Below the pieces are notes generated by a model. The model was not told the DNA's origin, did no database searches, and was given only the letters and a program-made list of their open reading frames with translations. Positions 1-64,000 of a DNA stretch of 64,000 nucleotides are shown here, in pieces. The position numbers were made by a program, and so were the translations under genes. This DNA comes from Cognatundibacterium rivi (GTDB taxonomy: Bacteria > Pseudomonadota > Gammaproteobacteria > Burkholderiales > Burkholderiaceae_D): the NCBI RefSeq assembly GCF_018139565.1, contig NZ_JAGSPK010000006.1:186001-250000 (forward strand), read 5' to 3'. Within the stretch, counting starts at the first letter, position 1; every line of letters starts with the position of its first letter.

Positions 1-183
1 GCGTTCCGGCAGTCTTTCCGTCTGGCGGCCAGTCAGGGCAATGCGATTGATACTGAAGCGCAGGTACGTGCCAGCCTGTTGTGTAGTTTTGTCCTTGGCC
101 GCTGGTTGCGTTTTGCAAAGACCGGATTCAAAAATTTACCCACCGAGCAGGCAACGCTGCAGATCGCGATGATGTCGCATTAA
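1..183 (+). CDS. slmA: C-terminal fragment of a TetR-type regulator, probably nucleoid occlusion factor SlmA
   Basis: Frame 1 is open from the first base to a TAA at 181-183, giving the last 60 residues of a protein that starts outside the window. The tail contains SLLCSFVLGRW and RFAKTGFKNLPTE, which closely resemble the C-terminal dimerisation region of SlmA (helix, then GRxxRFxxSxFKxxPTE in the E. coli protein). SlmA is a DNA-binding FtsZ antagonist that blocks septum formation over the nucleoid. The DNA-binding domain is not visible, so the assignment rests on this tail only; another TetR protein remains possible. Confidence 0.6.
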   Translation, partial: AFRQSFRLAASQGNAIDTEAQVRASLLCSFVLGRWLRFAKTGFKNLPTEQATLQIAMMSH

Positions 184-349
184 TTCTGCTGTTCTTGGTA
201 TTCGACAGATTTCCAAAGTATGATGCTGTACGCCGACAGCGCGACAGACGCTGACAGCTCATATCAAATAAAAATCGACAACGCATATTGTTACCGCAGC
301 AGAATATTCGCTGGTGTGGTGCGCGATATGACGAATATCAGGAGACAAC

Positions 350-805
350 ATGGAACAAACCCAAACCCACGCCAAGCGTCGGCAAGTGGATATCTTGCTG
401 GACAAATATGCCGAAAGTCACTTACATCCGACGAATGAAATCATTCATTGCGTCTGTGTACCGGCAATCGTTTTTTCTTTTCTCGGTCTGATCTGGGCCG
501 GGCACCCGTTAGCGGCGTATGCCGCCGTGATGACCAGCCTGATTTACTATTTCTTTTTATCGCCGCGGTTCGCGCTGGGCATGTTGTTGATGTCGGCGTT
601 GATACTGGCGGTTTTGCAGTATCTGCCGCAGGGCAGAATCTGGCAGATTTCTCTTGTTGTCTTCGTTGTCGCCTGGATCGGTCAGTTCATTGGACATAAG
701 ATCGAAGGAAAAAAACCGTCATTTTTTGACGATATCCGGTTTTTGCTGATAGGCCCTTTGTTTGTGCTGGGCTTTCTGTACCGGCGTATCGGCGTCAGCT
801 ATTAA
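350..805 (+). CDS. DUF962 / Mpo1-like membrane protein
   Basis: A 151-residue protein whose ATG is preceded by a good AGGAGA ribosome-binding site. The N-terminal stretch (LLDKYAESHLHPTNEIIH) and the C-terminal GQFIGHKIEGKKPSFFDD are signatures of the DUF962/YGL010w family. Three or four hydrophobic segments (about residues 37-55, 57-90, 92-112 and 128-145) predict an integral membrane protein. The yeast relative Mpo1 is a dioxygenase for 2-hydroxy fatty acids that uses conserved histidines; H26, H33 and H115 are candidate ligands here. The bacterial function is not established. It stands alone between slmA and pabB. Confidence 0.8.
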   Translation: MEQTQTHAKRRQVDILLDKYAESHLHPTNEIIHCVCVPAIVFSFLGLIWAGHPLAAYAAVMTSLIYYFFLSPRFALGMLLMSALILAVLQYLPQGRIWQISLVVFVVAWIGQFIGHKIEGKKPSFFDDIRFLLIGPLFVLGFLYRRIGVSY

Positions 806-996
806 TTCTTTGCCGGCGCAACATGCACGGCGATAAGCACGCAATGCATGTTTCGCCTGTTGGCGATGGTTGTACGGTCGTCGTCAGACCGTCGTTATGA
901 GCAGCGTCGCCAGCAGCTACCTTGATAAGTTCCGAGACATGCAAGGCGGCTCATCTGCGGTTAAACTGCGACTCTGTCTCATGCTTAAGTCTGACC

Positions 997-2877
997 GTGT
1001 CTGATATTTCTCCCTCCAATTTTTCTTTATCACAGCTGTTGCATTCCGCTCAGCCGTTTGCATTGCTTGATGATGCACAGGCAGATGCGGCGCAGTCGCG
1101 CTTGTATTACGGCTTGCAGAAAGTAGTCGAATGCCTGAATTTACAAGACTGGCCCGGCTTTATTCAGACGCTGGAAGCGGCGTTGCAGGACGGGTATTAC
1201 GGCGTTGCGTTACTGTCGTATGAGACCGGTGCTCAGTTGCAGAACATTGCGCCGCGTGATGCTGCTGCCGTCTCCAAGATAGCGATCTTTCAGCATTGTC
1301 AGTGGTTGAATAGCACGGAGGTCGCACAGTTGCTGACAGACATCCCGGCTTCTGTGGCAGGAGTGGCTGATATCCGAGCGAATGTGGATGAGTCAGCTTT
1401 CAGTAACGCGATAGAAAAAATACAGACCTATATCGCCGCCGGTGACACGTATCAGGTCAATTACACTTATCGCCTGCACTTCGATGCCTATGGCGACCCG
1501 CTTGCTTTGTACCGGCGTCTGCGTGAGCGCCAGCCTGTGCCTTACGGTGCGCTGATTTATATGCCCGGGGGTGACATCGTAATTTCCATGTCACCGGAAC
1601 TTTTCATCCGGCATCAGCAAGGAAACTTATACGCCAAACCCATGAAGGGAACCGCAGCCGCCACGGGTGACACGCTGCGTGATCAGCAACTAGCTGCCGG
1701 ACTTGCTGCGGATACCAAAAACCGTGCCGAAAACCTGATGATCGTTGATTTGCTACGCAATGATCTTGGCCGTATTGCAGATACCGGATCGGTAAAGGTA
1801 CCGCAATTATTTGAAGTGCATCGTTTTTCCAGTGTGCTGCAGATGACCTCGACGATACACGCGCGTCTGCGTCCTGATCTGGGGCTGGCCGATATACTCA
1901 ACGCGCTGTTTCCTTGCGGTTCGATTACGGGCGCACCCAAGCACAGAACCATGCAAATCATCCGTGAAATTGAACCTGCCGCACGTGATGTATATACCGG
2001 TGCGATAGGCTGGTTTGATCCGCCGCAGCATAACAATGTCCCCGGCGATTTCTGCCTCTCGGTACCTATCCGTACCTTGCAATTGCAGCGACCAGCGAAG
2101 GATGCTGGAGTGAGTACCGTTGTACGGCACGGTGTCATGGGTGTGGGGGCTGGAATTGTGTATGACAGCCGTGCAGACGAAGAATTTGCCGAATGTCAGC
2201 TGAAAGCAAAATTTCTGACAGGATTAGCAGCGCAGTTTGAATTGTTTGAAACCATGTATGCCACGCGTGAACAAGGCTGTCGTCACTGGTCGCGCCATTT
2301 GCAGCGTTTACGCCGCTCTGCTCAGTATTTCGGTTTTGTCTGGAATGAAACAGAGATCATCGGCGCAGTTCAAGGCTTCTGTGCCAATTTGTCGCCACAC
2401 ACCGCATACCGCCTACGTCTGGCATTGAATGCGCAAGGTCAGGTGGCGATGACGTCGGGCGTGCTGACGCCGTTCGGTGCTGATCCTCGCGTCATGTTGG
2501 CACAACAGCCTACATCCAGTGACGAATTATTTTTGCGGCATAAATCGAGCATCCGGCAACGCTATGACGAAGCCTGGAAAGAGGCAGAAGTACACGGTGC
2601 TTTTGACATGCTGTTTTTCAATGAGCAAGGGCATCTGACCGAAGGTGGTCGCAGCAATGTCCTGATTCAGAAACAGGGCATCTGGCTGACCCCGCCTTTA
2701 TCTGACGGCGTGCTGCCCGGTGTGATGCGTTCGGTATTACTGGAAGAGCCTGAGTTTCAACATCAATACCGGGTGCGTGAACAATCGCTGACCCGTGCTG
2801 ATCTCGACAACGCTGATCAGATTATGTTGTGCAATGCTTTGCGTGGCGCATTTACAGTCAGGCTCTTACAACGATAG
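997..2877 (+). CDS. pabB: Fused aminodeoxychorismate synthase component I / aminodeoxychorismate lyase (PabB-PabC)
   Basis: One chain carries both steps from chorismate to p-aminobenzoate for folate synthesis. The first ~420 residues are a chorismate-binding domain with MSPELFIR, KPMKGTAAATGD, NRAENLMIVDLLRNDLGR and FPCGSITGAPK. The last ~200 residues are a class-IV aminotransferase fold (PabC type): FELFETMYA, HKSSIRQRYDEAWKEA with the probable PLP lysine, LTEGGRSNV and the LPGVMR end motif. The glutamine amidotransferase subunit PabA is not in the window. The start is uncertain: the frame is open from a TTG at 922, but no good ribosome-binding site precedes it. The GTG at 997 gives 626 residues and puts the conserved FALLDDA near the N-terminus. 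Confidence 0.88.
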   Translation: MSDISPSNFSLSQLLHSAQPFALLDDAQADAAQSRLYYGLQKVVECLNLQDWPGFIQTLEAALQDGYYGVALLSYETGAQLQNIAPRDAAAVSKIAIFQHCQWLNSTEVAQLLTDIPASVAGVADIRANVDESAFSNAIEKIQTYIAAGDTYQVNYTYRLHFDAYGDPLALYRRLRERQPVPYGALIYMPGGDIVISMSPELFIRHQQGNLYAKPMKGTAAATGDTLRDQQLAAGLAADTKNRAENLMIVDLLRNDLGRIADTGSVKVPQLFEVHRFSSVLQMTSTIHARLRPDLGLADILNALFPCGSITGAPKHRTMQIIREIEPAARDVYTGAIGWFDPPQHNNVPGDFCLSVPIRTLQLQRPAKDAGVSTVVRHGVMGVGAGIVYDSRADEEFAECQLKAKFLTGLAAQFELFETMYATREQGCRHWSRHLQRLRRSAQYFGFVWNETEIIGAVQGFCANLSPHTAYRLRLALNAQGQVAMTSGVLTPFGADPRVMLAQQPTSSDELFLRHKSSIRQRYDEAWKEAEVHGAFDMLFFNEQGHLTEGGRSNVLIQKQGIWLTPPLSDGVLPGVMRSVLLEEPEFQHQYRVREQSLTRADLDNADQIMLCNALRGAFTVRLLQR

Positions 2878-3045
2878 TTGCTGCAATATTGCCTGTTGAA
2901 ATCATTACGGGTTGTGCCGCAGATCGCTGGCGGGTTACACTCAGAACGGCAACAGCAAGCATATGCTGATAAATTCCAACCACAGACAAGAAATAGACAA
3001 AAAAATAGATAAGATCATTTGCATGATCTCAACAGGAGATGAACT

Positions 3046-4209
3046 ATGAAAAACCACTACGTCCTCGCAGCTTTGCCTGCATTGATTGCCCTCATGTTCA
3101 GCGCCTCTGCCGCGGCGCAGATTAAAGTCGGCGTGAATGTCTCTGCCACGGGGGCTGGTGCTTCACTGGGGATACCTGAAAAAAATACTTTTGCTTTGTT
3201 GCCGAAAGAAATTGGCGGAAAAAAAGTCGACTACATCATTCTTGATGATGCTTCTGATTCGACGACGGCAGTTAAAAATGCGCGCAAGCTGGTATCCGAA
3301 GACAAGGTAGATTTACTGATAGGGTCGACCATCGTGCCGACTTCTCTGGCGATGATCGATGTAGCGGCGGAGACAGAAACGCCGATGATCTCGATGGCAG
3401 CAGCGGCCTCTATTATTTCTCCGTCCGATGCAAAGCGTCACTGGATATTCAAGACGCCGCAAAATGATTCGCATATGTCAACCGCAGTCATCAGCCACAT
3501 GGCCGATGCTGGTATCAAGACGGTAGGGTTCATCGGTTTCAGTGACGCGTACGGCGAAGGCTGGTACAAAGAATTTTCCAAGCTGGCGGAATTACGCAAA
3601 ATAAAAATCGTGGCAAACGAACGCTTTGCCCGTCCGGATACATCGGTGACCGGACAAATTCTGAAAATTATCGCCAGCAACCCCGACGCGGTGTTTATTG
3701 CTGGCGCTGGCACACCTGCAGCCTTGCCACAAAAAACGTTAAAAGAGCGCGGTTACAAAGGCAAGATTTATCAGACGCATGGCGTTGCCAACAATGACTT
3801 CCTGCGCGTTTGCGGCAAAGACTGTGAAGGTACCTGGTTACCCGCTGGCCCATTGCTGGTAGCGGATCAGTTACCAGCAGACAATCCTGTGAAAAAATCC
3901 GCTTTGCGTTACACCGGCGTCTATGAAAAAACGTATGGATCGGGCTCAGTCTCTACCTTTGGCGGACACGCCTGGGATGCCGGATTGTTGCTGGAAAATG
4001 CAGTCCCGGCAGCATTGAAAAAAGCTCAGCCTGGAACCAAAGAATTCAGAGCAGCATTGCGGGCGGCGATAGAAAACACCACAAATCTGCCGGTTTCTCA
4101 CGGCATCGTGAACATGAACAGTGCTGATCACGTTGGTCTGGATCAGCGTTCCCGCGTGATGGTGCAGATCGTCGGCGGTAAATGGAAACTGGCGGGGCAG
4201 GCGAAATAA
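3046..4209 (+). CDS. Branched-chain amino acid-type ABC transporter, periplasmic substrate-binding protein
   Basis: A 387-residue LivK-family (type I periplasmic-binding fold) protein. A signal peptide (MKNHYVLAALPALIALMFSA, cleaved near SAAAQ) is followed by IKVGVNVSATGAGASLG, the usual ligand-binding start of this family, and later VGFIGFSDAYGEGW. The start is supported by AGGAGATGAACT before the ATG. It is the first gene of a five-domain transporter locus but is separated from the permeases by an intrinsic terminator (4227-4250), an arrangement that commonly makes the binding protein more abundant than the membrane parts. The substrate cannot be read from sequence; amino acids, amides, urea or aromatic acids are all known for this family. 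Confidence 0.88.
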   Translation: MKNHYVLAALPALIALMFSASAAAQIKVGVNVSATGAGASLGIPEKNTFALLPKEIGGKKVDYIILDDASDSTTAVKNARKLVSEDKVDLLIGSTIVPTSLAMIDVAAETETPMISMAAAASIISPSDAKRHWIFKTPQNDSHMSTAVISHMADAGIKTVGFIGFSDAYGEGWYKEFSKLAELRKIKIVANERFARPDTSVTGQILKIIASNPDAVFIAGAGTPAALPQKTLKERGYKGKIYQTHGVANNDFLRVCGKDCEGTWLPAGPLLVADQLPADNPVKKSALRYTGVYEKTYGSGSVSTFGGHAWDAGLLLENAVPAALKKAQPGTKEFRAALRAAIENTTNLPVSHGIVNMNSADHVGLDQRSRVMVQIVGGKWKLAGQAK

Positions 4210-4226
4210 GCCGCACCGTTGATGAT

Positions 4227-4250
4227 AAAAGGGAGCTGCGGCTCCCTTTT
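4227..4250 (+). terminator. Intrinsic terminator after the ABC binding-protein gene
   Basis: A GGGAGC/GCTCCC stem with a TGCG loop is flanked by AAAA on the left and TTTT on the right, 17 bases after the stop codon of the binding-protein gene. It lies between the binding protein and the LivH-like permease, so it probably causes partial termination. It also argues against the longer permease start at 4219, which would run through the hairpin. Confidence 0.7.
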
Positions 4251-4344
4251 GCATGCTCTGTCGGTCGCGCTTCGAAGGCAGTTCCTTGCAAGTGAATCCG
4301 CAGCGATAGTACAGATTTGTTTGTTTCAGCGAGAAAGTTTTTCC

Positions 4345-5400
4345 ATGGATTTTTCAATTGCCGCCATCCTCGCGCAGGATGGCATCACCAGTGGAGCGAT
4401 ATATGCGCTACTGGCGCTGGCACTGGTGCTGGTGTTTTCCGTTACCCGCATCATTTTTATTCCGCAAGGTGAATTTGTCGCTTTCGGTGCGCTGAGTTTA
4501 GCCGCGATACAGACGGGTCAATTTCCACATTCGGCAAGCTTGTTGCTGTCATTGGGTGCGCTGTGTCTGCTCAAAGAAATTTATCAGCATCTGCGTGCGC
4601 CGCAGCGCAGCGCGAATCTTTTACGTGCATTGTTTCCGGCAATAGCAAAGCTGTTGCTGTTGCCTTTACTGCTCTGGGTGTTGATGCGCTATCTGCCATT
4701 GCAGGAGTTGCCTATGCTGATGCAGGTTGTGCTGGCGCTGTTGCTGGTGATTCCTATGGGGCCGATGATGTACCGGCTCGCCTATCAGCCGCTGGCGGAA
4801 GCCAGTACGCTGGTCCTGCTGATTGTTTCTGTCGGGCTGCATCTGGCGCTGACGGGTTTGGGTCTGGTGATGTTCGGCGCCGAGGGCTCAAGAACTACGG
4901 CTTTCAGTGACGCACAATTACAGCTGGGTTCGCTGATGATCTCAGGGCAGAGTCTGGTGGTGATCGCCGTCTCTGTCACGCTGATGATTGCTTTGTATTT
5001 CTATTTTGAACGTAGTTTGTCCGGCAAAGCGTTGCGGGCAACCGCCGTCAATCGTCTTGGTGCGCAACTGGTCGGGATAGGAACGACGCAGGCTGGCCGT
5101 TTAGTTTTCACGCTGACGGCAGCCTTAGGGGCTTTGTGCGGCGTCTTAATTGCGCCAATGACGACGGTGTATTACGACAGCGGTTTTCTGATCGGTTTGA
5201 AAGGTTTTGTCGGCGCGATTGTCGGCGGCTTGTTCAGCTATCCGGTGGCTGCTGCAGGTGCCTTACTGGTCGGTCTGCTGGAATCGTATTCTTCGTTCTG
5301 GGCCAGTGCTTATAAAGAGGTGATTGTCTTTACGCTGATCATTCCGGTATTGCTGTGGCGTTCTCTCAGCAGCAAACATGATGATGAGGAGGAAGCATGA
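4345..5400 (+). CDS. livH: Branched-chain amino acid-type ABC transporter permease (LivH family)
   Basis: An inner-membrane permease of 351 residues with about eight hydrophobic segments. [22 protein letters not shown] at the N-terminus and the C-terminal [27 protein letters not shown] are typical of LivH. The frame is open from 4219, but that start lies in the terminator hairpin. The ATG at 4345 follows GAGAAAG and gives the family-typical N-terminus [14 protein letters not shown] hydrophobic insertion around residues 60-130 makes it longer than the usual ~300 residues. Its stop overlaps the start of the next gene (ATGA), implying translational coupling. Confidence 0.88.
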
Positions 5401-7214
5401 GTTCCCTCCTGCGTTATCGAAAATATGTATGGCTGGTACTGGTGTTTATTTTCCCGGTACTACCTGTTCCCGAGTTCTGGATCACGTTATCGAATTACAT
5501 AGGCTTGTATGCGATCGTGGCGCTGGGTCTGGTTTTGCTGACAGGTGTCGGCGGCCTGACCTCGTTCGGGCAGGCCGCGTTTGTCGGTATCGGCGCGTAT
5601 GCCACTGCTTATCTGAGCACGACGGCTGGCTTGTCACCCTGGCTGGGGCTGCTTGCCGGTTTGCTGATGACTGTCGTGGCGGCTCTGGCAATCGGGATGA
5701 TTACCATGCGTTTGTCCGGTCATTATTTGCCACTGGGGACGATCGCCTGGGGTTTATCTTTGTTTTTCCTGTTCGGAAATCTGGAATTTCTGGGGAAATA
5801 CGACGGCATTAACGGCATTCCGTCGATTGCCATCTTCGGCATCAGGCTTGATAGCGGCCGCAGCATGTATCTGCTGATATGGGCGATACTGTTACTGGCA
5901 ATGCTGGCGGTTCAGCAACTGTTGCAGTCACGGCCCGGTCGTGCCATACGTGCGCTCAAAGGTGGTGGCGTGATGGCAGAAGCGATGGGTGTGAATACCG
6001 CCCGCATGAAAGTCATCATCTTTGTACTAGCCGCCATGCTGGCGAGTATTTCAGGCTGGTTGTACGCCCATTTACAGCGCTCCGTGAACCCGACACCATT
6101 TGGCCTGAATGCCGGTATCGAATATTTGTTTATGGCCGTCGTGGGTGGCGCCGCACATGTATGGGGCGCTTTGTTGGGCTCGGCATTGTTGACCATCCTG
6201 AAAGATAAACTGCAAGCGATATTGCCTGCTTTGTTGGGCAGTAATGGTAATTTTGAAGTGATTGTTTTTGGCGTATTACTGATCCTATTGCTGCAAACGG
6301 CGCGTGACGGTGTCTGGCCGTATCTGCTGCGTGCTGCGAAAAATATATTTCGCCCCTGGTTAGCGACAGAGCCGGCGATCGTGATTAACACCCACAGTGC
6401 AGCACTTTCCAACCGTATCAAGCCAGGCAGCGGTAATACGATTTTAGAGATCGCGCAGGCGCGCAAAGAGTTTGGTGGTCTGGTCGCTGTGAATGACATG
6501 CAGTTCAGTGTCAGCGCTGGGCAGATCGTTGGCCTGATCGGGCCGAATGGCGCTGGTAAATCGACGATGTTCAATCTGGTGACGGGAGTGTTGCCCCTGA
6601 CCAGTGGCGCAGTACGTTTTTATAGCGACGGCCAGTTGCAGGATATTACCGGCCTGGCTTCGCGCGATATTGTCAGGCTCGGTATTGCCCGCACATTTCA
6701 GCATGTCCGTTTGCTGGCGAATATGAGTGTGCTGGAAAACGTGGCGATCGGTGCGCACTTGCGACATAAACAAGGCGATGTCAGCGAAGTGATTGCCAGT
6801 ATTTTGCGTCGCGATCGTAAAATCGAAGACAGCTTGCTGAATGAGGCGGCACGCCAGCTGGAGCGGGTTGGTCTGGCCCATCTGATGTACGAAGAGGCAG
6901 GCAATCTGGCACTGGGTCAGCAACGTATTTTAGAAATTGCACGTGCACTGTGCTGCGATCCTGTTTTGCTGTTACTCGATGAACCTGCTGCTGGCCTGCG
7001 CTATAAGGAAAAGCAGGAACTGGCAGAATTGTTGCGAAAATTGCGCACCGAAGGCATGAGTATTTTGCTGGTGGAACACGATATGGATTTCGTCATGAAT
7101 CTGACTGATCATCTGGTCGTGATGGAGTTCGGCAGCAAAATCGCCGAAGGCCTGCCGCAAGACATTCAACAACATCCGGCAGTATTGGAAGCGTATTTAG
7201 GTGGAATAGACTGA
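5397..7214 (+). CDS. Fused ABC transporter permease (LivM) and ATPase (LivG)
   Basis: A 605-residue two-domain protein. Residues 1 to about 320 form a LivM-type permease (multiple hydrophobic segments, [37 protein letters not shown]). Residues about 345-605 are a LivG ATPase: Walker A GPNGAGKS near residue 382, signature LALGQQR near 502, Walker [12 protein letters not shown] near 524 and the switch histidine in LLVEHDMDF. It overlaps livH by four bases (ATGA) and livF by one (TGATG), so the three genes form a tight operon. The fusion joins one transmembrane half to its partner ATPase in one chain. Confidence 0.9.
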
Positions 7215-7984
7215 TGACACAAAAAAATTCACAGGCAAATTCACAAGCGCTGCTGGCCACTGATCAATTGCAGGTGTTGTACGGCAAGGTCGAAGCCTTG
7301 CAGGCAACGAATATCCGGGTGGAGCGAGGACAGATCGTGACTGTCATCGGTCCGAATGGTGCTGGTAAATCGACGATGCTTAACGGCATCGCCGGGGCTT
7401 TGCCAGCCAGCGGCAGCCAGCGTGGGCAGGTATTTTTTAACGGTCAGGATTTACGCGGTATCAGTATAGAAAAACGCGTCGCTATGGGAATGTCGCTGGT
7501 GCCGGAAAAGCGTGAATTATTCGCCAGTATGAAAGTAGAAGACAATCTTTTGTTAGGCAGTTATCGCCGTTATCAGGCAGGTGAAAAAAACTATGCCGAT
7601 CAGCTCAGCGTGGTGTTTGATTTATTTCCGCGTCTGAAGGAAAGGCGTCATCAGCAAGCGGGCACCTTGTCGGGTGGCGAGCGACAGATGCTTGCGCTGG
7701 GGCGCGCGCTGATGGCGAAGCCGCAGTTGCTGATGCTGGATGAGCCCAGTCTGGGTCTGGCGCCATTGATCGTTAAAGAAATTTTTCACATCATTCAGCG
7801 ACTCAGGCAAACCGGCGTCGCCATATTACTGGTGGAGCAAAATGCGCGTGCGGCGTTACAGGTGGCCGATTATGCGTATGTATTGGAAACCGGTGCGATT
7901 GCACTGGAAGGAAATGCCGCAGAGCTCGCCCATGATCAGCGCGTGATCGATACCTATCTGGGGCTGACGAAAAAATCTCACTGA
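7214..7984 (+). CDS. livF: Branched-chain amino acid-type ABC transporter ATPase (LivF)
   Basis: A 256-residue ATPase with Walker A GPNGAGKS at residues 46-53, LSGGERQ signature near residue 151, Walker B LLMLDEPSLGLAP and the switch histidine position replaced by the LivF-typical LLVEQNA. The start codon overlaps the stop of the LivM-LivG gene (TGATG). With the preceding genes it completes a transporter of one binding protein, two permease domains and two ATPase domains. Confidence 0.92.
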   Translation: MTQKNSQANSQALLATDQLQVLYGKVEALQATNIRVERGQIVTVIGPNGAGKSTMLNGIAGALPASGSQRGQVFFNGQDLRGISIEKRVAMGMSLVPEKRELFASMKVEDNLLLGSYRRYQAGEKNYADQLSVVFDLFPRLKERRHQQAGTLSGGERQMLALGRALMAKPQLLMLDEPSLGLAPLIVKEIFHIIQRLRQTGVAILLVEQNARAALQVADYAYVLETGAIALEGNAAELAHDQRVIDTYLGLTKKSH

Positions 7985-8013
7985 ATCTGGTATCAACGTA
8001 ATGAGGGAACCCA

Positions 8014-8406
8014 ATGCTATCTCATGTATTTATTGGCGTGAATGATTTTCAGCGTGCTTTGCACTTCTATTCGGGAGTGATGACTGAGCTGGCATTGCAA
8101 CTTAAATTTTCAGAAGAAGACAAGGCGTGGGCAGGCTGGGTTGCAGCCGATCAGCCGCGACCTTTATTTTTGATCGGCAGATCATTTAATGGAGCGCCAG
8201 CCTCAGCGGGGAATGGGCAGATGATTGCGTTACTGGCGTCTGACCGCGCGATGGTCAGGCGAGTGCACGCAAAGGCAATACAGTTGGGGGCGACTTGCGA
8301 AGGAGCCCCGGGACTGCGACCGCAATATCATGCAGATTACTACGGTGCCTATTTTCGGGATCTGGACGGAAATAAATTATGTGTCTGTTGTCATACGCCG
8401 GAGTGA
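8014..8406 (+). CDS. VOC-family (glyoxalase/bleomycin-resistance fold) protein
   Basis: A 130-residue single-domain VOC protein. It begins MLSHVFIGVNDFQRALHFY, the first beta-alpha unit of the fold with a metal-ligand-type histidine, and ends GLRPQYHADYYGAYFRDLDG followed by NKLCVCCH, the standard VOC C-terminus. The start has a GAGGGA ribosome-binding site. Such proteins include dioxygenases, isomerases and binding proteins, so no reaction can be named. It shares its C-terminal motif with the protein at 61916-62311, suggesting distant paralogues. It may be transcribed with the ABC transporter 29 bases upstream. Confidence 0.8.
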   Translation: MLSHVFIGVNDFQRALHFYSGVMTELALQLKFSEEDKAWAGWVAADQPRPLFLIGRSFNGAPASAGNGQMIALLASDRAMVRRVHAKAIQLGATCEGAPGLRPQYHADYYGAYFRDLDGNKLCVCCHTPE

Positions 8407-8436
8407 CAACAGACTAACAACAGACTAACAACAGAC
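8404..8436. repeat. Short tandem repeat between convergent genes
   Basis: A 12-base unit (AGACTAACAACA) is repeated about two and a half times immediately after the VOC stop codon, in the gap before the convergently transcribed spermidine-synthase-like gene. No function is evident. Confidence 0.5.
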
Positions 8437-8441
8437 AGACA

Positions 8442-9227
8442 TTACTGCGTATCCTGCATCCAGGCTTTCAACCCGTTAACCCATTTTGCTGCGGGCAATT
8501 TCATGCTGAGTCGGATCTCCGTTGCCCGCTCATACAGCACATCGAAATCGACCGCTGGTGCCTGTTTGAAGGCGATCGCAACGGTGTTCGCATCATGCAC
8601 CATCGGTAGCCAGACGACCGCATCAAAGGCCTCGTTCAAGGCATCCAGATTCGCATTGCAATTGGCTTCGTAGTGCTCGGGATTCCCGAATAAATTGACC
8701 GTCAGCATGCCGTCATCAGTCAGACAATCTGCGCAAGCCTGATAAAACTCCGGGCTGCTGAGTGCCGGTGCTTCGGCAGCAGCATCGTACAGATCGACCT
8801 GCATCACATCGGCTTTGCCGTGATGCGCGGTATCGGTGACGTAGGTCATTGCATCCATAGCGATAACATGCAGCCTGTCGTCGTTGGGTGGCAGGCGAAA
8901 ATGCTGATAACAGGCAGCGATCACATTCGGATTCAGCTCGATCGCGGTGACCTGTGCCTCTGCGAACTGGCGGTAACAAAATTTAGTCAGTGCCGCGGCT
9001 CCCAGCCCCAGTTGGACGATATGTTGTGGTGTCTTCTTGAACAGCAGCCACATCATCATTTGCTGTACGTATTCCAGCTCAATCTGATCCGGCATAGCCA
9101 GTCGCATGGAACCCTGGATCGCATCGGACGATAAATGCAGCGAACGTACGCCGATGAACTCGGAAATACTGATTTCCGGATAACCGGCAACCTGGGTCGC
9201 AGCGTATAAACCGAGTTGCTTACTCAT
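8442..9227 (-). CDS. Spermidine synthase-like (polyamine aminopropyltransferase fold) protein
   Basis: A 261-residue Rossmann-fold protein of the spermidine/spermine synthase superfamily. Supporting motifs are VQLGLGAAALTKF (cofactor loop), VTAIELNPNVI (acidic residue ending strand 2), VIAMDAMTYV and VDLYDAAAEAPALSSPEFY, matching the usual order in SpeE-like proteins. The glycine-rich loop lacks the canonical GGGDG of true SpeE, so a methyltransferase-like or undefined activity is as likely as aminopropyl transfer. The start overlaps the stop of the upstream GST gene (ATGA), so the two are translationally coupled. Confidence 0.75.
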   Translation of the reverse strand: MSKQLGLYAATQVAGYPEISISEFIGVRSLHLSSDAIQGSMRLAMPDQIELEYVQQMMMWLLFKKTPQHIVQLGLGAAALTKFCYRQFAEAQVTAIELNPNVIAACYQHFRLPPNDDRLHVIAMDAMTYVTDTAHHGKADVMQVDLYDAAAEAPALSSPEFYQACADCLTDDGMLTVNLFGNPEHYEANCNANLDALNEAFDAVVWLPMVHDANTVAIAFKQAPAVDFDVLYERATEIRLSMKLPAAKWVNGLKAWMQDTQ

Positions 9228-9865
9228 GCTGTTTGGTCCTCAGGCCAGACATCCACGCCTTCTATTGCCATCATTTTTTTCCAGCTCGGGCGATTCGTGA
9301 TCAGTTGCACCAGACGATACAGCGCCGGCCATTCGGTTGCCGGATGCGGCATGTTGCGTGACCAACGCATTAACACTGTCAGATACAGATCGGCGGCTGA
9401 GAATTGTGCGCCGAGAAGATAAGGGCCGCGCGCGTTCAGGTGTTGATCTAACTGATTCCATATTTTTTCTATCCTCGTTTGCAGCGCATGAGCTACCTCA
9501 TCGGGATGCGTGGCATAACCCAGTTCTGACGGATAAAACCAGAAACGATAGGTCGCCTGCAGATTGTGACTCAGATAAACCATCCACTGACGCCATTCAT
9601 CGTAGTGTTCCGGTGTGCCGGCCAAGCCCGCTGCCGGATGGCGTTCAGCGAGCAACATCATCAAAGCGGCCGTTTCTATATAGGGCTTGCCATCGCACAC
9701 CAGTGTCGGTACGACGCCGTTCGGATTCAGGCGACGGTAGTCAGGGTCTTTCTGCTGATTTTTTTCAAAATCAAGCAGTTGCAGTTCGTAGGGGGCGCCT
9801 GTTTCGAGTAATGCCAGATGCACTGCCATGCTGGCCGTCGCCGGAGCGTAATAAAGTGTGTACAT
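9224..9865 (-). CDS. Glutathione S-transferase
   Basis: A 213-residue cytosolic GST. The N-terminal thioredoxin-like domain begins MYTLYYAPATASMAVHLAL and has LNPNGVVPTLV (cis-proline loop) and YIETAALMMLLAE (glutathione gamma-glutamyl binding). The C-terminal helical domain includes FSAADLYLTVLMRW. The frame is open 16 codons further upstream, but MYTLYYAP is the usual N-terminus. The active Tyr/Ser is probably in the YYAPATAS stretch. Coupled to the downstream spermidine-synthase-like gene. Confidence 0.85.
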   Translation of the reverse strand: MYTLYYAPATASMAVHLALLETGAPYELQLLDFEKNQQKDPDYRRLNPNGVVPTLVCDGKPYIETAALMMLLAERHPAAGLAGTPEHYDEWRQWMVYLSHNLQATYRFWFYPSELGYATHPDEVAHALQTRIEKIWNQLDQHLNARGPYLLGAQFSAADLYLTVLMRWSRNMPHPATEWPALYRLVQLITNRPSWKKMMAIEGVDVWPEDQTA

Positions 9866-9933
9866 GATTTTTCTGAGAAATCGGCTACGCCGGAAACATT
9901 CGCCGGCACACATGATTGAAAGGAAGGAATCGC

Positions 9934-10686
9934 TTAGTGCTGCTCACCGCAGACCGGGCAGCGCGGATTTTTTTTCATGCCTATCGTCGTCCATTCCATG
10001 CTCATCGCATCCAGCAGCAGCAAGCGGCCTTGCAGAGATTGTCCCGTTTGCATGATCAGCTTCAAGGCTTCGGCTGCCTGCATGGTGCCGATGATACCAA
10101 CCAGTGGCGCAAAAACACCCATGCTGGAACACAGAACTTCCTCGAATTTCTGATCGGGTGGAAACAGACATGCATAGCAAGGCGACTCTGTATTACGCGT
10201 ATCGAAGACGCTGATCTGACCGTCAAAGGCAATGGCCGCACCGGACACCAGAGGTATCTGATATTTGACACAGGCAGCGTTGACTGCATGACGTGTACTG
10301 AAATTGTCACAGCAATCAAGCACGATGTCCGCTTGCTGTATCAGCTCTTCGAGCCGCTGATCCTGAGCTCGTTCTTGCAGGGCGATGACATGAACATCAG
10401 GATTGATCTGTTGCAGCGCTGCCCGACCGGATAAGACTTTCGCCATGCCGACACGCTCAGTTGTATGCAGGATTTGTCTTTGCAGATTGGTCAGATCGAC
10501 GACGTCATTATCAACCAGGGTAAGGCTGCCGACACCAGCGCTGGCGAGATACAGGGCGGCAGGCGAGCCGAGGCCACCGGCACCGATGATCAATACCTTG
10601 GCCTCAGTAATTTTTTGCTGGCCTTCTATGCCTATCTGCTCCAGCAGAATATGGCGTGAATAGCGCAGGAGTTGATTGTCGTTCAT
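9934..10686 (-). CDS. moeB: Molybdopterin-synthase adenylyltransferase (MoeB/ThiF family)
   Basis: A 250-residue E1-like enzyme that adenylates the C-terminal glycine of a ubiquitin-fold sulfur carrier (MoaD or ThiS). It shows LLRYSRHILLEQIGIEGQ, the nucleotide loop GAGGLGSPAALYLASAGVG, DNDVVDLTNLQRQ and two zinc CxxC pairs (CYAC and CPVC). MoaD and ThiS are not in the window, so MoeB and ThiF cannot be separated firmly; the adjacent ctpA-envC-gpmA order is where beta-proteobacterial moeB is usually found. Confidence 0.88.
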   Translation of the reverse strand: MNDNQLLRYSRHILLEQIGIEGQQKITEAKVLIIGAGGLGSPAALYLASAGVGSLTLVDNDVVDLTNLQRQILHTTERVGMAKVLSGRAALQQINPDVHVIALQERAQDQRLEELIQQADIVLDCCDNFSTRHAVNAACVKYQIPLVSGAAIAFDGQISVFDTRNTESPCYACLFPPDQKFEEVLCSSMGVFAPLVGIIGTMQAAEALKLIMQTGQSLQGRLLLLDAMSMEWTTIGMKKNPRCPVCGEQH

Positions 10687-10690
10687 GGGA

Positions 10691-10717
10691 TAAAAAAGGC
10701 CGCTGTGCAGCGGCCTT
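10691..10717 (-). terminator. Intrinsic terminator after ctpA
   Basis: Read on the minus strand, a perfect GGCCGCTG/CAGCGGCC stem with a 2-base loop is followed by TTTTTT. It lies 11 bases after the ctpA stop and 5 bases before the moeB start, so it separates moeB from the upstream gpmA-envC-ctpA unit or attenuates read-through. Confidence 0.85.
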
Positions 10718-10727
10718 GAAGGTCTGA

Positions 10728-12209
10728 TTATTTTTTCTTGTGATCAGATTTGCCGTCTTTGTCGGTTTTCTCTGATTTTTCCGCACCGTCTTTTGCTGCG
10801 TCTTTGGTTTCTTTCACTTCTTTTGGCTCAGTCACTTTGACCGGCAAGCCTTTCAGATGATTCAGTGCCTGTGCTAACTGGAAATCTTCTTTGCTGCCGT
10901 ATTCCAGTGGTTTGCTTTTCTTGGCCAGGGCCAGCAGGCGTTGTTCTTCTTCGAGTTCATCGACTTTCGGGCGGACAACTTCTTTTTCTTTGTCGTTCGT
11001 CAGATGCTTTTGCAAATCTGATTCACGTGCGCGGAAACTGTTGAAACCATCGCCTTCGGCTGTTTCTTCTACATTCAGATCAGGCACGATGCCTTTTGCC
11101 TGTATCGAGCGGCCGTTTGGTGTGTAGTAGCGCGCCGTCGTCAGTTTGACTGCAGTATCAGCAGAAATCTGGCGTATGGTCTGCACAGAACCTTTACCGA
11201 AACTCTGGGTACCGATCACCGTCGCACGTTTGTAATCCTGCAAAGCACCAGCGACAATTTCAGACGCAGAAGCAGAACCGGTATTGATCAACACGACCAT
11301 AGGCACATTTTTAATGGCTTCCGGTAATTTGGCCAGCGGGTCACCCATTGCGCGGCCTGCATAGTATTCGCGTTTGGCGTAGAAGGTTGCTTTCGAGTCT
11401 GCTAACTGACCATTGGTGGAAACCACTGGCACGTCCTTAGGCAAAAACGCAGCGGAAACACCAACGGCACCTGGCAGTACGCCGCCCGGATCATTGCGCA
11501 AATCCAGCACCAGACCTTTGATTGCCGGGTCTTGTGCATACAAAATCTGGATTTTTTTCGCCATATCTTCGACGGTTGGCTCCTGGAATTGCGAGATACG
11601 CAGCCATGCATAACCAGGTTCCACCATCTTGGCCTTCACACTTTGCTGTTTAATCAGTTCGCGTGTGATGGTGACGATAATTGGTTTGTCTTCTGTTTTA
11701 CGGGCAATCGTCAGCGTAATTTTGGTATTCGGTTCACCACGCATTTTTTTGACGGCTTCATCAAGCGTCATGCCTTTGACTGGCAGCGAATCGAGGCGCG
11801 TGATCAGATCGCCGGGTTTCAAACCCGCACGGTAAGCAGGAGAATCTTCAATCGGGGAAACGATTTTGACATAGCCGTCTTCCATACCGACCTCAATACC
11901 GAGACCGACGAATTTACCTTGTGTGCCTTCCTTTAATTCTTTGAAGGACTTTTTATCCAGATAGGCCGAGTGCGGATCCAGCGATGCCACCATGCCAGAG
12001 ATCGCCTCTGTCAGCAGTTTATTATCATCGACAGGTTCGACGTAGTCAGACTTGATCAGACCGAAGACATCTGCCAACTGGCGCAATTCTTCTACGGGCA
12101 AGGGGTTGCCGGCATTTTTTTGCGCAAGAGCGGAAAACTGCATGGAAACCGCCACGCCAGCGACCATGCCCAGGCCGATTAAACCGAAATTCTTAAATTT
12201 ACTGCCCAT
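10728..12209 (-). CDS. ctpA: C-terminal processing peptidase (S41 family, CtpA/Prc type)
   Basis: A 493-residue periplasmic serine protease. An N-terminal hydrophobic segment (about residues 8-29) acts as signal or anchor. A PDZ domain follows (about 95-175: GLGIEVGMEDGYVKIVSPIEDSPA, GLKPGDLI), then the S41 core with GLVLDLRNDPGG, the Ser region GSASASEIVAGALQDY and the general-base Lys in FGKGSVQT. The last ~40 residues are a Lys/Glu/Asp-rich disordered tail. It lies directly after envC, a conserved arrangement that suggests a joint role in cell-wall remodelling. Confidence 0.92.
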   Translation of the reverse strand: MGSKFKNFGLIGLGMVAGVAVSMQFSALAQKNAGNPLPVEELRQLADVFGLIKSDYVEPVDDNKLLTEAISGMVASLDPHSAYLDKKSFKELKEGTQGKFVGLGIEVGMEDGYVKIVSPIEDSPAYRAGLKPGDLITRLDSLPVKGMTLDEAVKKMRGEPNTKITLTIARKTEDKPIIVTITRELIKQQSVKAKMVEPGYAWLRISQFQEPTVEDMAKKIQILYAQDPAIKGLVLDLRNDPGGVLPGAVGVSAAFLPKDVPVVSTNGQLADSKATFYAKREYYAGRAMGDPLAKLPEAIKNVPMVVLINTGSASASEIVAGALQDYKRATVIGTQSFGKGSVQTIRQISADTAVKLTTARYYTPNGRSIQAKGIVPDLNVEETAEGDGFNSFRARESDLQKHLTNDKEKEVVRPKVDELEEEQRLLALAKKSKPLEYGSKEDFQLAQALNHLKGLPVKVTEPKEVKETKDAAKDGAEKSEKTDKDGKSDHKKK

Positions 12210-12223
12210 GATTCACCTAATGC

Positions 12224-13561
12224 CTATTTAACGACGATCCAGTTAAGTGGATCAAATGCCCGTCCCTGATGACGGATTTCAAAGTATAAACCTGATTCTT
12301 CATTGCCGCCGCTGTTACCCGCACTGGCAATGATGTCGCCCGCTTTGACGCTGTCGCCGACATGTTTCAATACTGCCTGATTATTGCCATAGATACTCAT
12401 GTATTGATCACCATGACCAACAATAATCATATTTCCGTAACCTTTATACCAATCTGCAAAAATGACCTTGCCCGCCGCAACGGCTTTGATTTCGCTGCCT
12501 TCACTGGCTTTGATGAACAAACCTTTCCAGCTTGGGCCATCGCCGCGCTTGCTGCCAAACTTCGCCAGAATCTCGCCTTTGACCGGTAGTCTTAATTGCC
12601 CTTTCAGGCGATCAAACTCTCCTGCCGGTGGTGCTTCCGATTTCGCCTGTTTCGGCGGCGGTTCATCGGCATCAATTGCGTTCGGATTCGGTTTTTTCCC
12701 CGCTTTTTTATCCAGCGCCGCTTGCTTTGCTCTTTCCTTTTGCGCCGCAATTCTTTCCTGACGCTGTTTCTCTTCCTGTTCCGCGCGCTGTTTATCGGCT
12801 TTCAGCTGCTCTTCTATCAGTTGATTCAGACGTGAGACAAGATTACTCAGCCTTTGTTCATCTTTTTGCAGATTATCTGCCTGTTTTTTTTGTGCGTAGA
12901 GTTTGTTTGATAACTGTCCGACCAGCGTTGCATGCTTTTTCTTTTCTTTTTCTAACGCTATTTTGTGGTCTTTTTCTTCTTCAGCGATTTCATCGAGCTC
13001 AGCTTTGGCTTCTTGCGCATCCTGCGTGTTTTTTTCTGCTGCTTTCAGGCTGCTGCGCAGGCTCTCTATCATTTTTGCCTGAGTCTGCGAGACGTAACCC
13101 ATGTATTGCAGGTCGCGGTTAATCCGGTTTGGATTGTCGCCGGACAGCAGCAACTTGATACGATCACTGTCACCGTGCATGTATTGCCGACGCAGGAAGG
13201 TCGACAGTTGTTTCTTTTGTTTTTCTATCTGTGCGCTTAAAGCTTGTTGTTGCTCGGTCAGTTGCCGCAGCTTTTCTTCGGTCTGCGCTTGTTCGTTCTG
13301 TAAATCGCGTAAAGACCGGTTTGCTTCCGAGATGGCTTTTTCAGACTCAGCGAGTGCATCGCTGGCCTGATCTTTGGCGCTCTCGGTTTTATTGATGTCG
13401 GTTTTTAATGCTTTCAGTTTTTGTTGCAACTCTGCGCGTTCCGCTTCTGCTTTATTTTTTTGTAGTGCGCGTGAGTTACTGGCAGCCAAGGCTGATGCTG
13501 CTGTACCTGTGATCGACAGGCACAGCAGACTGGAAAGCAAAAAGCGTGTGTGTTTTTGCAT
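12224..13561 (-). CDS. envC: Murein hydrolase activator EnvC (degenerate M23/LytM protein)
   Basis: A 445-residue exported protein. After a signal peptide comes a long Gln/Lys/Glu-rich coiled coil (about residues 30-265), a low-complexity linker and a C-terminal LytM domain (about 320-445). The zinc site is degenerate: the first ligand region reads WKGLFIKA instead of HxGxD, and the final HxH is replaced by YFEIR. This is expected of EnvC, which activates amidases AmiA/AmiB at the septum rather than cutting murein itself. It sits between gpmA (6 bases) and ctpA (14 bases) in one transcription unit. Confidence 0.9.
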   Translation of the reverse strand: MQKHTRFLLSSLLCLSITGTAASALAASNSRALQKNKAEAERAELQQKLKALKTDINKTESAKDQASDALAESEKAISEANRSLRDLQNEQAQTEEKLRQLTEQQQALSAQIEKQKKQLSTFLRRQYMHGDSDRIKLLLSGDNPNRINRDLQYMGYVSQTQAKMIESLRSSLKAAEKNTQDAQEAKAELDEIAEEEKDHKIALEKEKKKHATLVGQLSNKLYAQKKQADNLQKDEQRLSNLVSRLNQLIEEQLKADKQRAEQEEKQRQERIAAQKERAKQAALDKKAGKKPNPNAIDADEPPPKQAKSEAPPAGEFDRLKGQLRLPVKGEILAKFGSKRGDGPSWKGLFIKASEGSEIKAVAAGKVIFADWYKGYGNMIIVGHGDQYMSIYGNNQAVLKHVGDSVKAGDIIASAGNSGGNEESGLYFEIRHQGRAFDPLNWIVVK

Positions 13562-13567
13562 CTAGGA

Positions 13568-14314
13568 TTACTTGGATTTACCCTGGCTGGCAACGGCTTT
13601 CAATGCGGCTTCAATCGCCGACTGGTCACCGAGGTAATAATGTCTGATCGGTTTCAGATCGGCATCCAGTTCATAGACCAAAGGCTGACCGTTAGGAATA
13701 TTCAGATTCACGATCTCGTCGTCACTGATGCCATCGAGCATTTTGATCAGGGCACGCAGGCTGTTACCGTGTGCCGAAATCAGGATGCGTTTGCCAGAGC
13801 GGATGGCTGGTGCAATGCTGTCTTCCCATGCCGGTACCACGCGCGCGACCGTGTCTTTCAAACATTCTGTCAGCGGAATCTGTTTGCGATCGAGACCGGC
13901 ATAACGCGGGTCATTAAACGAGGTGCGGTCATCGTCTTCTGCCAGCGGATTCGGTGGTGTGTCATAGCTGCGGCGCCAGACCAATACCTGATCATCACCG
14001 TACTTTGCGGCGGTTTCTGCTTTGTTGAGGCCTTGCAGTGCGCCATAGTGGCGCTCATTCAGACGCCAGTCATGCACGACTGGCAGCCACATCAGATCCA
14101 TTTCATCGAGTGTGCCCCACAGCGTGCGGATTGCACGTTTGAGGACAGAAGTGTAAGCCAGATCAAATGTCAGACCCGCTTCTTTGAGTAATTTGCCTGC
14201 CTGCGTTGCCTCGGCGACGCCTTTCGGTGTCAGGTCAACATCGGTCCAGCCAGTGAAACGGTTATCAAGATTCCAGGTGGATTCACCGTGCCGCATTAAT
14301 ACGATTTTGTACAT
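13568..14314 (-). CDS. gpmA: 2,3-bisphosphoglycerate-dependent phosphoglycerate mutase
   Basis: A 248-residue glycolytic enzyme interconverting 3- and 2-phosphoglycerate. The phosphohistidine motif [18 protein letters not shown] is at residues 6-23, with [14 protein letters not shown] and the second catalytic histidine in [11 protein letters not shown]. It is the first gene of the gpmA-envC-ctpA unit and diverges from the rhodanese gene. Confidence 0.96.
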
Positions 14315-14415
14315 AATGGTCAGTTTAAGTCGTGGTTAGTATGCATTTAAATATGTTCGCTGCATCTATTTTATAATGACGGGCTTCTGATAACCATTTT
14401 TACTACTGGAAACCT

Positions 14416-14817
14416 GTGAAATTCATTCTTGATAATATTTTTCTGATCGGTATTGCGTTGATTTCTGGTGGTGCTTTATTGCTGCCTTTGTTGCAACGCC
14501 GTGGCGCCAAAGTGTCGCAATTGCAGGCGACACAATACATCAATCAGGGCAAAACATTGATACTGGATGTGCGTAGCGCAGACGAATTTGCGACAGGCCA
14601 TTTGCCAAACGCAAAAAATATTCCGCTGGCAGAAATCAATCATCGCTTGAAAGAAATCGAAAAGTCCAAAAATGCAGTGGTGATCACTGTCTGCGCGACT
14701 GGTGTGCGTTCTTCGAATGCCGTTTCTGTGTTGAATAAAGCCGGATTTGCGCAGGTATTCAGTCTCGATGGTGGCACCGAAGCCTGGAAAACCCAGGGCA
14801 TGCCGATTGTTAAGTAA
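14416..14817 (+). CDS. Membrane-anchored rhodanese-like sulfurtransferase
   Basis: A 133-residue protein starting at GTG, with one N-terminal transmembrane segment (about residues 7-25, IFLIGIALISGGALLLPLL) and a single rhodanese domain. The domain has LILDVRSADEFATGHLPNAK and the active-site loop VCATGVRSSNA with the catalytic cysteine. Gene order rhodanese-grxC-secB is common in beta-proteobacteria; all three relate to thiol chemistry or protein export. The gap to grxC is 24 bases. Confidence 0.88.
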   Translation: MKFILDNIFLIGIALISGGALLLPLLQRRGAKVSQLQATQYINQGKTLILDVRSADEFATGHLPNAKNIPLAEINHRLKEIEKSKNAVVITVCATGVRSSNAVSVLNKAGFAQVFSLDGGTEAWKTQGMPIVK

Positions 14818-14841
14818 GCTGTAAAGTAGCTGGAGAAGTCT

Positions 14842-15102
14842 ATGAAACCGCAAGTCCGTATGTATAGCACAGGCGTTTGCCCGTATTGCACGATGGCTGA
14901 ACGCCTGTTGAAATCCAAGGGGGTCGAGGAAATCGACAAAGTGCGCATTGATCTTGATCCTGCCGAACGCGACGCGATGATGCAGAAGACCGGGCGTCGC
15001 ACCGTGCCGCAGATTTACATCGGTGACACCCATGTTGGTGGATTTGACGATCTGTCGGCTCTTGATCGTGCCGGTAAGCTCGACGCTTTGCTGAATCCTT
15101 GA
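14842..15102 (+). CDS. grxC: Glutaredoxin 3 (GrxC)
   Basis: An 86-residue dithiol glutaredoxin with the redox motif CPYC near residue 14, RRTVPQIYIG (cis-proline) and VGGFDDLSALDRAGKLD at the C-terminus. It reduces disulfides and glutathione mixed disulfides in the cytoplasm. It is followed by a strong hairpin that likely ends the rhodanese-grxC unit. Confidence 0.95.
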   Translation: MKPQVRMYSTGVCPYCTMAERLLKSKGVEEIDKVRIDLDPAERDAMMQKTGRRTVPQIYIGDTHVGGFDDLSALDRAGKLDALLNP

Positions 15103-15134
15103 GTAGAAAATCCGGCTTACACCGGATTTTCTAC
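15103..15134 (+). terminator. Probable intrinsic terminator after grxC
   Basis: A perfect 13-bp inverted repeat (GTAGAAAATCCGG / CCGGATTTTCTAC) with a 6-base loop starts just after the grxC stop. There is no separate long T-run, but the 3' arm itself contains TTTT. Confidence 0.65.
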
Positions 15135-15282
15135 GGGCTTGCGATTGAAGTGGCTGCGAAGTTGTGATTTTTGCAGTCTCCTTGCTACAATAAGGCGGCG
15201 CGATCTTGAAATGGCCGGAATCGGCCCTATCTGCTCATCTCGCTGTTCATTATTAATCTTTTAGAATTTTAGAAAGTCTCAC

Positions 15283-15756
15283 ATGTCTGACGAAAATCTG
15301 CAGCCCGTATTCCAAATCCAACGCGTATATCTGAAAGATTTGTCGCTTGAACAGCCAAACTCTCCAGCGATTTTCCTGGAACAAGAAGCCCCTGGCATCG
15401 AAGTTTCTGTTGATGTCGGCAATGAAAAACTGGCCGATGGCATTTTTGAATCCACAGTGACAGTCACTGTGACAGCGAAAATCGGCGACAAAGTAGCATT
15501 CCTCGTCGAAGGCAAACAAGCGGGTATTTTCGAAGCACGCAATATCCCTGAAGATCAGCTCGATCCATTGCTGGGTATCGGTTGCCCGAACATCATCTAT
15601 CCATACCTGCGCTCTAACGTTGCGGATGCAATCACCCGCGCTGGTTTCCCACCGATTCATCTGTCGGAAATCAACTTTGAAGCGTTCTACGCTCAACGTT
15701 TGCAAATCGCAGCAGATCAGGCTAACGCAGCTGAAGCACCTGCGACTATCCAGTAA
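15283..15756 (+). CDS. secB: Protein-export chaperone SecB
   Basis: A 157-residue Sec[21 protein letters not shown] opens the fold, and [25 protein letters not shown] is the signature region. SecB forms a homotetramer that holds preproteins unfolded and delivers them to SecA. It is preceded by the grxC terminator and a ~180-base gap, so probably has its own promoter. Confidence 0.97.
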
Positions 15757-15819
15757 TTTTCCTGATACCCGCCGGATCGCCATCTGTTTGACGATCCACG
15801 CTGGTGAAGAAAGAAGTTC

Positions 15820-16269
15820 ATGCGCGGCTTGATTTCCATTTCTACCCTGAGTCTGTTGGCGACGCTGGTCACCGCGCCGGTGCAGGCGATGGAGTTCCGT
15901 TCAGTCGGTGCGTCGCCTGTCATCATGTACGACGCGCCTTCGGTCAAGGGTGGCAAAGTCTATGTGGCGCCACGCGGCATGCCGGTGGAAGTGATTTTCA
16001 CCTCGGGTGCGTGGAGTAAAGTCAGGGATATGGCGGGCGACCTGAGCTGGGTCGAATCCAAGGATCTGATTACCCGTCGCAATCTGATTGTGCGGGTTGC
16101 CAACGCGAAAATCCGCACCAGTGCTGACGATAGTGCCGCGCTGGTATTCAGTGCTGAGAAAAACGTTTTGCTGGAAATGGCCGAGCCTGCTTCTGCTGGC
16201 TGGGTGAAAGTCCGGCATCGCGACGGCCAGCTTGGTTACGTGAAAGTGAACGAGGTCTGGGGTTTATAA
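15820..16269 (+). CDS. Exported SH3b-domain protein
   Basis: A 149-residue protein with a signal peptide (MRGLISISTLSLLATLVTAP, cleavage near VQA-ME) and two bacterial SH3-like stretches: residues ~25-85 (YDAPSVKGGKVYVAPRGMPVEV) and ~88-149 (VANAKIRTSADDSAALVF, GWVKVRHRDGQLGYVKVNEV). SH3b domains usually bind peptidoglycan. It is 63 bases after secB and ends at a strong terminator. No enzymatic domain is present. Confidence 0.8.
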   Translation: MRGLISISTLSLLATLVTAPVQAMEFRSVGASPVIMYDAPSVKGGKVYVAPRGMPVEVIFTSGAWSKVRDMAGDLSWVESKDLITRRNLIVRVANAKIRTSADDSAALVFSAEKNVLLEMAEPASAGWVKVRHRDGQLGYVKVNEVWGL

Positions 16270-16310
16270 TTTCACCCTGATCGCTGGTTTGACGGCAGTA
16301 ATTCAAAAGA

Positions 16311-16333
16311 GGACAGCGTGCTGTCCTTTTTTT
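16311..16333 (+). terminator. Intrinsic terminator after the SH3b-protein gene
   Basis: A perfect GGACAG/CTGTCC stem with a CGTG loop is followed by seven Ts, 41 bases after the stop codon. Confidence 0.9.
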
Positions 16334-16423
16334 GTATGTGGTGCGTGATGACAGATGGTATTTGTGGGCGTCAAGCAGGCCGAACTGATCACCGGAGGCA
16401 GCCGGTTTTTCAGGGCGAAATTC

Positions 16424-16508
16424 GCATACTCCCCCTGTTTTTATTAAAAAACCACCGATTGTCGGCATAAATAAAGGGCTTCAAAATATACTGGTGGGAG
16501 TATATTTG
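16424..16508 (-). repeat. Dispersed intergenic element, copy A (TACT-N6-AGTA palindrome family)
   Basis: The palindrome AAAATATACTGGTGGGAGTA at 16483-16502 continues TATTT. On the minus strand it is followed by GAAGCCC, an AT-rich stretch and, about 77 bases away, a GGGGGAGTATGCG box (plus-strand CATACTCCCCC near 16425). Copy C at 33894 has the same arrangement. The element lies between the SH3b gene and gpsA, ending about 35 bases before the gpsA start. Confidence 0.75.
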
Positions 16509-16543
16509 AGCCGTTTCTGATGAATTCCATCGTAGGTAAGAGC

Positions 16544-17542
16544 ATGAATATCAGCGTATTAGGCGCAGGTGCCTGGGGCACAGCAGTGGCGATTGCCCTG
16601 ACAGCAAAAAACAAAGTGTTGATGTGGGGCAGAAATCAGGCTGCGATGCAGGAAATGCAGGCGCAGCGTGAGAATGTCGCTTATCTGCCGGGTTTTCCCT
16701 TGCCTGACAATCTGGAACTCACTGCCGATTTTTCCGCTGCGATGGCGCATGTTGCGGGCAACGACAGCCTGCTGGTGATCGCAACGTCGGTATCCGGTCT
16801 GCGCCCGACCTTAGCAGCTTGTCTGCCGTATGCGCCGCAAAATGTGATCTGGCTGTGCAAGGGTTTCGAAGAGGCTACGCAGTTGCTGCCGCACCAGATT
16901 GCCCGAGAAATTCTTGGTGACGGGGTGGCTATCGGCGCTTTGTCCGGCCCGTCGTTTGCACAGGAAGTCGCGCAGGGATTGCCTTGCGCGCTGACGATTG
17001 CATCAACTTCTCCGGCGCTCTGCCAGCGTGTTGTGCAAGCCTTGCACGTCAATGCGATGCGGGTGTATTCCAGCGATGATCTGGTCGGTGTTGAAGTCGG
17101 CGGCGCAGTCAAAAATATTCTGGCGATTGCCACCGGTGTGGCGGACGGGCTGGGGCTAGGCCTCAATGCCCGCGCGGCCTTGATGACACGCGGTCTGGCA
17201 GAAATCAGCCGGCTTGGCGTTGCACTCGGCGGTAAAGCGGAAACCCTGATGGGGCTGACCGGCGTTGGTGATTTAATTCTGACCTGCACCGGTGATTTGT
17301 CGCGTAACCGCAAAGTCGGTCTGGCGCTGGCACAAGGAAAGTCGCTCGCCGTGATTATCGAAGAGCTGGGTCATGTTGCCGAAGGTGTACGTTGCGCGCA
17401 GGCGGTGCGCAGTCTGGCGGCGCGACTGGGCGTCGATATGCCGATTACGAATGCGGTGGCGGGCGTTTTATTTGATGGCGTTTCTGCCAGAGAAATGAGT
17501 ATGCGTTTGTTAGCGCGCGATTCCAAGCAGGAAGTCAGCTGA
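16544..17542 (+). CDS. gpsA: NAD(P)H-dependent glycerol-3-phosphate dehydrogenase
   Basis: A 332-residue enzyme making sn-glycerol 3-phosphate from dihydroxyacetone phosphate for phospholipid synthesis. The N-terminal [17 protein letters not shown] is the dinucleotide fold. [21 protein letters not shown] carries the catalytic lysine, and [20 protein letters not shown] is the family signature. The frame is open from an ATG at 16520, but the ATG at 16544 follows GGTAAGAGC and gives the normal N-terminus. It converges with the small gene at 17544. Confidence 0.95.
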
Positions 17543-17543
17543 A

Positions 17544-17756
17544 TCAATAGTGGCGGCGTTGTGCCGGGTGTTCCAGCACCCGCGTGATCACCGGTTCGGC
17601 GATCGCGTGGCGCTGCATCAGTTCTCTGGTTTTTGCGAATCCCAGTATGTCCAGGTAGTGCAGACCGATATCCACCACTAAGCGTGAAATCACATCTTTG
17701 CGCCGCAATGGCTGACAATATTTGCGTAACGCTTTACGGCGGCGGCTTCCTGGCAT
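17544..17756 (-). CDS. Small basic hypothetical protein
   Basis: A 70-residue Arg/Lys/His-rich protein starting MPGSRRRKALRKYCQPLRRKD and ending in RRHY. The ATG at 17756 is preceded by GGAG at good spacing; the frame is also open to an ATG at 17801 with a poorer ribosome-binding site. Its stop is one base beyond the gpsA stop (convergent). The charge pattern (basic N-terminus, then VISRLVVDIGLHYLDIL amphipathic helix) suggests a nucleic-acid- or ribosome-associated protein, but no family is recognised. Confidence 0.5.
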   Translation of the reverse strand: MPGSRRRKALRKYCQPLRRKDVISRLVVDIGLHYLDILGFAKTRELMQRHAIAEPVITRVLEHPAQRRHY

Positions 17757-17880
17757 GACGGGCTCCGGCTGGTGGTAAGAGTCCAGTATAAAGCCAGCCA
17801 TGCCGCTTTGCCACTATCGTGTTGTCAAATGTGCATAGATCATTAACTTGCCCCATGCACGCGCGACTCTTAGCGACCGA

Positions 17881-18396
17881 TCAGAGCACGGGAAAATCGG
17901 TAGCGCTGATGAATTCCGCGAGCAGTGCTTCCAACCCTTGCTGATCTTCCGCTGAAAAACGGTTCAGATGCGGGCTGTCGATATCAAATACACCGGCGAC
18001 CTGGCCGTTCACCATCACAGGAATCACGATCTCCGAATTCGATGCGGAATCACACGCAATATGGCCGGGAAACGCATGTACGTCAGGTACCAGCACGGTA
18101 CGTTTTTCCGCTGCCGCAGTACCGCAGACGCCACGCTTAAACGGAATGCGTGCGCAGGCAACTTTGCCCTGAAACGGCCCGACCAGTAAATCATGTGGAA
18201 ATTCTGTCGTCGGGTTTTTGGCCGGTGTACAGAGGTAAAACCCGGCCCAGTTTAATCCCGTCAGGCTGTGATAAATAAAGGCTGAAAATTGCGACGCATT
18301 GGTGCTCAGATTGCGCTCGCCCACCAAAATGCTACGGATCTGTTTTACCAGCAAAGCGTAATCTGGTTTTTCGCTGGCAGCGGATGTTTCAAACAT
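17881..18396 (-). CDS. msrC: Free methionine-(R)-sulfoxide reductase (GAF domain)
   Basis: A 171-residue single GAF-domain enzyme that reduces free L-methionine-R-sulfoxide. It has the three family cysteines: C81 (ACARIPF), C91 (RGVCGTAA) and C115 (HIACDSAS), matching the Cys84/94/118 pattern of E. coli fRMsr. SEIVIPVMVNGQVAGVFDIDS is the end of the GAF fold. A terminator for the neighbouring hslVU transcript lies just upstream, so it probably has its own promoter. Confidence 0.9.
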   Translation of the reverse strand: MFETSAASEKPDYALLVKQIRSILVGERNLSTNASQFSAFIYHSLTGLNWAGFYLCTPAKNPTTEFPHDLLVGPFQGKVACARIPFKRGVCGTAAAEKRTVLVPDVHAFPGHIACDSASNSEIVIPVMVNGQVAGVFDIDSPHLNRFSAEDQQGLEALLAEFISATDFPVL

Positions 18397-18464
18397 GGTG
18401 TTTTCTCTTGAAATAAAATGTTGTCCCGACTTGCTGTTGGTCGGGCAGTCAGGTGACGTTGATC

Positions 18465-18492
18465 AAAAAACTCAGGCTGTATTCAGCCTGAG
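18465..18492 (-). terminator. Intrinsic terminator downstream of hslU
   Basis: On the minus strand, the stem CTCAGGCT/AGCCTGAG (6-base loop) is followed by TTTTTT. It ends the hslV-hslU transcript together with the small open frame 18483-18656, whose stop codon lies inside the hairpin. It is also ~70 bases upstream of the fRMsr start. Confidence 0.85.
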
Positions 18493-18656
18493 CGTTGAGT
18501 CCGGCTTTTGTTTTTTGCCGCAACTGGTACCGGATTTGTCCTGGACTTTACCGGCGCCGGTCTGGGAGTATGATGAGGCGGTAAGTGTCTGCCAGCCTGC
18601 GAAGGTTCAACACGGAATTGCATACGCTGCCGTGTTGCCAGTGCCTTGTTTGCCAT
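18483..18656 (-). CDS. Possible small basic proline-rich protein
   Basis: A 57-residue open frame after hslU on the same strand. Its ATG is preceded by GCGAGGCTCAAC, a credible ribosome-binding site. The product begins MANKALATRQRMQFRVEPSQ and continues as a Pro/Arg/Lys/His-rich, probably disordered chain ending in RTQRSG. The stop codon falls in the terminator stem. No family is recognised; it could be a real small gene of the hslVU operon or a chance frame. Confidence 0.4.
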   Translation of the reverse strand: MANKALATRQRMQFRVEPSQAGRHLPPHHTPRPAPVKSRTNPVPVAAKNKSRTQRSG

Positions 18657-18688
18657 GTTGAGCCTCGCAGAATGATTCGTTACGCCGC

Positions 18689-20029
18689 TTACAGCACGTA
18701 GCGCGACAAATCTTCATTCACCGATAAGGCGCCGAGTCGTTCTTCCACATAGGCCGCATCGATCGTCACCACTTTTCCGGTATTTTCGTGTGCTGCATAC
18801 GAGATCTCTTCCAGCAGCTTTTCCATCACGGTATACAAGCGGCGCGCGCCGATATTTTCGGTCGTTTCATTGACGGAATAAGCAATGCTGGCAAGTTTTT
18901 CCACGCCTTCCGGTGTGAAGTCCACGGCAACATCTTCGGTTGCCAGCAAGGCCTGATACTGACGTGTCAGGCAAGCGTCGGTGCTGGTCAGGATGCGTTC
19001 AAAATCGGCAATCGATAAGGATTCAAGTTCGACGCGGATAGGGAAGCGGCCTTGCAATTCCGGGATCAGATCGGACGGTTTGGCGAGATGGAATGCGCCG
19101 GAAGCAATAAACAAAATGTGATCGGTTTTGATCATGCCATATTTGGTATTCACCGTCGTGCCTTCAACCAGCGGCAGCAAATCACGTTGCACACCAGCGC
19201 GTGAAACTTCGGCACCGCCAGTTTCTGAGCGCGATGCAATTTTGTCGATTTCATCCAGAAAAACGATACCGTTTTGCTCAACGTTTCTGATCGCGTCCTG
19301 TTTCAATTCTTCTTCGTTGACCAGTTTTGCCGCTTCTTCTTCTATCAGCAATTTGAATGCTTCTTTGATTTTCAGCTTACGGGTTTTCTTGCGGCCATTG
19401 CCCATGCCAGAGAACATGGTTTTAATCTGCTCGGTCATTTCTTCCATGCCCGGCGGTGCCATGATTTCCATGTGGGTGACCGCCTCCGCCACTTCCAGTT
19501 CAATTTCTTTGTCGTCGAGCGCGCCTTCACGCAGACGTTTGCGGAAAGTCTGACGGGTTGTATTGTCAGCGGCTGGTGCAGCTTCACTGCCTTCAGGATG
19601 AATGCCGAAGTCGCGTGCTGGTGGCAATAAAATATCGAGAATGCGGTCTTCTGCCGCATCTTCCGCGCGCAGCCGTACTTTACGGGTCGCAGCTTCGCGC
19701 GTCTGCTTGATACCGATATCGACCAGATCGCGGATGATGGTATCGACGTCGCGCCCGACGTAACCGACTTCGGTAAATTTAGTCGCTTCAATTTTAATGA
19801 AAGGAGCATCCGCCAGTTTTGCGAGACGACGGGCGATCTCAGTTTTACCGACGCCTGTCGGGCCTATCATCAGTATGTTTTTGGGTGTGATTTCGTGGCG
19901 CAAAGGTTCTTCGACCTGCTGGCGACGCCAGCGATTGCGCAGGGCAATCGCGACTGCCCGTTTTGCTTTGGCCTGACCGACCACGTGTTTATCGAGTTCA
20001 GAGACGATCTCTTGCGGAGTCATATTCAT
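18689..20029 (-). CDS. hslU: HslU, ATPase subunit of the HslUV protease
   Basis: A 446-residue AAA+ unfoldase that feeds substrates to HslV. It begins [20 protein letters not shown], with Walker A GPTGVGKT at residues 56-63, Walker [11 protein letters not shown] near residue 250, the intermediate (I) domain between them and a C-terminal end LSRYVL as needed for docking on HslV. The ATG at 20029 follows AGGAAACAGC; the open frame extends upstream to 20086 without a better site. It lies 69 bases after hslV. Confidence 0.97.
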
Positions 20030-20098
20030 GCTGTTTCCTATCTGCTTCTCAAATCCATGCCGGCGCCGTTGGCGTACATCAGGCATGGTGAATCAAAA

Positions 20099-20635
20099 TT
20101 ATTCCAGGGTTTCTATGGTGTGCGACAAATTGGTATAGATACACAATTCGCCTGCAATCGTCAGCGACTTCTTGACGATGTCGACTGGCGATAAATCGGT
20201 ATTTTCAAACAGCGCAATCGCGGCTGATTGTGCAAACGTGCCGCCAGAGCCGATCGCACCTATGCCCTGGTTTGGTTCGAGTACGTCACCATTACCGGTG
20301 ATGACCAGGGTCGTGTCTTTGTCAGCAACCAGCAGCATGGCTTCCAGCCGACGCAGCATGCGATCAGTACGCCAGTCTTTGGCGAGCTCGACGGATGCGC
20401 GCATCAGATGTCCCTGATGTTTTTCCAGTTTGGATTCAAAGCGCTCGATTAATGTGAAAGCATCTGCAGTGCCACCGGCGAAACCCGCCAGAACTTTATT
20501 GTGATACAGCTTACGTACTTTGCGCGCTGTACCTTTCATAACGATATTGCCAAGGGTGACCTGACCATCGCCACCGAGGGCGACGACATTGCCGCGCCGT
20601 ACCGTCAGGATGGTGGTGCCGTGAAATTGTTCCAT
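20099..20635 (-). CDS. hslV: HslV, peptidase subunit of the HslUV protease
   Basis: A 178-residue N-terminal-nucleophile hydrolase (proteasome beta-type). It begins [15 protein letters not shown]; by homology the catalytic threonine is the first Thr of the TT pair, so a six-residue propeptide is removed. [13 protein letters not shown] and [11 protein letters not shown] are the conserved proteasome-fold stretches. The ATG is preceded by AAGGACC. It is the first gene of hslVU. Confidence 0.97.
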
Positions 20636-20886
20636 AAGGACCTCATAAATGGTTGAAACTATGTCGCGAAGCTTCGCAGGCTAGCGCCAGCAGAGATAGA
20701 AGCAGAACGAGACTGCGTACTGAGCGGATCTTGTTACGTGAGTGCTTGCTACCGCTATACTTATTTGAAAATCGTCTTTGTCAGACAGATTGCAGATAGG
20801 CGCAAGAATAAAAAGCGACAACACACACGCGATGGCGCATCGGAACCAGAAAGAAAATGGGGTGTGTCGGCAGAATTACAAGAAGT

Positions 20887-22314
20887 CTAGTGCTTACGCA
20901 GTGAGATGCTGGCGATATTTTTTAAACCCATCGCGTTAAATAACATCATGACCAGATAATTCACTTCTTCAAACCGGATAGTCACGCCGGGTTTGCCGAC
21001 GATGGGCGCCAGGCCATTCAATAATTCAGCGGAGGCGCTGAATTCCACGCGGTCAAGTTTCGAGCAGTCGATGATCAGAGGCTGCTGCTGTGCCGCTTGC
21101 TCCGCGATTTTTTTGACCAGTGCGTCGACGCTGCCATCCACCATTGCAGGCATGAAGAAACGATCAGAAGGTTCTTCTTCCTCTTCATGATTGAGTTCTG
21201 GGAAGGCATCGGTAACATTATTCTGAGGTGCTTCGAATGATGGTGGAGACACTTCAAACGTGATGCAGTAATCCATGCTGGCTTCTTCGAATGCTTTTTC
21301 AAAGTGCAGCAATTGCAGAATTTCTAATAACAGCAGCCACGGTGCTTCTGTCTCATCACGCCGCCCGACCTGCAGAATGGCGCGAATTTTATCTGTCAGG
21401 CTTTGTGCGCCGACCAGCATCAGATCATGCCCGGTCTTTTTCAGATTTTTGAGTGTCCGTAACAGCAAACCACAGCCGACAGGATCAACTTCTTTAATTT
21501 TCGAGAAATCCAGACGCAGGCTAGGACTTTTTGCGCTCGCAATATTAATTTTTTCCAGTATTTTGACAATGGTGGCGTCAAGTTTTACCGGGAAAAGTAT
21601 GCTAGGCCGGGACGCATCCTTAGGATGCGATTCGGCTTCCGGCTGCGGTGTATTTTCAGGCCACAGCGGAGGTGAGGTTTCAAATTTGTTAGCGTAATCG
21701 AGCGAGAGGCTTTCAAACTTATGCTGATTATTCGTGATCCGGTATAAATCAAACAGCATCTGCCAGCCTATTTCGGTCGCCAGTCCCAGATGTTGGTGAT
21801 GTACGGCGGCGTCCAGCATTTGCTCTGCCACTTCATTTTGTCCGCTTGCAAACAAAATAGCGGCTTCTTCGAGAACCGGTACGGATTCGCTATAGGCGAG
21901 TGCTGACCCTGGAATTTCTGTGTTGTGTCCGAGCAGATAATCTGACGGCATTGGCATTGGCAGCGTTGTTTGAAAATCTGCGACAGGACCACGATTTGTC
22001 AGGGGTTGTGTGTGTTCGGTAAGATCAAATTTGCTGTTGCCGAGTTTTTTTGAAATATCGGTTTTGGTGATGACCGGAGGGCGCGTCTTAACGATGTCGC
22101 GCGACATTTCAAATTCTATGGCATCAATTTTTCGTTCAGTAGCACGAGCGACGTGGCGCTGAGCAATGACAGAATTGCTGAAAAGCTCGCTGTCATGGAA
22201 ACCTGTAATAACAGTGTTACCAGATTTAGAGCGAGCTTTTCTGGAAGAAGATTTCTCGGTGGAGCGATCTTCTTTTTTGCCACCTTTTTTACCGAAAAGA
22301 GAAAAAATCCCCAC
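20887..22314 (-). CDS. Double STAS-domain protein
   Basis: A 475-residue soluble protein. The start is taken as the GTG at 22314, which follows TTTAGGAATA and gives VGIFSLFGKKGGKKEDRS. The longer open frame to 22416 has no ribosome-binding site. A charged, disordered N-terminus leads to a first STAS domain at about residues 225-300 (LRLDFSKIKEVDPVGCGLLL) and a second at about 390-475 (PLIIDCSKLDRVEFSASAEL). STAS domains mediate anti-sigma-antagonist or MlaB-like interactions. Between them are acidic linkers. Its partner is not evident; it lies downstream of nothing obvious and upstream of no cotranscribed gene. Confidence 0.7.
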   Translation of the reverse strand: MGIFSLFGKKGGKKEDRSTEKSSSRKARSKSGNTVITGFHDSELFSNSVIAQRHVARATERKIDAIEFEMSRDIVKTRPPVITKTDISKKLGNSKFDLTEHTQPLTNRGPVADFQTTLPMPMPSDYLLGHNTEIPGSALAYSESVPVLEEAAILFASGQNEVAEQMLDAAVHHQHLGLATEIGWQMLFDLYRITNNQHKFESLSLDYANKFETSPPLWPENTPQPEAESHPKDASRPSILFPVKLDATIVKILEKINIASAKSPSLRLDFSKIKEVDPVGCGLLLRTLKNLKKTGHDLMLVGAQSLTDKIRAILQVGRRDETEAPWLLLLEILQLLHFEKAFEEASMDYCITFEVSPPSFEAPQNNVTDAFPELNHEEEEEPSDRFFMPAMVDGSVDALVKKIAEQAAQQQPLIIDCSKLDRVEFSASAELLNGLAPIVGKPGVTIRFEEVNYLVMMLFNAMGLKNIASISLRKH

Positions 22315-22488
22315 ACTATTCCTAAAAAAATACGTCTTAAACGAGTGAAATCTGTACTTGCTAAGTATATTCTTAATTGAGCGTAAATAGTAAGCTGCGC
22401 TTTTCCGACTTAACAATGTTTTATTTTTTATAAAAGTCAGTTTTTCTAGAATATTTTAGAGAAGTTAGCATATTAAGCTCATATACAC

Positions 22489-22514
22489 AAAAATGGAGGC
22501 ATTTAGCCTCCATT
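22489..22514 (-). terminator. Intrinsic terminator after the ZnuD-like receptor
   Basis: A perfect AAATGGAGGC/GCCTCCATTT stem with a 5-base loop is followed on the minus strand by TTTTTGTG, about 60 bases after the stop codon at 22574. Confidence 0.8.
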
Positions 22515-22573
22515 TCGCCTTTAACTATGCTATCCGTGTAAATTTAATTTTACATTTCGTAACAAGGTAGAAA

Positions 22574-24568
22574 TTAAAAACTGGTTCTGACTCCGGCGAT
22601 AAAGCTTCTGCCTGGTTGTGGAACACTATCTCTTAATATCGACGTGGACAAGCGTATATCCTGATTCAGTAAATTTCTGGCCATCAGGAACCAGGTAATT
22701 TGTTGACCTTGATATGGATGAGAGTAACTCAGGTTGGCATCTGCTCTGGTGTACGAAGGAGTGACGTAATCTTCAAAACTGGCCAGTCTGTCCTGACGTT
22801 GTGCATGCAGGATATTCAACGATGTGCGCCAAGCCCCTTGTTTGAAGCCCAAATCGAAACCAACGCGTGTGGCTGGTTGCAAAGGTAAGTTTCCGAGATC
22901 TGTCAGTGTACCGCGCGAGATATCGGCAAAGGCACGCGCAGAAAATCCTTCTCCCAGGTGGTTATAACTGATTTCTGCTTCACCACCGCGAATCTTTGCC
23001 GACGCCTGTGACCAGTTGCGCAAAGTGAATTCAGCGTCCGCCTGAGCGATACCTTCCCCATTTACTTTGGTGCCATCAGTATGGCCATAGATGTAGTTGT
23101 CGACTTGATTAATAAATGTATTCAACTTCCATCGCAGCAATCCGGTAGTTTTTTGCAGGGTAAATTCGAGATTATGCGAAATCTCTTTTTTCATGTTGAT
23201 ATTGCCGATATCGAACGTCGCCGTCGATTCGTGCGGACCTGCTGAATACAATTCCTCTGTTGCCGGAGCGCGTTGTGCGAGTGAGAAACTCAGACCGGCG
23301 CTATAGCCGGGAGTAAATTGCCATAGACCACCGGCAGACGCAGAATACAGATTGAAGTTTCTGTGAGCGAGTGCACTGATTTCATCCGGTTCACGGCTGA
23401 CATTTTCCAGGCGTACACCTGCGCTGCCAAGAACATCGCCGAACTGACGTTGTTCCAGCGCGAATGCGGCAACTGAGGTGGATTTTGTCGAAGGAACCGT
23501 ATCTGCGCGGCCACTTGCAGCCGACAATGCGGAAAATTTGGTCTGTTCCGTCTGCAGACCCCAACTGCCTTGCCAGCCGGACCAGTTCGCGTGCGACAGG
23601 ACGATGCGACTCTCCAGCATTTTGTTTTTAAAGTTTGTGACCGGGGAACCGTCTTCTGCTTTTTCGGTGTGCTGATAATCGGTGCCGCTGAGTTTAAATT
23701 TCAGACTGTCAAAACCTGATAGTGGCGAGTTGAGCTGGCCTTCCAGATCAAGTCTGTTCTGCCGCAGATCGATAAAGGATTTTTCTGCAGTTGGGATGCC
23801 GTAATGATCGTTCAGCGTTTGCACCGCTGCACCCAGATAACCCCACGACTGGATCAGTGATGCGCCGGCAGCGAGGCTATTTGAACGAGTGAAACTGGAG
23901 GGCAGTTTGCCATCTGCTGAGGCGGGATCTGAAAGGTTTGCTTTACCCGGGATATCATAATTGCCGGTTTCGCGGCTGTTGCCGTCAACATGTAAGCCTA
24001 TATTGCCGCTGGCACCATCCACCGAGAATGAACCACTTTTTTCCTGATTCACTGTGCCGTATCTGAGCTCCGCTTCACCAGTGATTTTTTTATTTAATAC
24101 GGTGGGAATGCGATTGTCGATCACGTTGATCAGACCACCGATGGCACCGCTCCCGTACAGCAAAGCCGCCGGACCGCGCAAAATTTCGATTTGTTGTGCG
24201 GTCGAGCTTTCACTGGCGACGGCGTGATCGTTTGACAGGCTGGAGACGTCGGCAACGCCCATACCATTTTGCAGAATTTTTACCCGAGGGCCTTCCAGAC
24301 CGCGAATGATAGGTCGCGATGCGCCTGCGCCAAATCCTGAGGCGGAGACACCGAGCTCATTGCCCAGCGTTTCACCGAGTGAGGTGCCGATTTTTGCGCG
24401 AAGCTCAGGGCCGGACAGTATTTTCGCCGGTGTCAGTACTTGCATGTCTTCGCCATTTCCCAGTGGGTTAGAGGTGACGGTGACGGTATTGATTGCTTGT
24501 GCGTTGGCGTTGCAATGAGCCAGTGCGGAGAGGACGGCGGCTGCGGCAATGGTGCGGTGAAATTGCAT
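22574..24568 (-). CDS. znuD: TonB-dependent outer-membrane receptor, ZnuD-like (zinc uptake)
   Basis: A 664-residue receptor. The start at 24568 follows CAGGAAAAATC and gives a signal peptide (MQFHRTIAAAAVLSALAHC, cleavage near NAQA). A plug domain with SRPIIRGLEGPRVKILQNGM and EILRGPAALLYGSGAIGGLINVID is followed by a beta-barrel ending in GRSFIAGVRTSF (C-terminal Phe). The plug sequence GASRPIIRGLEGPRVKIL resembles the ZnuD/zinc receptor group. Zinc is supported mainly by context: DUF2946-like protein, COG0523 GTPase and Zur nearby, with a candidate operator upstream of the unit. Confidence 0.8.
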   Translation of the reverse strand: MQFHRTIAAAAVLSALAHCNANAQAINTVTVTSNPLGNGEDMQVLTPAKILSGPELRAKIGTSLGETLGNELGVSASGFGAGASRPIIRGLEGPRVKILQNGMGVADVSSLSNDHAVASESSTAQQIEILRGPAALLYGSGAIGGLINVIDNRIPTVLNKKITGEAELRYGTVNQEKSGSFSVDGASGNIGLHVDGNSRETGNYDIPGKANLSDPASADGKLPSSFTRSNSLAAGASLIQSWGYLGAAVQTLNDHYGIPTAEKSFIDLRQNRLDLEGQLNSPLSGFDSLKFKLSGTDYQHTEKAEDGSPVTNFKNKMLESRIVLSHANWSGWQGSWGLQTEQTKFSALSAASGRADTVPSTKSTSVAAFALEQRQFGDVLGSAGVRLENVSREPDEISALAHRNFNLYSASAGGLWQFTPGYSAGLSFSLAQRAPATEELYSAGPHESTATFDIGNINMKKEISHNLEFTLQKTTGLLRWKLNTFINQVDNYIYGHTDGTKVNGEGIAQADAEFTLRNWSQASAKIRGGEAEISYNHLGEGFSARAFADISRGTLTDLGNLPLQPATRVGFDLGFKQGAWRTSLNILHAQRQDRLASFEDYVTPSYTRADANLSYSHPYQGQQITWFLMARNLLNQDIRLSTSILRDSVPQPGRSFIAGVRTSF

Positions 24569-24678
24569 GATTTTTCCTGAAACATGAAAATGAACAAAGC
24601 AGACCACTCAGAAGAGCGATCTGAAAAAACGAGCTGAGTGCCGGGTGAAATTGAATTCCGGCTGAGATTTTCAATGCT

Positions 24679-25053
24679 TCAGAAAGGCGGGGCGCGTGAA
24701 GAGAATGAGAGCTGTATGCTGGCCAGCCAGACGATATTGGCGGCAAAGGTGTTAATGAAGTCTGTTGTATCGATGACCGGAAGTGCCGGCACTTTGGCGT
24801 CGAGATAATCCGCAGCAACGGTTGCGTCAAATAAGGCGCAGGAGTGCAAGGCTCTTTCGTCGGAATCTGAAGTGACCTGCCAGAACGTGTAACTGTTGCT
24901 GAGCGCGGTGACTTGCGCCTTGCCGCCGGGCCAGCCCGCGTGCGCAAGTTTATGAGAAAGACTGACCCATTGCGCCAGCAATAATGCGGGCAGCAGCAGA
25001 CACAACAGCCAGTGGCTGCTGTGTCTGTGTCTGAATGGATAAGAGGAGCTCAT
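24679..25053 (-). CDS. DUF2946-like small exported/membrane protein
   Basis: A 124-residue protein with a His-rich start (RHRHSSH), one N-terminal hydrophobic segment (WLLCLLLPALLLAQWVSLSH), a mid-region HSCALFDA and a C-terminal hydrophobic stretch ending SSRAPPF. The layout and the RAPP tail resemble DUF2946, proteins often found next to TonB receptors for metals. It is 110 bases upstream of znuD on the same strand, so the two probably form one operon. No ribosome-binding site is strong. The role is unknown; a metal-handling accessory function is inferred from context and His/Cys residues. Confidence 0.65.
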   Translation of the reverse strand: MSSSYPFRHRHSSHWLLCLLLPALLLAQWVSLSHKLAHAGWPGGKAQVTALSNSYTFWQVTSDSDERALHSCALFDATVAADYLDAKVPALPVIDTTDFINTFAANIVWLASIQLSFSSRAPPF

Positions 25054-25190
25054 TGATATCTAAAACTTAACCGAATATTGCTATAAACATTGTGTTAACC
25101 ATTGTGTTGCAAAAAGCCAACGTTCTTTCCTTGATTGGCTGGTGCAAGACGCGGCTTGGATAGCTGAATATCTACAAAGTTCCTTATTAG

Positions 25191-25205
25191 TGCAACACTG
25201 TTGCA
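25191..25205. promoter_or_regulatory. Candidate Zur operator upstream of the DUF2946-znuD unit
   Basis: A perfect 15-bp palindrome TGCAACA-C-TGTTGCA, 138 bases upstream of the DUF2946-like start. It shares length and ends (TGCAA-N5-TTGCA) with a second palindrome upstream of zur at 27514-27528. Zinc control is inferred from the neighbouring genes. Confidence 0.45.
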
Positions 25206-25240
25206 GTTCCTTGAGTAAAAAAAGCGTGTAACTGATCACA
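25206..25240 (-). terminator. Intrinsic terminator after dksA
   Basis: The stem AAAAAGCGTGT/ACACGCTTTTT with an 8-base loop is followed on the minus strand by further Ts, about 40 bases after the dksA stop. Confidence 0.85.
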
Positions 25241-25276
25241 CGCTTTTTACTTTAACGCTTTTTTGTGACAGTGGAA

Positions 25277-25732
25277 TTAATCACCGTACAGTTTTTGTTT
25301 CATTTCGCGTCGTTGCTGCGCTTCGAGAGACAGCGTTGCTGTCGGACGTGCCAATAAGCGCGGAACGCCGATAGGTTCGCCTGTTTCTTCGCACCAGCCG
25401 TAGTCACCTTCATCGATGCTGGCGATGGATTGCTGAACTTTTTTCAGCAATTTGCGTTCGCGGTCACGGGTACGTAACTCAAGCGCATGTTCTTCTTCGA
25501 TCGTGGCACGGTCTGCCGGATCGGGAACTAATACGGTTTCGCGAAGATGCTCGGTAGTTTCGTCGGCATTCTTCAATAAATCCTTTTCAAGCTGTTGCAA
25601 ACGGGCCTTGAAAAATGCCAGTTGTGCAGCGTTCATATAGTCCTTCTCTCCCATCGCGAGGATTTGTTCCTCGGTGAGCAGGGCTTCGGGGGCGCTGACT
25701 GTAGCAGTCGATTTAGATGATTTAGTTGCCAC
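25277..25732 (-). CDS. dksA: RNA-polymerase-binding transcription factor DksA (one-cysteine type)
   Basis: A 151-residue DksA that binds the RNA-polymerase secondary channel and works with ppGpp. The coiled coil (about residues 35-105) carries the tip acidic pair in DPADRATIEEE. The usual four-cysteine zinc finger is reduced to one cysteine: DYGWCEETGEPIG and later TATLSLEAQ, where E. coli DksA has CxxC at both places. To my knowledge this form is normal for Burkholderiales DksA. It lies inside a zinc-homeostasis block but has its own ~150-base upstream gap and its own terminator. Confidence 0.93.
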   Translation of the reverse strand: MATKSSKSTATVSAPEALLTEEQILAMGEKDYMNAAQLAFFKARLQQLEKDLLKNADETTEHLRETVLVPDPADRATIEEEHALELRTRDRERKLLKKVQQSIASIDEGDYGWCEETGEPIGVPRLLARPTATLSLEAQQRREMKQKLYGD

Positions 25733-25888
25733 TTCGCTTACTTTCGATACAACGGGTTAACACATAGAAAAAGTCTGAAACGATGAAGTTTTCAGATAAT
25801 TTATCCTCCCCTTACTGATATGAAAAGCAGCATTTTTACTCATGCCACTTGCACAACAGACAATGCCTGATATCAGTAGCCCGACAGT

Positions 25889-26944
25889 TTATACTAAACA
25901 ATGCTCCAGACCTTGAATAAATATGTCTTTTGGTAGATTTTTGCCAATAAACACCATTTTGCTTTCTTTTGTTTCTTCATCCCCCCATTTCGCGCCGACA
26001 TCGGTTCCCATGATCTGATGTACCCCCTGGAAGATCACCTTACGGTCGGCACCTTGCATGTACAGCACGCCTTTATAACGCAGCATGCGCGGGCCGAAAA
26101 CCTGCACCAATCCACCTAAAAATTCGTCAAGCTGTCCGGTATTGAATGGGCGTGTGCTTTTAAACACAAATGCGGCGATATCGTCAGAATGATGGGCGTG
26201 ATGATGATTATGCGCATGTTCGTGCCCGTGTTCATGTGTGCAATGTTCATCGCAGTGTTCGCCGTGGTGTTCGTGTGAATGTTCTTCTTCACTTAAAAAA
26301 TCGGGATCGAGATCCAGTTTTGCATTCAGGTTGAAGCCTTTCAGATCCAGCACTTCAGCAATGGCAATGTTACCGAAATCGACAGTGCTGATAGGCGCAC
26401 GCGGATTGATATGCATCAGACGTGAGCGCAGACTCGCCAGTTGTTTCGCATCAGCCAGATCGGTCTTCGACAGCAAAATCTTGTCGGCAAAACCCACCTG
26501 ACGCTGCGCTTCTTCATGCTCATCGAGTTGCAGCATACCGTGACGCGCATCAACCACGGTGACGACCGCATCGAGCATGTAATAGGTGCCGACTTCTTCA
26601 TCAACGAAAAAAGTTTGTGCAACCGGGCCAGGATTGGCCAGACCTGTGGTTTCGATAATCACACGGTCGAAAGCTATCTTGCCTTCGTTTTTTTGTTGTA
26701 TCAGCTTACTGAGTGCGATGATCAGATCGCCGCGCACAGTGCAACAGATACAGCCATTGTTCATCTCAACGATTTGTTCATTGCTGTCCTGTACCAGAAT
26801 TTCATTATCGATATTTTCCTGACCGAATTCATTTTCGATCACGGCGATTTTGTAGCCGTGGTTTTCCTGCAGTATGCGGTTGAGCAGCGTCGTTTTTCCC
26901 GCGCCCAGAAAGCCGGTAAGTATGGTGGTTGGAATCAGTGCCAT
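25889..26944 (-). CDS. COG0523 (CobW/ZigA-type) GTPase, probable zinc metallochaperone
   Basis: A 351-residue G3E-family GTPase. Walker A GFLGAGKTTL is at residues 11-20, the metal motif CICC at 65-68 (GCICCTVRGDL) and the base-recognition SKTD near 166. A long His/Glu loop at about residues 218-255 (EEEHSHEHHGEHCDEHC and more) follows, then a CobW C-terminal domain. Zur-linked members of this family deliver zinc to client proteins under zinc starvation. It lies 17 bases after zur on the same strand, so they are almost certainly cotranscribed. Confidence 0.87.
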   Translation of the reverse strand: MALIPTTILTGFLGAGKTTLLNRILQENHGYKIAVIENEFGQENIDNEILVQDSNEQIVEMNNGCICCTVRGDLIIALSKLIQQKNEGKIAFDRVIIETTGLANPGPVAQTFFVDEEVGTYYMLDAVVTVVDARHGMLQLDEHEEAQRQVGFADKILLSKTDLADAKQLASLRSRLMHINPRAPISTVDFGNIAIAEVLDLKGFNLNAKLDLDPDFLSEEEHSHEHHGEHCDEHCTHEHGHEHAHNHHHAHHSDDIAAFVFKSTRPFNTGQLDEFLGGLVQVFGPRMLRYKGVLYMQGADRKVIFQGVHQIMGTDVGAKWGDEETKESKMVFIGKNLPKDIFIQGLEHCLV

Positions 26945-26961
26945 AGCGTCAGAAAGAAAAG

Positions 26962-27453
26962 TTAATTGGAACAGTCAGCACACCAGCCTTTGATGGTCAG
27001 CTCGATGTCATGACTTTGAAAACCACGTCCCAGCGTTGCCTGCAGGGTTGCTTGCAATTGCTCGCGTAAAGACGCTGGTTGTTCTGCATCGTCGAGACAA
27101 AACACGCGGGCGCAGCGGGTACATTTAAAATGGCCATGCTGATGCTGCGTCACACCGCTTTTCGAGTCGGCTGATTGTTCGCTGCCCGTGCTGTAACGGA
27201 ACACCCGGTCGTCGCCCGAAATTTTATGTGTCAGACCGGCTTCCGTCAGACAATCCAGTGCACGGTACAAGGTGACTCTGTCCATCTCCGGCAGCGCATC
27301 TTGCACTTCCAGATGCGACAACGCACGCTTGGTATCCAGCAACACAGACAACACGCCGAGCCTCGCATCCGTAACGCGGACGCCGCTGGCCCGCAACAAG
27401 TCCGAGGCTTGTGCCTGATCGTTGACAGTGTGGCTGTGATGCGCAGATTTCAT
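26962..27453 (-). CDS. zur: Fur-family zinc regulator (Zur)
   Basis: A 163-residue Fur-family repressor. The winged-helix part contains DLLRASGVRVTDARLGVL and MDRVTLYRALDCLTEAGL. The C-terminal dimer domain has the His-rich metal site HQHGHFKCTRC and a second cysteine pair in GWCADC. The assignment to Zur rather than Fur or PerR is based on the adjacent COG0523 GTPase and ZnuD-like receptor. Start at 27453 (MKSAHHSH); the open frame extends to 27501 but that leader is not family-like. A candidate operator lies 60-75 bases upstream, suggesting autoregulation. Confidence 0.85.
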   Translation of the reverse strand: MKSAHHSHTVNDQAQASDLLRASGVRVTDARLGVLSVLLDTKRALSHLEVQDALPEMDRVTLYRALDCLTEAGLTHKISGDDRVFRYSTGSEQSADSKSGVTQHQHGHFKCTRCARVFCLDDAEQPASLREQLQATLQATLGRGFQSHDIELTIKGWCADCSN

Positions 27454-27513
27454 ATCGAATGCAGAAAAAAATAAGCAATAGTAAGCAAAGCAAGCTGGCA
27501 TTATGCCTGAAAA

Positions 27514-27528
27514 TGCAATTCAGTTGCA
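27514..27528. promoter_or_regulatory. Candidate Zur operator upstream of zur-cobW
   Basis: The 15-bp interrupted palindrome TGCAA-TTCAG-TTGCA lies between zur and the divergent phoX gene. It matches the palindrome at 25191-25205 in length and in both half-sites (TGCAA...GTTGCA). Confidence 0.45.
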
Positions 27529-27585
27529 AAAGTGCGTCTGATCAAAACAACGTCAGACAGACGTCGCGCGATCACGGCAGTGTCT

Positions 27586-27611
27586 CTATTCATATTCTTG
27601 TCATATTTACT
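27586..27611 (+). promoter_or_regulatory. Weak Pho-box-like direct repeats upstream of phoX
   Basis: CTATTCAT and CTTGTCAT are spaced 11 bases apart (27586 and 27597) and followed at the same spacing by a T-rich segment. The PhoB box consists of CTGTCAT direct repeats with 11-base period, so this is a partial match about 130 bases before the phoX start. No phoB gene is in the window. Confidence 0.3.
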
Positions 27612-27736
27612 TTTTAAACTGCGCAGCGGTGAATCCGCTGATGCGTCTCGTTCTGCGTCCCGGATTCTTACTAAATTTGTGCGCCGTGCATCGCTGATGC
27701 CCGCGTTTTGACGTCAATTATTCTGGAATTCTACTC

Positions 27737-29704
27737 ATGTCAGATCAACCTCAAATCGGTCGCCGCAAGGCATTAAAATTCCTCGCTGGCGCACCGTTGT
27801 TGCCGCTCGGTGCGATGTCCACTGCGTCGCTGCTGTCTGCCTGTGGTGGCAGTTCAACGGTTGCTGCAGCTCCAGCTGCTCCTGTGGCGAATTTTGTTTC
27901 GGCAGATTTCACTGCAATGGCTGCGCCAACATTGACGAATGCCGCTGCGATGGCAACGACGACAGTGGCTTCCAGCCTGAATGTCACGTTTAGCGACAAC
28001 TCCACACAAACCTACAAACTGGCCTATCAGCCTTTTTTCCTGACTGGTGACATGGTATCGAACGGTAACGGCGGCACAGTGTTGGCCGGTGGTTACTACG
28101 ACATCAATAACAAGCCGATTATTGATGCGACCGTTGCGGGCAAAGAACGTCAATACTTCTCAGATTCGCCGGATGGCACTTCCCTGTTGTCGTTGCCGAA
28201 TCCGACCGTAACAGGCATCAAAGGCAAAGCAGTATTTGCGGTGGTGCAGTTCGAATACACAACCTGGGCGCAAGATGGCAAAACCGATATGTACGGCAAA
28301 TTGCCTTCACCTATCGCTGTCCTGACGCTGGATCAGGATCAGGCGACCGGTAAATTAAGTCTGGTGAAATACCATAACGTCGACACTTCTAAAGTGAATG
28401 GTTTGTGGATTACCTGTGGTGCCAGCTTGTCGCCTTGGGATACCCATCTGTCGAGCGAAGAGTATGAGCCAGATGCGTTCACTATTGCTTCGAACTCGAT
28501 GTTCGCCGCATACAGCACTAATTTGTTTGGCGACGCAACGAAAGCAAATCCCTATCACTATGGTCATTTGCCAGAAGTCACGGTCAATCCTGACGGCACC
28601 GGTTCGATCAAAAAACACTACTGCATGGGTCGTATTTCGCATGAGCTGATTCAGGTTTTCCCGGATAACCGCACGGCATTAATGGGTGATGATGCAACGA
28701 ATGGTGGCTTGTTCATCTTCGTGGCAGATAAAGAAAAAGACCTGTCTTCTGGGTCTTTGTATGTGGCTAAAATCGGCCCTGGCTTCTCGCTTGATCCGGC
28801 AGCCGCAGGCGCGTCACTGAGCTGGATTAAACTCGGCTCCGCGACCAGCGCAGAAATCGAAGCATTGGCAAACAAGCTGAAACCAACTGACATCATGGAT
28901 GTGAGCAATACCGATCCTAAAGATGCGACTTACACCAAGATCTATATCAGCGGCAAAATCCAGTGGGTACGCGTCAAAGCTGGTATGGAAAAAGCAGCGG
29001 CCTTCCTCGAAACTCATCGTTATGCAGCGATGATGGGCGGCAGTATGGCCTTGACGAAACTTGAAGGCACGACAGTCAATGCGAAAGACAAGATCGCTTA
29101 TTCTGCTTTGCAAAACATGCAAAGTTCCATGGTGCGCGGTAATGCGGCCTGGAACGAAGCATTCGGCGTGACTCTGGAAAAAGCCTTGAACGCTGGTGGT
29201 ATTCTGGCGCATACATTGGCAGGTGGTCAGAAAGATACGTCTGGTGCGGCGATCAACAGTGAATGGGTGCCAACGGTCACCAAGACCTTGCTGATCGGTG
29301 AAGATATTGCGGCGGATGCGTTGGGCAATACAGCGAATCCGGACAAAATCGGCGCACCGGATAATCTGAAATTCTCAGAAAAACTGCGCACCTTGTTTAT
29401 CGGTGAAGACAGCAGCTATCACGTGAATAACTTCCTGTGGGCTTACAACGTCGACACCAAAAAACTGACTCGCGTGGCATCTATGCCTGCCGGTGCCGAA
29501 GCAACTGGTTTGTCGGTGGTCGATAATCTGAATGGCTGGACCTACATCACCAGCAATTTCCAGCACGCTGGCGACTGGGGCAGCATCCACAATATCGTTA
29601 AGCCTACACTCGATCCGTTGGTGCGTGCGAACTACAAAGATCGTTTCGCTTCTGCGGTGGGCTATCTGACTGCCGATGTCAGCAGCGTCAAGCTGGCGAA
29701 ATAA
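27737..29704 (+). CDS. phoX: Alkaline phosphatase PhoX (Tat-exported, DUF839)
   Basis: A 655-residue PhoX-family phosphatase, a calcium/iron enzyme that releases phosphate from organic esters. The N-terminus has a twin-arginine motif (GRRKALKFL, residues 8-16) and a lipobox-like LLSAC with Cys36, implying a folded lipoprotein exported by Tat. The family region FVADKEKDLSSGSLYVAKI, the DPKDATYTKIYISGKI stretch and C-terminal FIGEDSSYHVNNFLWAY fit DUF839. It faces the PhoA paralogues across a 240-base gap. Ends at a strong terminator. Confidence 0.9.
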   Translation: MSDQPQIGRRKALKFLAGAPLLPLGAMSTASLLSACGGSSTVAAAPAAPVANFVSADFTAMAAPTLTNAAAMATTTVASSLNVTFSDNSTQTYKLAYQPFFLTGDMVSNGNGGTVLAGGYYDINNKPIIDATVAGKERQYFSDSPDGTSLLSLPNPTVTGIKGKAVFAVVQFEYTTWAQDGKTDMYGKLPSPIAVLTLDQDQATGKLSLVKYHNVDTSKVNGLWITCGASLSPWDTHLSSEEYEPDAFTIASNSMFAAYSTNLFGDATKANPYHYGHLPEVTVNPDGTGSIKKHYCMGRISHELIQVFPDNRTALMGDDATNGGLFIFVADKEKDLSSGSLYVAKIGPGFSLDPAAAGASLSWIKLGSATSAEIEALANKLKPTDIMDVSNTDPKDATYTKIYISGKIQWVRVKAGMEKAAAFLETHRYAAMMGGSMALTKLEGTTVNAKDKIAYSALQNMQSSMVRGNAAWNEAFGVTLEKALNAGGILAHTLAGGQKDTSGAAINSEWVPTVTKTLLIGEDIAADALGNTANPDKIGAPDNLKFSEKLRTLFIGEDSSYHVNNFLWAYNVDTKKLTRVASMPAGAEATGLSVVDNLNGWTYITSNFQHAGDWGSIHNIVKPTLDPLVRANYKDRFASAVGYLTADVSSVKLAK

Positions 29705-29763
29705 GTTCTGATGAACGTACTTCCGGCGCAGATCTGGCCGGAAGCGCGACACAGGTTTGAATG

Positions 29764-29792
29764 AAAAAGGGCAGATGATTCTGCCCTTTTTT
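29764..29792 (+). terminator. Intrinsic terminator after phoX
   Basis: The stem GGGCAG/CTGCCC with an ATGATT loop is preceded by AAAAA and followed by TTTTTT, about 60 bases after the phoX stop. Confidence 0.88.
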
Positions 29793-29796
29793 ACGT

Positions 29797-29883
29797 CCAA
29801 ATATACTGGGGGGGAGTATATTTTAAAGCCCTTATTTTATAAGGACATCAGCGGTATTCATGGCGCAGGAGCGGGGAGTATCT
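29797..29883 (+). repeat. Dispersed intergenic element, copy B
   Basis: It begins with AATATACTGGGGGGGAGTAT and TATTTT, then AAAGCC and CTTATTTTATAAGGACATCA, and ends ~72 bases from the palindrome in GCGGGGAGTAT. The run from the palindrome to GGACATCA is nearly identical to copy C at 33894. It lies between the convergent phoX and His-rich-protein genes. Confidence 0.8.
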
Positions 29884-29944
29884 GATATTTGTGTTTGAGC
29901 GCGCATCTGAAAACGAGCGCTCGTTGCAGCGCTTGATCTGCGTA

Positions 29945-30685
29945 TCAATCAAGAAAATCCGCGTATTCTTTTTGCGCATAGCCTTTTAAATTTTGCCATG
30001 GCAGCTTAGTGCTGAGCGGAGCTTGTAGTTTGACGTCGACGCGCCGGAAGAAAGTGCCAGCTTTATCACCGCTTTCGATGATCAACGGAATTTGTTTTTG
30101 CTCATCCCACAATACTCTTTGGAAATTGCCATTCATTTCGCGCTCACGCCATTGCGCGCCGCTGACGGTTGATGCTTTTTTTGATAGTGACATGGCTTTG
30201 ACGAGTTTAGGATCAAGCAGATAAAACGCGTTTTCCCATGAACCGTCAAAATTCACATTGTCGTATTCGGAAACCGGGATCGCGATAATTTCTTTATCTT
30301 TCGTGTTCACGAATTCGATCTGGGTTTTATTATTTTCCTGGAACACATGGCGGGGCAGCACCACATGATTGAAGTGTTTGTGCTTGGCTTCTTTCGCGCT
30401 GCCGGAATTATTTTTCTTGTTTGTCTTCTCATCAGCATGATCGCCATCGGCGTGGTCATGCATGCCGGCTGGTAAAACGCGGGCGATCCAGACATGTTTC
30501 GCGCGACGTAACAAGGTTTCTTCGTAACGTGCTTCGCGCGTCACGCCTTCTGGCGTTAACACCCGGCTGTAATTTTGTATCCGGATATCCAGATCCGGCG
30601 CTGCCGTCTCAGGCGTCGCTGGCGTTGCCATTGCAAATTGGCTGACGGACAGAGCCAGTGCGGCGATAAGATAGATGAATTTCAT
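29945..30685 (-). CDS. Exported His-rich protein of unknown function
   Basis: A 246-residue protein starting MKFIYLIAALALSVSQFAMA, a clear signal peptide cleaved near ATPA. The frame is open to 30775 but that extension runs upstream of the signal peptide. After residue ~75 there is a His/Asp cluster (HDHADGDHADE) and a Lys/Ser linker with KHKHFNHVVL, which could bind metal. The rest (SEYDNVNFDGSWENAFYL, QWREREMNGNFQRVLWDE) is a soluble fold I do not recognise. It follows two alkaline phosphatases on the same strand but after a strong terminator. Confidence 0.65.
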   Translation of the reverse strand: MKFIYLIAALALSVSQFAMATPATPETAAPDLDIRIQNYSRVLTPEGVTREARYEETLLRRAKHVWIARVLPAGMHDHADGDHADEKTNKKNNSGSAKEAKHKHFNHVVLPRHVFQENNKTQIEFVNTKDKEIIAIPVSEYDNVNFDGSWENAFYLLDPKLVKAMSLSKKASTVSGAQWREREMNGNFQRVLWDEQKQIPLIIESGDKAGTFFRRVDVKLQAPLSTKLPWQNLKGYAQKEYADFLD

Positions 30686-30755
30686 TTTTAAATAAGACTT
30701 TCGTGCTCGTGAAGATTGCAATATCAGGCGATCTGCGCGGATCGCCGTAAAGATG

Positions 30756-30790
30756 AAAAAACCAGAGGGCAGCACCCTCTGGTTTTTTTT
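30756..30790 (-). terminator. Strong intrinsic terminator after the second PhoA gene
   Basis: CCAGAGGG/CCCTCTGG with a 5-base loop is flanked by A5 on one side and T8 on the other, so it could work on both strands. It lies 20 bases after the phosphatase stop at 30810 and upstream of the His-rich-protein gene. Confidence 0.88.
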
Positions 30791-30809
30791 AAACTCAGCG
30801 ACGGTTCAA

Positions 30810-32216
30810 TCAGAAGCCGTAAGCTGATTTCAGCAGTGTGAATACTTTAGTGTTATCTAGTGTGCCTTTGAATGCTTTTGCACCTGCACCGGTGGCAAAC
30901 AATTTCACGTCACCGCCACCATGCGTTTCACTGGCCAGACGCACGCCGGTTTCTTGCAAGTAGTTATCGGCCAATACGGTTGCACTGTCCAGATTCGTAC
31001 GCAGGTTAGGACGGTTAGGACCATTACCGAATACGAGTGTGGTGTAGGTATTACCATCGGCATCGAGACTTGGCTTGCCGTCGCGGTAGCCGCGGTTGAT
31101 GTCCAGAATCGGATTGCCGCGTTTGCCGTAGCCATTGAATGCCAGTGTATGGTCATGATCTGCTGTGACTACGATCAATGTATTCGCCAGTGTCGGATCT
31201 GTCAGTTTTGCTTTATCCAGAGCGGCTTTCACTGCATCATCAAATGCGATGGTGTCTGTCAGTGCGCGCTTTGCGTTTGTACCGTGCAGGGCGTGGTCAA
31301 TACGGCCGCCTTCGACCATCAGGAAATAGCCATTCGAATTCTGCGACAGAATATCCATGGCTTTGGTCGTCATTTCCGCCAGGCTAGGTTGATTCGCGCC
31401 TTCGCCAACTGGTGGTGTTGCAGTACGGTCGAGTTCATATTCCAGATGGCTTTTACTGCTGTACAAACCGATGAATTTTTTATTCGTCGGCGCTGCCAGC
31501 ATGTCCGCTTTAGTCGCAGCAACGGTGTAGCCTTTGGCTGCGAATTCATTCAGCAGATTGCGGCCATCGGCACGGCCTGATTTGCCAGCGCTGGTGCTTG
31601 CATCGTAAGGCAGGAAATGGTTGCGGCCGCCACCCATCAGCACATCCACACCATCCAGCAAGGCGCTGTTATAACCTGCGCCACCTGGCACTGCCTGCGC
31701 AGCAATCGCGTATTGCGCGTTGCGATTACAGATATGTGAATAGGTTGCGGCTGGTGTTGCATGTGTCAGTTCGGTAGTGGTGATCGAGCCAACTGCTTTG
31801 CCTTTGGCTTTTGCCAGTTCCAGTATGGTTGGTACAGAAGTGCCATTACCTGTCGCGGCGCAATTGTTGATACCCAGATTGCCATTCGCATCTTTGCCAG
31901 GATTCGTCGCAACGGTGTCGGCAGACATGGAGATGACTTCGTTATTCATCTTCACGCCTGTCATGTAGGCGGCCATCGATGGTGCGCTGTCGGTCGTCTG
32001 CGCATCGTTAGAGTAAGTTTTGATACGGGCCGTGCGTTCCAGCTTATCCATATTCAGGCTGCCATCTTCACCGTATTTAAAGATACGCGATGCGGTGATC
32101 GTTGACGGGCCCATGCCGTCGCCCAAAAAGAAAATAATATTTTTTGCTTCGCCTGCAGCATTTGCGGCATTGGCAAAAGTCATCGCCAGTGTGGCGGCTA
32201 AAAGTGTGCGTTTCAT
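30810..32216 (-). CDS. phoA: Alkaline phosphatase (PhoA family), paralogue 1
   Basis: A 468-residue periplasmic phosphatase with signal peptide MKRTLLAATLAMTFANAANA. It has FFLGDGMGPSTI (metal ligand Asp), the nucleophile serine in TDSAPSMAAYMTG, VEGGRIDHALHGTN, TADHDHTLAF and THGGGDVKLFA with the last zinc histidine. All five zinc/magnesium-site motifs of the family are present. It is 33 bases downstream of a close paralogue on the same strand; both share SAPSM-AYMTGVKMNNEVISMS, so they arose by tandem duplication. Confidence 0.93.
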   Translation of the reverse strand: MKRTLLAATLAMTFANAANAAGEAKNIIFFLGDGMGPSTITASRIFKYGEDGSLNMDKLERTARIKTYSNDAQTTDSAPSMAAYMTGVKMNNEVISMSADTVATNPGKDANGNLGINNCAATGNGTSVPTILELAKAKGKAVGSITTTELTHATPAATYSHICNRNAQYAIAAQAVPGGAGYNSALLDGVDVLMGGGRNHFLPYDASTSAGKSGRADGRNLLNEFAAKGYTVAATKADMLAAPTNKKFIGLYSSKSHLEYELDRTATPPVGEGANQPSLAEMTTKAMDILSQNSNGYFLMVEGGRIDHALHGTNAKRALTDTIAFDDAVKAALDKAKLTDPTLANTLIVVTADHDHTLAFNGYGKRGNPILDINRGYRDGKPSLDADGNTYTTLVFGNGPNRPNLRTNLDSATVLADNYLQETGVRLASETHGGGDVKLFATGAGAKAFKGTLDNTKVFTLLKSAYGF

Positions 32217-32249
32217 AATCAGTTATCCGTTCTCAACAATGTTGAATAA

Positions 32250-33698
32250 TCACAAGCCAGAGGCCGATTTCACCAGACCGAAGACTTTGGTGTTATCGAT
32301 CGTACCGAGGAAAGTATCGGCGCCTTTACCAATCGCACCGAGGAATACGTCAGTACCGCCGTGTGTTTCGCTGCCGGCTGCCACGCGTACCACCGCTTCC
32401 TGATGGTAGGTATTGGCGCTGGTTGTGGTTTCATCGAGACTGATCATGCTGCTGCGGCTGCCTTGTGTACGGTTTTCGCCGTTACCGAAACCGATAATCG
32501 AATACGGTGCACCATCCAGATCTTTTTCGACTGCGCCAGTCACGTAGTTTTTCACCACGCCGAGCACACCCGGATTACCGCTGGCGGTTTTGCCGGTACG
32601 TTTCGCGTAGCCGTTCAGTACCAGCGTATGGTCATGGTCAGCAGTAACCACGATGAGCGTGTTTTTCAGATCAGGATCGCTGATCTTCGCTTTGGCAATC
32701 GCAGCTTTGATTGCGTTATCGAATGCCACTGTGTCTTGCAATGCTTTCTTGGCAGTTGTTTCATGCAAAGCGTGGTCAATCCGGCCGCCTTCCACCATCA
32801 GGAAATAGCCCTTGGAATTTTTCGCTAACACGTCCATCGCTTTGGTCGTCATGTCCGCCAGGCTTGGTTCTTTCGCTGGATCACGATCCAGGTCGTAGCT
32901 CATATGGCTGGAAGTGAACAGGCCAAGCAGGCGATCTGTTTTGGTGCCGTCAATCGCATTGAATTCGGTCGCATTGCTGGCGTAGGCGTAGTTTTTCGCT
33001 TTCATTTCAGCGACTAAATCGCGGCCATCAGCACGTTTGCCGCCATTTTTGGATGGTGTGAAGAATTGCAGACCGCCACCCATCAATACGTCCAGACCTG
33101 TTGTGCCCAGCGCTGTGTTGTAGCCGGTGCCGCCAGGAACGGCGGCAGCAGCAATATCATTTTCCAGATCGCGGTGGCAGATATGGGAGTAGGTTGCCGC
33201 TGGTGTCGCGTGGGTAACGCGGGTGGTTGTGACGACGCCAGTGGATAAACCTTTGGCTTTCGCCAGTTCCAGTAAGGTCGGTACGCTGCTGCCATTTTTA
33301 GTACCGCAGTTATTTCCGAGTTTGTTGCCGTTCGCATCAGCGATAGGATCAACTGCAATGGTGTCCGGCGACATGGAGATCACTTCATTATTCATTTTGA
33401 CGCCAGTCATATAAGCCGACATCGACGGTGCGCTGTCAGTAACCTGGGCATCGTTCGAGAAGGTTTTAACGAAAGCGGTTTCTGGCAAGGTATCCATAGT
33501 CAGTTCGCCATCTTCACCGACAGAGTAAATACGCGCTGCTGTCATGGTCGTCATGCCCATGCCGTCGCCCAGGAAAAAGATCACATTTTTCGGTGCGTCT
33601 GCAACTGGTGCCGGATCGTTTGTGCTGGTGCCGCAACCAGTGACCGAGAGAGTAAGTGCGGCGCCGAGAACAGCGACGTAAAGAGGCTTGAATTTCAT
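32250..33698 (-). CDS. phoA: Alkaline phosphatase (PhoA family), lipoprotein paralogue 2
   Basis: A 482-residue PhoA paralogue starting MKFKPLYVAVLGAALTLSVT, followed by GCGTS, a lipobox (SVTGC) that makes it a probable lipoprotein, unlike its neighbour. Motifs are FFLGDGMGMTT, TDSAPSMSAYMTG with the nucleophile serine, VEGGRIDHALHETT, TADHDHTLVLNG and THGGTDVFLG. The frame is open to 33746, but 33698 gives the lipoprotein signal. It is the first gene of the two-phosphatase unit. The different anchoring suggests one membrane-bound and one soluble enzyme. Confidence 0.92.
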   Translation of the reverse strand: MKFKPLYVAVLGAALTLSVTGCGTSTNDPAPVADAPKNVIFFLGDGMGMTTMTAARIYSVGEDGELTMDTLPETAFVKTFSNDAQVTDSAPSMSAYMTGVKMNNEVISMSPDTIAVDPIADANGNKLGNNCGTKNGSSVPTLLELAKAKGLSTGVVTTTRVTHATPAATYSHICHRDLENDIAAAAVPGGTGYNTALGTTGLDVLMGGGLQFFTPSKNGGKRADGRDLVAEMKAKNYAYASNATEFNAIDGTKTDRLLGLFTSSHMSYDLDRDPAKEPSLADMTTKAMDVLAKNSKGYFLMVEGGRIDHALHETTAKKALQDTVAFDNAIKAAIAKAKISDPDLKNTLIVVTADHDHTLVLNGYAKRTGKTASGNPGVLGVVKNYVTGAVEKDLDGAPYSIIGFGNGENRTQGSRSSMISLDETTTSANTYHQEAVVRVAAGSETHGGTDVFLGAIGKGADTFLGTIDNTKVFGLVKSASGL

Positions 33699-33893
33699 TT
33701 TCGTTCGTCCAGAGGGGGTTAAAAGTATCCCAATGTAACAAGGCATTATTACCTGTCAGTGACCCTGGCTGAGAATGAAGCGGACTGTTGTATTCAGCAT
33801 CGTTTTCTTCATTTTGCTGAAAAGATGAGGAAGTCGCAGGCGTGCTGCTGAGCGGTACAGATGCCAGAAATCATGATTTTTGATGAAATAGGC

Positions 33894-33980
33894 TCAAAAT
33901 ATACTGGGGGGAGTATATTTTGAAGCCCTTATTTTATAAGGACATCAAGGGTGAAATCATGAAAATGAGGGGGAGTATGC
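33894..33980 (+). repeat. Dispersed intergenic element, copy C
   Basis: The palindrome AAAATATACTGGGGGGAGTA (33896-33915) continues TATTTT, then GAAGCC, CTTATTTTATAAGGACATCA and, ~71 bases on, GGGGGAGTATGC. The last box ends exactly at the xerC stop codon (minus strand, 33980-33982). It is nearly identical to copy B over ~55 bases. Confidence 0.8.
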
Positions 33981-34930
33981 TATTTCTTGGCGCGCGGATG
34001 GGCCTGATCATAGACTGTCGCCAGATGCTGAAAATCGAGCGAGGTGTACACCTGCGTTGCGGCAATCGAGCTGTGCCCCAGCATTTCCTGTACCGCGCGT
34101 AAATCGCCGGACGATTGCAATACATGTGATGCAAAGGAATGACGCAGCATGTGTGGATGCACGTTGGCAGGTATATCCAGACTTTGTGCATGAGCTTTGA
34201 TGCGCAACTGCACCAGACGTGCCGAAATCCGCGTCCCGCGCTCGCTCAGAAACAGCGGATGCGGATCGGCTTTGACCAGACTGCCGCGGATGGCCAGCCA
34301 GTCACGTACAGCTTCCAGCGCTGGCGCGCCGACCGGTACGATGCGTGGTTTGTTACCTTTACCGGTCACGTGTACCTCGCCCTGATCCAGATCGATCCAG
34401 CCCGCTGACGCATAGCCCGGCTCTTGTACCGCGGCGACATCCAGGCCGACCAATTCGGAAACGCGCAAACCACTCGAATACAAGAGTTCAAACATGGCGC
34501 GATTTGCGCGTGGCGTGGCCTCGTCACCGCCGCGATGCGACACCAGACGCACGGCATCATCGGCACCAAGCGCTTTGGGTAAAGGCTTACTTTTTTTCGG
34601 AGCGCGTATGCCTTCGACCGGGTTGCTGCTCAGGTCGTGCTGTTCCATCAGCCAGCGGTAAAAGCCGCGCCAGCTCGACAGTTTGCGTGCGATGCTGCGG
34701 GCATTTAAACCTTGGGCATGGAGTTTGGATGTGCAGCGGCGGATGTGCGCTGCGCTCAGTTCTGCGATAGCCTGCGCGCCGGCATATTGCTGCAGTTCCC
34801 GCAAATCGAGCGCATAACCACTGATCGTGTGCGGCGACAACTGGCGCTGACTGCGCAAAACTTCCAGATACGCATGCAGCAAATTGTCGCCAGCGGCAGT
34901 CGTTTCCGGCAGGTGAGCTGGCGTTGCCAT
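33980..34930 (-). CDS. xerC: Tyrosine recombinase XerC
   Basis: A 316-residue site-specific recombinase that resolves chromosome dimers at dif with XerD. The N-terminal SAM-like domain includes SQRQLSPHTISGYALDL. The catalytic domain has the first Arg in SGLRVSELVGLD, Lys in VTGKGNKPRIVP, HxxR in HMLRHSFASHVL and the nucleophile Tyr in ATQVYTSLDFQHLA. The position after DUF484 and dapF is the standard proteobacterial xerC locus, which makes the housekeeping role firm. Confidence 0.95.
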   Translation of the reverse strand: MATPAHLPETTAAGDNLLHAYLEVLRSQRQLSPHTISGYALDLRELQQYAGAQAIAELSAAHIRRCTSKLHAQGLNARSIARKLSSWRGFYRWLMEQHDLSSNPVEGIRAPKKSKPLPKALGADDAVRLVSHRGGDEATPRANRAMFELLYSSGLRVSELVGLDVAAVQEPGYASAGWIDLDQGEVHVTGKGNKPRIVPVGAPALEAVRDWLAIRGSLVKADPHPLFLSERGTRISARLVQLRIKAHAQSLDIPANVHPHMLRHSFASHVLQSSGDLRAVQEMLGHSSIAATQVYTSLDFQHLATVYDQAHPRAKK

Positions 34931-34956
34931 AGCGACTCCGGTCTGGCGTCAGTGAA

Positions 34957-35616
34957 TTAAATATCGATCAGACAGGTCAATGCCGCGCTGCTGGTATCGG
35001 CGATGTTGACCAGAAAATCGGTAGCCATGTTTTTGGTGTAGCGCGCCGGATCAGGCGAACCCAGTACCAGCAAACCAAAGGCCGGTGATGTTGGCGACAG
35101 ACGCAGCGGCAGCATCGCGATGGATTGCACCGGTGCGCTGGTTTCTATCCAGCTGGCTGCTTCAAAATCCTGATTCGGACCGCAAAACGGCGTCGTCAGA
35201 CCTTTCGCGAACAGAATGGCATCTTCACTGGCGGGTGCCGCAAACCAGGTGTGAGAAAACTCAGGTGCGACATTCCACAGGCGCAAGGTGGCGTGCGGCA
35301 GTTGGAAGATATCCTGCAAACCCTGCGTCAGAACAAACGGCAGATCGACATCATTGCGCGCCAGCAGCAGGGCACGCGTCCATGCCTGAAACTTTTGGCT
35401 GATGTCGTGATTTTCTTCCGCGATCCGCATTAATTCGGACAATCTGAGTTCCAGCGCGCGATACTTTTCACGCACGACTTCCATTTGTCGTTCTTGCAGA
35501 GAAATGGTACGACCCATCACCGGGCTCGTCAGTTTGACCGCACTCAGTAATTCTGCGTGCTCTTCAAAAAAATCCGGATTCTGGATCAGGTAGGTTGCGA
35601 TGTCAGTTGAATTCAT
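34957..35616 (-). CDS. DUF484 family protein
   Basis: A 219-residue protein beginning MNSTDIATYLIQNPDFFEEH, which with SPVMGRTISLQERQMEVVRE is characteristic of DUF484. The second half has a GAF-like appearance (SIAMLPLRL, FGLLVLGSPDPARYT). It is always found between dapF and xerC in proteobacteria; its function is not known. Spacing is 8 bases after dapF and 26 before xerC. Confidence 0.9.
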   Translation of the reverse strand: MNSTDIATYLIQNPDFFEEHAELLSAVKLTSPVMGRTISLQERQMEVVREKYRALELRLSELMRIAEENHDISQKFQAWTRALLLARNDVDLPFVLTQGLQDIFQLPHATLRLWNVAPEFSHTWFAAPASEDAILFAKGLTTPFCGPNQDFEAASWIETSAPVQSIAMLPLRLSPTSPAFGLLVLGSPDPARYTKNMATDFLVNIADTSSAALTCLIDI

Positions 35617-35624
35617 TACATTGA

Positions 35625-36476
35625 TCAGAGATTAATTTCGCCTTCGAAGACCGTGACTGCCGGGCCGCTGAGCATAACAGAGCTGCCTTCGCCTTGCCAC
35701 GCGATAGAGAGTTCGCCGCCATGAGTGGTGACGCGCACCGGGCTGTCGAGCAAGCCGCGCCGTATACCGGCGACGACTGCCGCGCAGGCGCCAGTACCGC
35801 AGGCCAGCGTCTCACCCGCACCGCGTTCATACACGCGCAAGCGGATATGATGGCGATCCTTAATTTGCATAAAACCCGCATTTACGCGTTTCGGAAAACG
35901 CAGATGATGTTCGATGACAGGGCCATCGGCCGCGACCGGAAAGGTCTCTGCATTATCGACCACTTGTACCGCGTGGGGATTGCCCATCGAAACCACAGAA
36001 ATCGCCACTGTTTTGCCATTCACATCGAGCGGCCACAGCATATCATCGGCTTCAGGAATCGCCGTCAGCCCGGAGTTGTCGAAAGGAATTTTTGCCGGTT
36101 CCAGTATCGGCGCACCCATATCAACGGTGATGCTGCCATCGTTTTCCATGCGTGGAGCAATGATGCCGGACATGGTTTCAACACGGATGGTCGATTTGTC
36201 GGTGAGTTTTTTCTCAATGACAAAGCGCACGAAAGCGCGTGAGCCATTACCGCATTGCTCGACTTCGCCGCCATCGGCGTTATAAATGCGATAGCGGAAA
36301 TCAACATCCGGCGTGTCGGATTTTTCGACGACCAGAATCTGATCTGCACCGATGCCAAAGCGGCGATCAGCGATGTGCTGCCACTGTTCGCGGGTGAATT
36401 GTATCGGCTGATTAATCGCATCGATCACGACAAAATCATTGCCGGCGCCATGCATTTTGGTGAATTTGAGTTTCAT
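35625..36476 (-). CDS. dapF: Diaminopimelate epimerase
   Basis: A 283-residue PLP-independent epimerase converting LL- to meso-diaminopimelate for lysine and peptidoglycan synthesis. It has [14 protein letters not shown], the first catalytic cysteine in [13 protein letters not shown] and the second in [14 protein letters not shown]. It is the first gene of dapF-DUF484-xerC. Confidence 0.97.
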
Positions 36477-36526
36477 GGATGCATTATATCGCGGGATAAG
36501 CGCGATGATGCACCCGATGCCGTGAT

Positions 36527-38863
36527 TTAGCTGCCGTCGACTTTATATACGCCGCAACCCAAAACAATGTCGCTGGTCACTGCTTCGATATACGAGGTTT
36601 TACCTTCGACCTTATTCGAGACCGGATTCAGGATGGTGTAATCGACCCAGCCGCCGGAGGGCGGCAGGTTGAATGCATCAGCGACCAGCTTGCGGCCGTC
36701 GAGGCCAGTCAGATGGAACAGATTCAGCTTCAGTTTTTCTGCATTGCCGCCAAATGCCAGATACTGGCCATCCCGGTTGAAGGCAAACACATACATGTCT
36801 TTGTGGCTGAAGTAGTGGTCTTTATCGCCGGTGATTTCTGCTAATGCAGCCCTGCCTTTACGTTGAAACAGCTCGATCGCTTTCTTTACCATCAGATAGG
36901 CTTCGTCGGCCGTGCCCTGCCTGAGGTGGAAGCTGGCGACGGCTTTGGTCAGATAGGCGGCACGCTGTTCCAGATGAATTGCTGTGCTGCGTGCCTGTTC
37001 TGCCATGCCGCCGTTGCTTTGTGTGATTTCATCGAGATGCTTCAGTGCTTCAGAAATTTGCGCCAGACCATTGCTTTGCTCATCCGATGCGCTGGATATT
37101 TCGTTAATATTACCCGCCAGATCGCGTATGCCAGCGACGATGTTATTCAGTGTGGTGTTGACATCGTTGATCTGACCGACGCCATGTTTGACCTGATGTA
37201 CCGATTGATCGATCAGATCACGGATTTGCTTTGCTGCCTCGGCGCTGCGCTGCGCCAGACTGCGGACTTCGGTTGCGACCACTGCAAAGCCGCGCCCTTG
37301 TTCACCGGCGCGTGCTGCTTCGACCGCTGCGTTGAGCGCGAGTATATTGGTTTGAAACGCGATGCCATCGATCATGGTGATGATTTCATGCATCTTCAGC
37401 GCACTTTGCTGTATGCCCTGCATAGACGTTACCGCGGCGTGCATCGCGTCGCCACTTGAGGCCGCAATCTGACTCAGATTCGAGGCCAGATGATCTACTT
37501 CGCGGGCGCTTTCAGCATTTTTTTTTACCGTTACCGACAGGTCTTCGACACTCGCCGTTGTTTCTTCGAGGCTGGACGCCTGCTGTTCGGTTCTGACTGC
37601 CAGATCACCGATATCGTTGGCCAGATTCTGTCCGAGTTGCGATACCTTGCTCGCATTCGTGCGGACATTCGCAACCAGCCCCGACAGGTTCAGATTCATT
37701 GTCTCCAGAGTGTTGCCGGTTTCCGCCAGTTCATCTTTGCCGTCGATATGAATTTGTTTGGTCAGGTCACCGGAAGAGACCGACAATGCAGATTCACGTA
37801 CGGCGTGCAGCGCCTGCATAAAGCCGCGATAAAATCCCAATAACAGGTAAGACACCGTCAAAAATAAAAACACCAGAATGGCAAAGATCAGATTTCTGCG
37901 GAAACTTTGCTTTGCCACGCGTTCGCTGAGCAGATCTGTCAGTCGCTGATGCAATTGCTGCTGCAGCTTGACGGTTTTTTCGATGGCCTGCGTCCCTTGT
38001 TCGAAATAACTGCTGGCGTCACCGCTGACGTTCTCTCCCAGCAAATTCTGTTTTGCCAGTACGGCGAATTCCTCACTCGCTTTGATGCTGGCCTGCTGCT
38101 CGGTAGGGACGACTTCGCCTGCCCGTTTCAGTTGTTGTTCCAGATCGTTGACGGACTTGATTGCCGTCTGTAAAGCGCCAAGGCGTGAGACGATGGCGGC
38201 TTTACCGGAAAAATCGATGGTACCGGATTTGATATAACCCGCACCCAGACCCCGCAGCAGGGCTACTTGTTCTATCCAGGTGGGAATTTTGATGATGGCG
38301 GCATCCATCAGGAAATAAGTGGCAGCTTCGGGGTCAAAAAATAAGCCACTACGTTCACTCGCATACAAAGAGAAATCCTGAATTTTAGCAATCAGACTGG
38401 TGTGCTGAGCAAGACTCGCGGCGGACGTTTCTGCGATCTGCCCGGCAGCCAATTGGCGTAATTCGGTTTCCAGCGGTTTCCAGCTATCTGCGAGCTTGAA
38501 TTCGGGGTTAGTGACGATTTCCTGACTCAGTCGCGACAGACTATCCGACAAGGCTTTTCTGGTTGTCGCCAGATCGGCATCAATGTTCCCGCCTGATAAT
38601 TTCAGATTGACCTGACCACGATGCTTTTGTGTCTGGATCATCACATCCATGACCTGACGATTAATCCGTATGCCACTCAGCTCATTTTGTGCGATTTCAA
38701 CATCCGTCTGCATTTTCGACAGCATGTACATAACCAGTAGCAGCGTCGGCAGCATTAAGACGATAAACATCGACAGCAGTTTGGTACGCAAGCTGAGCTT
38801 ACTCATCACAGCGGCGCTTGGCCGCATGAGCGTGGACAGCAGTTTGTCTCTTGAGGCAGGCAT
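36527..38863 (-). CDS. Methyl-accepting chemotaxis protein with C-terminal Cache-like domain
   Basis: A 778-residue receptor. The start at 38863 ([13 protein letters not shown]) is preferred to the open frame extending to 39085, which encodes an implausible Cys-rich leader. The order is: transmembrane segment (~residues 28-48), a long periplasmic helical sensor (~50-330), a second transmembrane segment ([21 protein letters not shown]), HAMP, the MA signalling domain with the hairpin tip [21 protein letters not shown]-type sequence, and then an extra C-terminal ~130 residues. That tail ([32 protein letters not shown]) looks like a single Cache domain, here on the cytoplasmic side. Confidence 0.85.
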
Positions 38864-39185
38864 AGTTTTTTTTCGTTGGATTAAAAGCGCTCTTGCATTT
38901 TCCCAGAAAAGCATCGGCAGAATATTGTCTTGAATGGAAAAACAACAATAACAGCAATATAGATAATAGCTTAAAAAACAGGCTATATTGTTTCCCTCAG
39001 GAACCAGTACACTTTGTTTCACTGTCAGTCGTACTGTACTGGTGTTTTTGTGCGTGACTGTGCATGGGGACGTACCATACTGCATGCTAATGTGCGACCA
39101 GAATTAAAAAGTATATGATTCACTCACAAGGTGATTCTGATTAGTGGCAAATACCAATGCCATACAAAAAAAGCACGGAGACCCC
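38864..39185. other. Divergent intergenic region between the MCP gene and the oxidoreductase gene
   Basis: 322 bases, AT-rich, with no convincing gene. On the minus strand it has a GCCGAT element (plus-strand ATCGGC at 38913-38918), the core of a flagellar sigma-28 -10 box, about 50 bases upstream of the MCP start. The expected -35 TAAA at 15-base spacing is not present, so sigma-28 control is only a weak suggestion. Confidence 0.3.
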
Positions 39186-42100
39186 ATGAATGCACCTCTC
39201 AGACCCGAGCAGCAGGCGCTGATCGATAATTCTATTTCCCTCGACGATAAATTCACGCTGGAGCGCGGACGCGCTTTTATGACCGGCACCCAGGCATTAT
39301 TACGCCTGATGATGTTGCAGCGGCAGGCCGATGAAAAAGCCGGACTCAATACCGCTGGTTTTATCACCGGTTATCGCGGTTCGCCTTTGGGCAACGTCGA
39401 TCTGACCGCCAGTAAAGCAAAAAAATATCTGGAAAAAGCGCACGTTAAATTTCATCCCGGCGTGAATGAAGATCTGGCCGCCACCTCGGTATGGGGAACG
39501 CAACAGGTGAATCTGTTCCCGGGAGCGAAATACGACGGCGTGTTTGCGATGTGGTACGGCAAAGGCCCGGGTGTTGATCGCTGCGGCGACGTGTTTAAAC
39601 ATGCGAATCTGGCCGGCACATCGAAACATGGTGGTGTACTGGTGATTGCCGGTGATGACCACGCCGCAAAATCCTCTACCGCGGCACATCAGTCCGAACA
39701 CATTCTGAAAGCCTGCGGTATTCCGGTGTTATATCCATCGTCGGTGCAGGAGTATCTGGATTACGGTCTGCATGGTATTGCGCTGTCGCGCTACACCGGT
39801 CTCTGGGTCTCGATGAAATGTGTGACCGAAGTAGTCGAATCCGGTGCTTCCGTCGATATCGATCCTGAACGGATCAAGCCGATTATTCCTGGTGATTTCC
39901 AGATGCCTGCTGATGGTATCAGCATACGCACGCCCGATCCTGTACTCGCGCAAGAGTCGCGCATGATCAATTACAAATGGTACGGTGCATTAGCGTATGC
40001 ACGCGCGAATAAACTGAATCAGATTATCTGGGATAGTCCGCGTGCCAGAGTCGGTATTATCACCGCAGGTAAGTCGTATCTCGATACCCGTCAGGCACTG
40101 GCCGATCTTGGCATCGATGAGCAGGCAGCCGCCGACATTGGTATCCGTCTGTATAAAATCGGCATGACATGGCCGCTGGAATCGCAGGGTGTGCGCGAAT
40201 TTGCCAAAGGTCTGGATGAAATTCTGGTGGTCGAAGAGAAGCGTCAGATTCTCGAATATGCGCTCAAAGAAGAGCTGTACAACTGGCAGGATGATGTGCG
40301 TCCACGCGTGGTCGGCAAGTTTGACGACACTGGCGAATGGAGCGATCTCGATCATAGCGGTCATGGCGACTGGCTGCTGCCGGCGACGTATGAACTGAGC
40401 CCGGCGCAGATCGCCCGCGCGATTGCATCCCGTATCACCAAGTATTTTTCCGGCCATCCGGTCGAGCAACGCGTCAAACAGCGCGTCGCTTATCTGGAAG
40501 CGAAAGAGGCAATGCTGAATGTCGCCGCTAAGCCTGATCCCAACAAAGATCGCGTTCCGCATTTCTGTTCAGGTTGCCCACACAATACCTCGACCAAATT
40601 ACCGGAAGGTAGTCGCGCTTTAGCCGGTATCGGTTGCCATTACATGGTGACCTGGATGAACCGTGAATCGACGATCTTCAGTCACATGGGTGGTGAAGGC
40701 GTGACCTGGGTAGGTCAGGCGCCGTTCACGAATGAAAAGCATGTGTTCAGTAATCTGGGCGACGGTACCTATTTTCACTCCGGCTTGCTAGCGATACGTG
40801 CAGCGGTTGCCGGGCATGTGAATATCACCTACAAAATTTTGTTTAACGACGCCGTGGCGATGACGGGAGGTCAGGAATTTGACGGCCCGCTGGACCCCGG
40901 CATGATTTCACGCCAGATTGCAGCAGAAGGCGTGACCCCGATTATCGTTGTGACCGATGAGCCGGAAAAATATCCGGCCAATTACAACTGGGCTCCCGGC
41001 GTTACTGTGCGTCATCGCAGCGAACTCGATGCGGTACAGCGCGAGTTGCGTGAAATCGAAGGCGTCTCCGCGATGATTTACGATCAGACCTGCGCGTCTG
41101 AAAAGCGTCGCCGCCGGAAAAAATTTGACAAAGATGGCAAGCCAGGTTTCCCTGATCCGGCCAAACGCGCTGTGATCAATGAAGCTGTCTGTGAAGGTTG
41201 CGGTGATTGTTCGGTGCAATCAAATTGTCTGTCGGTTGAACCGCTGGAAACCGAATTCGGGCGCAAGCGTCAGATCAATCAATCGTCGTGCAACAAGGAT
41301 TATTCTTGTGTGAACGGTTTCTGTCCAAGCTTCGTCACCGTCGAAGGTGGCAAGCTGAAAAAACCGGCAAAGGCCAAAGTGGAACAAGGCACAGCGCTCG
41401 ATGTTGCCAGCTTGCCTGCACCGGCTTTACCGGCCACACAAGAACCCCTGAATGTGCTGGTCACCGGTATCGGCGGCACTGGTGTGATTACGATTGGTCA
41501 GATCATGGCGATGGCCGCGCATCTCGAAGGCAAGGCATGCTCGGTACTCGATATCACTGGCCTGGCGCAAAAAGGCGGCGCGGTGATGTCGCATGTGCGT
41601 CTTGCGGACAATGCCGGTGACCTGCATTCCACCCGTGTCGGTACCGGCATGGCGGATCTGGTGATCGGTTGCGACGAAGTTGTGACAGCCAGCCGTGATG
41701 CCTTATCGCGTATGGGCGAAGGGCGTACCCGTGCGGTCGTCAATTCCTCTATTTCACCGACCTCGACATTCATTAAAAATCCGGACTGGACTTTCCCGGG
41801 TGAGAGTGCGGAAGCGGAAATCCGTCACTCTTGTGGTGAAGACCGCGTCGATATGGTTGATGCCACACGGATGGCAACGGCACTGATGGGCGATAACATT
41901 GCCTCGAATATGTTCATGCTGGGTTTTGCATGGCAAAAAGGCTGTGTGCCTTTGAGTGAGGCTGGGTTGATGCGTGCGATTGAGCTCAATGGTGTTGCGA
42001 TTGATTTCAACAAGCAGGCATTTAACTGGGGACGTATCGCAGCGCATGATCTGGCGGCAGTGAAGAAACTGGTGGCTCCGGCGCAGGTGGTTGAGCTGAA

Positions 42101-42767
42101 ACGCGCACCGACACTGGATGACATTATTACCAAACGGATTGCTTTCCTGACGGATTATCAGGATGCTGCTTACGCCTTGCAATACAGTGACTTTGTGAAT
42201 AAAGTCAAAGCGACCGAGGTTGCAATTGCCGATGGTAAGTCATTACGTCTGACCGAAGCCGTGGCGAAATATCTGTTCAAACTGATGGCGTACAAAGACG
42301 AATACGAGGTCGCACGTTTGTATACCGATGGCAAGTTCCAGAAAAAAATTGCCGATATGTTTGAGGGCGATTACGCAGTGCATTTCCATCTCGCGCCGCC
42401 GCTGTTTGCCAAACACGATGCTCAGGGACACCTGATCAAGCAGCATTATGGACCGTGGATGATGAAAGTATTCGGTGTGCTGGCGAAGATGAAATCTTTG
42501 CGTGGCAGTATGTTCGATGTGTTTGGATATACAGCAGAACGCAGAACCGAACGTGCGCTGGTGATTGAATACAAACAGACGATACAGCAACTGCTGCCTT
42601 TGCTGAATGCGGGCAATCTCGCCAGTGCGGTTGCGGTTGCCAGTGTGCCCGAAGATATCCGCGGTTACGGTCATGTCAAAGAACGTCATTTGCTTGCTGC
42701 TAAAAATAAACAAGCGACATTGCTGGCGGAATTTAATACGGTCGCGGTACCGCAAAAAGCAGCGTAA
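39186..42767 (+). CDS. Indolepyruvate:ferredoxin oxidoreductase, fused single-chain form
   Basis: A 1193-residue 2-oxoacid:ferredoxin oxidoreductase that decarboxylates arylpyruvates from aromatic amino acids to acyl-CoA. The start at 39186 follows CGGAGACCCC; a GTG at 39144 is possible. Domains are: the pyrimidine half of the TPP site (GFITGYRGSPLGNVD), TPP binding (GIGCHYMVTWMNRES, MGGEGVTWVG), a ferredoxin-like Fe-S part (CEGCGDCSVQSNCLS and CNKDYSCVNGFCPS) and the gamma domain (GIGGTGVITIGQIMAMAAHL). The separate IorA and IorB subunits of archaea are joined here. It is monocistronic, with a terminator after it. Confidence 0.92.
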   Translation: MNAPLRPEQQALIDNSISLDDKFTLERGRAFMTGTQALLRLMMLQRQADEKAGLNTAGFITGYRGSPLGNVDLTASKAKKYLEKAHVKFHPGVNEDLAATSVWGTQQVNLFPGAKYDGVFAMWYGKGPGVDRCGDVFKHANLAGTSKHGGVLVIAGDDHAAKSSTAAHQSEHILKACGIPVLYPSSVQEYLDYGLHGIALSRYTGLWVSMKCVTEVVESGASVDIDPERIKPIIPGDFQMPADGISIRTPDPVLAQESRMINYKWYGALAYARANKLNQIIWDSPRARVGIITAGKSYLDTRQALADLGIDEQAAADIGIRLYKIGMTWPLESQGVREFAKGLDEILVVEEKRQILEYALKEELYNWQDDVRPRVVGKFDDTGEWSDLDHSGHGDWLLPATYELSPAQIARAIASRITKYFSGHPVEQRVKQRVAYLEAKEAMLNVAAKPDPNKDRVPHFCSGCPHNTSTKLPEGSRALAGIGCHYMVTWMNRESTIFSHMGGEGVTWVGQAPFTNEKHVFSNLGDGTYFHSGLLAIRAAVAGHVNITYKILFNDAVAMTGGQEFDGPLDPGMISRQIAAEGVTPIIVVTDEPEKYPANYNWAPGVTVRHRSELDAVQRELREIEGVSAMIYDQTCASEKRRRRKKFDKDGKPGFPDPAKRAVINEAVCEGCGDCSVQSNCLSVEPLETEFGRKRQINQSSCNKDYSCVNGFCPSFVTVEGGKLKKPAKAKVEQGTALDVASLPAPALPATQEPLNVLVTGIGGTGVITIGQIMAMAAHLEGKACSVLDITGLAQKGGAVMSHVRLADNAGDLHSTRVGTGMADLVIGCDEVVTASRDALSRMGEGRTRAVVNSSISPTSTFIKNPDWTFPGESAEAEIRHSCGEDRVDMVDATRMATALMGDNIASNMFMLGFAWQKGCVPLSEAGLMRAIELNGVAIDFNKQAFNWGRIAAHDLAAVKKLVAPAQVVELKRAPTLDDIITKRIAFLTDYQDAAYALQYSDFVNKVKATEVAIADGKSLRLTEAVAKYLFKLMAYKDEYEVARLYTDGKFQKKIADMFEGDYAVHFHLAPPLFAKHDAQGHLIKQHYGPWMMKVFGVLAKMKSLRGSMFDVFGYTAERRTERALVIEYKQTIQQLLPLLNAGNLASAVAVASVPEDIRGYGHVKERHLLAAKNKQATLLAEFNTVAVPQKAA

Positions 42768-42780
42768 TGCTGGTGATATA

Positions 42781-42812
42781 AAAAAATGGTCGACGTCAGT
42801 CGGCCATTTTTT
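42781..42812 (+). terminator. Intrinsic terminator after the oxidoreductase gene
   Basis: The stem TGGTCGAC/GTCGGCCA (one G-T pair) with a GTCA loop is preceded by A6 and followed by T6, 14 bases after the stop. It lies inside the upstream extension of the next open frame, so rules out the ATG at 42786 as the transporter start. Confidence 0.85.
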
Positions 42813-42884
42813 ATTTCTTCATCCGTAAAAGCCGGATACCAGCGCTCTGCTTTACAATGCACCCGACATTCAAAGGAGCACATT

Positions 42885-44360
42885 TTGTCCACGATTAAAC
42901 AAAAGCTTGCCAATATACCTGAGGGCTCGGCAGCCCTGTTTTTTATTCAGATATTTGCAACACTCGGTTTCGCGGTGTTGTATTCGACACTGGTGCTGTA
43001 CGCAACCAAGAAGCTGAATTTTTCCGTCAAAGAAGCCACCGCCATCATGGGTGTGTTTGGTGCTTTCAATTATGGTCTGCATTTATTCGGCGGTTACCTC
43101 GGCGGACGTTTCATCAGCAATCGCAATCTGTTTGTCGGTGGCATGGTATTGCAGGTGCTGGGCTGCGGTTGTATTTCACTCGGCAGCGCGGAGCAGTTGT
43201 ACTGGGGGCTGGGATTATTCCTGACCGGCAGTGGTCTGAATGTAACCTGTATCAACATGATGCTGACCCAGCGCTTCAAGCCAGAAGACGACCGGCGCGA
43301 AAGTGCATTTTTGTGGAATTACGCCGGGATGAATCTCGGTTTTTTTGTCGGCTTCAGTGCCGCCGGTCACTTCCAGTTGGTGGAAGATTATGCCGGTCTG
43401 TTTGTCTTTGCGACGATAGGCAATTTTATGGCGATTGTGCTGGCGCTGTTGAACTGGAAGCGGCTGGTCGATCTGAATACACCCTTATTGCAGGCAACGC
43501 CTGCGGAATTCAAAAAACGTCTGGCGGTCGGGCTGGCGATTTTGTTTGGCCTGGTACCCGTGATTTATTTCATGCTGCATAAAGCCGAGCTGACAGGTAA
43601 TCTGGTGCTGATCATCAGTGTCTGTATCGCGTTAGTGATCGCCTATCTGACATTCCGACATGAGGATCAGCGCGAACAAAAAAACATGTCTGCGTACATC
43701 TTGCTGACCCTGGGTTCACTGGTGTTCTGGACGCTGTATCAGATGGCACCGATGGGCTTGCAACTGTTTGCCGTGAATAATGTGGACCGCATGGTCTGGG
43801 GTGTCGAAATCGCGCCGCAATGGATACAGAACATCAACAGCTTCGTGATTATGGTCGGTGGCCCGCTGATGGCGATGCTGTTTAAAAAACTGCGCGATCA
43901 AGGCTGGCAGATTGATGTACCTGTGCAGTTTTCTGCTGCATTATTACTGATTGGTATTGGCTTTCTGGTACTGCCGCTGGGCATAGGTTTTGCTGCCAGC
44001 AATGGTCTGGTGGCATTCCGTTGGATATTTATCAGCTATCTGTTGCAAAGCGTTGCAGAGTTACTGATTTCACCTGTCGGCTACGCCATGATAGGTCGCC
44101 TCGCACCGGCGAAGTATCAAGGGGTGATGATGGGCACATGGATGCTCACGACGGGCACAGCATCGATCCTCGCCAGCTATTTTTCCGGCATGATTCCTGA
44201 GGCCAGCGAAGGCATGGCCACTTCCACGAATCCGACTTATCAGCATATTTTCTCGATGCTGGGTTGGGGCGCTGTCGGCGTTGGCATCATATTGATTTTA
44301 CTGATTCCTTTCCTGCGCAAACTGATTACGAAAAGCGCAAGTCAGGAGGCAACAGTATGA
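42885..44360 (+). CDS. POT-family proton-coupled peptide transporter
   Basis: A 491-residue inner-membrane transporter with about 14 hydrophobic segments. The start is the TTG at 42885: it follows AAAGGAGCACATT, and upstream ATGs lie in the terminator. The family features are the N-terminal PEGSAALFFIQIFATLGFAVLYS, FGGYLGGRF (motif between helices 2 and 3) and LFLTGSGLNVTCINMMLTQRF. These proteins import di- and tripeptides with protons. Its stop overlaps (ATGA) the start of a truncated DUF423 frame at 44357, so a DUF423 gene was once translationally coupled to it. Confidence 0.88.
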   Translation: MSTIKQKLANIPEGSAALFFIQIFATLGFAVLYSTLVLYATKKLNFSVKEATAIMGVFGAFNYGLHLFGGYLGGRFISNRNLFVGGMVLQVLGCGCISLGSAEQLYWGLGLFLTGSGLNVTCINMMLTQRFKPEDDRRESAFLWNYAGMNLGFFVGFSAAGHFQLVEDYAGLFVFATIGNFMAIVLALLNWKRLVDLNTPLLQATPAEFKKRLAVGLAILFGLVPVIYFMLHKAELTGNLVLIISVCIALVIAYLTFRHEDQREQKNMSAYILLTLGSLVFWTLYQMAPMGLQLFAVNNVDRMVWGVEIAPQWIQNINSFVIMVGGPLMAMLFKKLRDQGWQIDVPVQFSAALLLIGIGFLVLPLGIGFAASNGLVAFRWIFISYLLQSVAELLISPVGYAMIGRLAPAKYQGVMMGTWMLTTGTASILASYFSGMIPEASEGMATSTNPTYQHIFSMLGWGAVGVGIILILLIPFLRKLITKSASQEATV

Positions 44361-44422
44361 AGCCGCAGCACTGGATCAGTATTGCCGCAATCAATATGAT
44401 CATCGCAGTTGGGGCCGGGTAG
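44357..44422 (+). pseudogene. 5' remnant of a DUF423 gene, cut off after 21 codons
   Basis: The frame starts with an ATG overlapping the POT-transporter stop (ATGA) and has a strong ribosome-binding site (AGGAGGCAACAGT). It encodes MKPQHWISIAAINMIIAVGAG and then hits TAG. The last 11 residues match the N-terminus of the intact DUF423 protein at 46759-47139 (AALNMLIAVGAG). The rest of the gene is missing at this place, so this is the original coupled 5' end, separated from its body by the insert to its right. Confidence 0.75.
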
Positions 44423-44916
44423 TGATTGCAGTAGTCATTTAAATGAAGCGTATGTGGGTATTTTTAATACATTGCTATAGAGAAGGCGGTATTCCTCCCC
44501 AAAAAACTTATTGCTGTTTTAAGTCTGTTGGGTGCAGATTTATTTAATTACGTGCCCCGTTGAATTCAATTGGTACTAATGCAAAAAAAAGGGGGGGCTG
44601 GTCGCTGGGATTATAATTCGCGTGCTTGAACTTCGTGAGTTAAATGTGAAGCACTGACTCTTGTCGTGGGCAAAGCTCGCGGAAAGTAAATTTTTAATTT
44701 TTTTAAATTCCTTCCGTATTTTGAAAATCATCATACTTTTACATGATGAAGCAGTCATCGGTTTGTTTCAAATTTTGATGCTTTTATTGATGCTTACAGG
44801 CAATGCAGTATTTTACTGGATATATGACCAGTATTTTTAATGCGCCTGGTAGCAAATTTTCAATCTGCAATATGACGGATAAGGATCAATATTAGCGACA
44901 TATCTGTGTGGAACGC
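44423..44916. other. AT-rich non-coding left part of the insert
   Basis: 494 bases with no credible gene, noticeably richer in A and T than the flanks and containing an A8-G7 homopolymer junction near 44582-44597. The first 10 bases (TGATTGCAGT, 44423-44432) recur at 46805-46814 within the intact DUF423 gene, near the other end of the insert. It presumably holds the promoter of the glycosyltransferase gene, but no clear -35/-10 pair can be defended. Confidence 0.5.
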
Positions 44917-46731
44917 ATGCAAATAATTTATTATATTTTTTGTTACTTTTTGGTATTTCTTTTCCTTGTCAGTTCTTATGGACTGGGTCGGAATGTCTTA
45001 TCTTCTGACAACGATAAGGCTAGTCTCCCGGATGATTTCCGATTGTTATCAGGTATCGTTATTGGAATAGGATTTCATATTTTGGGTTTGCAGTTATTGG
45101 GGGTTTTAAAATTATTTCAACCAAAATATATCTATACTTTTTGTGCAGTAACATTTTTCTTTGCAATTGTTCAACGTAAAGCCATTTTTACTGATCTAAA
45201 AAATCTGGTGACGACCTATCGTCAGTCCCAGAGTACGATCCATTGGTTACTTAAATTGATCTTGCTGCTGACTAGTGTTGAGTTGATACTCAGGCCACTA
45301 CAGCTCCCATTATCATTTGATGAGGTCATGTATCACTTACCACATGTTAAGCATTGGTTAAGTGATGGACAGGTCGGTGTCAATCAATGGTTGCGCTATC
45401 CATACTTTCCCTACAACTTTAACTTGCTGTACGCGCTAGGCCTGGCTGCAGATAATGAAGTCCTTCCTCATCTGATCCACGCTGCAGCTGGCTGGTTGGT
45501 ATTGTTCGGTCTTTTTGTTTTGGGGCGTGCTTGGGCTAAAAAAGAAGTTGGCATAATCGCGGCGTTTATATTTGCCATTGTCAACTTTAATCAATTTGGT
45601 ACAGCAACGATAGATTTAGGAATTACGCTCTTCATTTTCTATGCAGTTGCTATTTATCTATTCTGGTGGAAATCTGGAGACAACAAGCTGTTATTGATTG
45701 CCATTTTTTGTTTTGGCATCGCTGCAGGTACTAAGTATCAGGCGTTAATTTTTGCTCCTTTGTTGCTACTCTGCACACTGTTGAAGGAGCGTCGTCCGAA
45801 ATGGTTATTTCTGTGTTTACTGATTGCGTGTGTACCTTCTATTTTTTGGTACCTACGAAACTATCTGCTGACAGGTAATCCGGTCGCGCCAATGCTTCCG
45901 CAAGTATTTGGAGTTGCAGATTGGAATGCGGCTGATATGACGATTCAATTTGCTGACATACAACTGCATAAGGATTGGCCAAATTTTTTATTTGCACCTG
46001 CAATATTGAGTATGTATTTCTGGTATCGGAATCGAGGATTGCAATGGGCCGCTGGCGCAATCGTTTTTTCTTTGTACGGTTTCTTTACATGGATTGTCAG
46101 TTCACACTATTCAAGATATTTCATGCCAGTAGAGCCCATAGTAGCGTTATTGTCGGCATTTTCTATTGTGGAGTGCTATCAAGCATTAATGAATCGTGGC
46201 AGATTTGAAAAATGGGCCGTCAATGGTGTAAAAACCTTGGGAGTTTTATTGTGTTGTTTGCTGAGTTTTGCGCTGATCAAATCAGTTCCTGAGAGCTTAA
46301 AAAAAATGCATACAAACGCTGAGGAAAAAAAGATTTTTTTACGCAAACAGGTTAGATCTTATGACGTGGGATTATTTTTGCAACAACACCCTGAATTCAG
46401 AATTGTTCAATTTGATTTTACATCGGATATCTATTACCTACCAATGTCAACTATCGGTGATATTTTTGGACCAGGCCGAGTTTCAGATTTCATTGACCTA
46501 TCCACGGATTCGTTAGTGTGCAAATTAAATTCTGTTGGAGCAAATTCTCTTTTATTTGCAGGTAAGCAAAGAGAGATCGCAAAAAATCGTGGTTATCCTA
46601 TTCAGTCGGTTTCTGATCAGTTATTGGCAAGACCTGAATTTACGGATTTTTTCGATTTAATCTACAGCACTCCCGAAGCTGATTTGTATACGCTTAAAAA
46701 GACTATGTCCGGGGTATGCAATAAATACTGA
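44917..46731 (+). CDS. GT-C-type membrane glycosyltransferase (ArnT/PMT-like, GT39 clan)
   Basis: A 604-residue polytopic protein with 11-13 hydrophobic segments. The first long loop, RPLQLPLSFDEVMYHLPHV, has the acidic DE pair and its position fits the catalytic loop of GT-C enzymes, which transfer sugars from polyprenyl-phosphate donors. FGTATIDLGITLFIFYAVAIY and the GIAAGTKYQALIFAPLLLL stretch also fit. The C-terminal ~130 residues are soluble. The ATG at 44917 follows TGGAA; a GTG at 44908 is possible. Codons are visibly more AT-rich than in the neighbours, and the gene sits alone between the two parts of a DUF423 gene, so it is probably acquired. Confidence 0.75.
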   Translation: MQIIYYIFCYFLVFLFLVSSYGLGRNVLSSDNDKASLPDDFRLLSGIVIGIGFHILGLQLLGVLKLFQPKYIYTFCAVTFFFAIVQRKAIFTDLKNLVTTYRQSQSTIHWLLKLILLLTSVELILRPLQLPLSFDEVMYHLPHVKHWLSDGQVGVNQWLRYPYFPYNFNLLYALGLAADNEVLPHLIHAAAGWLVLFGLFVLGRAWAKKEVGIIAAFIFAIVNFNQFGTATIDLGITLFIFYAVAIYLFWWKSGDNKLLLIAIFCFGIAAGTKYQALIFAPLLLLCTLLKERRPKWLFLCLLIACVPSIFWYLRNYLLTGNPVAPMLPQVFGVADWNAADMTIQFADIQLHKDWPNFLFAPAILSMYFWYRNRGLQWAAGAIVFSLYGFFTWIVSSHYSRYFMPVEPIVALLSAFSIVECYQALMNRGRFEKWAVNGVKTLGVLLCCLLSFALIKSVPESLKKMHTNAEEKKIFLRKQVRSYDVGLFLQQHPEFRIVQFDFTSDIYYLPMSTIGDIFGPGRVSDFIDLSTDSLVCKLNSVGANSLLFAGKQREIAKNRGYPIQSVSDQLLARPEFTDFFDLIYSTPEADLYTLKKTMSGVCNKY

Positions 46732-46758
46732 GATTGCCCTTCAATTATCGGAGCGAAA

Positions 46759-47139
46759 ATGTTTAAAGTAGAGAGTATTATTTTTCTCGCTGCGCTGAAC
46801 ATGCTGATTGCAGTCGGTGCCGGGGCATTTGGTGCGCATGGGTTGAAGTCGGTGCTGAGCGCTGACATGCTGGCGATATGGCAGACGGCGGTGCAGTATC
46901 AGATGGTGCATGCACTGGGTTTGCTGGGATTAAGCCTGTTGCAGGCACAGTGGAATGAGCGTTTGCTACGGTATGCGGCGTGGACGATGTTGTCCGGTAT
47001 CTTTATTTTCAGTGGCAGCTTGTATGCGCTGGCGTTGTCGGGGCTGCGCATCCTTGGTGCGATTACACCGGTGGGTGGCGTCGCATTTTTACTGAGCTGG
47101 GCAATGCTGGCGTGGTGCGCTTACCGGCGCCAGCATTGA
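46759..47139 (+). CDS. DUF423 family small membrane protein
   Basis: A 126-residue membrane protein with four hydrophobic segments. AALNMLIAVGAGAFGAHGLKS and VQYQMVHALGLLGL are DUF423 signatures (YgdD-like). It has its own ribosome-binding site (GGAGCGAAAATG), 27 bases after the glycosyltransferase gene. The first ~22 codons are a diverged second version of the remnant at 44357, whereas the body has normal base composition. Function unknown. Confidence 0.88.
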   Translation: MFKVESIIFLAALNMLIAVGAGAFGAHGLKSVLSADMLAIWQTAVQYQMVHALGLLGLSLLQAQWNERLLRYAAWTMLSGIFIFSGSLYALALSGLRILGAITPVGGVAFLLSWAMLAWCAYRRQH

Positions 47140-47233
47140 TGTTCTGTGCCGTCACAATCTGGCTGCCTGATAGCGTGTCAGATTGTGATCGGATGATAGT
47201 GCTGGCTAATACCGGCGGGTGAAGCGGAAAAGC

Positions 47234-47845
47234 TTACTCGCCATTTTTTTCGACTGCGCGTTGATAAGCAGGGCGTGCTTCTATCATATCGACAAAACGC
47301 GTCAGATTCGGAAACGCATCGCGTCCGGCACTTCTGACGCCGATTTGCACCACAAAAGATAGCTGAACATCTGCTCCAGTGAGTGCATTGCCGACGAAGA
47401 AATCGCGCCCTTCTAATTCCACATTCAGATAGCCAAGATGATTGGCGATTTCGCTGTTGATACGAGGATGCAATGGCGCGCCAGCTTCACCGAGCCGCCC
47501 GACGTAGAGCTTCAGCAGTAAAGGCAGCATGGCCGATCCTTCGGCATAGTGCATGAATTGCAGATAGCGGTAGTAATCCGGCGTGCCTTTTTCTGGCACG
47601 AACTGACCATTGCCATATTCAGCGATCAGGTATTCCAGTATGGCGCCGGATTCGATCAGAATTTCTTCTTTATCGCGCAGCACCGGTGCTTTTCCCAGTG
47701 GGTGAATTTTCTTGAGTTCCGGCGGTGCGAGTCGGGTTTGCGGATCGCGGTCATAGCTGATCACCGTATATTCCTGGCCTAATTCTTCCAGCATCCAGGT
47801 GATACGACGTGAACGGGATTCTTTCAGGTGGTGAACTTCAATCAT
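47234..47845 (-). CDS. Glutathione S-transferase
   Basis: A 203-residue GST. The thioredoxin-fold domain starts MIEVHHLKESRSRRITWMLE (candidate catalytic Ser region) with LGKAPVLRD (cis-Pro) and LIESGAILEYLIAEYG. The C-terminal helical domain has FFVGNALTGADVQLSFV. It differs from the GST at 9224 and belongs to another subgroup. It stands alone, convergent with DUF423. Confidence 0.88.
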   Translation of the reverse strand: MIEVHHLKESRSRRITWMLEELGQEYTVISYDRDPQTRLAPPELKKIHPLGKAPVLRDKEEILIESGAILEYLIAEYGNGQFVPEKGTPDYYRYLQFMHYAEGSAMLPLLLKLYVGRLGEAGAPLHPRINSEIANHLGYLNVELEGRDFFVGNALTGADVQLSFVVQIGVRSAGRDAFPNLTRFVDMIEARPAYQRAVEKNGE

Positions 47846-47934
47846 GGTAATCCTCAGGGGTAAAAAGAGAGTGATGATTATGCCGATATTTCGGCATCCT
47901 CGTTGGCATCAGCGTGAGATGGCTGTTTCTTTGT

Positions 47935-49308
47935 TCATTTTTTTTCTGGCATAGGGTAGGTTGCGACGCTGATATTGCCGTCTTTATCGACGGCCTGTAC
48001 GCCAAAGAAATAATTGTCCTTGGATTTTCCTTTGACGGTATAGGAGAGAACATTTCCTACCATCACACCACCTTGCCAGACGCTGCTGGTCGTGTCTCGC
48101 CAGACAATGCGGTAACCCGCAAGATCGGCTTCAGTATTGGCATTCCAGCGCATGCTGGTGTCATTTTCAAGTTGTGATGTGTTCATTTGCACCTGCGCCG
48201 GTGTCGCTGGTGCAAGGGCCAGGCTGGCTAATGCAGCCGCGTTAACGCGGGCAACATTCGCGGTGTAATCGGTATCGACAAATTCCGGTAAGTCACCCAT
48301 CTGCACACCATTTTCTATACGGACGTTCTGATGCTGATGATGGAAATCTTCATTCGGTTCAGTAAAGCGCAGTGCGGCATAGCCCTGTTCAAGAAAAGGA
48401 ATATGATCGCCACCGCGCAGATAACGGTCGCGCCGATGAATAATATTCACGGTGAAGCCGGGCACATAGCGTTCACCGGTTTCTTTGACATGGCGCGCCA
48501 GCTGGCGTGAAAGTGAATCGCTTTCACCGCCCGTGGCAATCAGATTGCGGGTCGCGTCCGGTAATTCTTTGACGGCTGGTATCCCTTCTGCAAACAGGCG
48601 CACCGATTTGTTATCGATCTCACCGTGTTCTGAGCGTGAGCTGCCGATAATGTCGTTCGTGAACATACCAGCGATATTCATCTTTTTTTCTTTGGCTTGT
48701 TTTGCCCAGTGAGCGGCACCGTACAGCCCTTGCTCTTCCGCCGCGACCGCCATGAAAACGATGCTCGCATCAAAACGATGTTGTGCCATTACACAGGCCA
48801 TCTCCATGACCGCAGCAGTGCCTGACGCATCATCATTCGCGCCAGGCGCAAACGACGTGGCATCCATCACATCTGTAGCGCGTGAATCATAGTGTCCGCT
48901 GACGACATAATAACGGCCGGGGTCTGTTTTCCCCTTCAGGGTAGCGACCACATTCACAATCTCGGTTGGTTTGCTGATACGGCGGCCGCCCGCTTCGACA
49001 TAGCTGTCGAATTGCACATCGAGCTGACCGTTACTGCAACGCTCCAGTTCCGCTTTGATCCAGCGTCTTGCCGCGCCTATGCCGACAGTATCTGACTGAG
49101 TCTCTGACATCGTATGACGGGTATGAAAACTGACCAGTTTGCGGACATAACCATCAATGTGTTGTGCCGAGATCTGTTGCACGATCTTTGTTATTTCCGG
49201 CTTTTTTTCATTGATGTTTGGTTCGGCGATCTGGGCCGACACTGGTAGTGTAGAGGTCAGCAATGTGGCACTGAGCAGCAGGGAAGGAGTCAATGGCGTT
49301 TGTGGCAT
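47935..49308 (-). CDS. Exported M28-family zinc aminopeptidase with fibronectin-III-like tail
   Basis: A 457-residue secreted peptidase. The start at 49308 gives signal peptide MPQTPLTPSLLLSATLLTST, with cleavage near VSAQ; the frame is open to 49458 without one. Zinc ligands and catalytic residues are in VSGHYDSRATD, GANDDASGTAAVME, AAEEQGLYGA (Glu-Glu), TNDIIGSS and the final His in TEPNEDFHHQHQN. Residues ~370-457 (AGYRIVWRDTTSS, YFFGVQAVDKDGNIS) resemble a fibronectin type III domain. Likely role is degradation of external peptides. Confidence 0.87.
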   Translation of the reverse strand: MPQTPLTPSLLLSATLLTSTLPVSAQIAEPNINEKKPEITKIVQQISAQHIDGYVRKLVSFHTRHTMSETQSDTVGIGAARRWIKAELERCSNGQLDVQFDSYVEAGGRRISKPTEIVNVVATLKGKTDPGRYYVVSGHYDSRATDVMDATSFAPGANDDASGTAAVMEMACVMAQHRFDASIVFMAVAAEEQGLYGAAHWAKQAKEKKMNIAGMFTNDIIGSSRSEHGEIDNKSVRLFAEGIPAVKELPDATRNLIATGGESDSLSRQLARHVKETGERYVPGFTVNIIHRRDRYLRGGDHIPFLEQGYAALRFTEPNEDFHHQHQNVRIENGVQMGDLPEFVDTDYTANVARVNAAALASLALAPATPAQVQMNTSQLENDTSMRWNANTEADLAGYRIVWRDTTSSVWQGGVMVGNVLSYTVKGKSKDNYFFGVQAVDKDGNISVATYPMPEKK

Positions 49309-49523
49309 GGTGCATATTCCCAAAAAATAAGAGAAAAAATACGTGGGTATGTGTTGAGCAGATATTACGCGAAACCACACTGGCAAGCAGAGACGACGTA
49401 TTTTTTGCGCCAGCACAAATCTGGTGCAAATGTCGTCTGCATGACTGCGCTGCAACATGCTTTAACGCTAACATAGACTTTCGCAGGAGACCAACTAATT
49501 AACACCAAAGAGAGTGCCAAACC

Positions 49524-50822
49524 ATGATGTCTGTACAGGAGTTGTATCGTCAAAAACATCTTTCCCCGGAAGATGCCATCAACCACGTTAAGGATGGCGA
49601 TTTCATCGTCGTACCGACAGGTGTTGGTGAGCCACCTGCCTTATTGTCCGCCTTATCGGCACAACGCCGACGCTTTCATGATGTGAAGGTGGCGCAGATT
49701 TTACCGATCAAAAAATTCGATTATTTTGATCCTTCGACGGCAGATCATGTTCGTCACGTTTCTTTCTTTTTCGGCGCAGCTTCCCGTGCTGGCGGACAAG
49801 CAGGCGACATCGATTTTATTCCCAGCTATTTTTCTGAAATGCCGATGCTGATCGAGCGTGGCATGATCCCTTCAGACGTGGTGTTTTCGCTGGCTTCTCC
49901 TATGGACGAGCATGGTTATTTTTCCCTGAGTCTGGCGGCAGATTACACCATGGCGGCGATCGCCAAAGCGCGTGCGGTGGTGCTGGAAGTCAATCCGCAT
50001 GTGCCGTTTGCGAATGGTTCCTGCCACATTCATATTTCTCAGGTAGCGGCGTTGGTGGAAAGCAATGAAGCCGTCACCGAGGTTGGTCTGCCGGTAATCG
50101 GCCCGGTGCAGGAAGCGATAGGAAAATATGTCGCCGATATGATTGATGATGGCTCGACGCTGCAGATCGGTTACGGTGGTATTCCAGATGCGGTGGTGAT
50201 GCAACTCACGAACAAGCACGATCTTGGCATTCATACAGAAATGATCGGTGACGGCATACTGACATTGGTAGAAAGTGGCGCCGTCACGAACCGCAAAAAA
50301 ACCTTCATGCCGGGAAAAATGATCGCCACTTTTGCGCTGGGCTCAAAAAAACTGTATCAGTTTATTCACCGCAATCCGGCGCTAGAAATGCATCCGGTGG
50401 ACTTTACTAATGATCCGTATCTGGCCGCAAAAAACGACAAGCTGATTGCGATTAACGCGACATTGCAAATTGATTTGCTGGGACAGTGCGGATCCGAAAG
50501 TCTGGGGGCTGTACCGTATTCTGGCACAGGCGGGCAGGTTGATTTTGTGCGGGCGGCGAACCGTTCCCGCGATGGCAAGGCGTTCATCGTCTTACCGGCA
50601 ACAGCAAAAGATGACAGCATCACCCGCATCGTACCGACGCTGACTCCGGGCACGCATGTCACGACCGGCAAAAATGATATTAACTATGTTGTTACCGAAT
50701 TCGGCGTTGCGCAGTTACGCGGTAAATCGGCGAAGCAACGTGCGCAGGAAATGATCGCGATTGCCCACCCTGATTTCCGCGCGGAGTTAACGCAGGAAGC
50801 CAGACGTTTACATCTGCTCTGA
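49524..50822 (+). CDS. Acetyl-CoA hydrolase/transferase family (4-hydroxybutyrate CoA-transferase-like)
   Basis: A 432-residue class-I-type CoA-transferase. Supporting motifs are LQIGYGGIPDAVVMQL, the catalytic glutamate in HTEMIGDGILTLVESGAVTN, YSGTGGQVDFVRAA and YVVTEFGVAQLRGKS. Family members move CoA between acetyl-CoA and 4-hydroxybutyrate, succinate or propionate; the acceptor cannot be read here. Two ATGs in tandem (49524 and 49527) are possible starts. Confidence 0.85.
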   Translation: MMSVQELYRQKHLSPEDAINHVKDGDFIVVPTGVGEPPALLSALSAQRRRFHDVKVAQILPIKKFDYFDPSTADHVRHVSFFFGAASRAGGQAGDIDFIPSYFSEMPMLIERGMIPSDVVFSLASPMDEHGYFSLSLAADYTMAAIAKARAVVLEVNPHVPFANGSCHIHISQVAALVESNEAVTEVGLPVIGPVQEAIGKYVADMIDDGSTLQIGYGGIPDAVVMQLTNKHDLGIHTEMIGDGILTLVESGAVTNRKKTFMPGKMIATFALGSKKLYQFIHRNPALEMHPVDFTNDPYLAAKNDKLIAINATLQIDLLGQCGSESLGAVPYSGTGGQVDFVRAANRSRDGKAFIVLPATAKDDSITRIVPTLTPGTHVTTGKNDINYVVTEFGVAQLRGKSAKQRAQEMIAIAHPDFRAELTQEARRLHLL

Positions 50823-50871
50823 GCGTGATTGTTGCCAGACTTTGTCTGAATCAATGCCCCTGATTCGATGC

Positions 50872-50910
50872 GCCTGCTGGCATGAAAATGCCTTGCAGGC
50901 CTTATTTTAT
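50872..50910 (+). terminator. Probable terminator after the CoA-transferase gene
   Basis: A two-part hairpin (GCCTGC/GCAGGC outside, GGCAT-GAAA-ATGCC inside) is followed by CTTATTTTA. The tract is T-rich but interrupted. Confidence 0.5.
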
Positions 50911-51104
50911 GCGGGGGTTTCTTTTGAGTGATACATGAAAAAATCTGCACTGATGGGCAAGATTTATCGTGATTTGAGCAAAGAGACAGAAAGGATAGCT
51001 TATAATTGCTTAAATTTTAACAAAAGAGACGTTTGGCTGGCTTGCCAGCCTGCGTTAGTCACAGTGATGCGCGCATCCTGCAATCGATTAATCAGGTAAC
51101 GAGA

Positions 51105-51323
51105 ATGAATAAATTACTGAGTGTTCTGATTTTGTCTCTGGCTTTTCCTATGATCAGCGCGGCGCAGACGCCCGTGTTCAAATGCGAGGTCGATGGTCGC
51201 GTGGTCTGGTCCGATAGTCCTTGTAAAGGTAAAGGTAAAGTGGTGCAGGTGAAATCTGTTGCGTCGTCCGAAAAGAAAAAGAACGGGGAAGCTGCCGGAG
51301 CCCCGCCATCTGCAAGAAAATAA
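51105..51323 (+). CDS. Small exported DUF4124-like protein
   Basis: A 72-residue protein with signal peptide MNKLLSVLILSLAFPMISAA and a mature part FKCEVDGRVVWSDSPCKGKG, the two-cysteine beta-hairpin of DUF4124, followed by a Lys/Ser/Ala tail. The ATG at 51105 follows GGTAACGAGA; an upstream start at 51033 gives an implausible leader. Function unknown; periplasmic. Confidence 0.7.
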   Translation: MNKLLSVLILSLAFPMISAAQTPVFKCEVDGRVVWSDSPCKGKGKVVQVKSVASSEKKKNGEAAGAPPSARK

Positions 51324-51556
51324 ACTGATCTTGCTATGCGGTGTGCTGGCTGCATATTCGTTGAACATTTTGATGACGCTGATTAAATCAAATTAAATCA
51401 ATGTCCTGCAAATTTGTTGTGTCGGGAATGAGGTAATCTCGCCCCGGCATTACGCGCTCACGACGAATGATCTCTGATCCATAATCCGCTTTTCGCTGCT
51501 GTCACTTGCGGCTACACTGACGCTCTTTGTTCAGATCGTCCTGCCGGAGCCCACAA

Positions 51557-52318
51557 ATGAAAACCTCATCTTTACGTCGCACTGTGATTGCTGGATTATT
51601 GCTGGCGACGACGCTACCTGCGAGCGCTGGTTGGCTGGATATTTTCCGTAAAAGTAAAACAGTGGCTGGTTCCGGCAATGTCCAGAAACAAGTCAGACCC
51701 GTGAGTGAATTTAACGAAATTGCGCTCGATCTTCCCGCGTATCTGGAATTGCGCCAGGGAGAAAAAGAAAGCGTTGAAATCGAGACTGATGATAATTTAC
51801 AGAGTCTGGTTGACGTCGTGGTGGAAAGCGGCGCGTTACAGATACGGCCGCAGCAGAAAAATGTTTACCCCGACAGCAAAGCGCTGAAAATTACAGTGTT
51901 TCTGAAAAATCTGGCGGAGCTGAAAATCAGCGGCTGGGGCAAGGTAAATGCGGAAAAATTGCATATCCCCGGTCTGCATATTGCGGTCAGTGGTTCCGGT
52001 GATGTGCGGATACAGGATTTGCGCACCGAGGCATTGGAAATCGATATCAGTGGCAGCGGTAGTTTCAGTGCCGCCGGTGCATCAACCGAAATCAGCGGGA
52101 AAATCGGTGGCTCCGGTTCATTGCTGATGGAAGCACTCGAGGCCAACGATGTGCGTATCCGCATAGGTGGCTCCGGTCATGTCCGCACCTGGGTACATAA
52201 TAAGCTGGATGTGACTGTCGGCGGTTCCGGTGAAATCGAATATTACGGTGATCCTGTCGTCACTAAAACCATCGGCGGCTCTGGTCGCCTGATCCGTCTG
52301 GGCAGCGCACCGCATTAA
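51557..52318 (+). CDS. Exported DUF2807 (head GIN domain) protein
   Basis: A 253-residue protein with signal peptide (MKTSSLRRTVIAGLLLATTL, cleavage near ASAG). The mature part is a DUF2807 beta-helix-like adhesin domain: RPVSEFNEIALDLPAYLELRQ followed by many turns with the SGSGSF, GGSGSL, GGSGHV and GGSGEIEYYG motif, spaced about 20-25 residues. Ribosome-binding site GGAG lies 9 bases before the ATG. Such proteins are periplasmic or surface located; no enzymatic role is known. Confidence 0.83.
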   Translation: MKTSSLRRTVIAGLLLATTLPASAGWLDIFRKSKTVAGSGNVQKQVRPVSEFNEIALDLPAYLELRQGEKESVEIETDDNLQSLVDVVVESGALQIRPQQKNVYPDSKALKITVFLKNLAELKISGWGKVNAEKLHIPGLHIAVSGSGDVRIQDLRTEALEIDISGSGSFSAAGASTEISGKIGGSGSLLMEALEANDVRIRIGGSGHVRTWVHNKLDVTVGGSGEIEYYGDPVVTKTIGGSGRLIRLGSAPH

Positions 52319-52425
52319 TCGCCGTCCTCGAGCAATGTCATTCTTCCGGTAATAAACTCCACAGTCATAGGGCGATGCACCCTATAATCTCGCTCTGTTA
52401 CTGAATTGTTTTTTTTCTGTCATCA

Positions 52426-53379
52426 ATGCATGTCCGTCAACGCGTTTCTATGGCTGTCCTGAGTCTCTTTATCTTGTTAGCAGGTGCTTTGTTTCTGAGT
52501 TTAGCGATCGCCTGGGCACCAGACAAATCTGTCGATGACCTGAAACAAAAATGGGCACCTGCACCTTCAAAATTCATTGATGTGCAAGGCTTGCAAGTGC
52601 ATGTCCGCGACGAAGGTCTGGCGGATGATCCCGTTCCGGTGATGCTGATTCACGGTACCTCATCAAGTCTGCATACCTGGGAACCCTGGGTGAAGGCCTT
52701 GAAGGCCGAGCGCCGCGTGATCACGATGGATTTACCCGGCTTTGGCCTGACCGGGCCGAATCAGGAAAACGACTACAGCACGACGGCGTACGTGCGTTTT
52801 ATTCTGGATCTGATGGATACCTTGCATCTGTCAAAAGTCGTGTTGGGTGGTAACTCTCTTGGTGGCGAAATCGCCTGGGAAGTCGCGGCTGCTGCACCGG
52901 CGCGGATAGACAAACTGATACTGGTGGATGCGGCAGGTTATGCGTTCACACCAAAATCGATACCGGTTGGTTTTCAGATTGCGCGTATGCCGATGATGTC
53001 GTGGGTGATGGATCACTGCCTGCCGCGCTCTATGGTTGAATCCAGCGTCAAGAATGTTTATGCCCGTCCGGAAAAAGTCACGCCAGCCTTAGTTGATCGC
53101 TATGAAGCGATGATGCTGCGGGAAGGAAATCGCCCCGCCTTGCGTCAGCGTATCAGCCAGCTCGCTATCGGCGATCATGCTGAGCTGATCAAAACGATTC
53201 GTGTCCCGACCCTGATACTCTGGGGTGGTAAAGATCAGTTGATACCGCCGGAAAACGCAGCGTGGTTTCAGCGTGATATTGCGAACAGCAAGCTGATTAT
53301 GTTTGACGAACTTGGCCATGTTCCGCAGGAAGAAAATCCCGTAGTCACCGTCGCTGCCGTTCGCATCTTTTTGCAATAA
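52426..53379 (+). CDS. Membrane-anchored alpha/beta hydrolase
   Basis: A 317-residue protein with one N-terminal transmembrane or signal segment (AVLSLFILLAGALFLSLAIA) and an alpha/beta hydrolase domain. It has the oxyanion region MLIHGTSSSLHTWEPW, nucleophile elbow LGGNSLGGEIAW, acid in WGGKDQLIPP and catalytic His in DELGHVPQEE. The substrate is unknown. Cytochrome c follows after 15 bases, so they are probably cotranscribed. Confidence 0.87.
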   Translation: MHVRQRVSMAVLSLFILLAGALFLSLAIAWAPDKSVDDLKQKWAPAPSKFIDVQGLQVHVRDEGLADDPVPVMLIHGTSSSLHTWEPWVKALKAERRVITMDLPGFGLTGPNQENDYSTTAYVRFILDLMDTLHLSKVVLGGNSLGGEIAWEVAAAAPARIDKLILVDAAGYAFTPKSIPVGFQIARMPMMSWVMDHCLPRSMVESSVKNVYARPEKVTPALVDRYEAMMLREGNRPALRQRISQLAIGDHAELIKTIRVPTLILWGGKDQLIPPENAAWFQRDIANSKLIMFDELGHVPQEENPVVTVAAVRIFLQ

Positions 53380-53394
53380 TCTGAGGAGCCCGTC

Positions 53395-53724
53395 ATGTCT
53401 GCTGTTCGCCTGTGTATTTCTTACGGTTTTGTTGCGCTGAGTTTGCTTGGCTCCGGTATTGCTGGCGCCGAAGATGTGATCGCCGAAGGCAAGAAAATCT
53501 TCAATCAGAAAGCCGAACCGAAATGTGCGATGTGCCATAGCCTGAAACATGCGGATTCGTATGCAGAAGGCGGCCCTGATCTGGATGAGCTGAAACCGGA
53601 TGCGGCGCGGGTCGAAAAAGCAGTACGTAACGGCATAGGTGAAATGCCGGTGATTACCGGATTGACTGATGCAGAAATTAAACTGGTGGCGCGCTACTTG
53701 GCGGAAGTCGCCGGTAAGAAATAA
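53395..53724 (+). CDS. Small periplasmic c-type cytochrome
   Basis: A 109-residue protein with a signal peptide (residues ~1-24, cleaved near AGAE) and one haem-binding CAMCH motif. The axial methionine is probably in GIGEMPVITGLTDAEI. This is a class I single-haem cytochrome of the c5/c553 kind. Its ribosome-binding site (TGAGGAG) is strong. The plus-strand RNA downstream holds the structured hairpin modules. Confidence 0.88.
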   Translation: MSAVRLCISYGFVALSLLGSGIAGAEDVIAEGKKIFNQKAEPKCAMCHSLKHADSYAEGGPDLDELKPDAARVEKAVRNGIGEMPVITGLTDAEIKLVARYLAEVAGKK

Positions 53725-53805
53725 GCTGGTAAAAAATAACTCAAGAGTATCTGCACAGGCCTGATGTCTGCGCTGGTTCCGGCCATGTAAAGCAGGGCTG
53801 CAGAT

Positions 53806-53831
53806 AACAAAAAGCCCACCATACGGTGGGC
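53806..53831 (-). terminator. Intrinsic terminator on the minus strand beyond the hairpin modules
   Basis: Perfect GCCCACC/GGTGGGC stem with a 4-base loop, followed on the minus strand by TTTTTG. It would end a transcript running leftward from the cold-shock gene or from the hairpin region. Confidence 0.75.
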
Positions 53832-53846
53832 AATCCATTCATTGCG

Positions 53847-53943
53847 GTGACTCGTCAGCAACCCATGCTATCTGCGTGGTGCCACTGACTGAAACAATGC
53901 CCGTGCTATCTGCGCGGTGCTTGTCGTGGTGAGTCACTTTTTT
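53847..53943 (+). ncRNA. Candidate structured RNA: modules R1 and R2 in a closing stem
   Basis: GTGACTC (53847-53853) and GAGTCAC (53931-53937) form a 7-bp closing stem followed by T6. Inside are two hairpin modules. R1 has outer stem GTCAG/CTGAC and inner stem CCATGC/GCGTGG. R2 has outer ACAA/TTGT and inner CCGTGC/GCGCGG. Both inner loops are TATCT. The stems differ between copies by paired changes, which supports RNA structure. The family is unknown to me. Confidence 0.55.
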
Positions 53944-54117
53944 CTGCGTTGTCAGTCAATACTGGCAACATCAGAGGGCAAAACGAATGCGAACCTTCGC
54001 AAGACCGACCAAGGCATTTTTTCATGACGCACACGCATCAGTAAAAAAGAGATGGACGATTGCATAGCAAAAAGCAGATGCTTTCCAGTGAAACTCACTG
54101 ATCAACTACGCCATTTT

Positions 54118-54155
54118 CCGGTAACCCATACTATCTGTATGGTGCCACCAGCCGG
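54118..54155 (+). ncRNA. Candidate structured RNA: hairpin module R3
   Basis: Outer stem CCGG/CCGG and inner stem CCATAC/GTATGG enclose the same TATCT loop. Flanking AACCC and GGTGCCA match R1. Relative to R1 the inner stem changes G-C to A-T as a pair. No clean closing stem plus T-run was found for this copy. Confidence 0.5.
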
Positions 54156-54232
54156 TGAGAATTGATTGCCGCGTCAGTTAGCTGCGTGAGTGCAGCGTAC
54201 TGGTATGCGAAGGTTTGCTGTAACGGTCAGAC

Positions 54233-54297
54233 TTTGTTCATCAGCAACCCATGCTATCTGCGTGGTGTCACTGGCCGGTATTGCAGAACAAATTTTT
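54233..54297 (+). ncRNA. Candidate structured RNA: hairpin module R4 in a closing stem
   Basis: TTTGTTC (54233-54239) and GAACAAA (54286-54292) form a perfect 7-bp closing stem followed by T5. Inside, outer stem TCAG/CTGG and inner CCATGC/GCGTGG carry the TATCT loop. The arrangement copies that of R1+R2 although the closing-stem sequence is entirely different. Confidence 0.55.
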
Positions 54298-54362
54298 CAT
54301 TACAGCAAAAACGGTTGGCGTTGTTCTGGCAAGCATCGCTTGCCGGAATCTGCCGTGAGACT

Positions 54363-54575
54363 TTAAGCCAGAATCTGGATATTGCCTGCTTTGTCGCCTT
54401 TAGGGCCTGTTGTGCGTTCAAAAGAAACGCGCTGATTTTCGCTCAGACTTTTGAAGCCACTCGATTGAATGTCTTGAAAGTGGGCGAACAAATCTGCACC
54501 ACCTGCATCTGGAGCGATAAAGCCGAAGCCCTTAGCGTCGTTGAACCATTTTACGATACCTGTTTGAGTACTCAT
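54363..54575 (-). CDS. cspA: Cold-shock protein (CspA family)
   Basis: A 70-residue single OB-fold RNA chaperone: [20 protein letters not shown] contains RNP1 (KGFGFI), and DLFAHFQDI corresponds to RNP2 (usual DVFVH; here LFAHF). It ends [11 protein letters not shown]. The ATG at 54575 follows AAAGGAAT; the longer open frame to 54749 is not coding in character. It has a long upstream region (~250 bases), typical of cold-shock genes with a regulatory 5' leader. Confidence 0.95.
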
Positions 54576-55094
54576 GTTTATTCCTTTACGTGAAACATAG
54601 GCGAAATTGCCTTGAGGCACTTGAAACCAAGAAATAAAACCGGAGGAGAAAAAACAGAACAGCCAGAGGATACAGCTATGCGGAATTGGGACCAACAATA
54701 TGAGGACTTGATGCAAGTACGGAACGGAATATACACGGGAAAACAACAATCACCAAACTTTATTTTTAATCTGATCCGGCGTTGATCGCACGAAAGCGCA
54801 ATCTTCCTGCACAAAAAAACGTCAGCTTTTCATAGACAAAACAAGGCTCCGCATCAGGTGTTTAAGTGCTTGTTTTTATTGCGAAAATTAATTAAAAATA
54901 TTTTTTATTGTTGGTGAATTAGAGGATTTTTACGTAGTGTTTTTCATATTCCATATATTTTTTTCATATTTTCTAAGTGAAAAAAGGTCGTTGGGCACGC
55001 GTTGTCCAGCACGTAGCATGAATCCCCATCGCTGCAGTCATTTTGCGGCTGCATCAACAGGCATCCGGTTTGCCAATCACCAAAAGGATTATTC
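54576..55094. other. Divergent region between cspA and a TonB receptor gene
   Basis: 519 bases without a credible gene. The cspA-proximal part probably forms its 5' leader. The part before the receptor (54870-54990) is strongly AT-rich, with TTTTTCATATT repeated twice at about 54940-54975. No Fur-box match was recognised. Confidence 0.5.
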
Positions 55095-57488
55095 ATGCGT
55101 GCGTATCAAATTTATTCCGTTCCCGTTCCCCGTCGTTCCATCAGTCTGGTCATCGGTGCCTTGTTCAGCAGCCTGGTGGCACCGGCTGCGTATGCACAAC
55201 AAACGGAGATCGCTGCTGCGGATACCGTCATCGTTACCGGCACGCGCAGCATCAAGCGCACGGTTTCCGATTCCGAAGCACCGATCGATATTCTGACCAG
55301 CAAAGATTTACAGGCCAGCGGCACTGGCGAACTCGGAACGGCATTAAGCCGCTTGCTGCCATCCTTGAATTTTCCGCGTCCTGCTGTTGCTGACGGCACA
55401 TCGGCCAGCCGCCCCGCACAATTGCGCGGCTTGTCGCCGGATCAGACGCTGGTGTTAGTCAACGGCAAGCGCTGGCACACGACAGCGATTGTCAACGTCA
55501 ACGGCACCGCCGGGCGCGGCTCTTCCCCGGCAGATCTGAATACCATTCCGATTTCTGTAATTGAAAAAGTCGAAGTACTGCGCGATGGCGCCGCGGCGCA
55601 ATACGGTTCAGATGCGATTGCCGGTGTGATCAACATCATCCTCAAAAAAGGTGCTGAAGGTGGCGAGTTGCAAGCGGGCGGCGGGCAATACAGCAAAGGC
55701 GATGGCACGCAAGGCGCACTGAGCGCCAACTTCGGTGCACATCTCGGCGACAAAGGCTGGGTGCGTTTTACCGCTGAACAAAAATATCAGGGCGAGACCA
55801 ACCGCGCCGGTGCTGATCTGCGTAATCCGGCCGAGCCCTTGTATGGCAAGGTCACGCAAAAGCAAGGTGACCCGAAAGTACAGCAAACTAATCTGGGCTT
55901 GAATGCGTCTTTGCCGCTGAATAATGATCTGGAACTGTATGCGTTTGCGAATATCAGCCAGCGTGATTCCGATGCGGCGGCAACCTGGCGTACCGCGTAC
56001 ACCAGTGGCACGAACTTACGCACACCGCTGTATCCGCAAGGGTTTTTACCGAATGAAGTGGCGAAAAATACCGATGTGTCCACTGTCGTCGGAATCAAAG
56101 GGCGGGCCGATGGCTGGCGCTGGGATGCGAGTGCGAATTACGGCTCGAATGAATTCCGCCTCGATGTGAATAACAGCGTCAACCTCAGTTTAGGCGCGGC
56201 CAGCCCGACCAGTTTTTACGCCGGTAAATTGAAAAATTCGCAGACACTGGCAAACTTTGACGCCGCTAAAGAATTTGAATTTGCCGGTCTGGCAAATCCG
56301 CTGACACTGGCGGTTGGTGCTGAATACCGGCGCGATCAGTATGAGATCAGCGCGGGTGAGCCGAACTCGTATTTCGGCAGCGGTGCGCAGGGTTTCTCCG
56401 GTTTTCAGCCATCGAATGCAGGCAGCTTTAACCGCCACAGCACATCGGTGTATGCGAACGTCGAAGCTGAGCTGACTAAACAGCTCAGCGCTTCAGTCGC
56501 GCTGCGGCATGAAAATTACAGCGATTTCGGCAGCGTCACTTCCGGTAAATTATCGGGTCGTTTTGCGGTCACGCCGGAATTTGCGTTACGCGGTGCGGCG
56601 TCTAATGGCTTCCGCGCACCATCGTTAGCCCAACAGAATTACACAATTTCAACCACCAATCTGATCACCATTAACGGTACGTCGCAACTGGTTGATACCG
56701 GCACTTTCGGCGTTGCCACGGCAGCCGCAAAAGCCTTAGGTGCGAAGCCGCTGGAAGCCGAAAAATCGCGCAACTATAGTCTGGGTGCGGTGTTGCAACC
56801 GAATAAAAATATCTCGCTAAGCGTCGATGCGTATCAGATCGATATCGATAACCGCATTTTGTATTCCGGTAATCTGGTGTTGCCCGCCGCCTTGCAAAGC
56901 GTGTTGGCGAAACAGGGCGTGCTGGTCGGTGCGGCGCGTTATTTCACGAATGCGCTGGATTCACAAACACGCGGTGTCGATATCGTCGGCACATATCAGC
57001 TGAGCCTGACTGGCAGCGATAAACTCGGGCTGACGCTGGGTTACAACCACAACAAAACCACGGTCAGCCATGTCGCGGCAAATCCGGCGGTACTGGCGCA
57101 AAATAATCTGTTGCTGATTGACCGGCAATCGTTGTTGCGCGCGACGGATTCTGCGCCGAAAGACAAGCTGACATTCAGCGCTGATTATGCCGTCAATCAA
57201 TGGACGGCACGTGCGCAGGCAACGCGTTATGGCAGCTTCGTTTCACCGCAGAATAATGCAACGCTGGATCAGACTTATGGTGCGAACGTGGTCGTTGATA
57301 TTTCCGCCAGCTATCGCGTCGGCAAGTGGACGCTGACCGGTGGCATCGACAATCTGGGCGATAAATATCCGGATCAGGTGACTTCGAACGGCAACCTGAA
57401 TACCGGTGGCACTTTGCCTTACAGCACCTTCTCGCCTTACGGTTTCAATGGTCGTTATTTCTATGCGAAAGCGGCTTACGCCTGGTAA
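55095..57488 (+). CDS. TonB-dependent outer-membrane receptor
   Basis: A 797-residue receptor. After a signal peptide (cleavage near AYAQQ) comes a TonB-box-like DTVIVTGTRS, a plug domain with RPAQLRGLSPDQTLVLVNGKRWH and EVLRDGAAAQYGSDAIAGVIN, then a barrel ending in YFYAKAAYAW (aromatic last residue). The RGLSPDQTLVLVNGKR type is common among receptors for plant- or oligosaccharide-derived ligands and catecholate iron complexes; the ligand cannot be fixed. Ribosome-binding site AAAAGGATT. It is monocistronic, with a terminator after it. Confidence 0.9.
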   Translation: MRAYQIYSVPVPRRSISLVIGALFSSLVAPAAYAQQTEIAAADTVIVTGTRSIKRTVSDSEAPIDILTSKDLQASGTGELGTALSRLLPSLNFPRPAVADGTSASRPAQLRGLSPDQTLVLVNGKRWHTTAIVNVNGTAGRGSSPADLNTIPISVIEKVEVLRDGAAAQYGSDAIAGVINIILKKGAEGGELQAGGGQYSKGDGTQGALSANFGAHLGDKGWVRFTAEQKYQGETNRAGADLRNPAEPLYGKVTQKQGDPKVQQTNLGLNASLPLNNDLELYAFANISQRDSDAAATWRTAYTSGTNLRTPLYPQGFLPNEVAKNTDVSTVVGIKGRADGWRWDASANYGSNEFRLDVNNSVNLSLGAASPTSFYAGKLKNSQTLANFDAAKEFEFAGLANPLTLAVGAEYRRDQYEISAGEPNSYFGSGAQGFSGFQPSNAGSFNRHSTSVYANVEAELTKQLSASVALRHENYSDFGSVTSGKLSGRFAVTPEFALRGAASNGFRAPSLAQQNYTISTTNLITINGTSQLVDTGTFGVATAAAKALGAKPLEAEKSRNYSLGAVLQPNKNISLSVDAYQIDIDNRILYSGNLVLPAALQSVLAKQGVLVGAARYFTNALDSQTRGVDIVGTYQLSLTGSDKLGLTLGYNHNKTTVSHVAANPAVLAQNNLLLIDRQSLLRATDSAPKDKLTFSADYAVNQWTARAQATRYGSFVSPQNNATLDQTYGANVVVDISASYRVGKWTLTGGIDNLGDKYPDQVTSNGNLNTGGTLPYSTFSPYGFNGRYFYAKAAYAW

Positions 57489-57512
57489 CCGGCAGCGCAG
57501 TCTGCAGTATGA

Positions 57513-57541
57513 AAAAAGCCGGAATAAAATCCGGCTTTTTT
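57513..57541 (+). terminator. Intrinsic terminator after the TonB receptor gene
   Basis: AAAAAGCCGG/CCGGCTTTTT with an 8-base loop, starting 25 bases after the stop; more Ts follow. Confidence 0.88.
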
Positions 57542-57559
57542 ACGCGTTTTTTTATATTT

Positions 57560-57640
57560 TCGGGGGAGTATATAGCAATTTCGCATTATTCTCAGCGTCA
57601 ATACTGGGCTTTAAAATATACTCCTCCCAGTATTTTAAAG
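57560..57640 (-). repeat. Dispersed intergenic element, copy D
   Basis: The plus strand has TTAAAATATACTCCTCCCAG (57611-57630) continuing TATTTTAA. On the minus strand this reads TACT-GGGAGG-AGTA followed by TATTTTAAAGCCC, as in the other copies. A second box (CGGGGGAGTATATAG, 57561-57575) lies about 50 bases away but in the opposite relative orientation to copies A-C. It separates the TonB receptor terminator from the SEC-C protein gene. Confidence 0.7.
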
Positions 57641-57794
57641 CCAAAAAAGTCGTTTTTGCGCCTGTTTTCAGCACATTTTCAGCTTGCTTTTAGTTATAGT
57701 AGCTCACACTTGATTTGACAACAGGTGTGCGATTAAGGGGTTTGTAAATCTGCCCAAAGCGGACGTTAAGAGCAATGGTTGCTGTCTTGCCTTG

Positions 57795-59966
57795 TTAAGA
57801 GTAGCAACATCGTTTGCTCTTTTTCCCGCTGCCACAGGGGCATGGGTCATTGCGCCCTATCTTTTTAGCCTTAAACTTAGGCAAAGCGATCTGCTTGGTG
57901 GAGCTCCCTCTTCGCAGCGTTTTAAAAAGTTCTGTTGCCTCTAATTCAGGGTCATGAGTCCACGGCCCCGAAATCTGTAGGCCAAAACGAATTTGCCCAG
58001 AGTGAGCGTCTAGAACAAGACCAAACCAACTTTCCGCGCGCTCCAGGTACTTCCTAACTTCGCAGTGAGCCGCCAGCCGCTGTTCAGCCTCCTCTTGTGA
58101 CAACAGGTTCACATGAATCGTCAGCCCCGATTTACCATTCGCAAGTGGAACCGATACGTCATGCTGTCCGCCGTCCATCATGGTTCTGCGCATGATGTCC
58201 TCTATAATCTTGCTGAGCGACACGAACGAATTTTCGCCAATTTTCAATATCTGAAAACCTAGAGCTAGCATCGCAGGATTGGGCTGCCTCTCAATCTCTT
58301 TAATCACTTGGCCTAGCCGATGCTGCTGCAGACGCGTCAAAATGCCCGGTGGAGTCCACGGACCAGGAACATTTTCACGCCGAACCAACATCGATAGATC
58401 AAGTCCCGTTCCCACGCTGTCTTCAAGATGCATATATGTGAAACCATCCTGCACCCAAAGATTGCGCTCCAAGTGGAAGCCCAGAATATTCAGTTCGTGG
58501 TTCGCAATCACGGTCTCGTGATAACTTGATCGGCGATCCAGATAGCTTAAAAAGTACAACGGTGTGTCCAGCATTTCAGCCATGGCGTCCAAATGGAACA
58601 CATCCATCACAAATGGCGTAGCCAGCTTTTCCACGGACTCGAATTTTAAATACTGGCGAGCTTGGGCAGATAGCGCGGGGTAATGATCTGCGATTAAGCA
58701 GACAACATAAATGCGACTAATCGTGGCGGGTTTGGTCAACTGAACCCCATTCGCATCCTCTAAGCGGACAGATGGGTCCAGCAACAATTTCCCATAGTCA
58801 TAACCTTGATCGCACGCCTTCTGCACTGCATCGCCGAAATCGCTCAGCAGTTTGGTCTCGTTGCCCTTCCTAGCGGCTGCTGTCAACTGCTTCGATTTCG
58901 CTTGTACGACAATCGCCAAGTCGCCAAAGAACACCAGCGCGTCGAATTCCCCCAGTACAGTGTCCTTGGTACGCAACAGATTGACGTTCACCTTGACGTT
59001 AGCTCGCCCAAATACGCTGACGAGCCTAGCTTCAGCGAAGTTTTCGGTGAACGCTCCACGATTTTCCTGTGCGATCGGCTGGTAATTTTTATCTGACAAG
59101 ATCCAAAAGAAAGGTGCTTGGTATAACACTTCGCTCAAATCATAGATATTGAACAAAATGTAGCGGTCATCACGTTTAATGAGTGGAAGTATTGCCGCAA
59201 TATTACGGTCGTCCACCGCATTAAACTGAGCGTTGCGGTTTCCTTCGGGGTAAGCGAAGGTGGTCAAGATTTTCTCAACCGTCTCCATCGGCAGCTTCAA
59301 CTTAGCGACGACCTCCGCCGCACTAAACTCATACCCTGGCAAGAACGTTTGAGAGAACGGGCGCGTACGGTCGGTCGAGTGGAAAATATCCGTACTTTTC
59401 TCGTTCAACAAATGGCCCACGACCTTCACCACAGCGGCGGCGTCCTTTATGGAAAAACCCATGTGAGCCATGATCCAGGGATCGTCCCGTCCATACCGAA
59501 GCGGCGCGAGGTCACGATAATGAAAGGCGTAAGCAGACTCTCCTCCATAGAATATTGCCTCCCGCATCGTCTCGCCGCTTGATAAGGCGTCGTTCAGATC
59601 ATTGACGTCAGGAATTTCCCCTTTCTCTTTGGGGCGCAACGACCTCCACATGGCGTCATGAATCTTTTCTAACAAAAGCTGGCTATGCTCGACATAGCTT
59701 TTGAGAGTAGCCTCATCTGGCAATACGTAGTTGATTTCGCGCTTGACCATCAGCCCGATGAGCACGTTTACCTCATTGCGCACCAGCCGATCACGACTAT
59801 GCAGGGGCACCAAATCATCTATCTTCATTTCACCCGCATACGCAATCAAATTATCACGCGTATTGATATAGGCAATCGCATGAATGAAGCCAGGCGCAAC
59901 ACAGAGACCTTCAAGTTCCTGAAATAGCTCACGCTCGGATTGCTTCAATGCTTGGTTTGTCGTCAT
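57795..59966 (-). CDS. Large protein with PD-(D/E)XK nuclease-like core and C-terminal SEC-C zinc motif
   Basis: A 723-residue soluble protein. Residues ~305-365 resemble a restriction-endonuclease fold: FTENFAEARLVSVFG, then LGEFDALVFFGDLAIVVQAK, with E340, D342 and Q355-x-K357 as the candidate active site (the QxK variant of PD-(D/E)XK). The last ~18 residues are a SEC-C motif (DPCPCGSGKKSKRCC), a zinc-binding module. Residues 1-300 and 370-700 match nothing I recognise. No methyltransferase, helicase or partner gene is adjacent. It is a single accessory gene beside a dispersed repeat; a defence or DNA-processing role is only inference. Confidence 0.6.
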   Translation of the reverse strand: MTTNQALKQSERELFQELEGLCVAPGFIHAIAYINTRDNLIAYAGEMKIDDLVPLHSRDRLVRNEVNVLIGLMVKREINYVLPDEATLKSYVEHSQLLLEKIHDAMWRSLRPKEKGEIPDVNDLNDALSSGETMREAIFYGGESAYAFHYRDLAPLRYGRDDPWIMAHMGFSIKDAAAVVKVVGHLLNEKSTDIFHSTDRTRPFSQTFLPGYEFSAAEVVAKLKLPMETVEKILTTFAYPEGNRNAQFNAVDDRNIAAILPLIKRDDRYILFNIYDLSEVLYQAPFFWILSDKNYQPIAQENRGAFTENFAEARLVSVFGRANVKVNVNLLRTKDTVLGEFDALVFFGDLAIVVQAKSKQLTAAARKGNETKLLSDFGDAVQKACDQGYDYGKLLLDPSVRLEDANGVQLTKPATISRIYVVCLIADHYPALSAQARQYLKFESVEKLATPFVMDVFHLDAMAEMLDTPLYFLSYLDRRSSYHETVIANHELNILGFHLERNLWVQDGFTYMHLEDSVGTGLDLSMLVRRENVPGPWTPPGILTRLQQHRLGQVIKEIERQPNPAMLALGFQILKIGENSFVSLSKIIEDIMRRTMMDGGQHDVSVPLANGKSGLTIHVNLLSQEEAEQRLAAHCEVRKYLERAESWFGLVLDAHSGQIRFGLQISGPWTHDPELEATELFKTLRRGSSTKQIALPKFKAKKIGRNDPCPCGSGKKSKRCCYS

Positions 59967-60041
59967 CCTTGACCTTTATTTTTACTAAAACTTTAAATCA
60001 TCTGGCAGTTGGTGTCTGGTCAAGTCCTAGCTAGTACATTT

Positions 60042-60788
60042 TTAGTTTACCTGTGACAAAAAATCGCCCAGATATTCCAGCAAAATTCCCGGCTGTTCGA
60101 GTGGCGACATGTGGCCGCAATCGTCGATGATGCGGAAAGTCGGATCAGGCAGCGCGGCGACGATGTCTTCGGCTTCCTGCAAGCGCCGCATCTGGTCTTT
60201 GCGGCTGGCAACCACCAGCACCGGACACGCAATCTGCGCACAATCGGCGTGCCCGTCTTGCCGGATGATGCTTAACTGCTGCATGAAAATATCCGCGCCC
60301 AGTGTCAGCGACATTGTTTGCAGATGTTGCAGTAACACGGCGTTGTCGCTACGCGCCGGGTGCAGTGCGCGCTTCAATGCGGTGATGGTCTGGCCTTTAT
60401 ACGGAAAGACCTTGAGCATCTTGATTTGCTGCTGATTGCGGGTGATTTCTTCGGCGCTGGTGGCGCGCGCCGAGGTGTTCAGTAACACCAGCTGACTGAC
60501 GCGTTGCGGCGCTTTCGCAGCAATACGGCGGGCGACATAACCGCCAAGAGAAAAGCCGATTAGCACACATTTTTCCGGCAAATCCGCAATGATGCGATCC
60601 GCCATCGCGTCGATGTCGGTGCCCTGATTGAGATCAGCAAACGACACCGTGCCGAGTTGCTGCAAGCCGCCCAGCACTTCCTGCCACAGGCTGGCATCGC
60701 ACATGAAGCCGGGAATCAGCACGATATGGCGTGGCGTTGTGGTGGCGTTTTCTGAGCTGTGCGTGATGTTCATTTCTGAGCTTGTCAT
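60042..60788 (-). CDS. Alpha/beta hydrolase
   Basis: A 248-residue hydrolase of the BioH/pimeloyl-esterase-like kind. Residues include IVLIPGFMCDASLWQ, the nucleophile GFSLGGYVARRIA, the acid in VASRKDQMRRL and the histidine in DDCGHMSPLEQPG. Its start overlaps the stop of the DUF1045 gene (ATGA), so the two are translationally coupled, which hints at a role near phosphonate metabolism. Confidence 0.85.
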   Translation of the reverse strand: MTSSEMNITHSSENATTTPRHIVLIPGFMCDASLWQEVLGGLQQLGTVSFADLNQGTDIDAMADRIIADLPEKCVLIGFSLGGYVARRIAAKAPQRVSQLVLLNTSARATSAEEITRNQQQIKMLKVFPYKGQTITALKRALHPARSDNAVLLQHLQTMSLTLGADIFMQQLSIIRQDGHADCAQIACPVLVVASRKDQMRRLQEAEDIVAALPDPTFRIIDDCGHMSPLEQPGILLEYLGDFLSQVN

Positions 60789-61558
60789 GACTGCGATTTC
60801 ATTTCATTCAATGCGGCTGTGGCAATGTCGTTTACCGTGCCGAAAGCATAACGCTGTACCAGTTGAAATGGCGCGCCCGTTGCGCTTTCTGTGAACAGCG
60901 CAAGGCCGTTCAGCTGCAAAGGCGCATCGATCGTAAAGAAGTTTTGCGCTGCCTGCCAGATCGCCTCTGCCTGATCCGCATGAGCTGACTGATGCAAGGC
61001 ATCGGTCAGCGTCATATGGAAACGGAACTCTTCTTCGGTGTACGGATAACCCCAACGCTGCAAGAGTTGCATTTGCCGGTCACTCAGTGGGTGCCGCTGG
61101 CGGCGCGCGATGTCGGCTGCACTCAGCGGTGCGCGGAAGCTGTCGAAGGTACTGACGCAATCCATCGCTAACCGATTGATCGCGCTGACGTCGCCATGCG
61201 GACGCAGCGCCAGAAAATTTCCCATCCATTCGACTCGCGGTGCCGGAATGATCAGGCTGTGCTGTTGTCTGCAAAAATCACGCAGGGCAGCATTGAGTTG
61301 CGCGGGTGTGCAAGCGTCCGCAAGCCGGAACGGTGCTTTCAGCGTCGCATGAAAACCATAACGGCGGGCATCGCTGGTTAGTTGTTGAAAAGCGGCCGCA
61401 GTCACGCCCTCGCACGCAGTTTGCGGCAATGATGTTGCTGAATCTGGATCACGCCCAAGCCAACGGCAGCCAGCCTGCCACCACGGGCTGTTGGGTTCCG
61501 GCGCAAAATACAATGCGTAACGTGTTTGCAGAGGGTGGGTGTGACTGGTCGCGCTCAT
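60785..61558 (-). CDS. DUF1045 protein of phosphonate loci (2H phosphodiesterase superfamily)
   Basis: A 257-residue protein of the 2H fold: the two H-x-T motifs are RYGFHATLKAPF (about residues 66-77) and FRFHMTLTDALH (near 190). It starts with RYALYFAPEPNSPWW, the usual DUF1045 opening. Members cluster with C-P lyase (phn) genes and are annotated as putative phosphonate-metabolism proteins, possibly cyclic-phosphodiesterase-like. phnM lies 1.3 kb away on the opposite strand. Confidence 0.85.
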   Translation of the reverse strand: MSATSHTHPLQTRYALYFAPEPNSPWWQAGCRWLGRDPDSATSLPQTACEGVTAAAFQQLTSDARRYGFHATLKAPFRLADACTPAQLNAALRDFCRQQHSLIIPAPRVEWMGNFLALRPHGDVSAINRLAMDCVSTFDSFRAPLSAADIARRQRHPLSDRQMQLLQRWGYPYTEEEFRFHMTLTDALHQSAHADQAEAIWQAAQNFFTIDAPLQLNGLALFTESATGAPFQLVQRYAFGTVNDIATAALNEMKSQS

Positions 61559-61915
61559 CGGATGTTTTTCTCAGTGTTTGCATGTTCATTTTTTCGTCAT
61601 CCATCTGCACCCGGCGCGCAGCCTTGTGATGTGATGATCGATGACTCAGCGGCCGTTTCTTGAATTTCTACAATTTTTCAAATTTTTCAATACAGAAAAT
61701 CAAAGCCTGCGCCTATTCCAGAAGAATATTTTGTGCCTGATATGACATAGTATGAGGTGAATGCGTTGTCATTCATCATTCTTATTCCATAGGACTGACG
61801 CAGAGTTTCCCCAGCAAGGTATGGCGACGAAGACAGTACGAATAGTACGGCTAGGAGTCATAACGCTGCTCGGGCAGCTTTGCGTCAGTCCTGTATCTGA
61901 AAACCGGGAGAACTC
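61559..61915. other. Divergent region between DUF1045 and a VOC gene
   Basis: 357 bases without a gene. The first half is AT-rich and probably holds the promoter of the DUF1045 unit; the second half is occupied by a long inverted-repeat element (61791-61892). No PhoB box was recognised. Confidence 0.5.
61791..61892. repeat. MITE/REP-like inverted-repeat element
   Basis: Perfect 12-bp terminal arms AGGACTGACGCA / TGCGTCAGTCCT are 78 bases apart. Pairing continues imperfectly inward (TTTCCCCAGCA against TGCTCGGGCAG), and the centre has GTAC-GAATA-GTAC. The whole 102 bases can fold into one long hairpin. It ends 23 bases before a VOC gene start. No clear target-site duplication flanks it. Confidence 0.7.
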
Positions 61916-62311
61916 ATGATAGATCACCTCAGCACTTATGCAACAGATTATCCGGCAACGAAAACATTTTATGCAGCCGCTTTTGCCCCATTGGGATATA
62001 CCTTGCAGACAGAATTTGTCGCTGAATGGAATCCCGGTTTTCCGACGCAGCGCATGTGTGCGTTCGGTGTGAATGGAAAGCCGACATTCTGGATCATCGA
62101 AACCAAAGAAAAATCGACGCCACGGCATGTTGCCTTCAGCGCTGCCTCGCGCGATGCGGTCGATCAGTTTTATGCAGAGGCGCTGACGCACGGCGGCAAA
62201 GATAACGGACAACCCGGCCTGCGTCCGCATTATCATGCCGATTACTACGGTGCTTTCACGATAGATCCTGATGGGAATAATGTCGAAGCCGTGTGCCATG
62301 CACCGCTGTGA
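61916..62311 (+). CDS. VOC-family protein
   Basis: A 131-residue VOC protein: MIDHLSTYATDYPATKTFY with a metal-type His, RHVAFSAASRDAVDQFY at the second unit, and GLRPHYHADYYGAFTIDPDG at the C-terminus. The ribosome-binding site GGGAGAACTC is strong. The C-terminal motif is shared with the VOC protein at 8014. Reaction unknown. Confidence 0.82.
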   Translation: MIDHLSTYATDYPATKTFYAAAFAPLGYTLQTEFVAEWNPGFPTQRMCAFGVNGKPTFWIIETKEKSTPRHVAFSAASRDAVDQFYAEALTHGGKDNGQPGLRPHYHADYYGAFTIDPDGNNVEAVCHAPL

Positions 62312-62332
62312 AACAGGCAGTAAAGGAATAAA

Positions 62333-62743
62333 ATGATTTCACAAAAAGCAGTGCTGCGGGTGGCGCGACCCACCGATCATCTGAGTGTGATCACCAAAAT
62401 GTATATCGACGGCCTGGGGTTTGTTTTGCTGAGCCAGTTTGCCGATCACGATGGCATTGACGGTGCAATCATCGGCCATCCCCAGCACAGCTATCATCTG
62501 GAATTTACTCAGCATGCCAGCTCGCATGCCGACTCGTATGCATGTAAGGCACCGAGCCCGGATCATTTGCTGGTTTTTTATCTGCCTGATGAGGCAGAAT
62601 GGCAGCATGCCTGCGAGTGCATGCAACAAGCTGGCTTTTTGCCGGTGCGATCGGCGAATCCTTTCTGGGATGTGGCCGGTAAGACGTTTGAAGATGTTGA
62701 TGGCTACAGGGTGGTGTTACAACATCGCGCATGGACTTTGTGA
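62333..62743 (+). CDS. VOC-family protein (YycE-like)
   Basis: A 136-residue VOC protein: VLRVARPTDHLSVITKMY, GLGFVLLSQFADHDG and NPFWDVAGKTFEDVDGYRVV mark the two half-domains. GHPQHSYHLEFTQHA matches the YycE-like group. It starts 21 bases after the preceding VOC gene with AAGGAAT as ribosome-binding site and is followed by phnM 96 bases later, so all three may be one transcript. Confidence 0.8.
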   Translation: MISQKAVLRVARPTDHLSVITKMYIDGLGFVLLSQFADHDGIDGAIIGHPQHSYHLEFTQHASSHADSYACKAPSPDHLLVFYLPDEAEWQHACECMQQAGFLPVRSANPFWDVAGKTFEDVDGYRVVLQHRAWTL

Positions 62744-62839
62744 CGATCTGATCGCCGCAGCAAAAATCGCAGACACAACCGGTATTTTTTCTCCCGGATT
62801 TTTCAGATTGTTCACCGCTTTTCAAGGATGTAGTACTTC

Positions 62840-63994
62840 ATGAATTTTGCTTCGCATACAGCGTTCTCTATCCGCAACGCGCGTGTCGTCACGGCGGATC
62901 AGGTGCTGACTGGCGGTATCGTCGTCAGTCACGGGCGTATTGATGATGTTAATTCAGGCGCGGCAATGCTGACCGGGGCTGACTGGGAGGGTGATTATCT
63001 GTTACCCGGTCTGGTGGAATTACATACCGATAATTTAGAAAAGCATTTAATGCCGCGCCCGAAAGTGAGTTGGCCGGTGCTGCCCGCCATCATCGCGCAT
63101 GACGCACAGATCGCCTGTTCCGGTATCACGACAGTGCTGGATGCGATCGCTATCGGCGATATCGACCCCGACAGCGTGCGTACTCAAATGATGCAGGCCT
63201 GCGTACAAGGACTGGCCGGTGCCAGGCAGGCGGGCGTACTGCGCACCGATCATTTTTTGCATCTGCGGCTGGAGCTGGCAGAGGCGCGTTTGCTGGAATT
63301 ATTCACACCGTTTTTAAATGACGAACACTTGCGGCTGGTGTCGCTGATGGATCACACGCCGGGGCAACGACAATGGACCGACCTTGAACATTACCGCGTC
63401 TACGTCACCGGTAAACGCGGCTGGACGCACCAGAAAGTCGATCAGATGCTGGAAGTGCTGAGCGATCGCCAGCAGCAGTATGCAGAACAAAACCGGGCGC
63501 AGATCGTCAGGCTATGCCGCACACAGGCGCATGGTATTCCGCTGGCGACGCATGACGACACCACCCATACCCACGTACTTGAAGGCGTGCGCGACGGCGT
63601 GACGATTTCTGAATTTCCAACCACGCTGGCGGCCGCACAGTTTGCGCATCAGCACGGCTTATCCATCGTCATGGGCGCACCGAACCGGGTGCGTGGCGGC
63701 TCGCATTCCGGCAACGTCTCTGCGAGTGAATTAGCGCGCCATGATTTGCTCGATATTCTGTCGTCAGATTATGTTCCCGCCAGCTTGCTGCACGCCGCTT
63801 TTTTATTGCAGGAAGATGGTTACTCTTTGCCGAAAGCCGTCTCCACCGTCAGCCTGCAACCCGCACGGCAGATAGGTTTGCAGGATCGCGGTCAGATCGC
63901 CCCCGGCCTGCGCGCCGATTTTATCCGCGTCCGCATCGTTGAAGGTATTCCTGTTGTGATGGGCGTCTGGAGGCAAGGTCTGCAGATCGCGTGA
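62840..63994 (+). CDS. phnM: PhnM, alpha-D-ribose 1-methylphosphonate 5-triphosphate diphosphatase
   Basis: A 384-residue amidohydrolase-fold enzyme of the C-P lyase pathway that removes pyrophosphate from ribose 1-phosphonate 5-triphosphate. It has the family start (NARVVTADQVLTGGIVVSHG), the metal site VELHTDNLEKHLMPRP, ATHDDTTHTH, VMGAPNRVRGGSHSGNVSA and SSDYVPASLLHAAF. The GTGA at its stop could start another gene beyond the window. Together with DUF1045 it shows that a phosphonate-degradation locus begins here. Confidence 0.93.
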   Translation: MNFASHTAFSIRNARVVTADQVLTGGIVVSHGRIDDVNSGAAMLTGADWEGDYLLPGLVELHTDNLEKHLMPRPKVSWPVLPAIIAHDAQIACSGITTVLDAIAIGDIDPDSVRTQMMQACVQGLAGARQAGVLRTDHFLHLRLELAEARLLELFTPFLNDEHLRLVSLMDHTPGQRQWTDLEHYRVYVTGKRGWTHQKVDQMLEVLSDRQQQYAEQNRAQIVRLCRTQAHGIPLATHDDTTHTHVLEGVRDGVTISEFPTTLAAAQFAHQHGLSIVMGAPNRVRGGSHSGNVSASELARHDLLDILSSDYVPASLLHAAFLLQEDGYSLPKAVSTVSLQPARQIGLQDRGQIAPGLRADFIRVRIVEGIPVVMGVWRQGLQIA

Positions 63995-64000
63995 GTTTGC

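Follow-up and report, generated by a model that had tools for sequence, protein, structure and literature searches.

A conserved structured RNA of Oxalobacteraceae in cold-shock mRNA 3′ regions and in standalone units with a predicted PHB-linked promoter

The hairpins that lie beside a cold-shock protein (csp) gene of Cognatundibacterium rivi are, with very little doubt, representatives of a conserved family of structured RNAs encoded on the minus strand of the window (the whole stretch of 64,000 nucleotides that was analysed). Comparison of loci shows two genomic forms of this RNA: one occupies the predicted 3′ untranslated region (3′UTR) of csp, and the other is a standalone unit with its own predicted promoter. 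The RNA constitutes a minus-strand family of the Oxalobacteraceae with one to five rigid hairpins per locus, which often form a closed pair ending in an intrinsic terminator. The standalone form is predicted to be repressed by PhaR/PhbF and hence to be made when granules of the storage polymer PHB accumulate.

Conserved hairpin modules and their distribution

The modules lie in a gap that is bordered on one side by a c-type cytochrome gene (positions 53395-53724, plus strand) and on the other by the csp gene on the minus strand (Table 1). A sequence-only reading had proposed four modules, termed R1 to R4, and a pattern search of the window that allowed up to three mismatches returned four matches at the claimed sites and none in 100 shuffles. 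On inspection, the inner and outer stems are present as that reading had written them, as are two different 7-bp stems, one closing R2 together with R1 and the other closing R4. It had missed that R3 also has its own closing stem, and that pairs which read T.G on the plus strand become C.A on the minus strand. Nor did it mention the minus-strand intrinsic terminator, which is the best terminator in the gap. When the organism's own genome (3.9 Mb) was searched with a loose module pattern, four of the five matches fell at this locus. A weak match to the module model at 11456-11502 of the window (plus strand; 15.8 bits, E 0.077) is probably due to chance.

Table 1. Features of the csp locus in the window, numbered from its first nucleotide
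Feature	Position	Strand	Evidence or content
csp, cold-shock protein, 70 aa	54363-54575	minus	sequence; Pfam CSD E=4.7e-26; 3′ end toward modules
Predicted csp 3′UTR / structured RNA	53809-54362	minus	stop codon to terminator T-run
R4 unit: module R4 in closing stem 54233-54239/54286-54292	54233-54292	minus	54.2 bits; z -1.7
R4 core	54248-54267		
R3 unit: module R3 on second conserved motif, closing stem 54101-54107/54160-54166	54101-54166	minus	50.3 bits; z -3.4
R3 core	54125-54144		
R2-R1 unit: closing stem P0 (53847-53853/53931-53937) enclosing R2 and R1	53847-53937	minus	z -5.1; module-model scores 29.7 and 51.4 bits
R2 core	53900-53919		
R1 core	53862-53881		
Intrinsic terminator of predicted minus-strand transcript	53809-53831	minus	GCCCACC-gtat-GGTGGGC-TTTTT

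To assess the proposed stems, we used an alignment (A1) of 119 of the 133 representative modules among the matches listed, 14 having been excluded by hand, together with the four from the window. In the minus-strand reading of these 123 distinct modules, paired cells make up 84.6% of the total compared with 69.0% after shuffling, a level reached by none of 500 shuffles. Ten of the 13 pairs are changed on both sides, as opposed to 7.6 in shuffles (two of 500 reach this number), and the covariation score is 0.440, as against 0.174 for shuffled alignments and at most 0.165 for slid structures, although these shuffle controls ignore the relatedness of the sequences. The result stands with the excluded modules put back, where 84.9% of cells are paired for all 137 modules and 68.9% after shuffling. 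The compensatory stem changes that the sequence-only reading proposed are strong.

The module consensus is 5′ outer stem - CACC AYGC-AGAUA-GCRUGG G - outer stem 3′. The loop sequence CAGATAG occurs in 136 of 136 model matches, a constancy that is inflated because the pattern used to collect modules fixes the loop and the model was built from those modules. The sequence of P0 varies between species, yet it pairs within loci: its mean score is 16.0 within a locus and 14.9 between loci, with one of 10000 permutations as good, in a test for which 57 of 85 units were left after filtering and in which some of the best stems use letters of the terminator or of a module.

Certain 3′UTRs of csp in Undibacterium carry a second conserved motif, which approximates UCUYACCGGC-(any hairpin)-GGAAAAUGGNNUAG and sits within a closing stem that is itself variable. 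Its apical hairpin is either an AGAUA module, as in the R3 unit, or an unrelated hairpin; there are 23 distinct instances, and the motif was seen at loci L102, L111, L145, L044, L103 and L077. The window also contains a 13-nt inverted repeat (53989-54001 and 54206-54218, 92% complementary, 204 nt apart), which could pair over this distance and so enclose the R3 unit.

The loose pattern matched 34 of 60 related genomes, in some cases by chance. A scan of named genomes, anchored on the pattern that fixes the loop, yielded at least 116 loci. Eight of these were dropped before counting: L039, L050, L078, L131, L144 and L150 are from Bacillota, Micromonospora, Clostridia, Rokuibacteriota, Bifidobacterium and Prevotella, the last three of which were set aside before their names were known, and L064 and L098, both from Burkholderiales, may be real. 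This left a working set of 108 loci among the matches listed, and all locus counts given below have that scope. The genera among these matches are Undibacterium, Massilia, Telluria, Duganella, Pseudoduganella, Rugamonas, Janthinobacterium, Herbaspirillum, Noviherbaspirillum, Herminiimonas and Collimonas, and the remaining loci are in bins labelled Oxalobacteraceae, Burkholderiaceae, Burkholderiales, Betaproteobacteria or Pseudomonadota. Massilia, Duganella, Pseudoduganella and Rugamonas are members of the Telluria group, which NCBI taxonomy places, with most of the listed genera, under Oxalobacteraceae. The window genome belongs to the GTDB genus of Undibacterium.

We made a covariance model of the 44-nt module from the 123 distinct modules; within the GTDB family, it matched 99 of the 195 genomes sampled. 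Eight of 399 genomes matched in a sample of the order, seven of them inside the family, and the only match among 185 genomes sampled across the class was the organism's own genome. One weak match (31 bits) came from a genome outside the GTDB family, G214. At least three genomes of the same genus gave no match within the family sample of 195, and such absences are soft because a search that spans more than 40 genomes applies strict filters and scores just a subset of the candidates. Collections of phages and plasmids yielded no match to 53800-54310. The number of modules per locus ranges from one to five, with 78 of the 108 loci carrying two to five and 30 carrying one. The largest number is found at L149, in an unclassified Burkholderiaceae bin.

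Strand and genomic forms

The strand is indicated by G-U pairs in the outer stems. The six outer pairs of the 123 modules include 153 G-U cells in the minus reading and 31 in the plus reading; the corresponding numbers are 169 and 34 for all 137 modules, and 83 and 25 when one module is taken from each of 74 loci. Terminators point the same way. In the minus sense, 78 of 102 loci have a minus-strand terminator in the 120 nt that follow the modules, and one of 102 has a plus-strand terminator 3′ of them in the plus sense, six of the 108 loci having been skipped because they offered too little sequence. Several of the 24 loci that failed the terminator rule have, by eye, a terminator with five Ts (for example L044 and L102), and none was seen by eye at L038, L073, L114 or L133.

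A first count of the inner stem seemed to favour the plus strand, as one pair read TG in 85 and CA in 2 of 194 unique modules, while the other five pairs of that helix gave 7 plus-type and 10 minus-type wobbles. In A1 one inner pair, that of columns 18 and 28 (module pair 4/14), reads on the minus strand C.A in 54, U-A in 41, C-G in 18, G-C in 8 and U.G in 2 of the 123 modules. We nevertheless decided for the minus strand because the outer stems favour it, and we count the 54 C.A cases, the sole feature in favour of plus, against our preferred explanation. As the other evidence favours minus, we read this pair as a conserved A opposite a free pyrimidine; the C.A combination may be an A+.C pair, or its base may be read directly by a protein.

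Given this evidence, the window copy is most likely the csp 3′UTR rather than a set of plus-strand small RNAs, and its position between the csp stop codon and the terminator fits this assignment. The sequence-only reading had offered a small-RNA family or a regulatory 3′ element; the latter suits the csp-linked loci, and the former is not supported in the shape of plus-strand small RNAs with their own terminators. The family is wider than that reading had proposed, as it includes standalone members whose promoter resembles those under the PHB regulator. Fold z-scores on the plus strand (-3.95 for the R2-R1 unit and -2.4 for the R3 unit) are weaker than the minus-strand values in Table 1, whereas the R4 unit scores about -1.7 on either strand. 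A weaker terminator-like site at 54001-53988 (minus strand) lies between R3 and R2, within the predicted csp 3′UTR. The region 53300-54800 holds three terminator-like sites where 1.9 are expected, and a scan of it returned no sigma-70-like promoter on either strand.

Forty-four of the 108 loci lie 3′ of csp and two lie between csp and infA; these 46 csp-type loci are in a 3′UTR position, on the same strand as csp. In some Massilia they lie 18-24 nt past the csp stop codon. A further 31 loci are beside yihY/brkB, 15 are beside infA alone, and 16 are elsewhere. The order csp - RNA - terminator - infA, found at L061 and L139, is perhaps ancestral. Most loci of the yihY and infA types are preceded by a minus-strand promoter that resembles TTTGTGCGNNGCACAAA...TGTGNTAYACT. 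These standalone units measure 176-275 nt (37 loci), counted from a guessed start through the last T of the terminator. In 24 of them, RNAalifold recovered the terminator and both modules as well as a closing stem, and 19 of the 48 pairs vary on both sides; for nine further sequences (A3), R1 and the terminator were clear, and R2 and P0 were not recovered in the form seen in alignment A2.

A predicted link to PHB control

The promoters of the standalone units carry a palindrome, TTGT(N)GC..GCACAA or a near variant, that together with a -10 element is present in 35 of 46 yihY/infA-type loci, in 4 of 16 other loci and in none of the 46 csp-type loci. This palindrome resembles the TG[N]TGC[N]3GCAA sequence reported to be bound by PhbF of Herbaspirillum seropedicae, a protein that acts as a repressor of both phaP1 and its own gene and that in vitro also binds to PHB granules (PMC3206438). 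The 3′ half-site of the palindrome, GCAC, is one base off the published GCAA.

We searched 12 genomes that carry the standalone RNA for the motif TTGT(N0-1)GCRNYGCACAA. It adjoins a phasin gene in 11 of them and stands at the RNA promoter in nine, plus eight other places; the genomes had been picked as carriers of the RNA, so that the promoter matches are partly a product of choice and the phasin matches are not. Among the eight other places, one is by a PF05597 phasin and one is by a gene taken by eye for cca. The reversed pattern, used as a control, had no match in any of the 12 genomes. G798 had no match to the motif, and in G793 and G802 the pattern missed the operators at the RNA, which are variants. 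Phasin genes were assigned by tblastn with a single phasin (77-100% identity), a 120-aa part of which matches PF09361.

In the window genome (G000), the exact sequence TTTGTGCNNNGCACAAA occurs at one place only, on contig C5, and is found neither near this RNA nor near csp. At C5:640107 (L197), and also at L227, from the genome that carries the Massilia glaciei locus, a PhaR-like palindrome adjoins what by eye are cca and a GNAT-type gene, perhaps another conserved site.

Because the operator is alike and is shared with phasin genes, we predict that the standalone RNA belongs to the PhaR/PhbF regulon, and we consider such PHB control of this form likely. That the window genome lacks both the exact operator and a sigma-70-like promoter near the RNA counts against our preferred explanation.

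Possible functions and relation to known RNAs

The constant loop and bulged A, set in outer stems that vary and in a copy number that varies, suggest protein-binding hairpins suited to titration. The near-identical hairpins would be binding sites for one RNA-binding protein, for which the RNA would serve as decoy or scaffold. We propose the decoy step, in which the RNA would titrate such a protein, tentatively, and the 30 single-module loci count against it. In Undibacterium, csp transcription would set the dose of the RNA, a role that would fall to the PHB regulator in the Massilia-Duganella-Janthinobacterium group. The statement that joins RNA family, strand, PHB control and a decoy or scaffold for a protein has, as a whole, about an even chance of being correct. 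A fuller version is speculative: PHB granules would titrate PhaR, whereupon the standalone RNA would be made and would soak up the protein through AGAUA hairpins with their conserved A.C-type pair, while Undibacterium and relatives would dose it from the 3′ end of the cold-shock mRNA.

Sequestering RNAs of the CsrB/RsmZ type, which bind CsrA/RsmA, offer a close comparison: they have several near-identical hairpins in varying number and a terminal terminator, and the modules of the present loci, most of which have two to five, are predicted to share one transcript. Their hairpin loops contain GGA, whereas here the hairpins have an AGAUA loop with a bulged A and no GGA (loop AGATA in 136 of 136 matches, the collecting pattern fixing the loop). 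One form of the present RNA is, moreover, a csp 3′UTR, and its protein partner is putative.

A base-pairing small RNA, with the AGAUA loops or a conserved stretch before the terminator as seeds and with release by processing of the csp 3′UTR, is a possible but unlikely alternative. The standalone form does have a promoter, a U-tailed terminator and conserved segments beyond the predicted helices, and its loop is constant while its stems vary. The loop, however, is just 5 nt long and closed by C-G, and the seeds of base-pairing RNAs are not usually repeated as copies of one identical loop. Predicted duplexes between the RNA and the phaP leader in 11 genomes had energies near those of shuffles (z -2.4 to +1.6), in a crude test that used mononucleotide shuffles and long duplexes, with phaP as the sole target tried.

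Somewhat less probable still is a cis-acting element of the csp 3′UTR, which would act in mRNA stability, in protection from ribonucleases or in termination; the standalone copies would then be by-products of rearrangement. The csp-type loci agree with this, including those in which the modules closely follow the stop codon, but as many loci (46 of 108) are linked to yihY/infA without csp there, 35 of them have the palindrome promoter, and standalone relics should decay.

A set of plus-strand small RNAs that have separate terminators is very improbable. The T-runs that the sequence-only reading saw behind the two closing stems exist (53938-53943 and 54293-54297), and pair 18-28 would read U.G in 54 of 123 modules; the T-runs are not conserved as terminators in relatives, and we reject the plus strand on the direction of the outer-stem G-U pairs, on the terminator counts and on the promoters of standalone loci. 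In addition, the closing stem in the window lies 15 nt from the hairpin of the minus-strand terminator, which leaves little room for a plus-strand promoter. Mobile or DNA-level repeats of the REP/BIME kind, which are likewise short, tandem, intergenic palindromes but are scattered through a genome in numerous copies, frequently as pairs of opposite orientation, are rejected as barely conceivable on the single locus in the own genome, the one orientation in which synteny with csp, infA or yihY recurs across genera, the RNA-type covariation and the strand-specific G-U pairs.

The description of the modules as an unrecognised structured RNA still applies. Rfam 15 gave no match across the whole window at the gathering threshold; at E<=10, four sub-threshold matches fell in 53700-54420, none of them over the modules, and five other loci returned one tRNA only. 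The cspA 5′UTR thermoregulator (RF01766) is likewise a structured RNA in a cold-shock mRNA, although it is situated in the 5′UTR whereas the present RNA lies 3′ of csp. The toxic small RNA RF02278 is, like the present RNA, a small RNA of betaproteobacteria with several copies per genome, as Hsnc059/063/086/107 in Herbaspirillum seropedicae (PMC7011215). Neither model matched the window or the five other loci. In the literature searched, which did not extend to supplements, we recognised nothing as this RNA, and Herbaspirillum alone was represented among small-RNA surveys in that bacterial family. The Northern probes in Table 2 of PMC7011215 have no 14-mer in common with our loci; one of the 117 small RNAs of that study may be this RNA as an unnamed transcript. 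RNA control tied to PHB/PHA metabolism, as predicted here, is described in other taxa for MmgR (Sinorhizobium), ArrF and the protein-sequestering RsmZ (Azotobacter), and CrcZ/CrcY (Pseudomonas) (PMC9049629), whereas the standalone form of the present RNA is predicted to lie directly under a PhaR/PhbF-like operator.

These findings give the bacterial family of Massilia, Janthinobacterium, Duganella, Herbaspirillum and Undibacterium a conserved RNA that no Rfam 15 family matched. The operator common to the RNA and to phasin genes makes control of the RNA directly testable, and the constant hairpin in variable copy number provides a handle for finding the RNA-binding protein. That one RNA should be expressed from either a cold-shock mRNA or a PHB-type promoter is unusual and can be tested. 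If the RNA does act as a decoy that reports on storage, it would work in the manner of CsrB but through a new protein partner, and would couple carbon storage to the cold or stress response.
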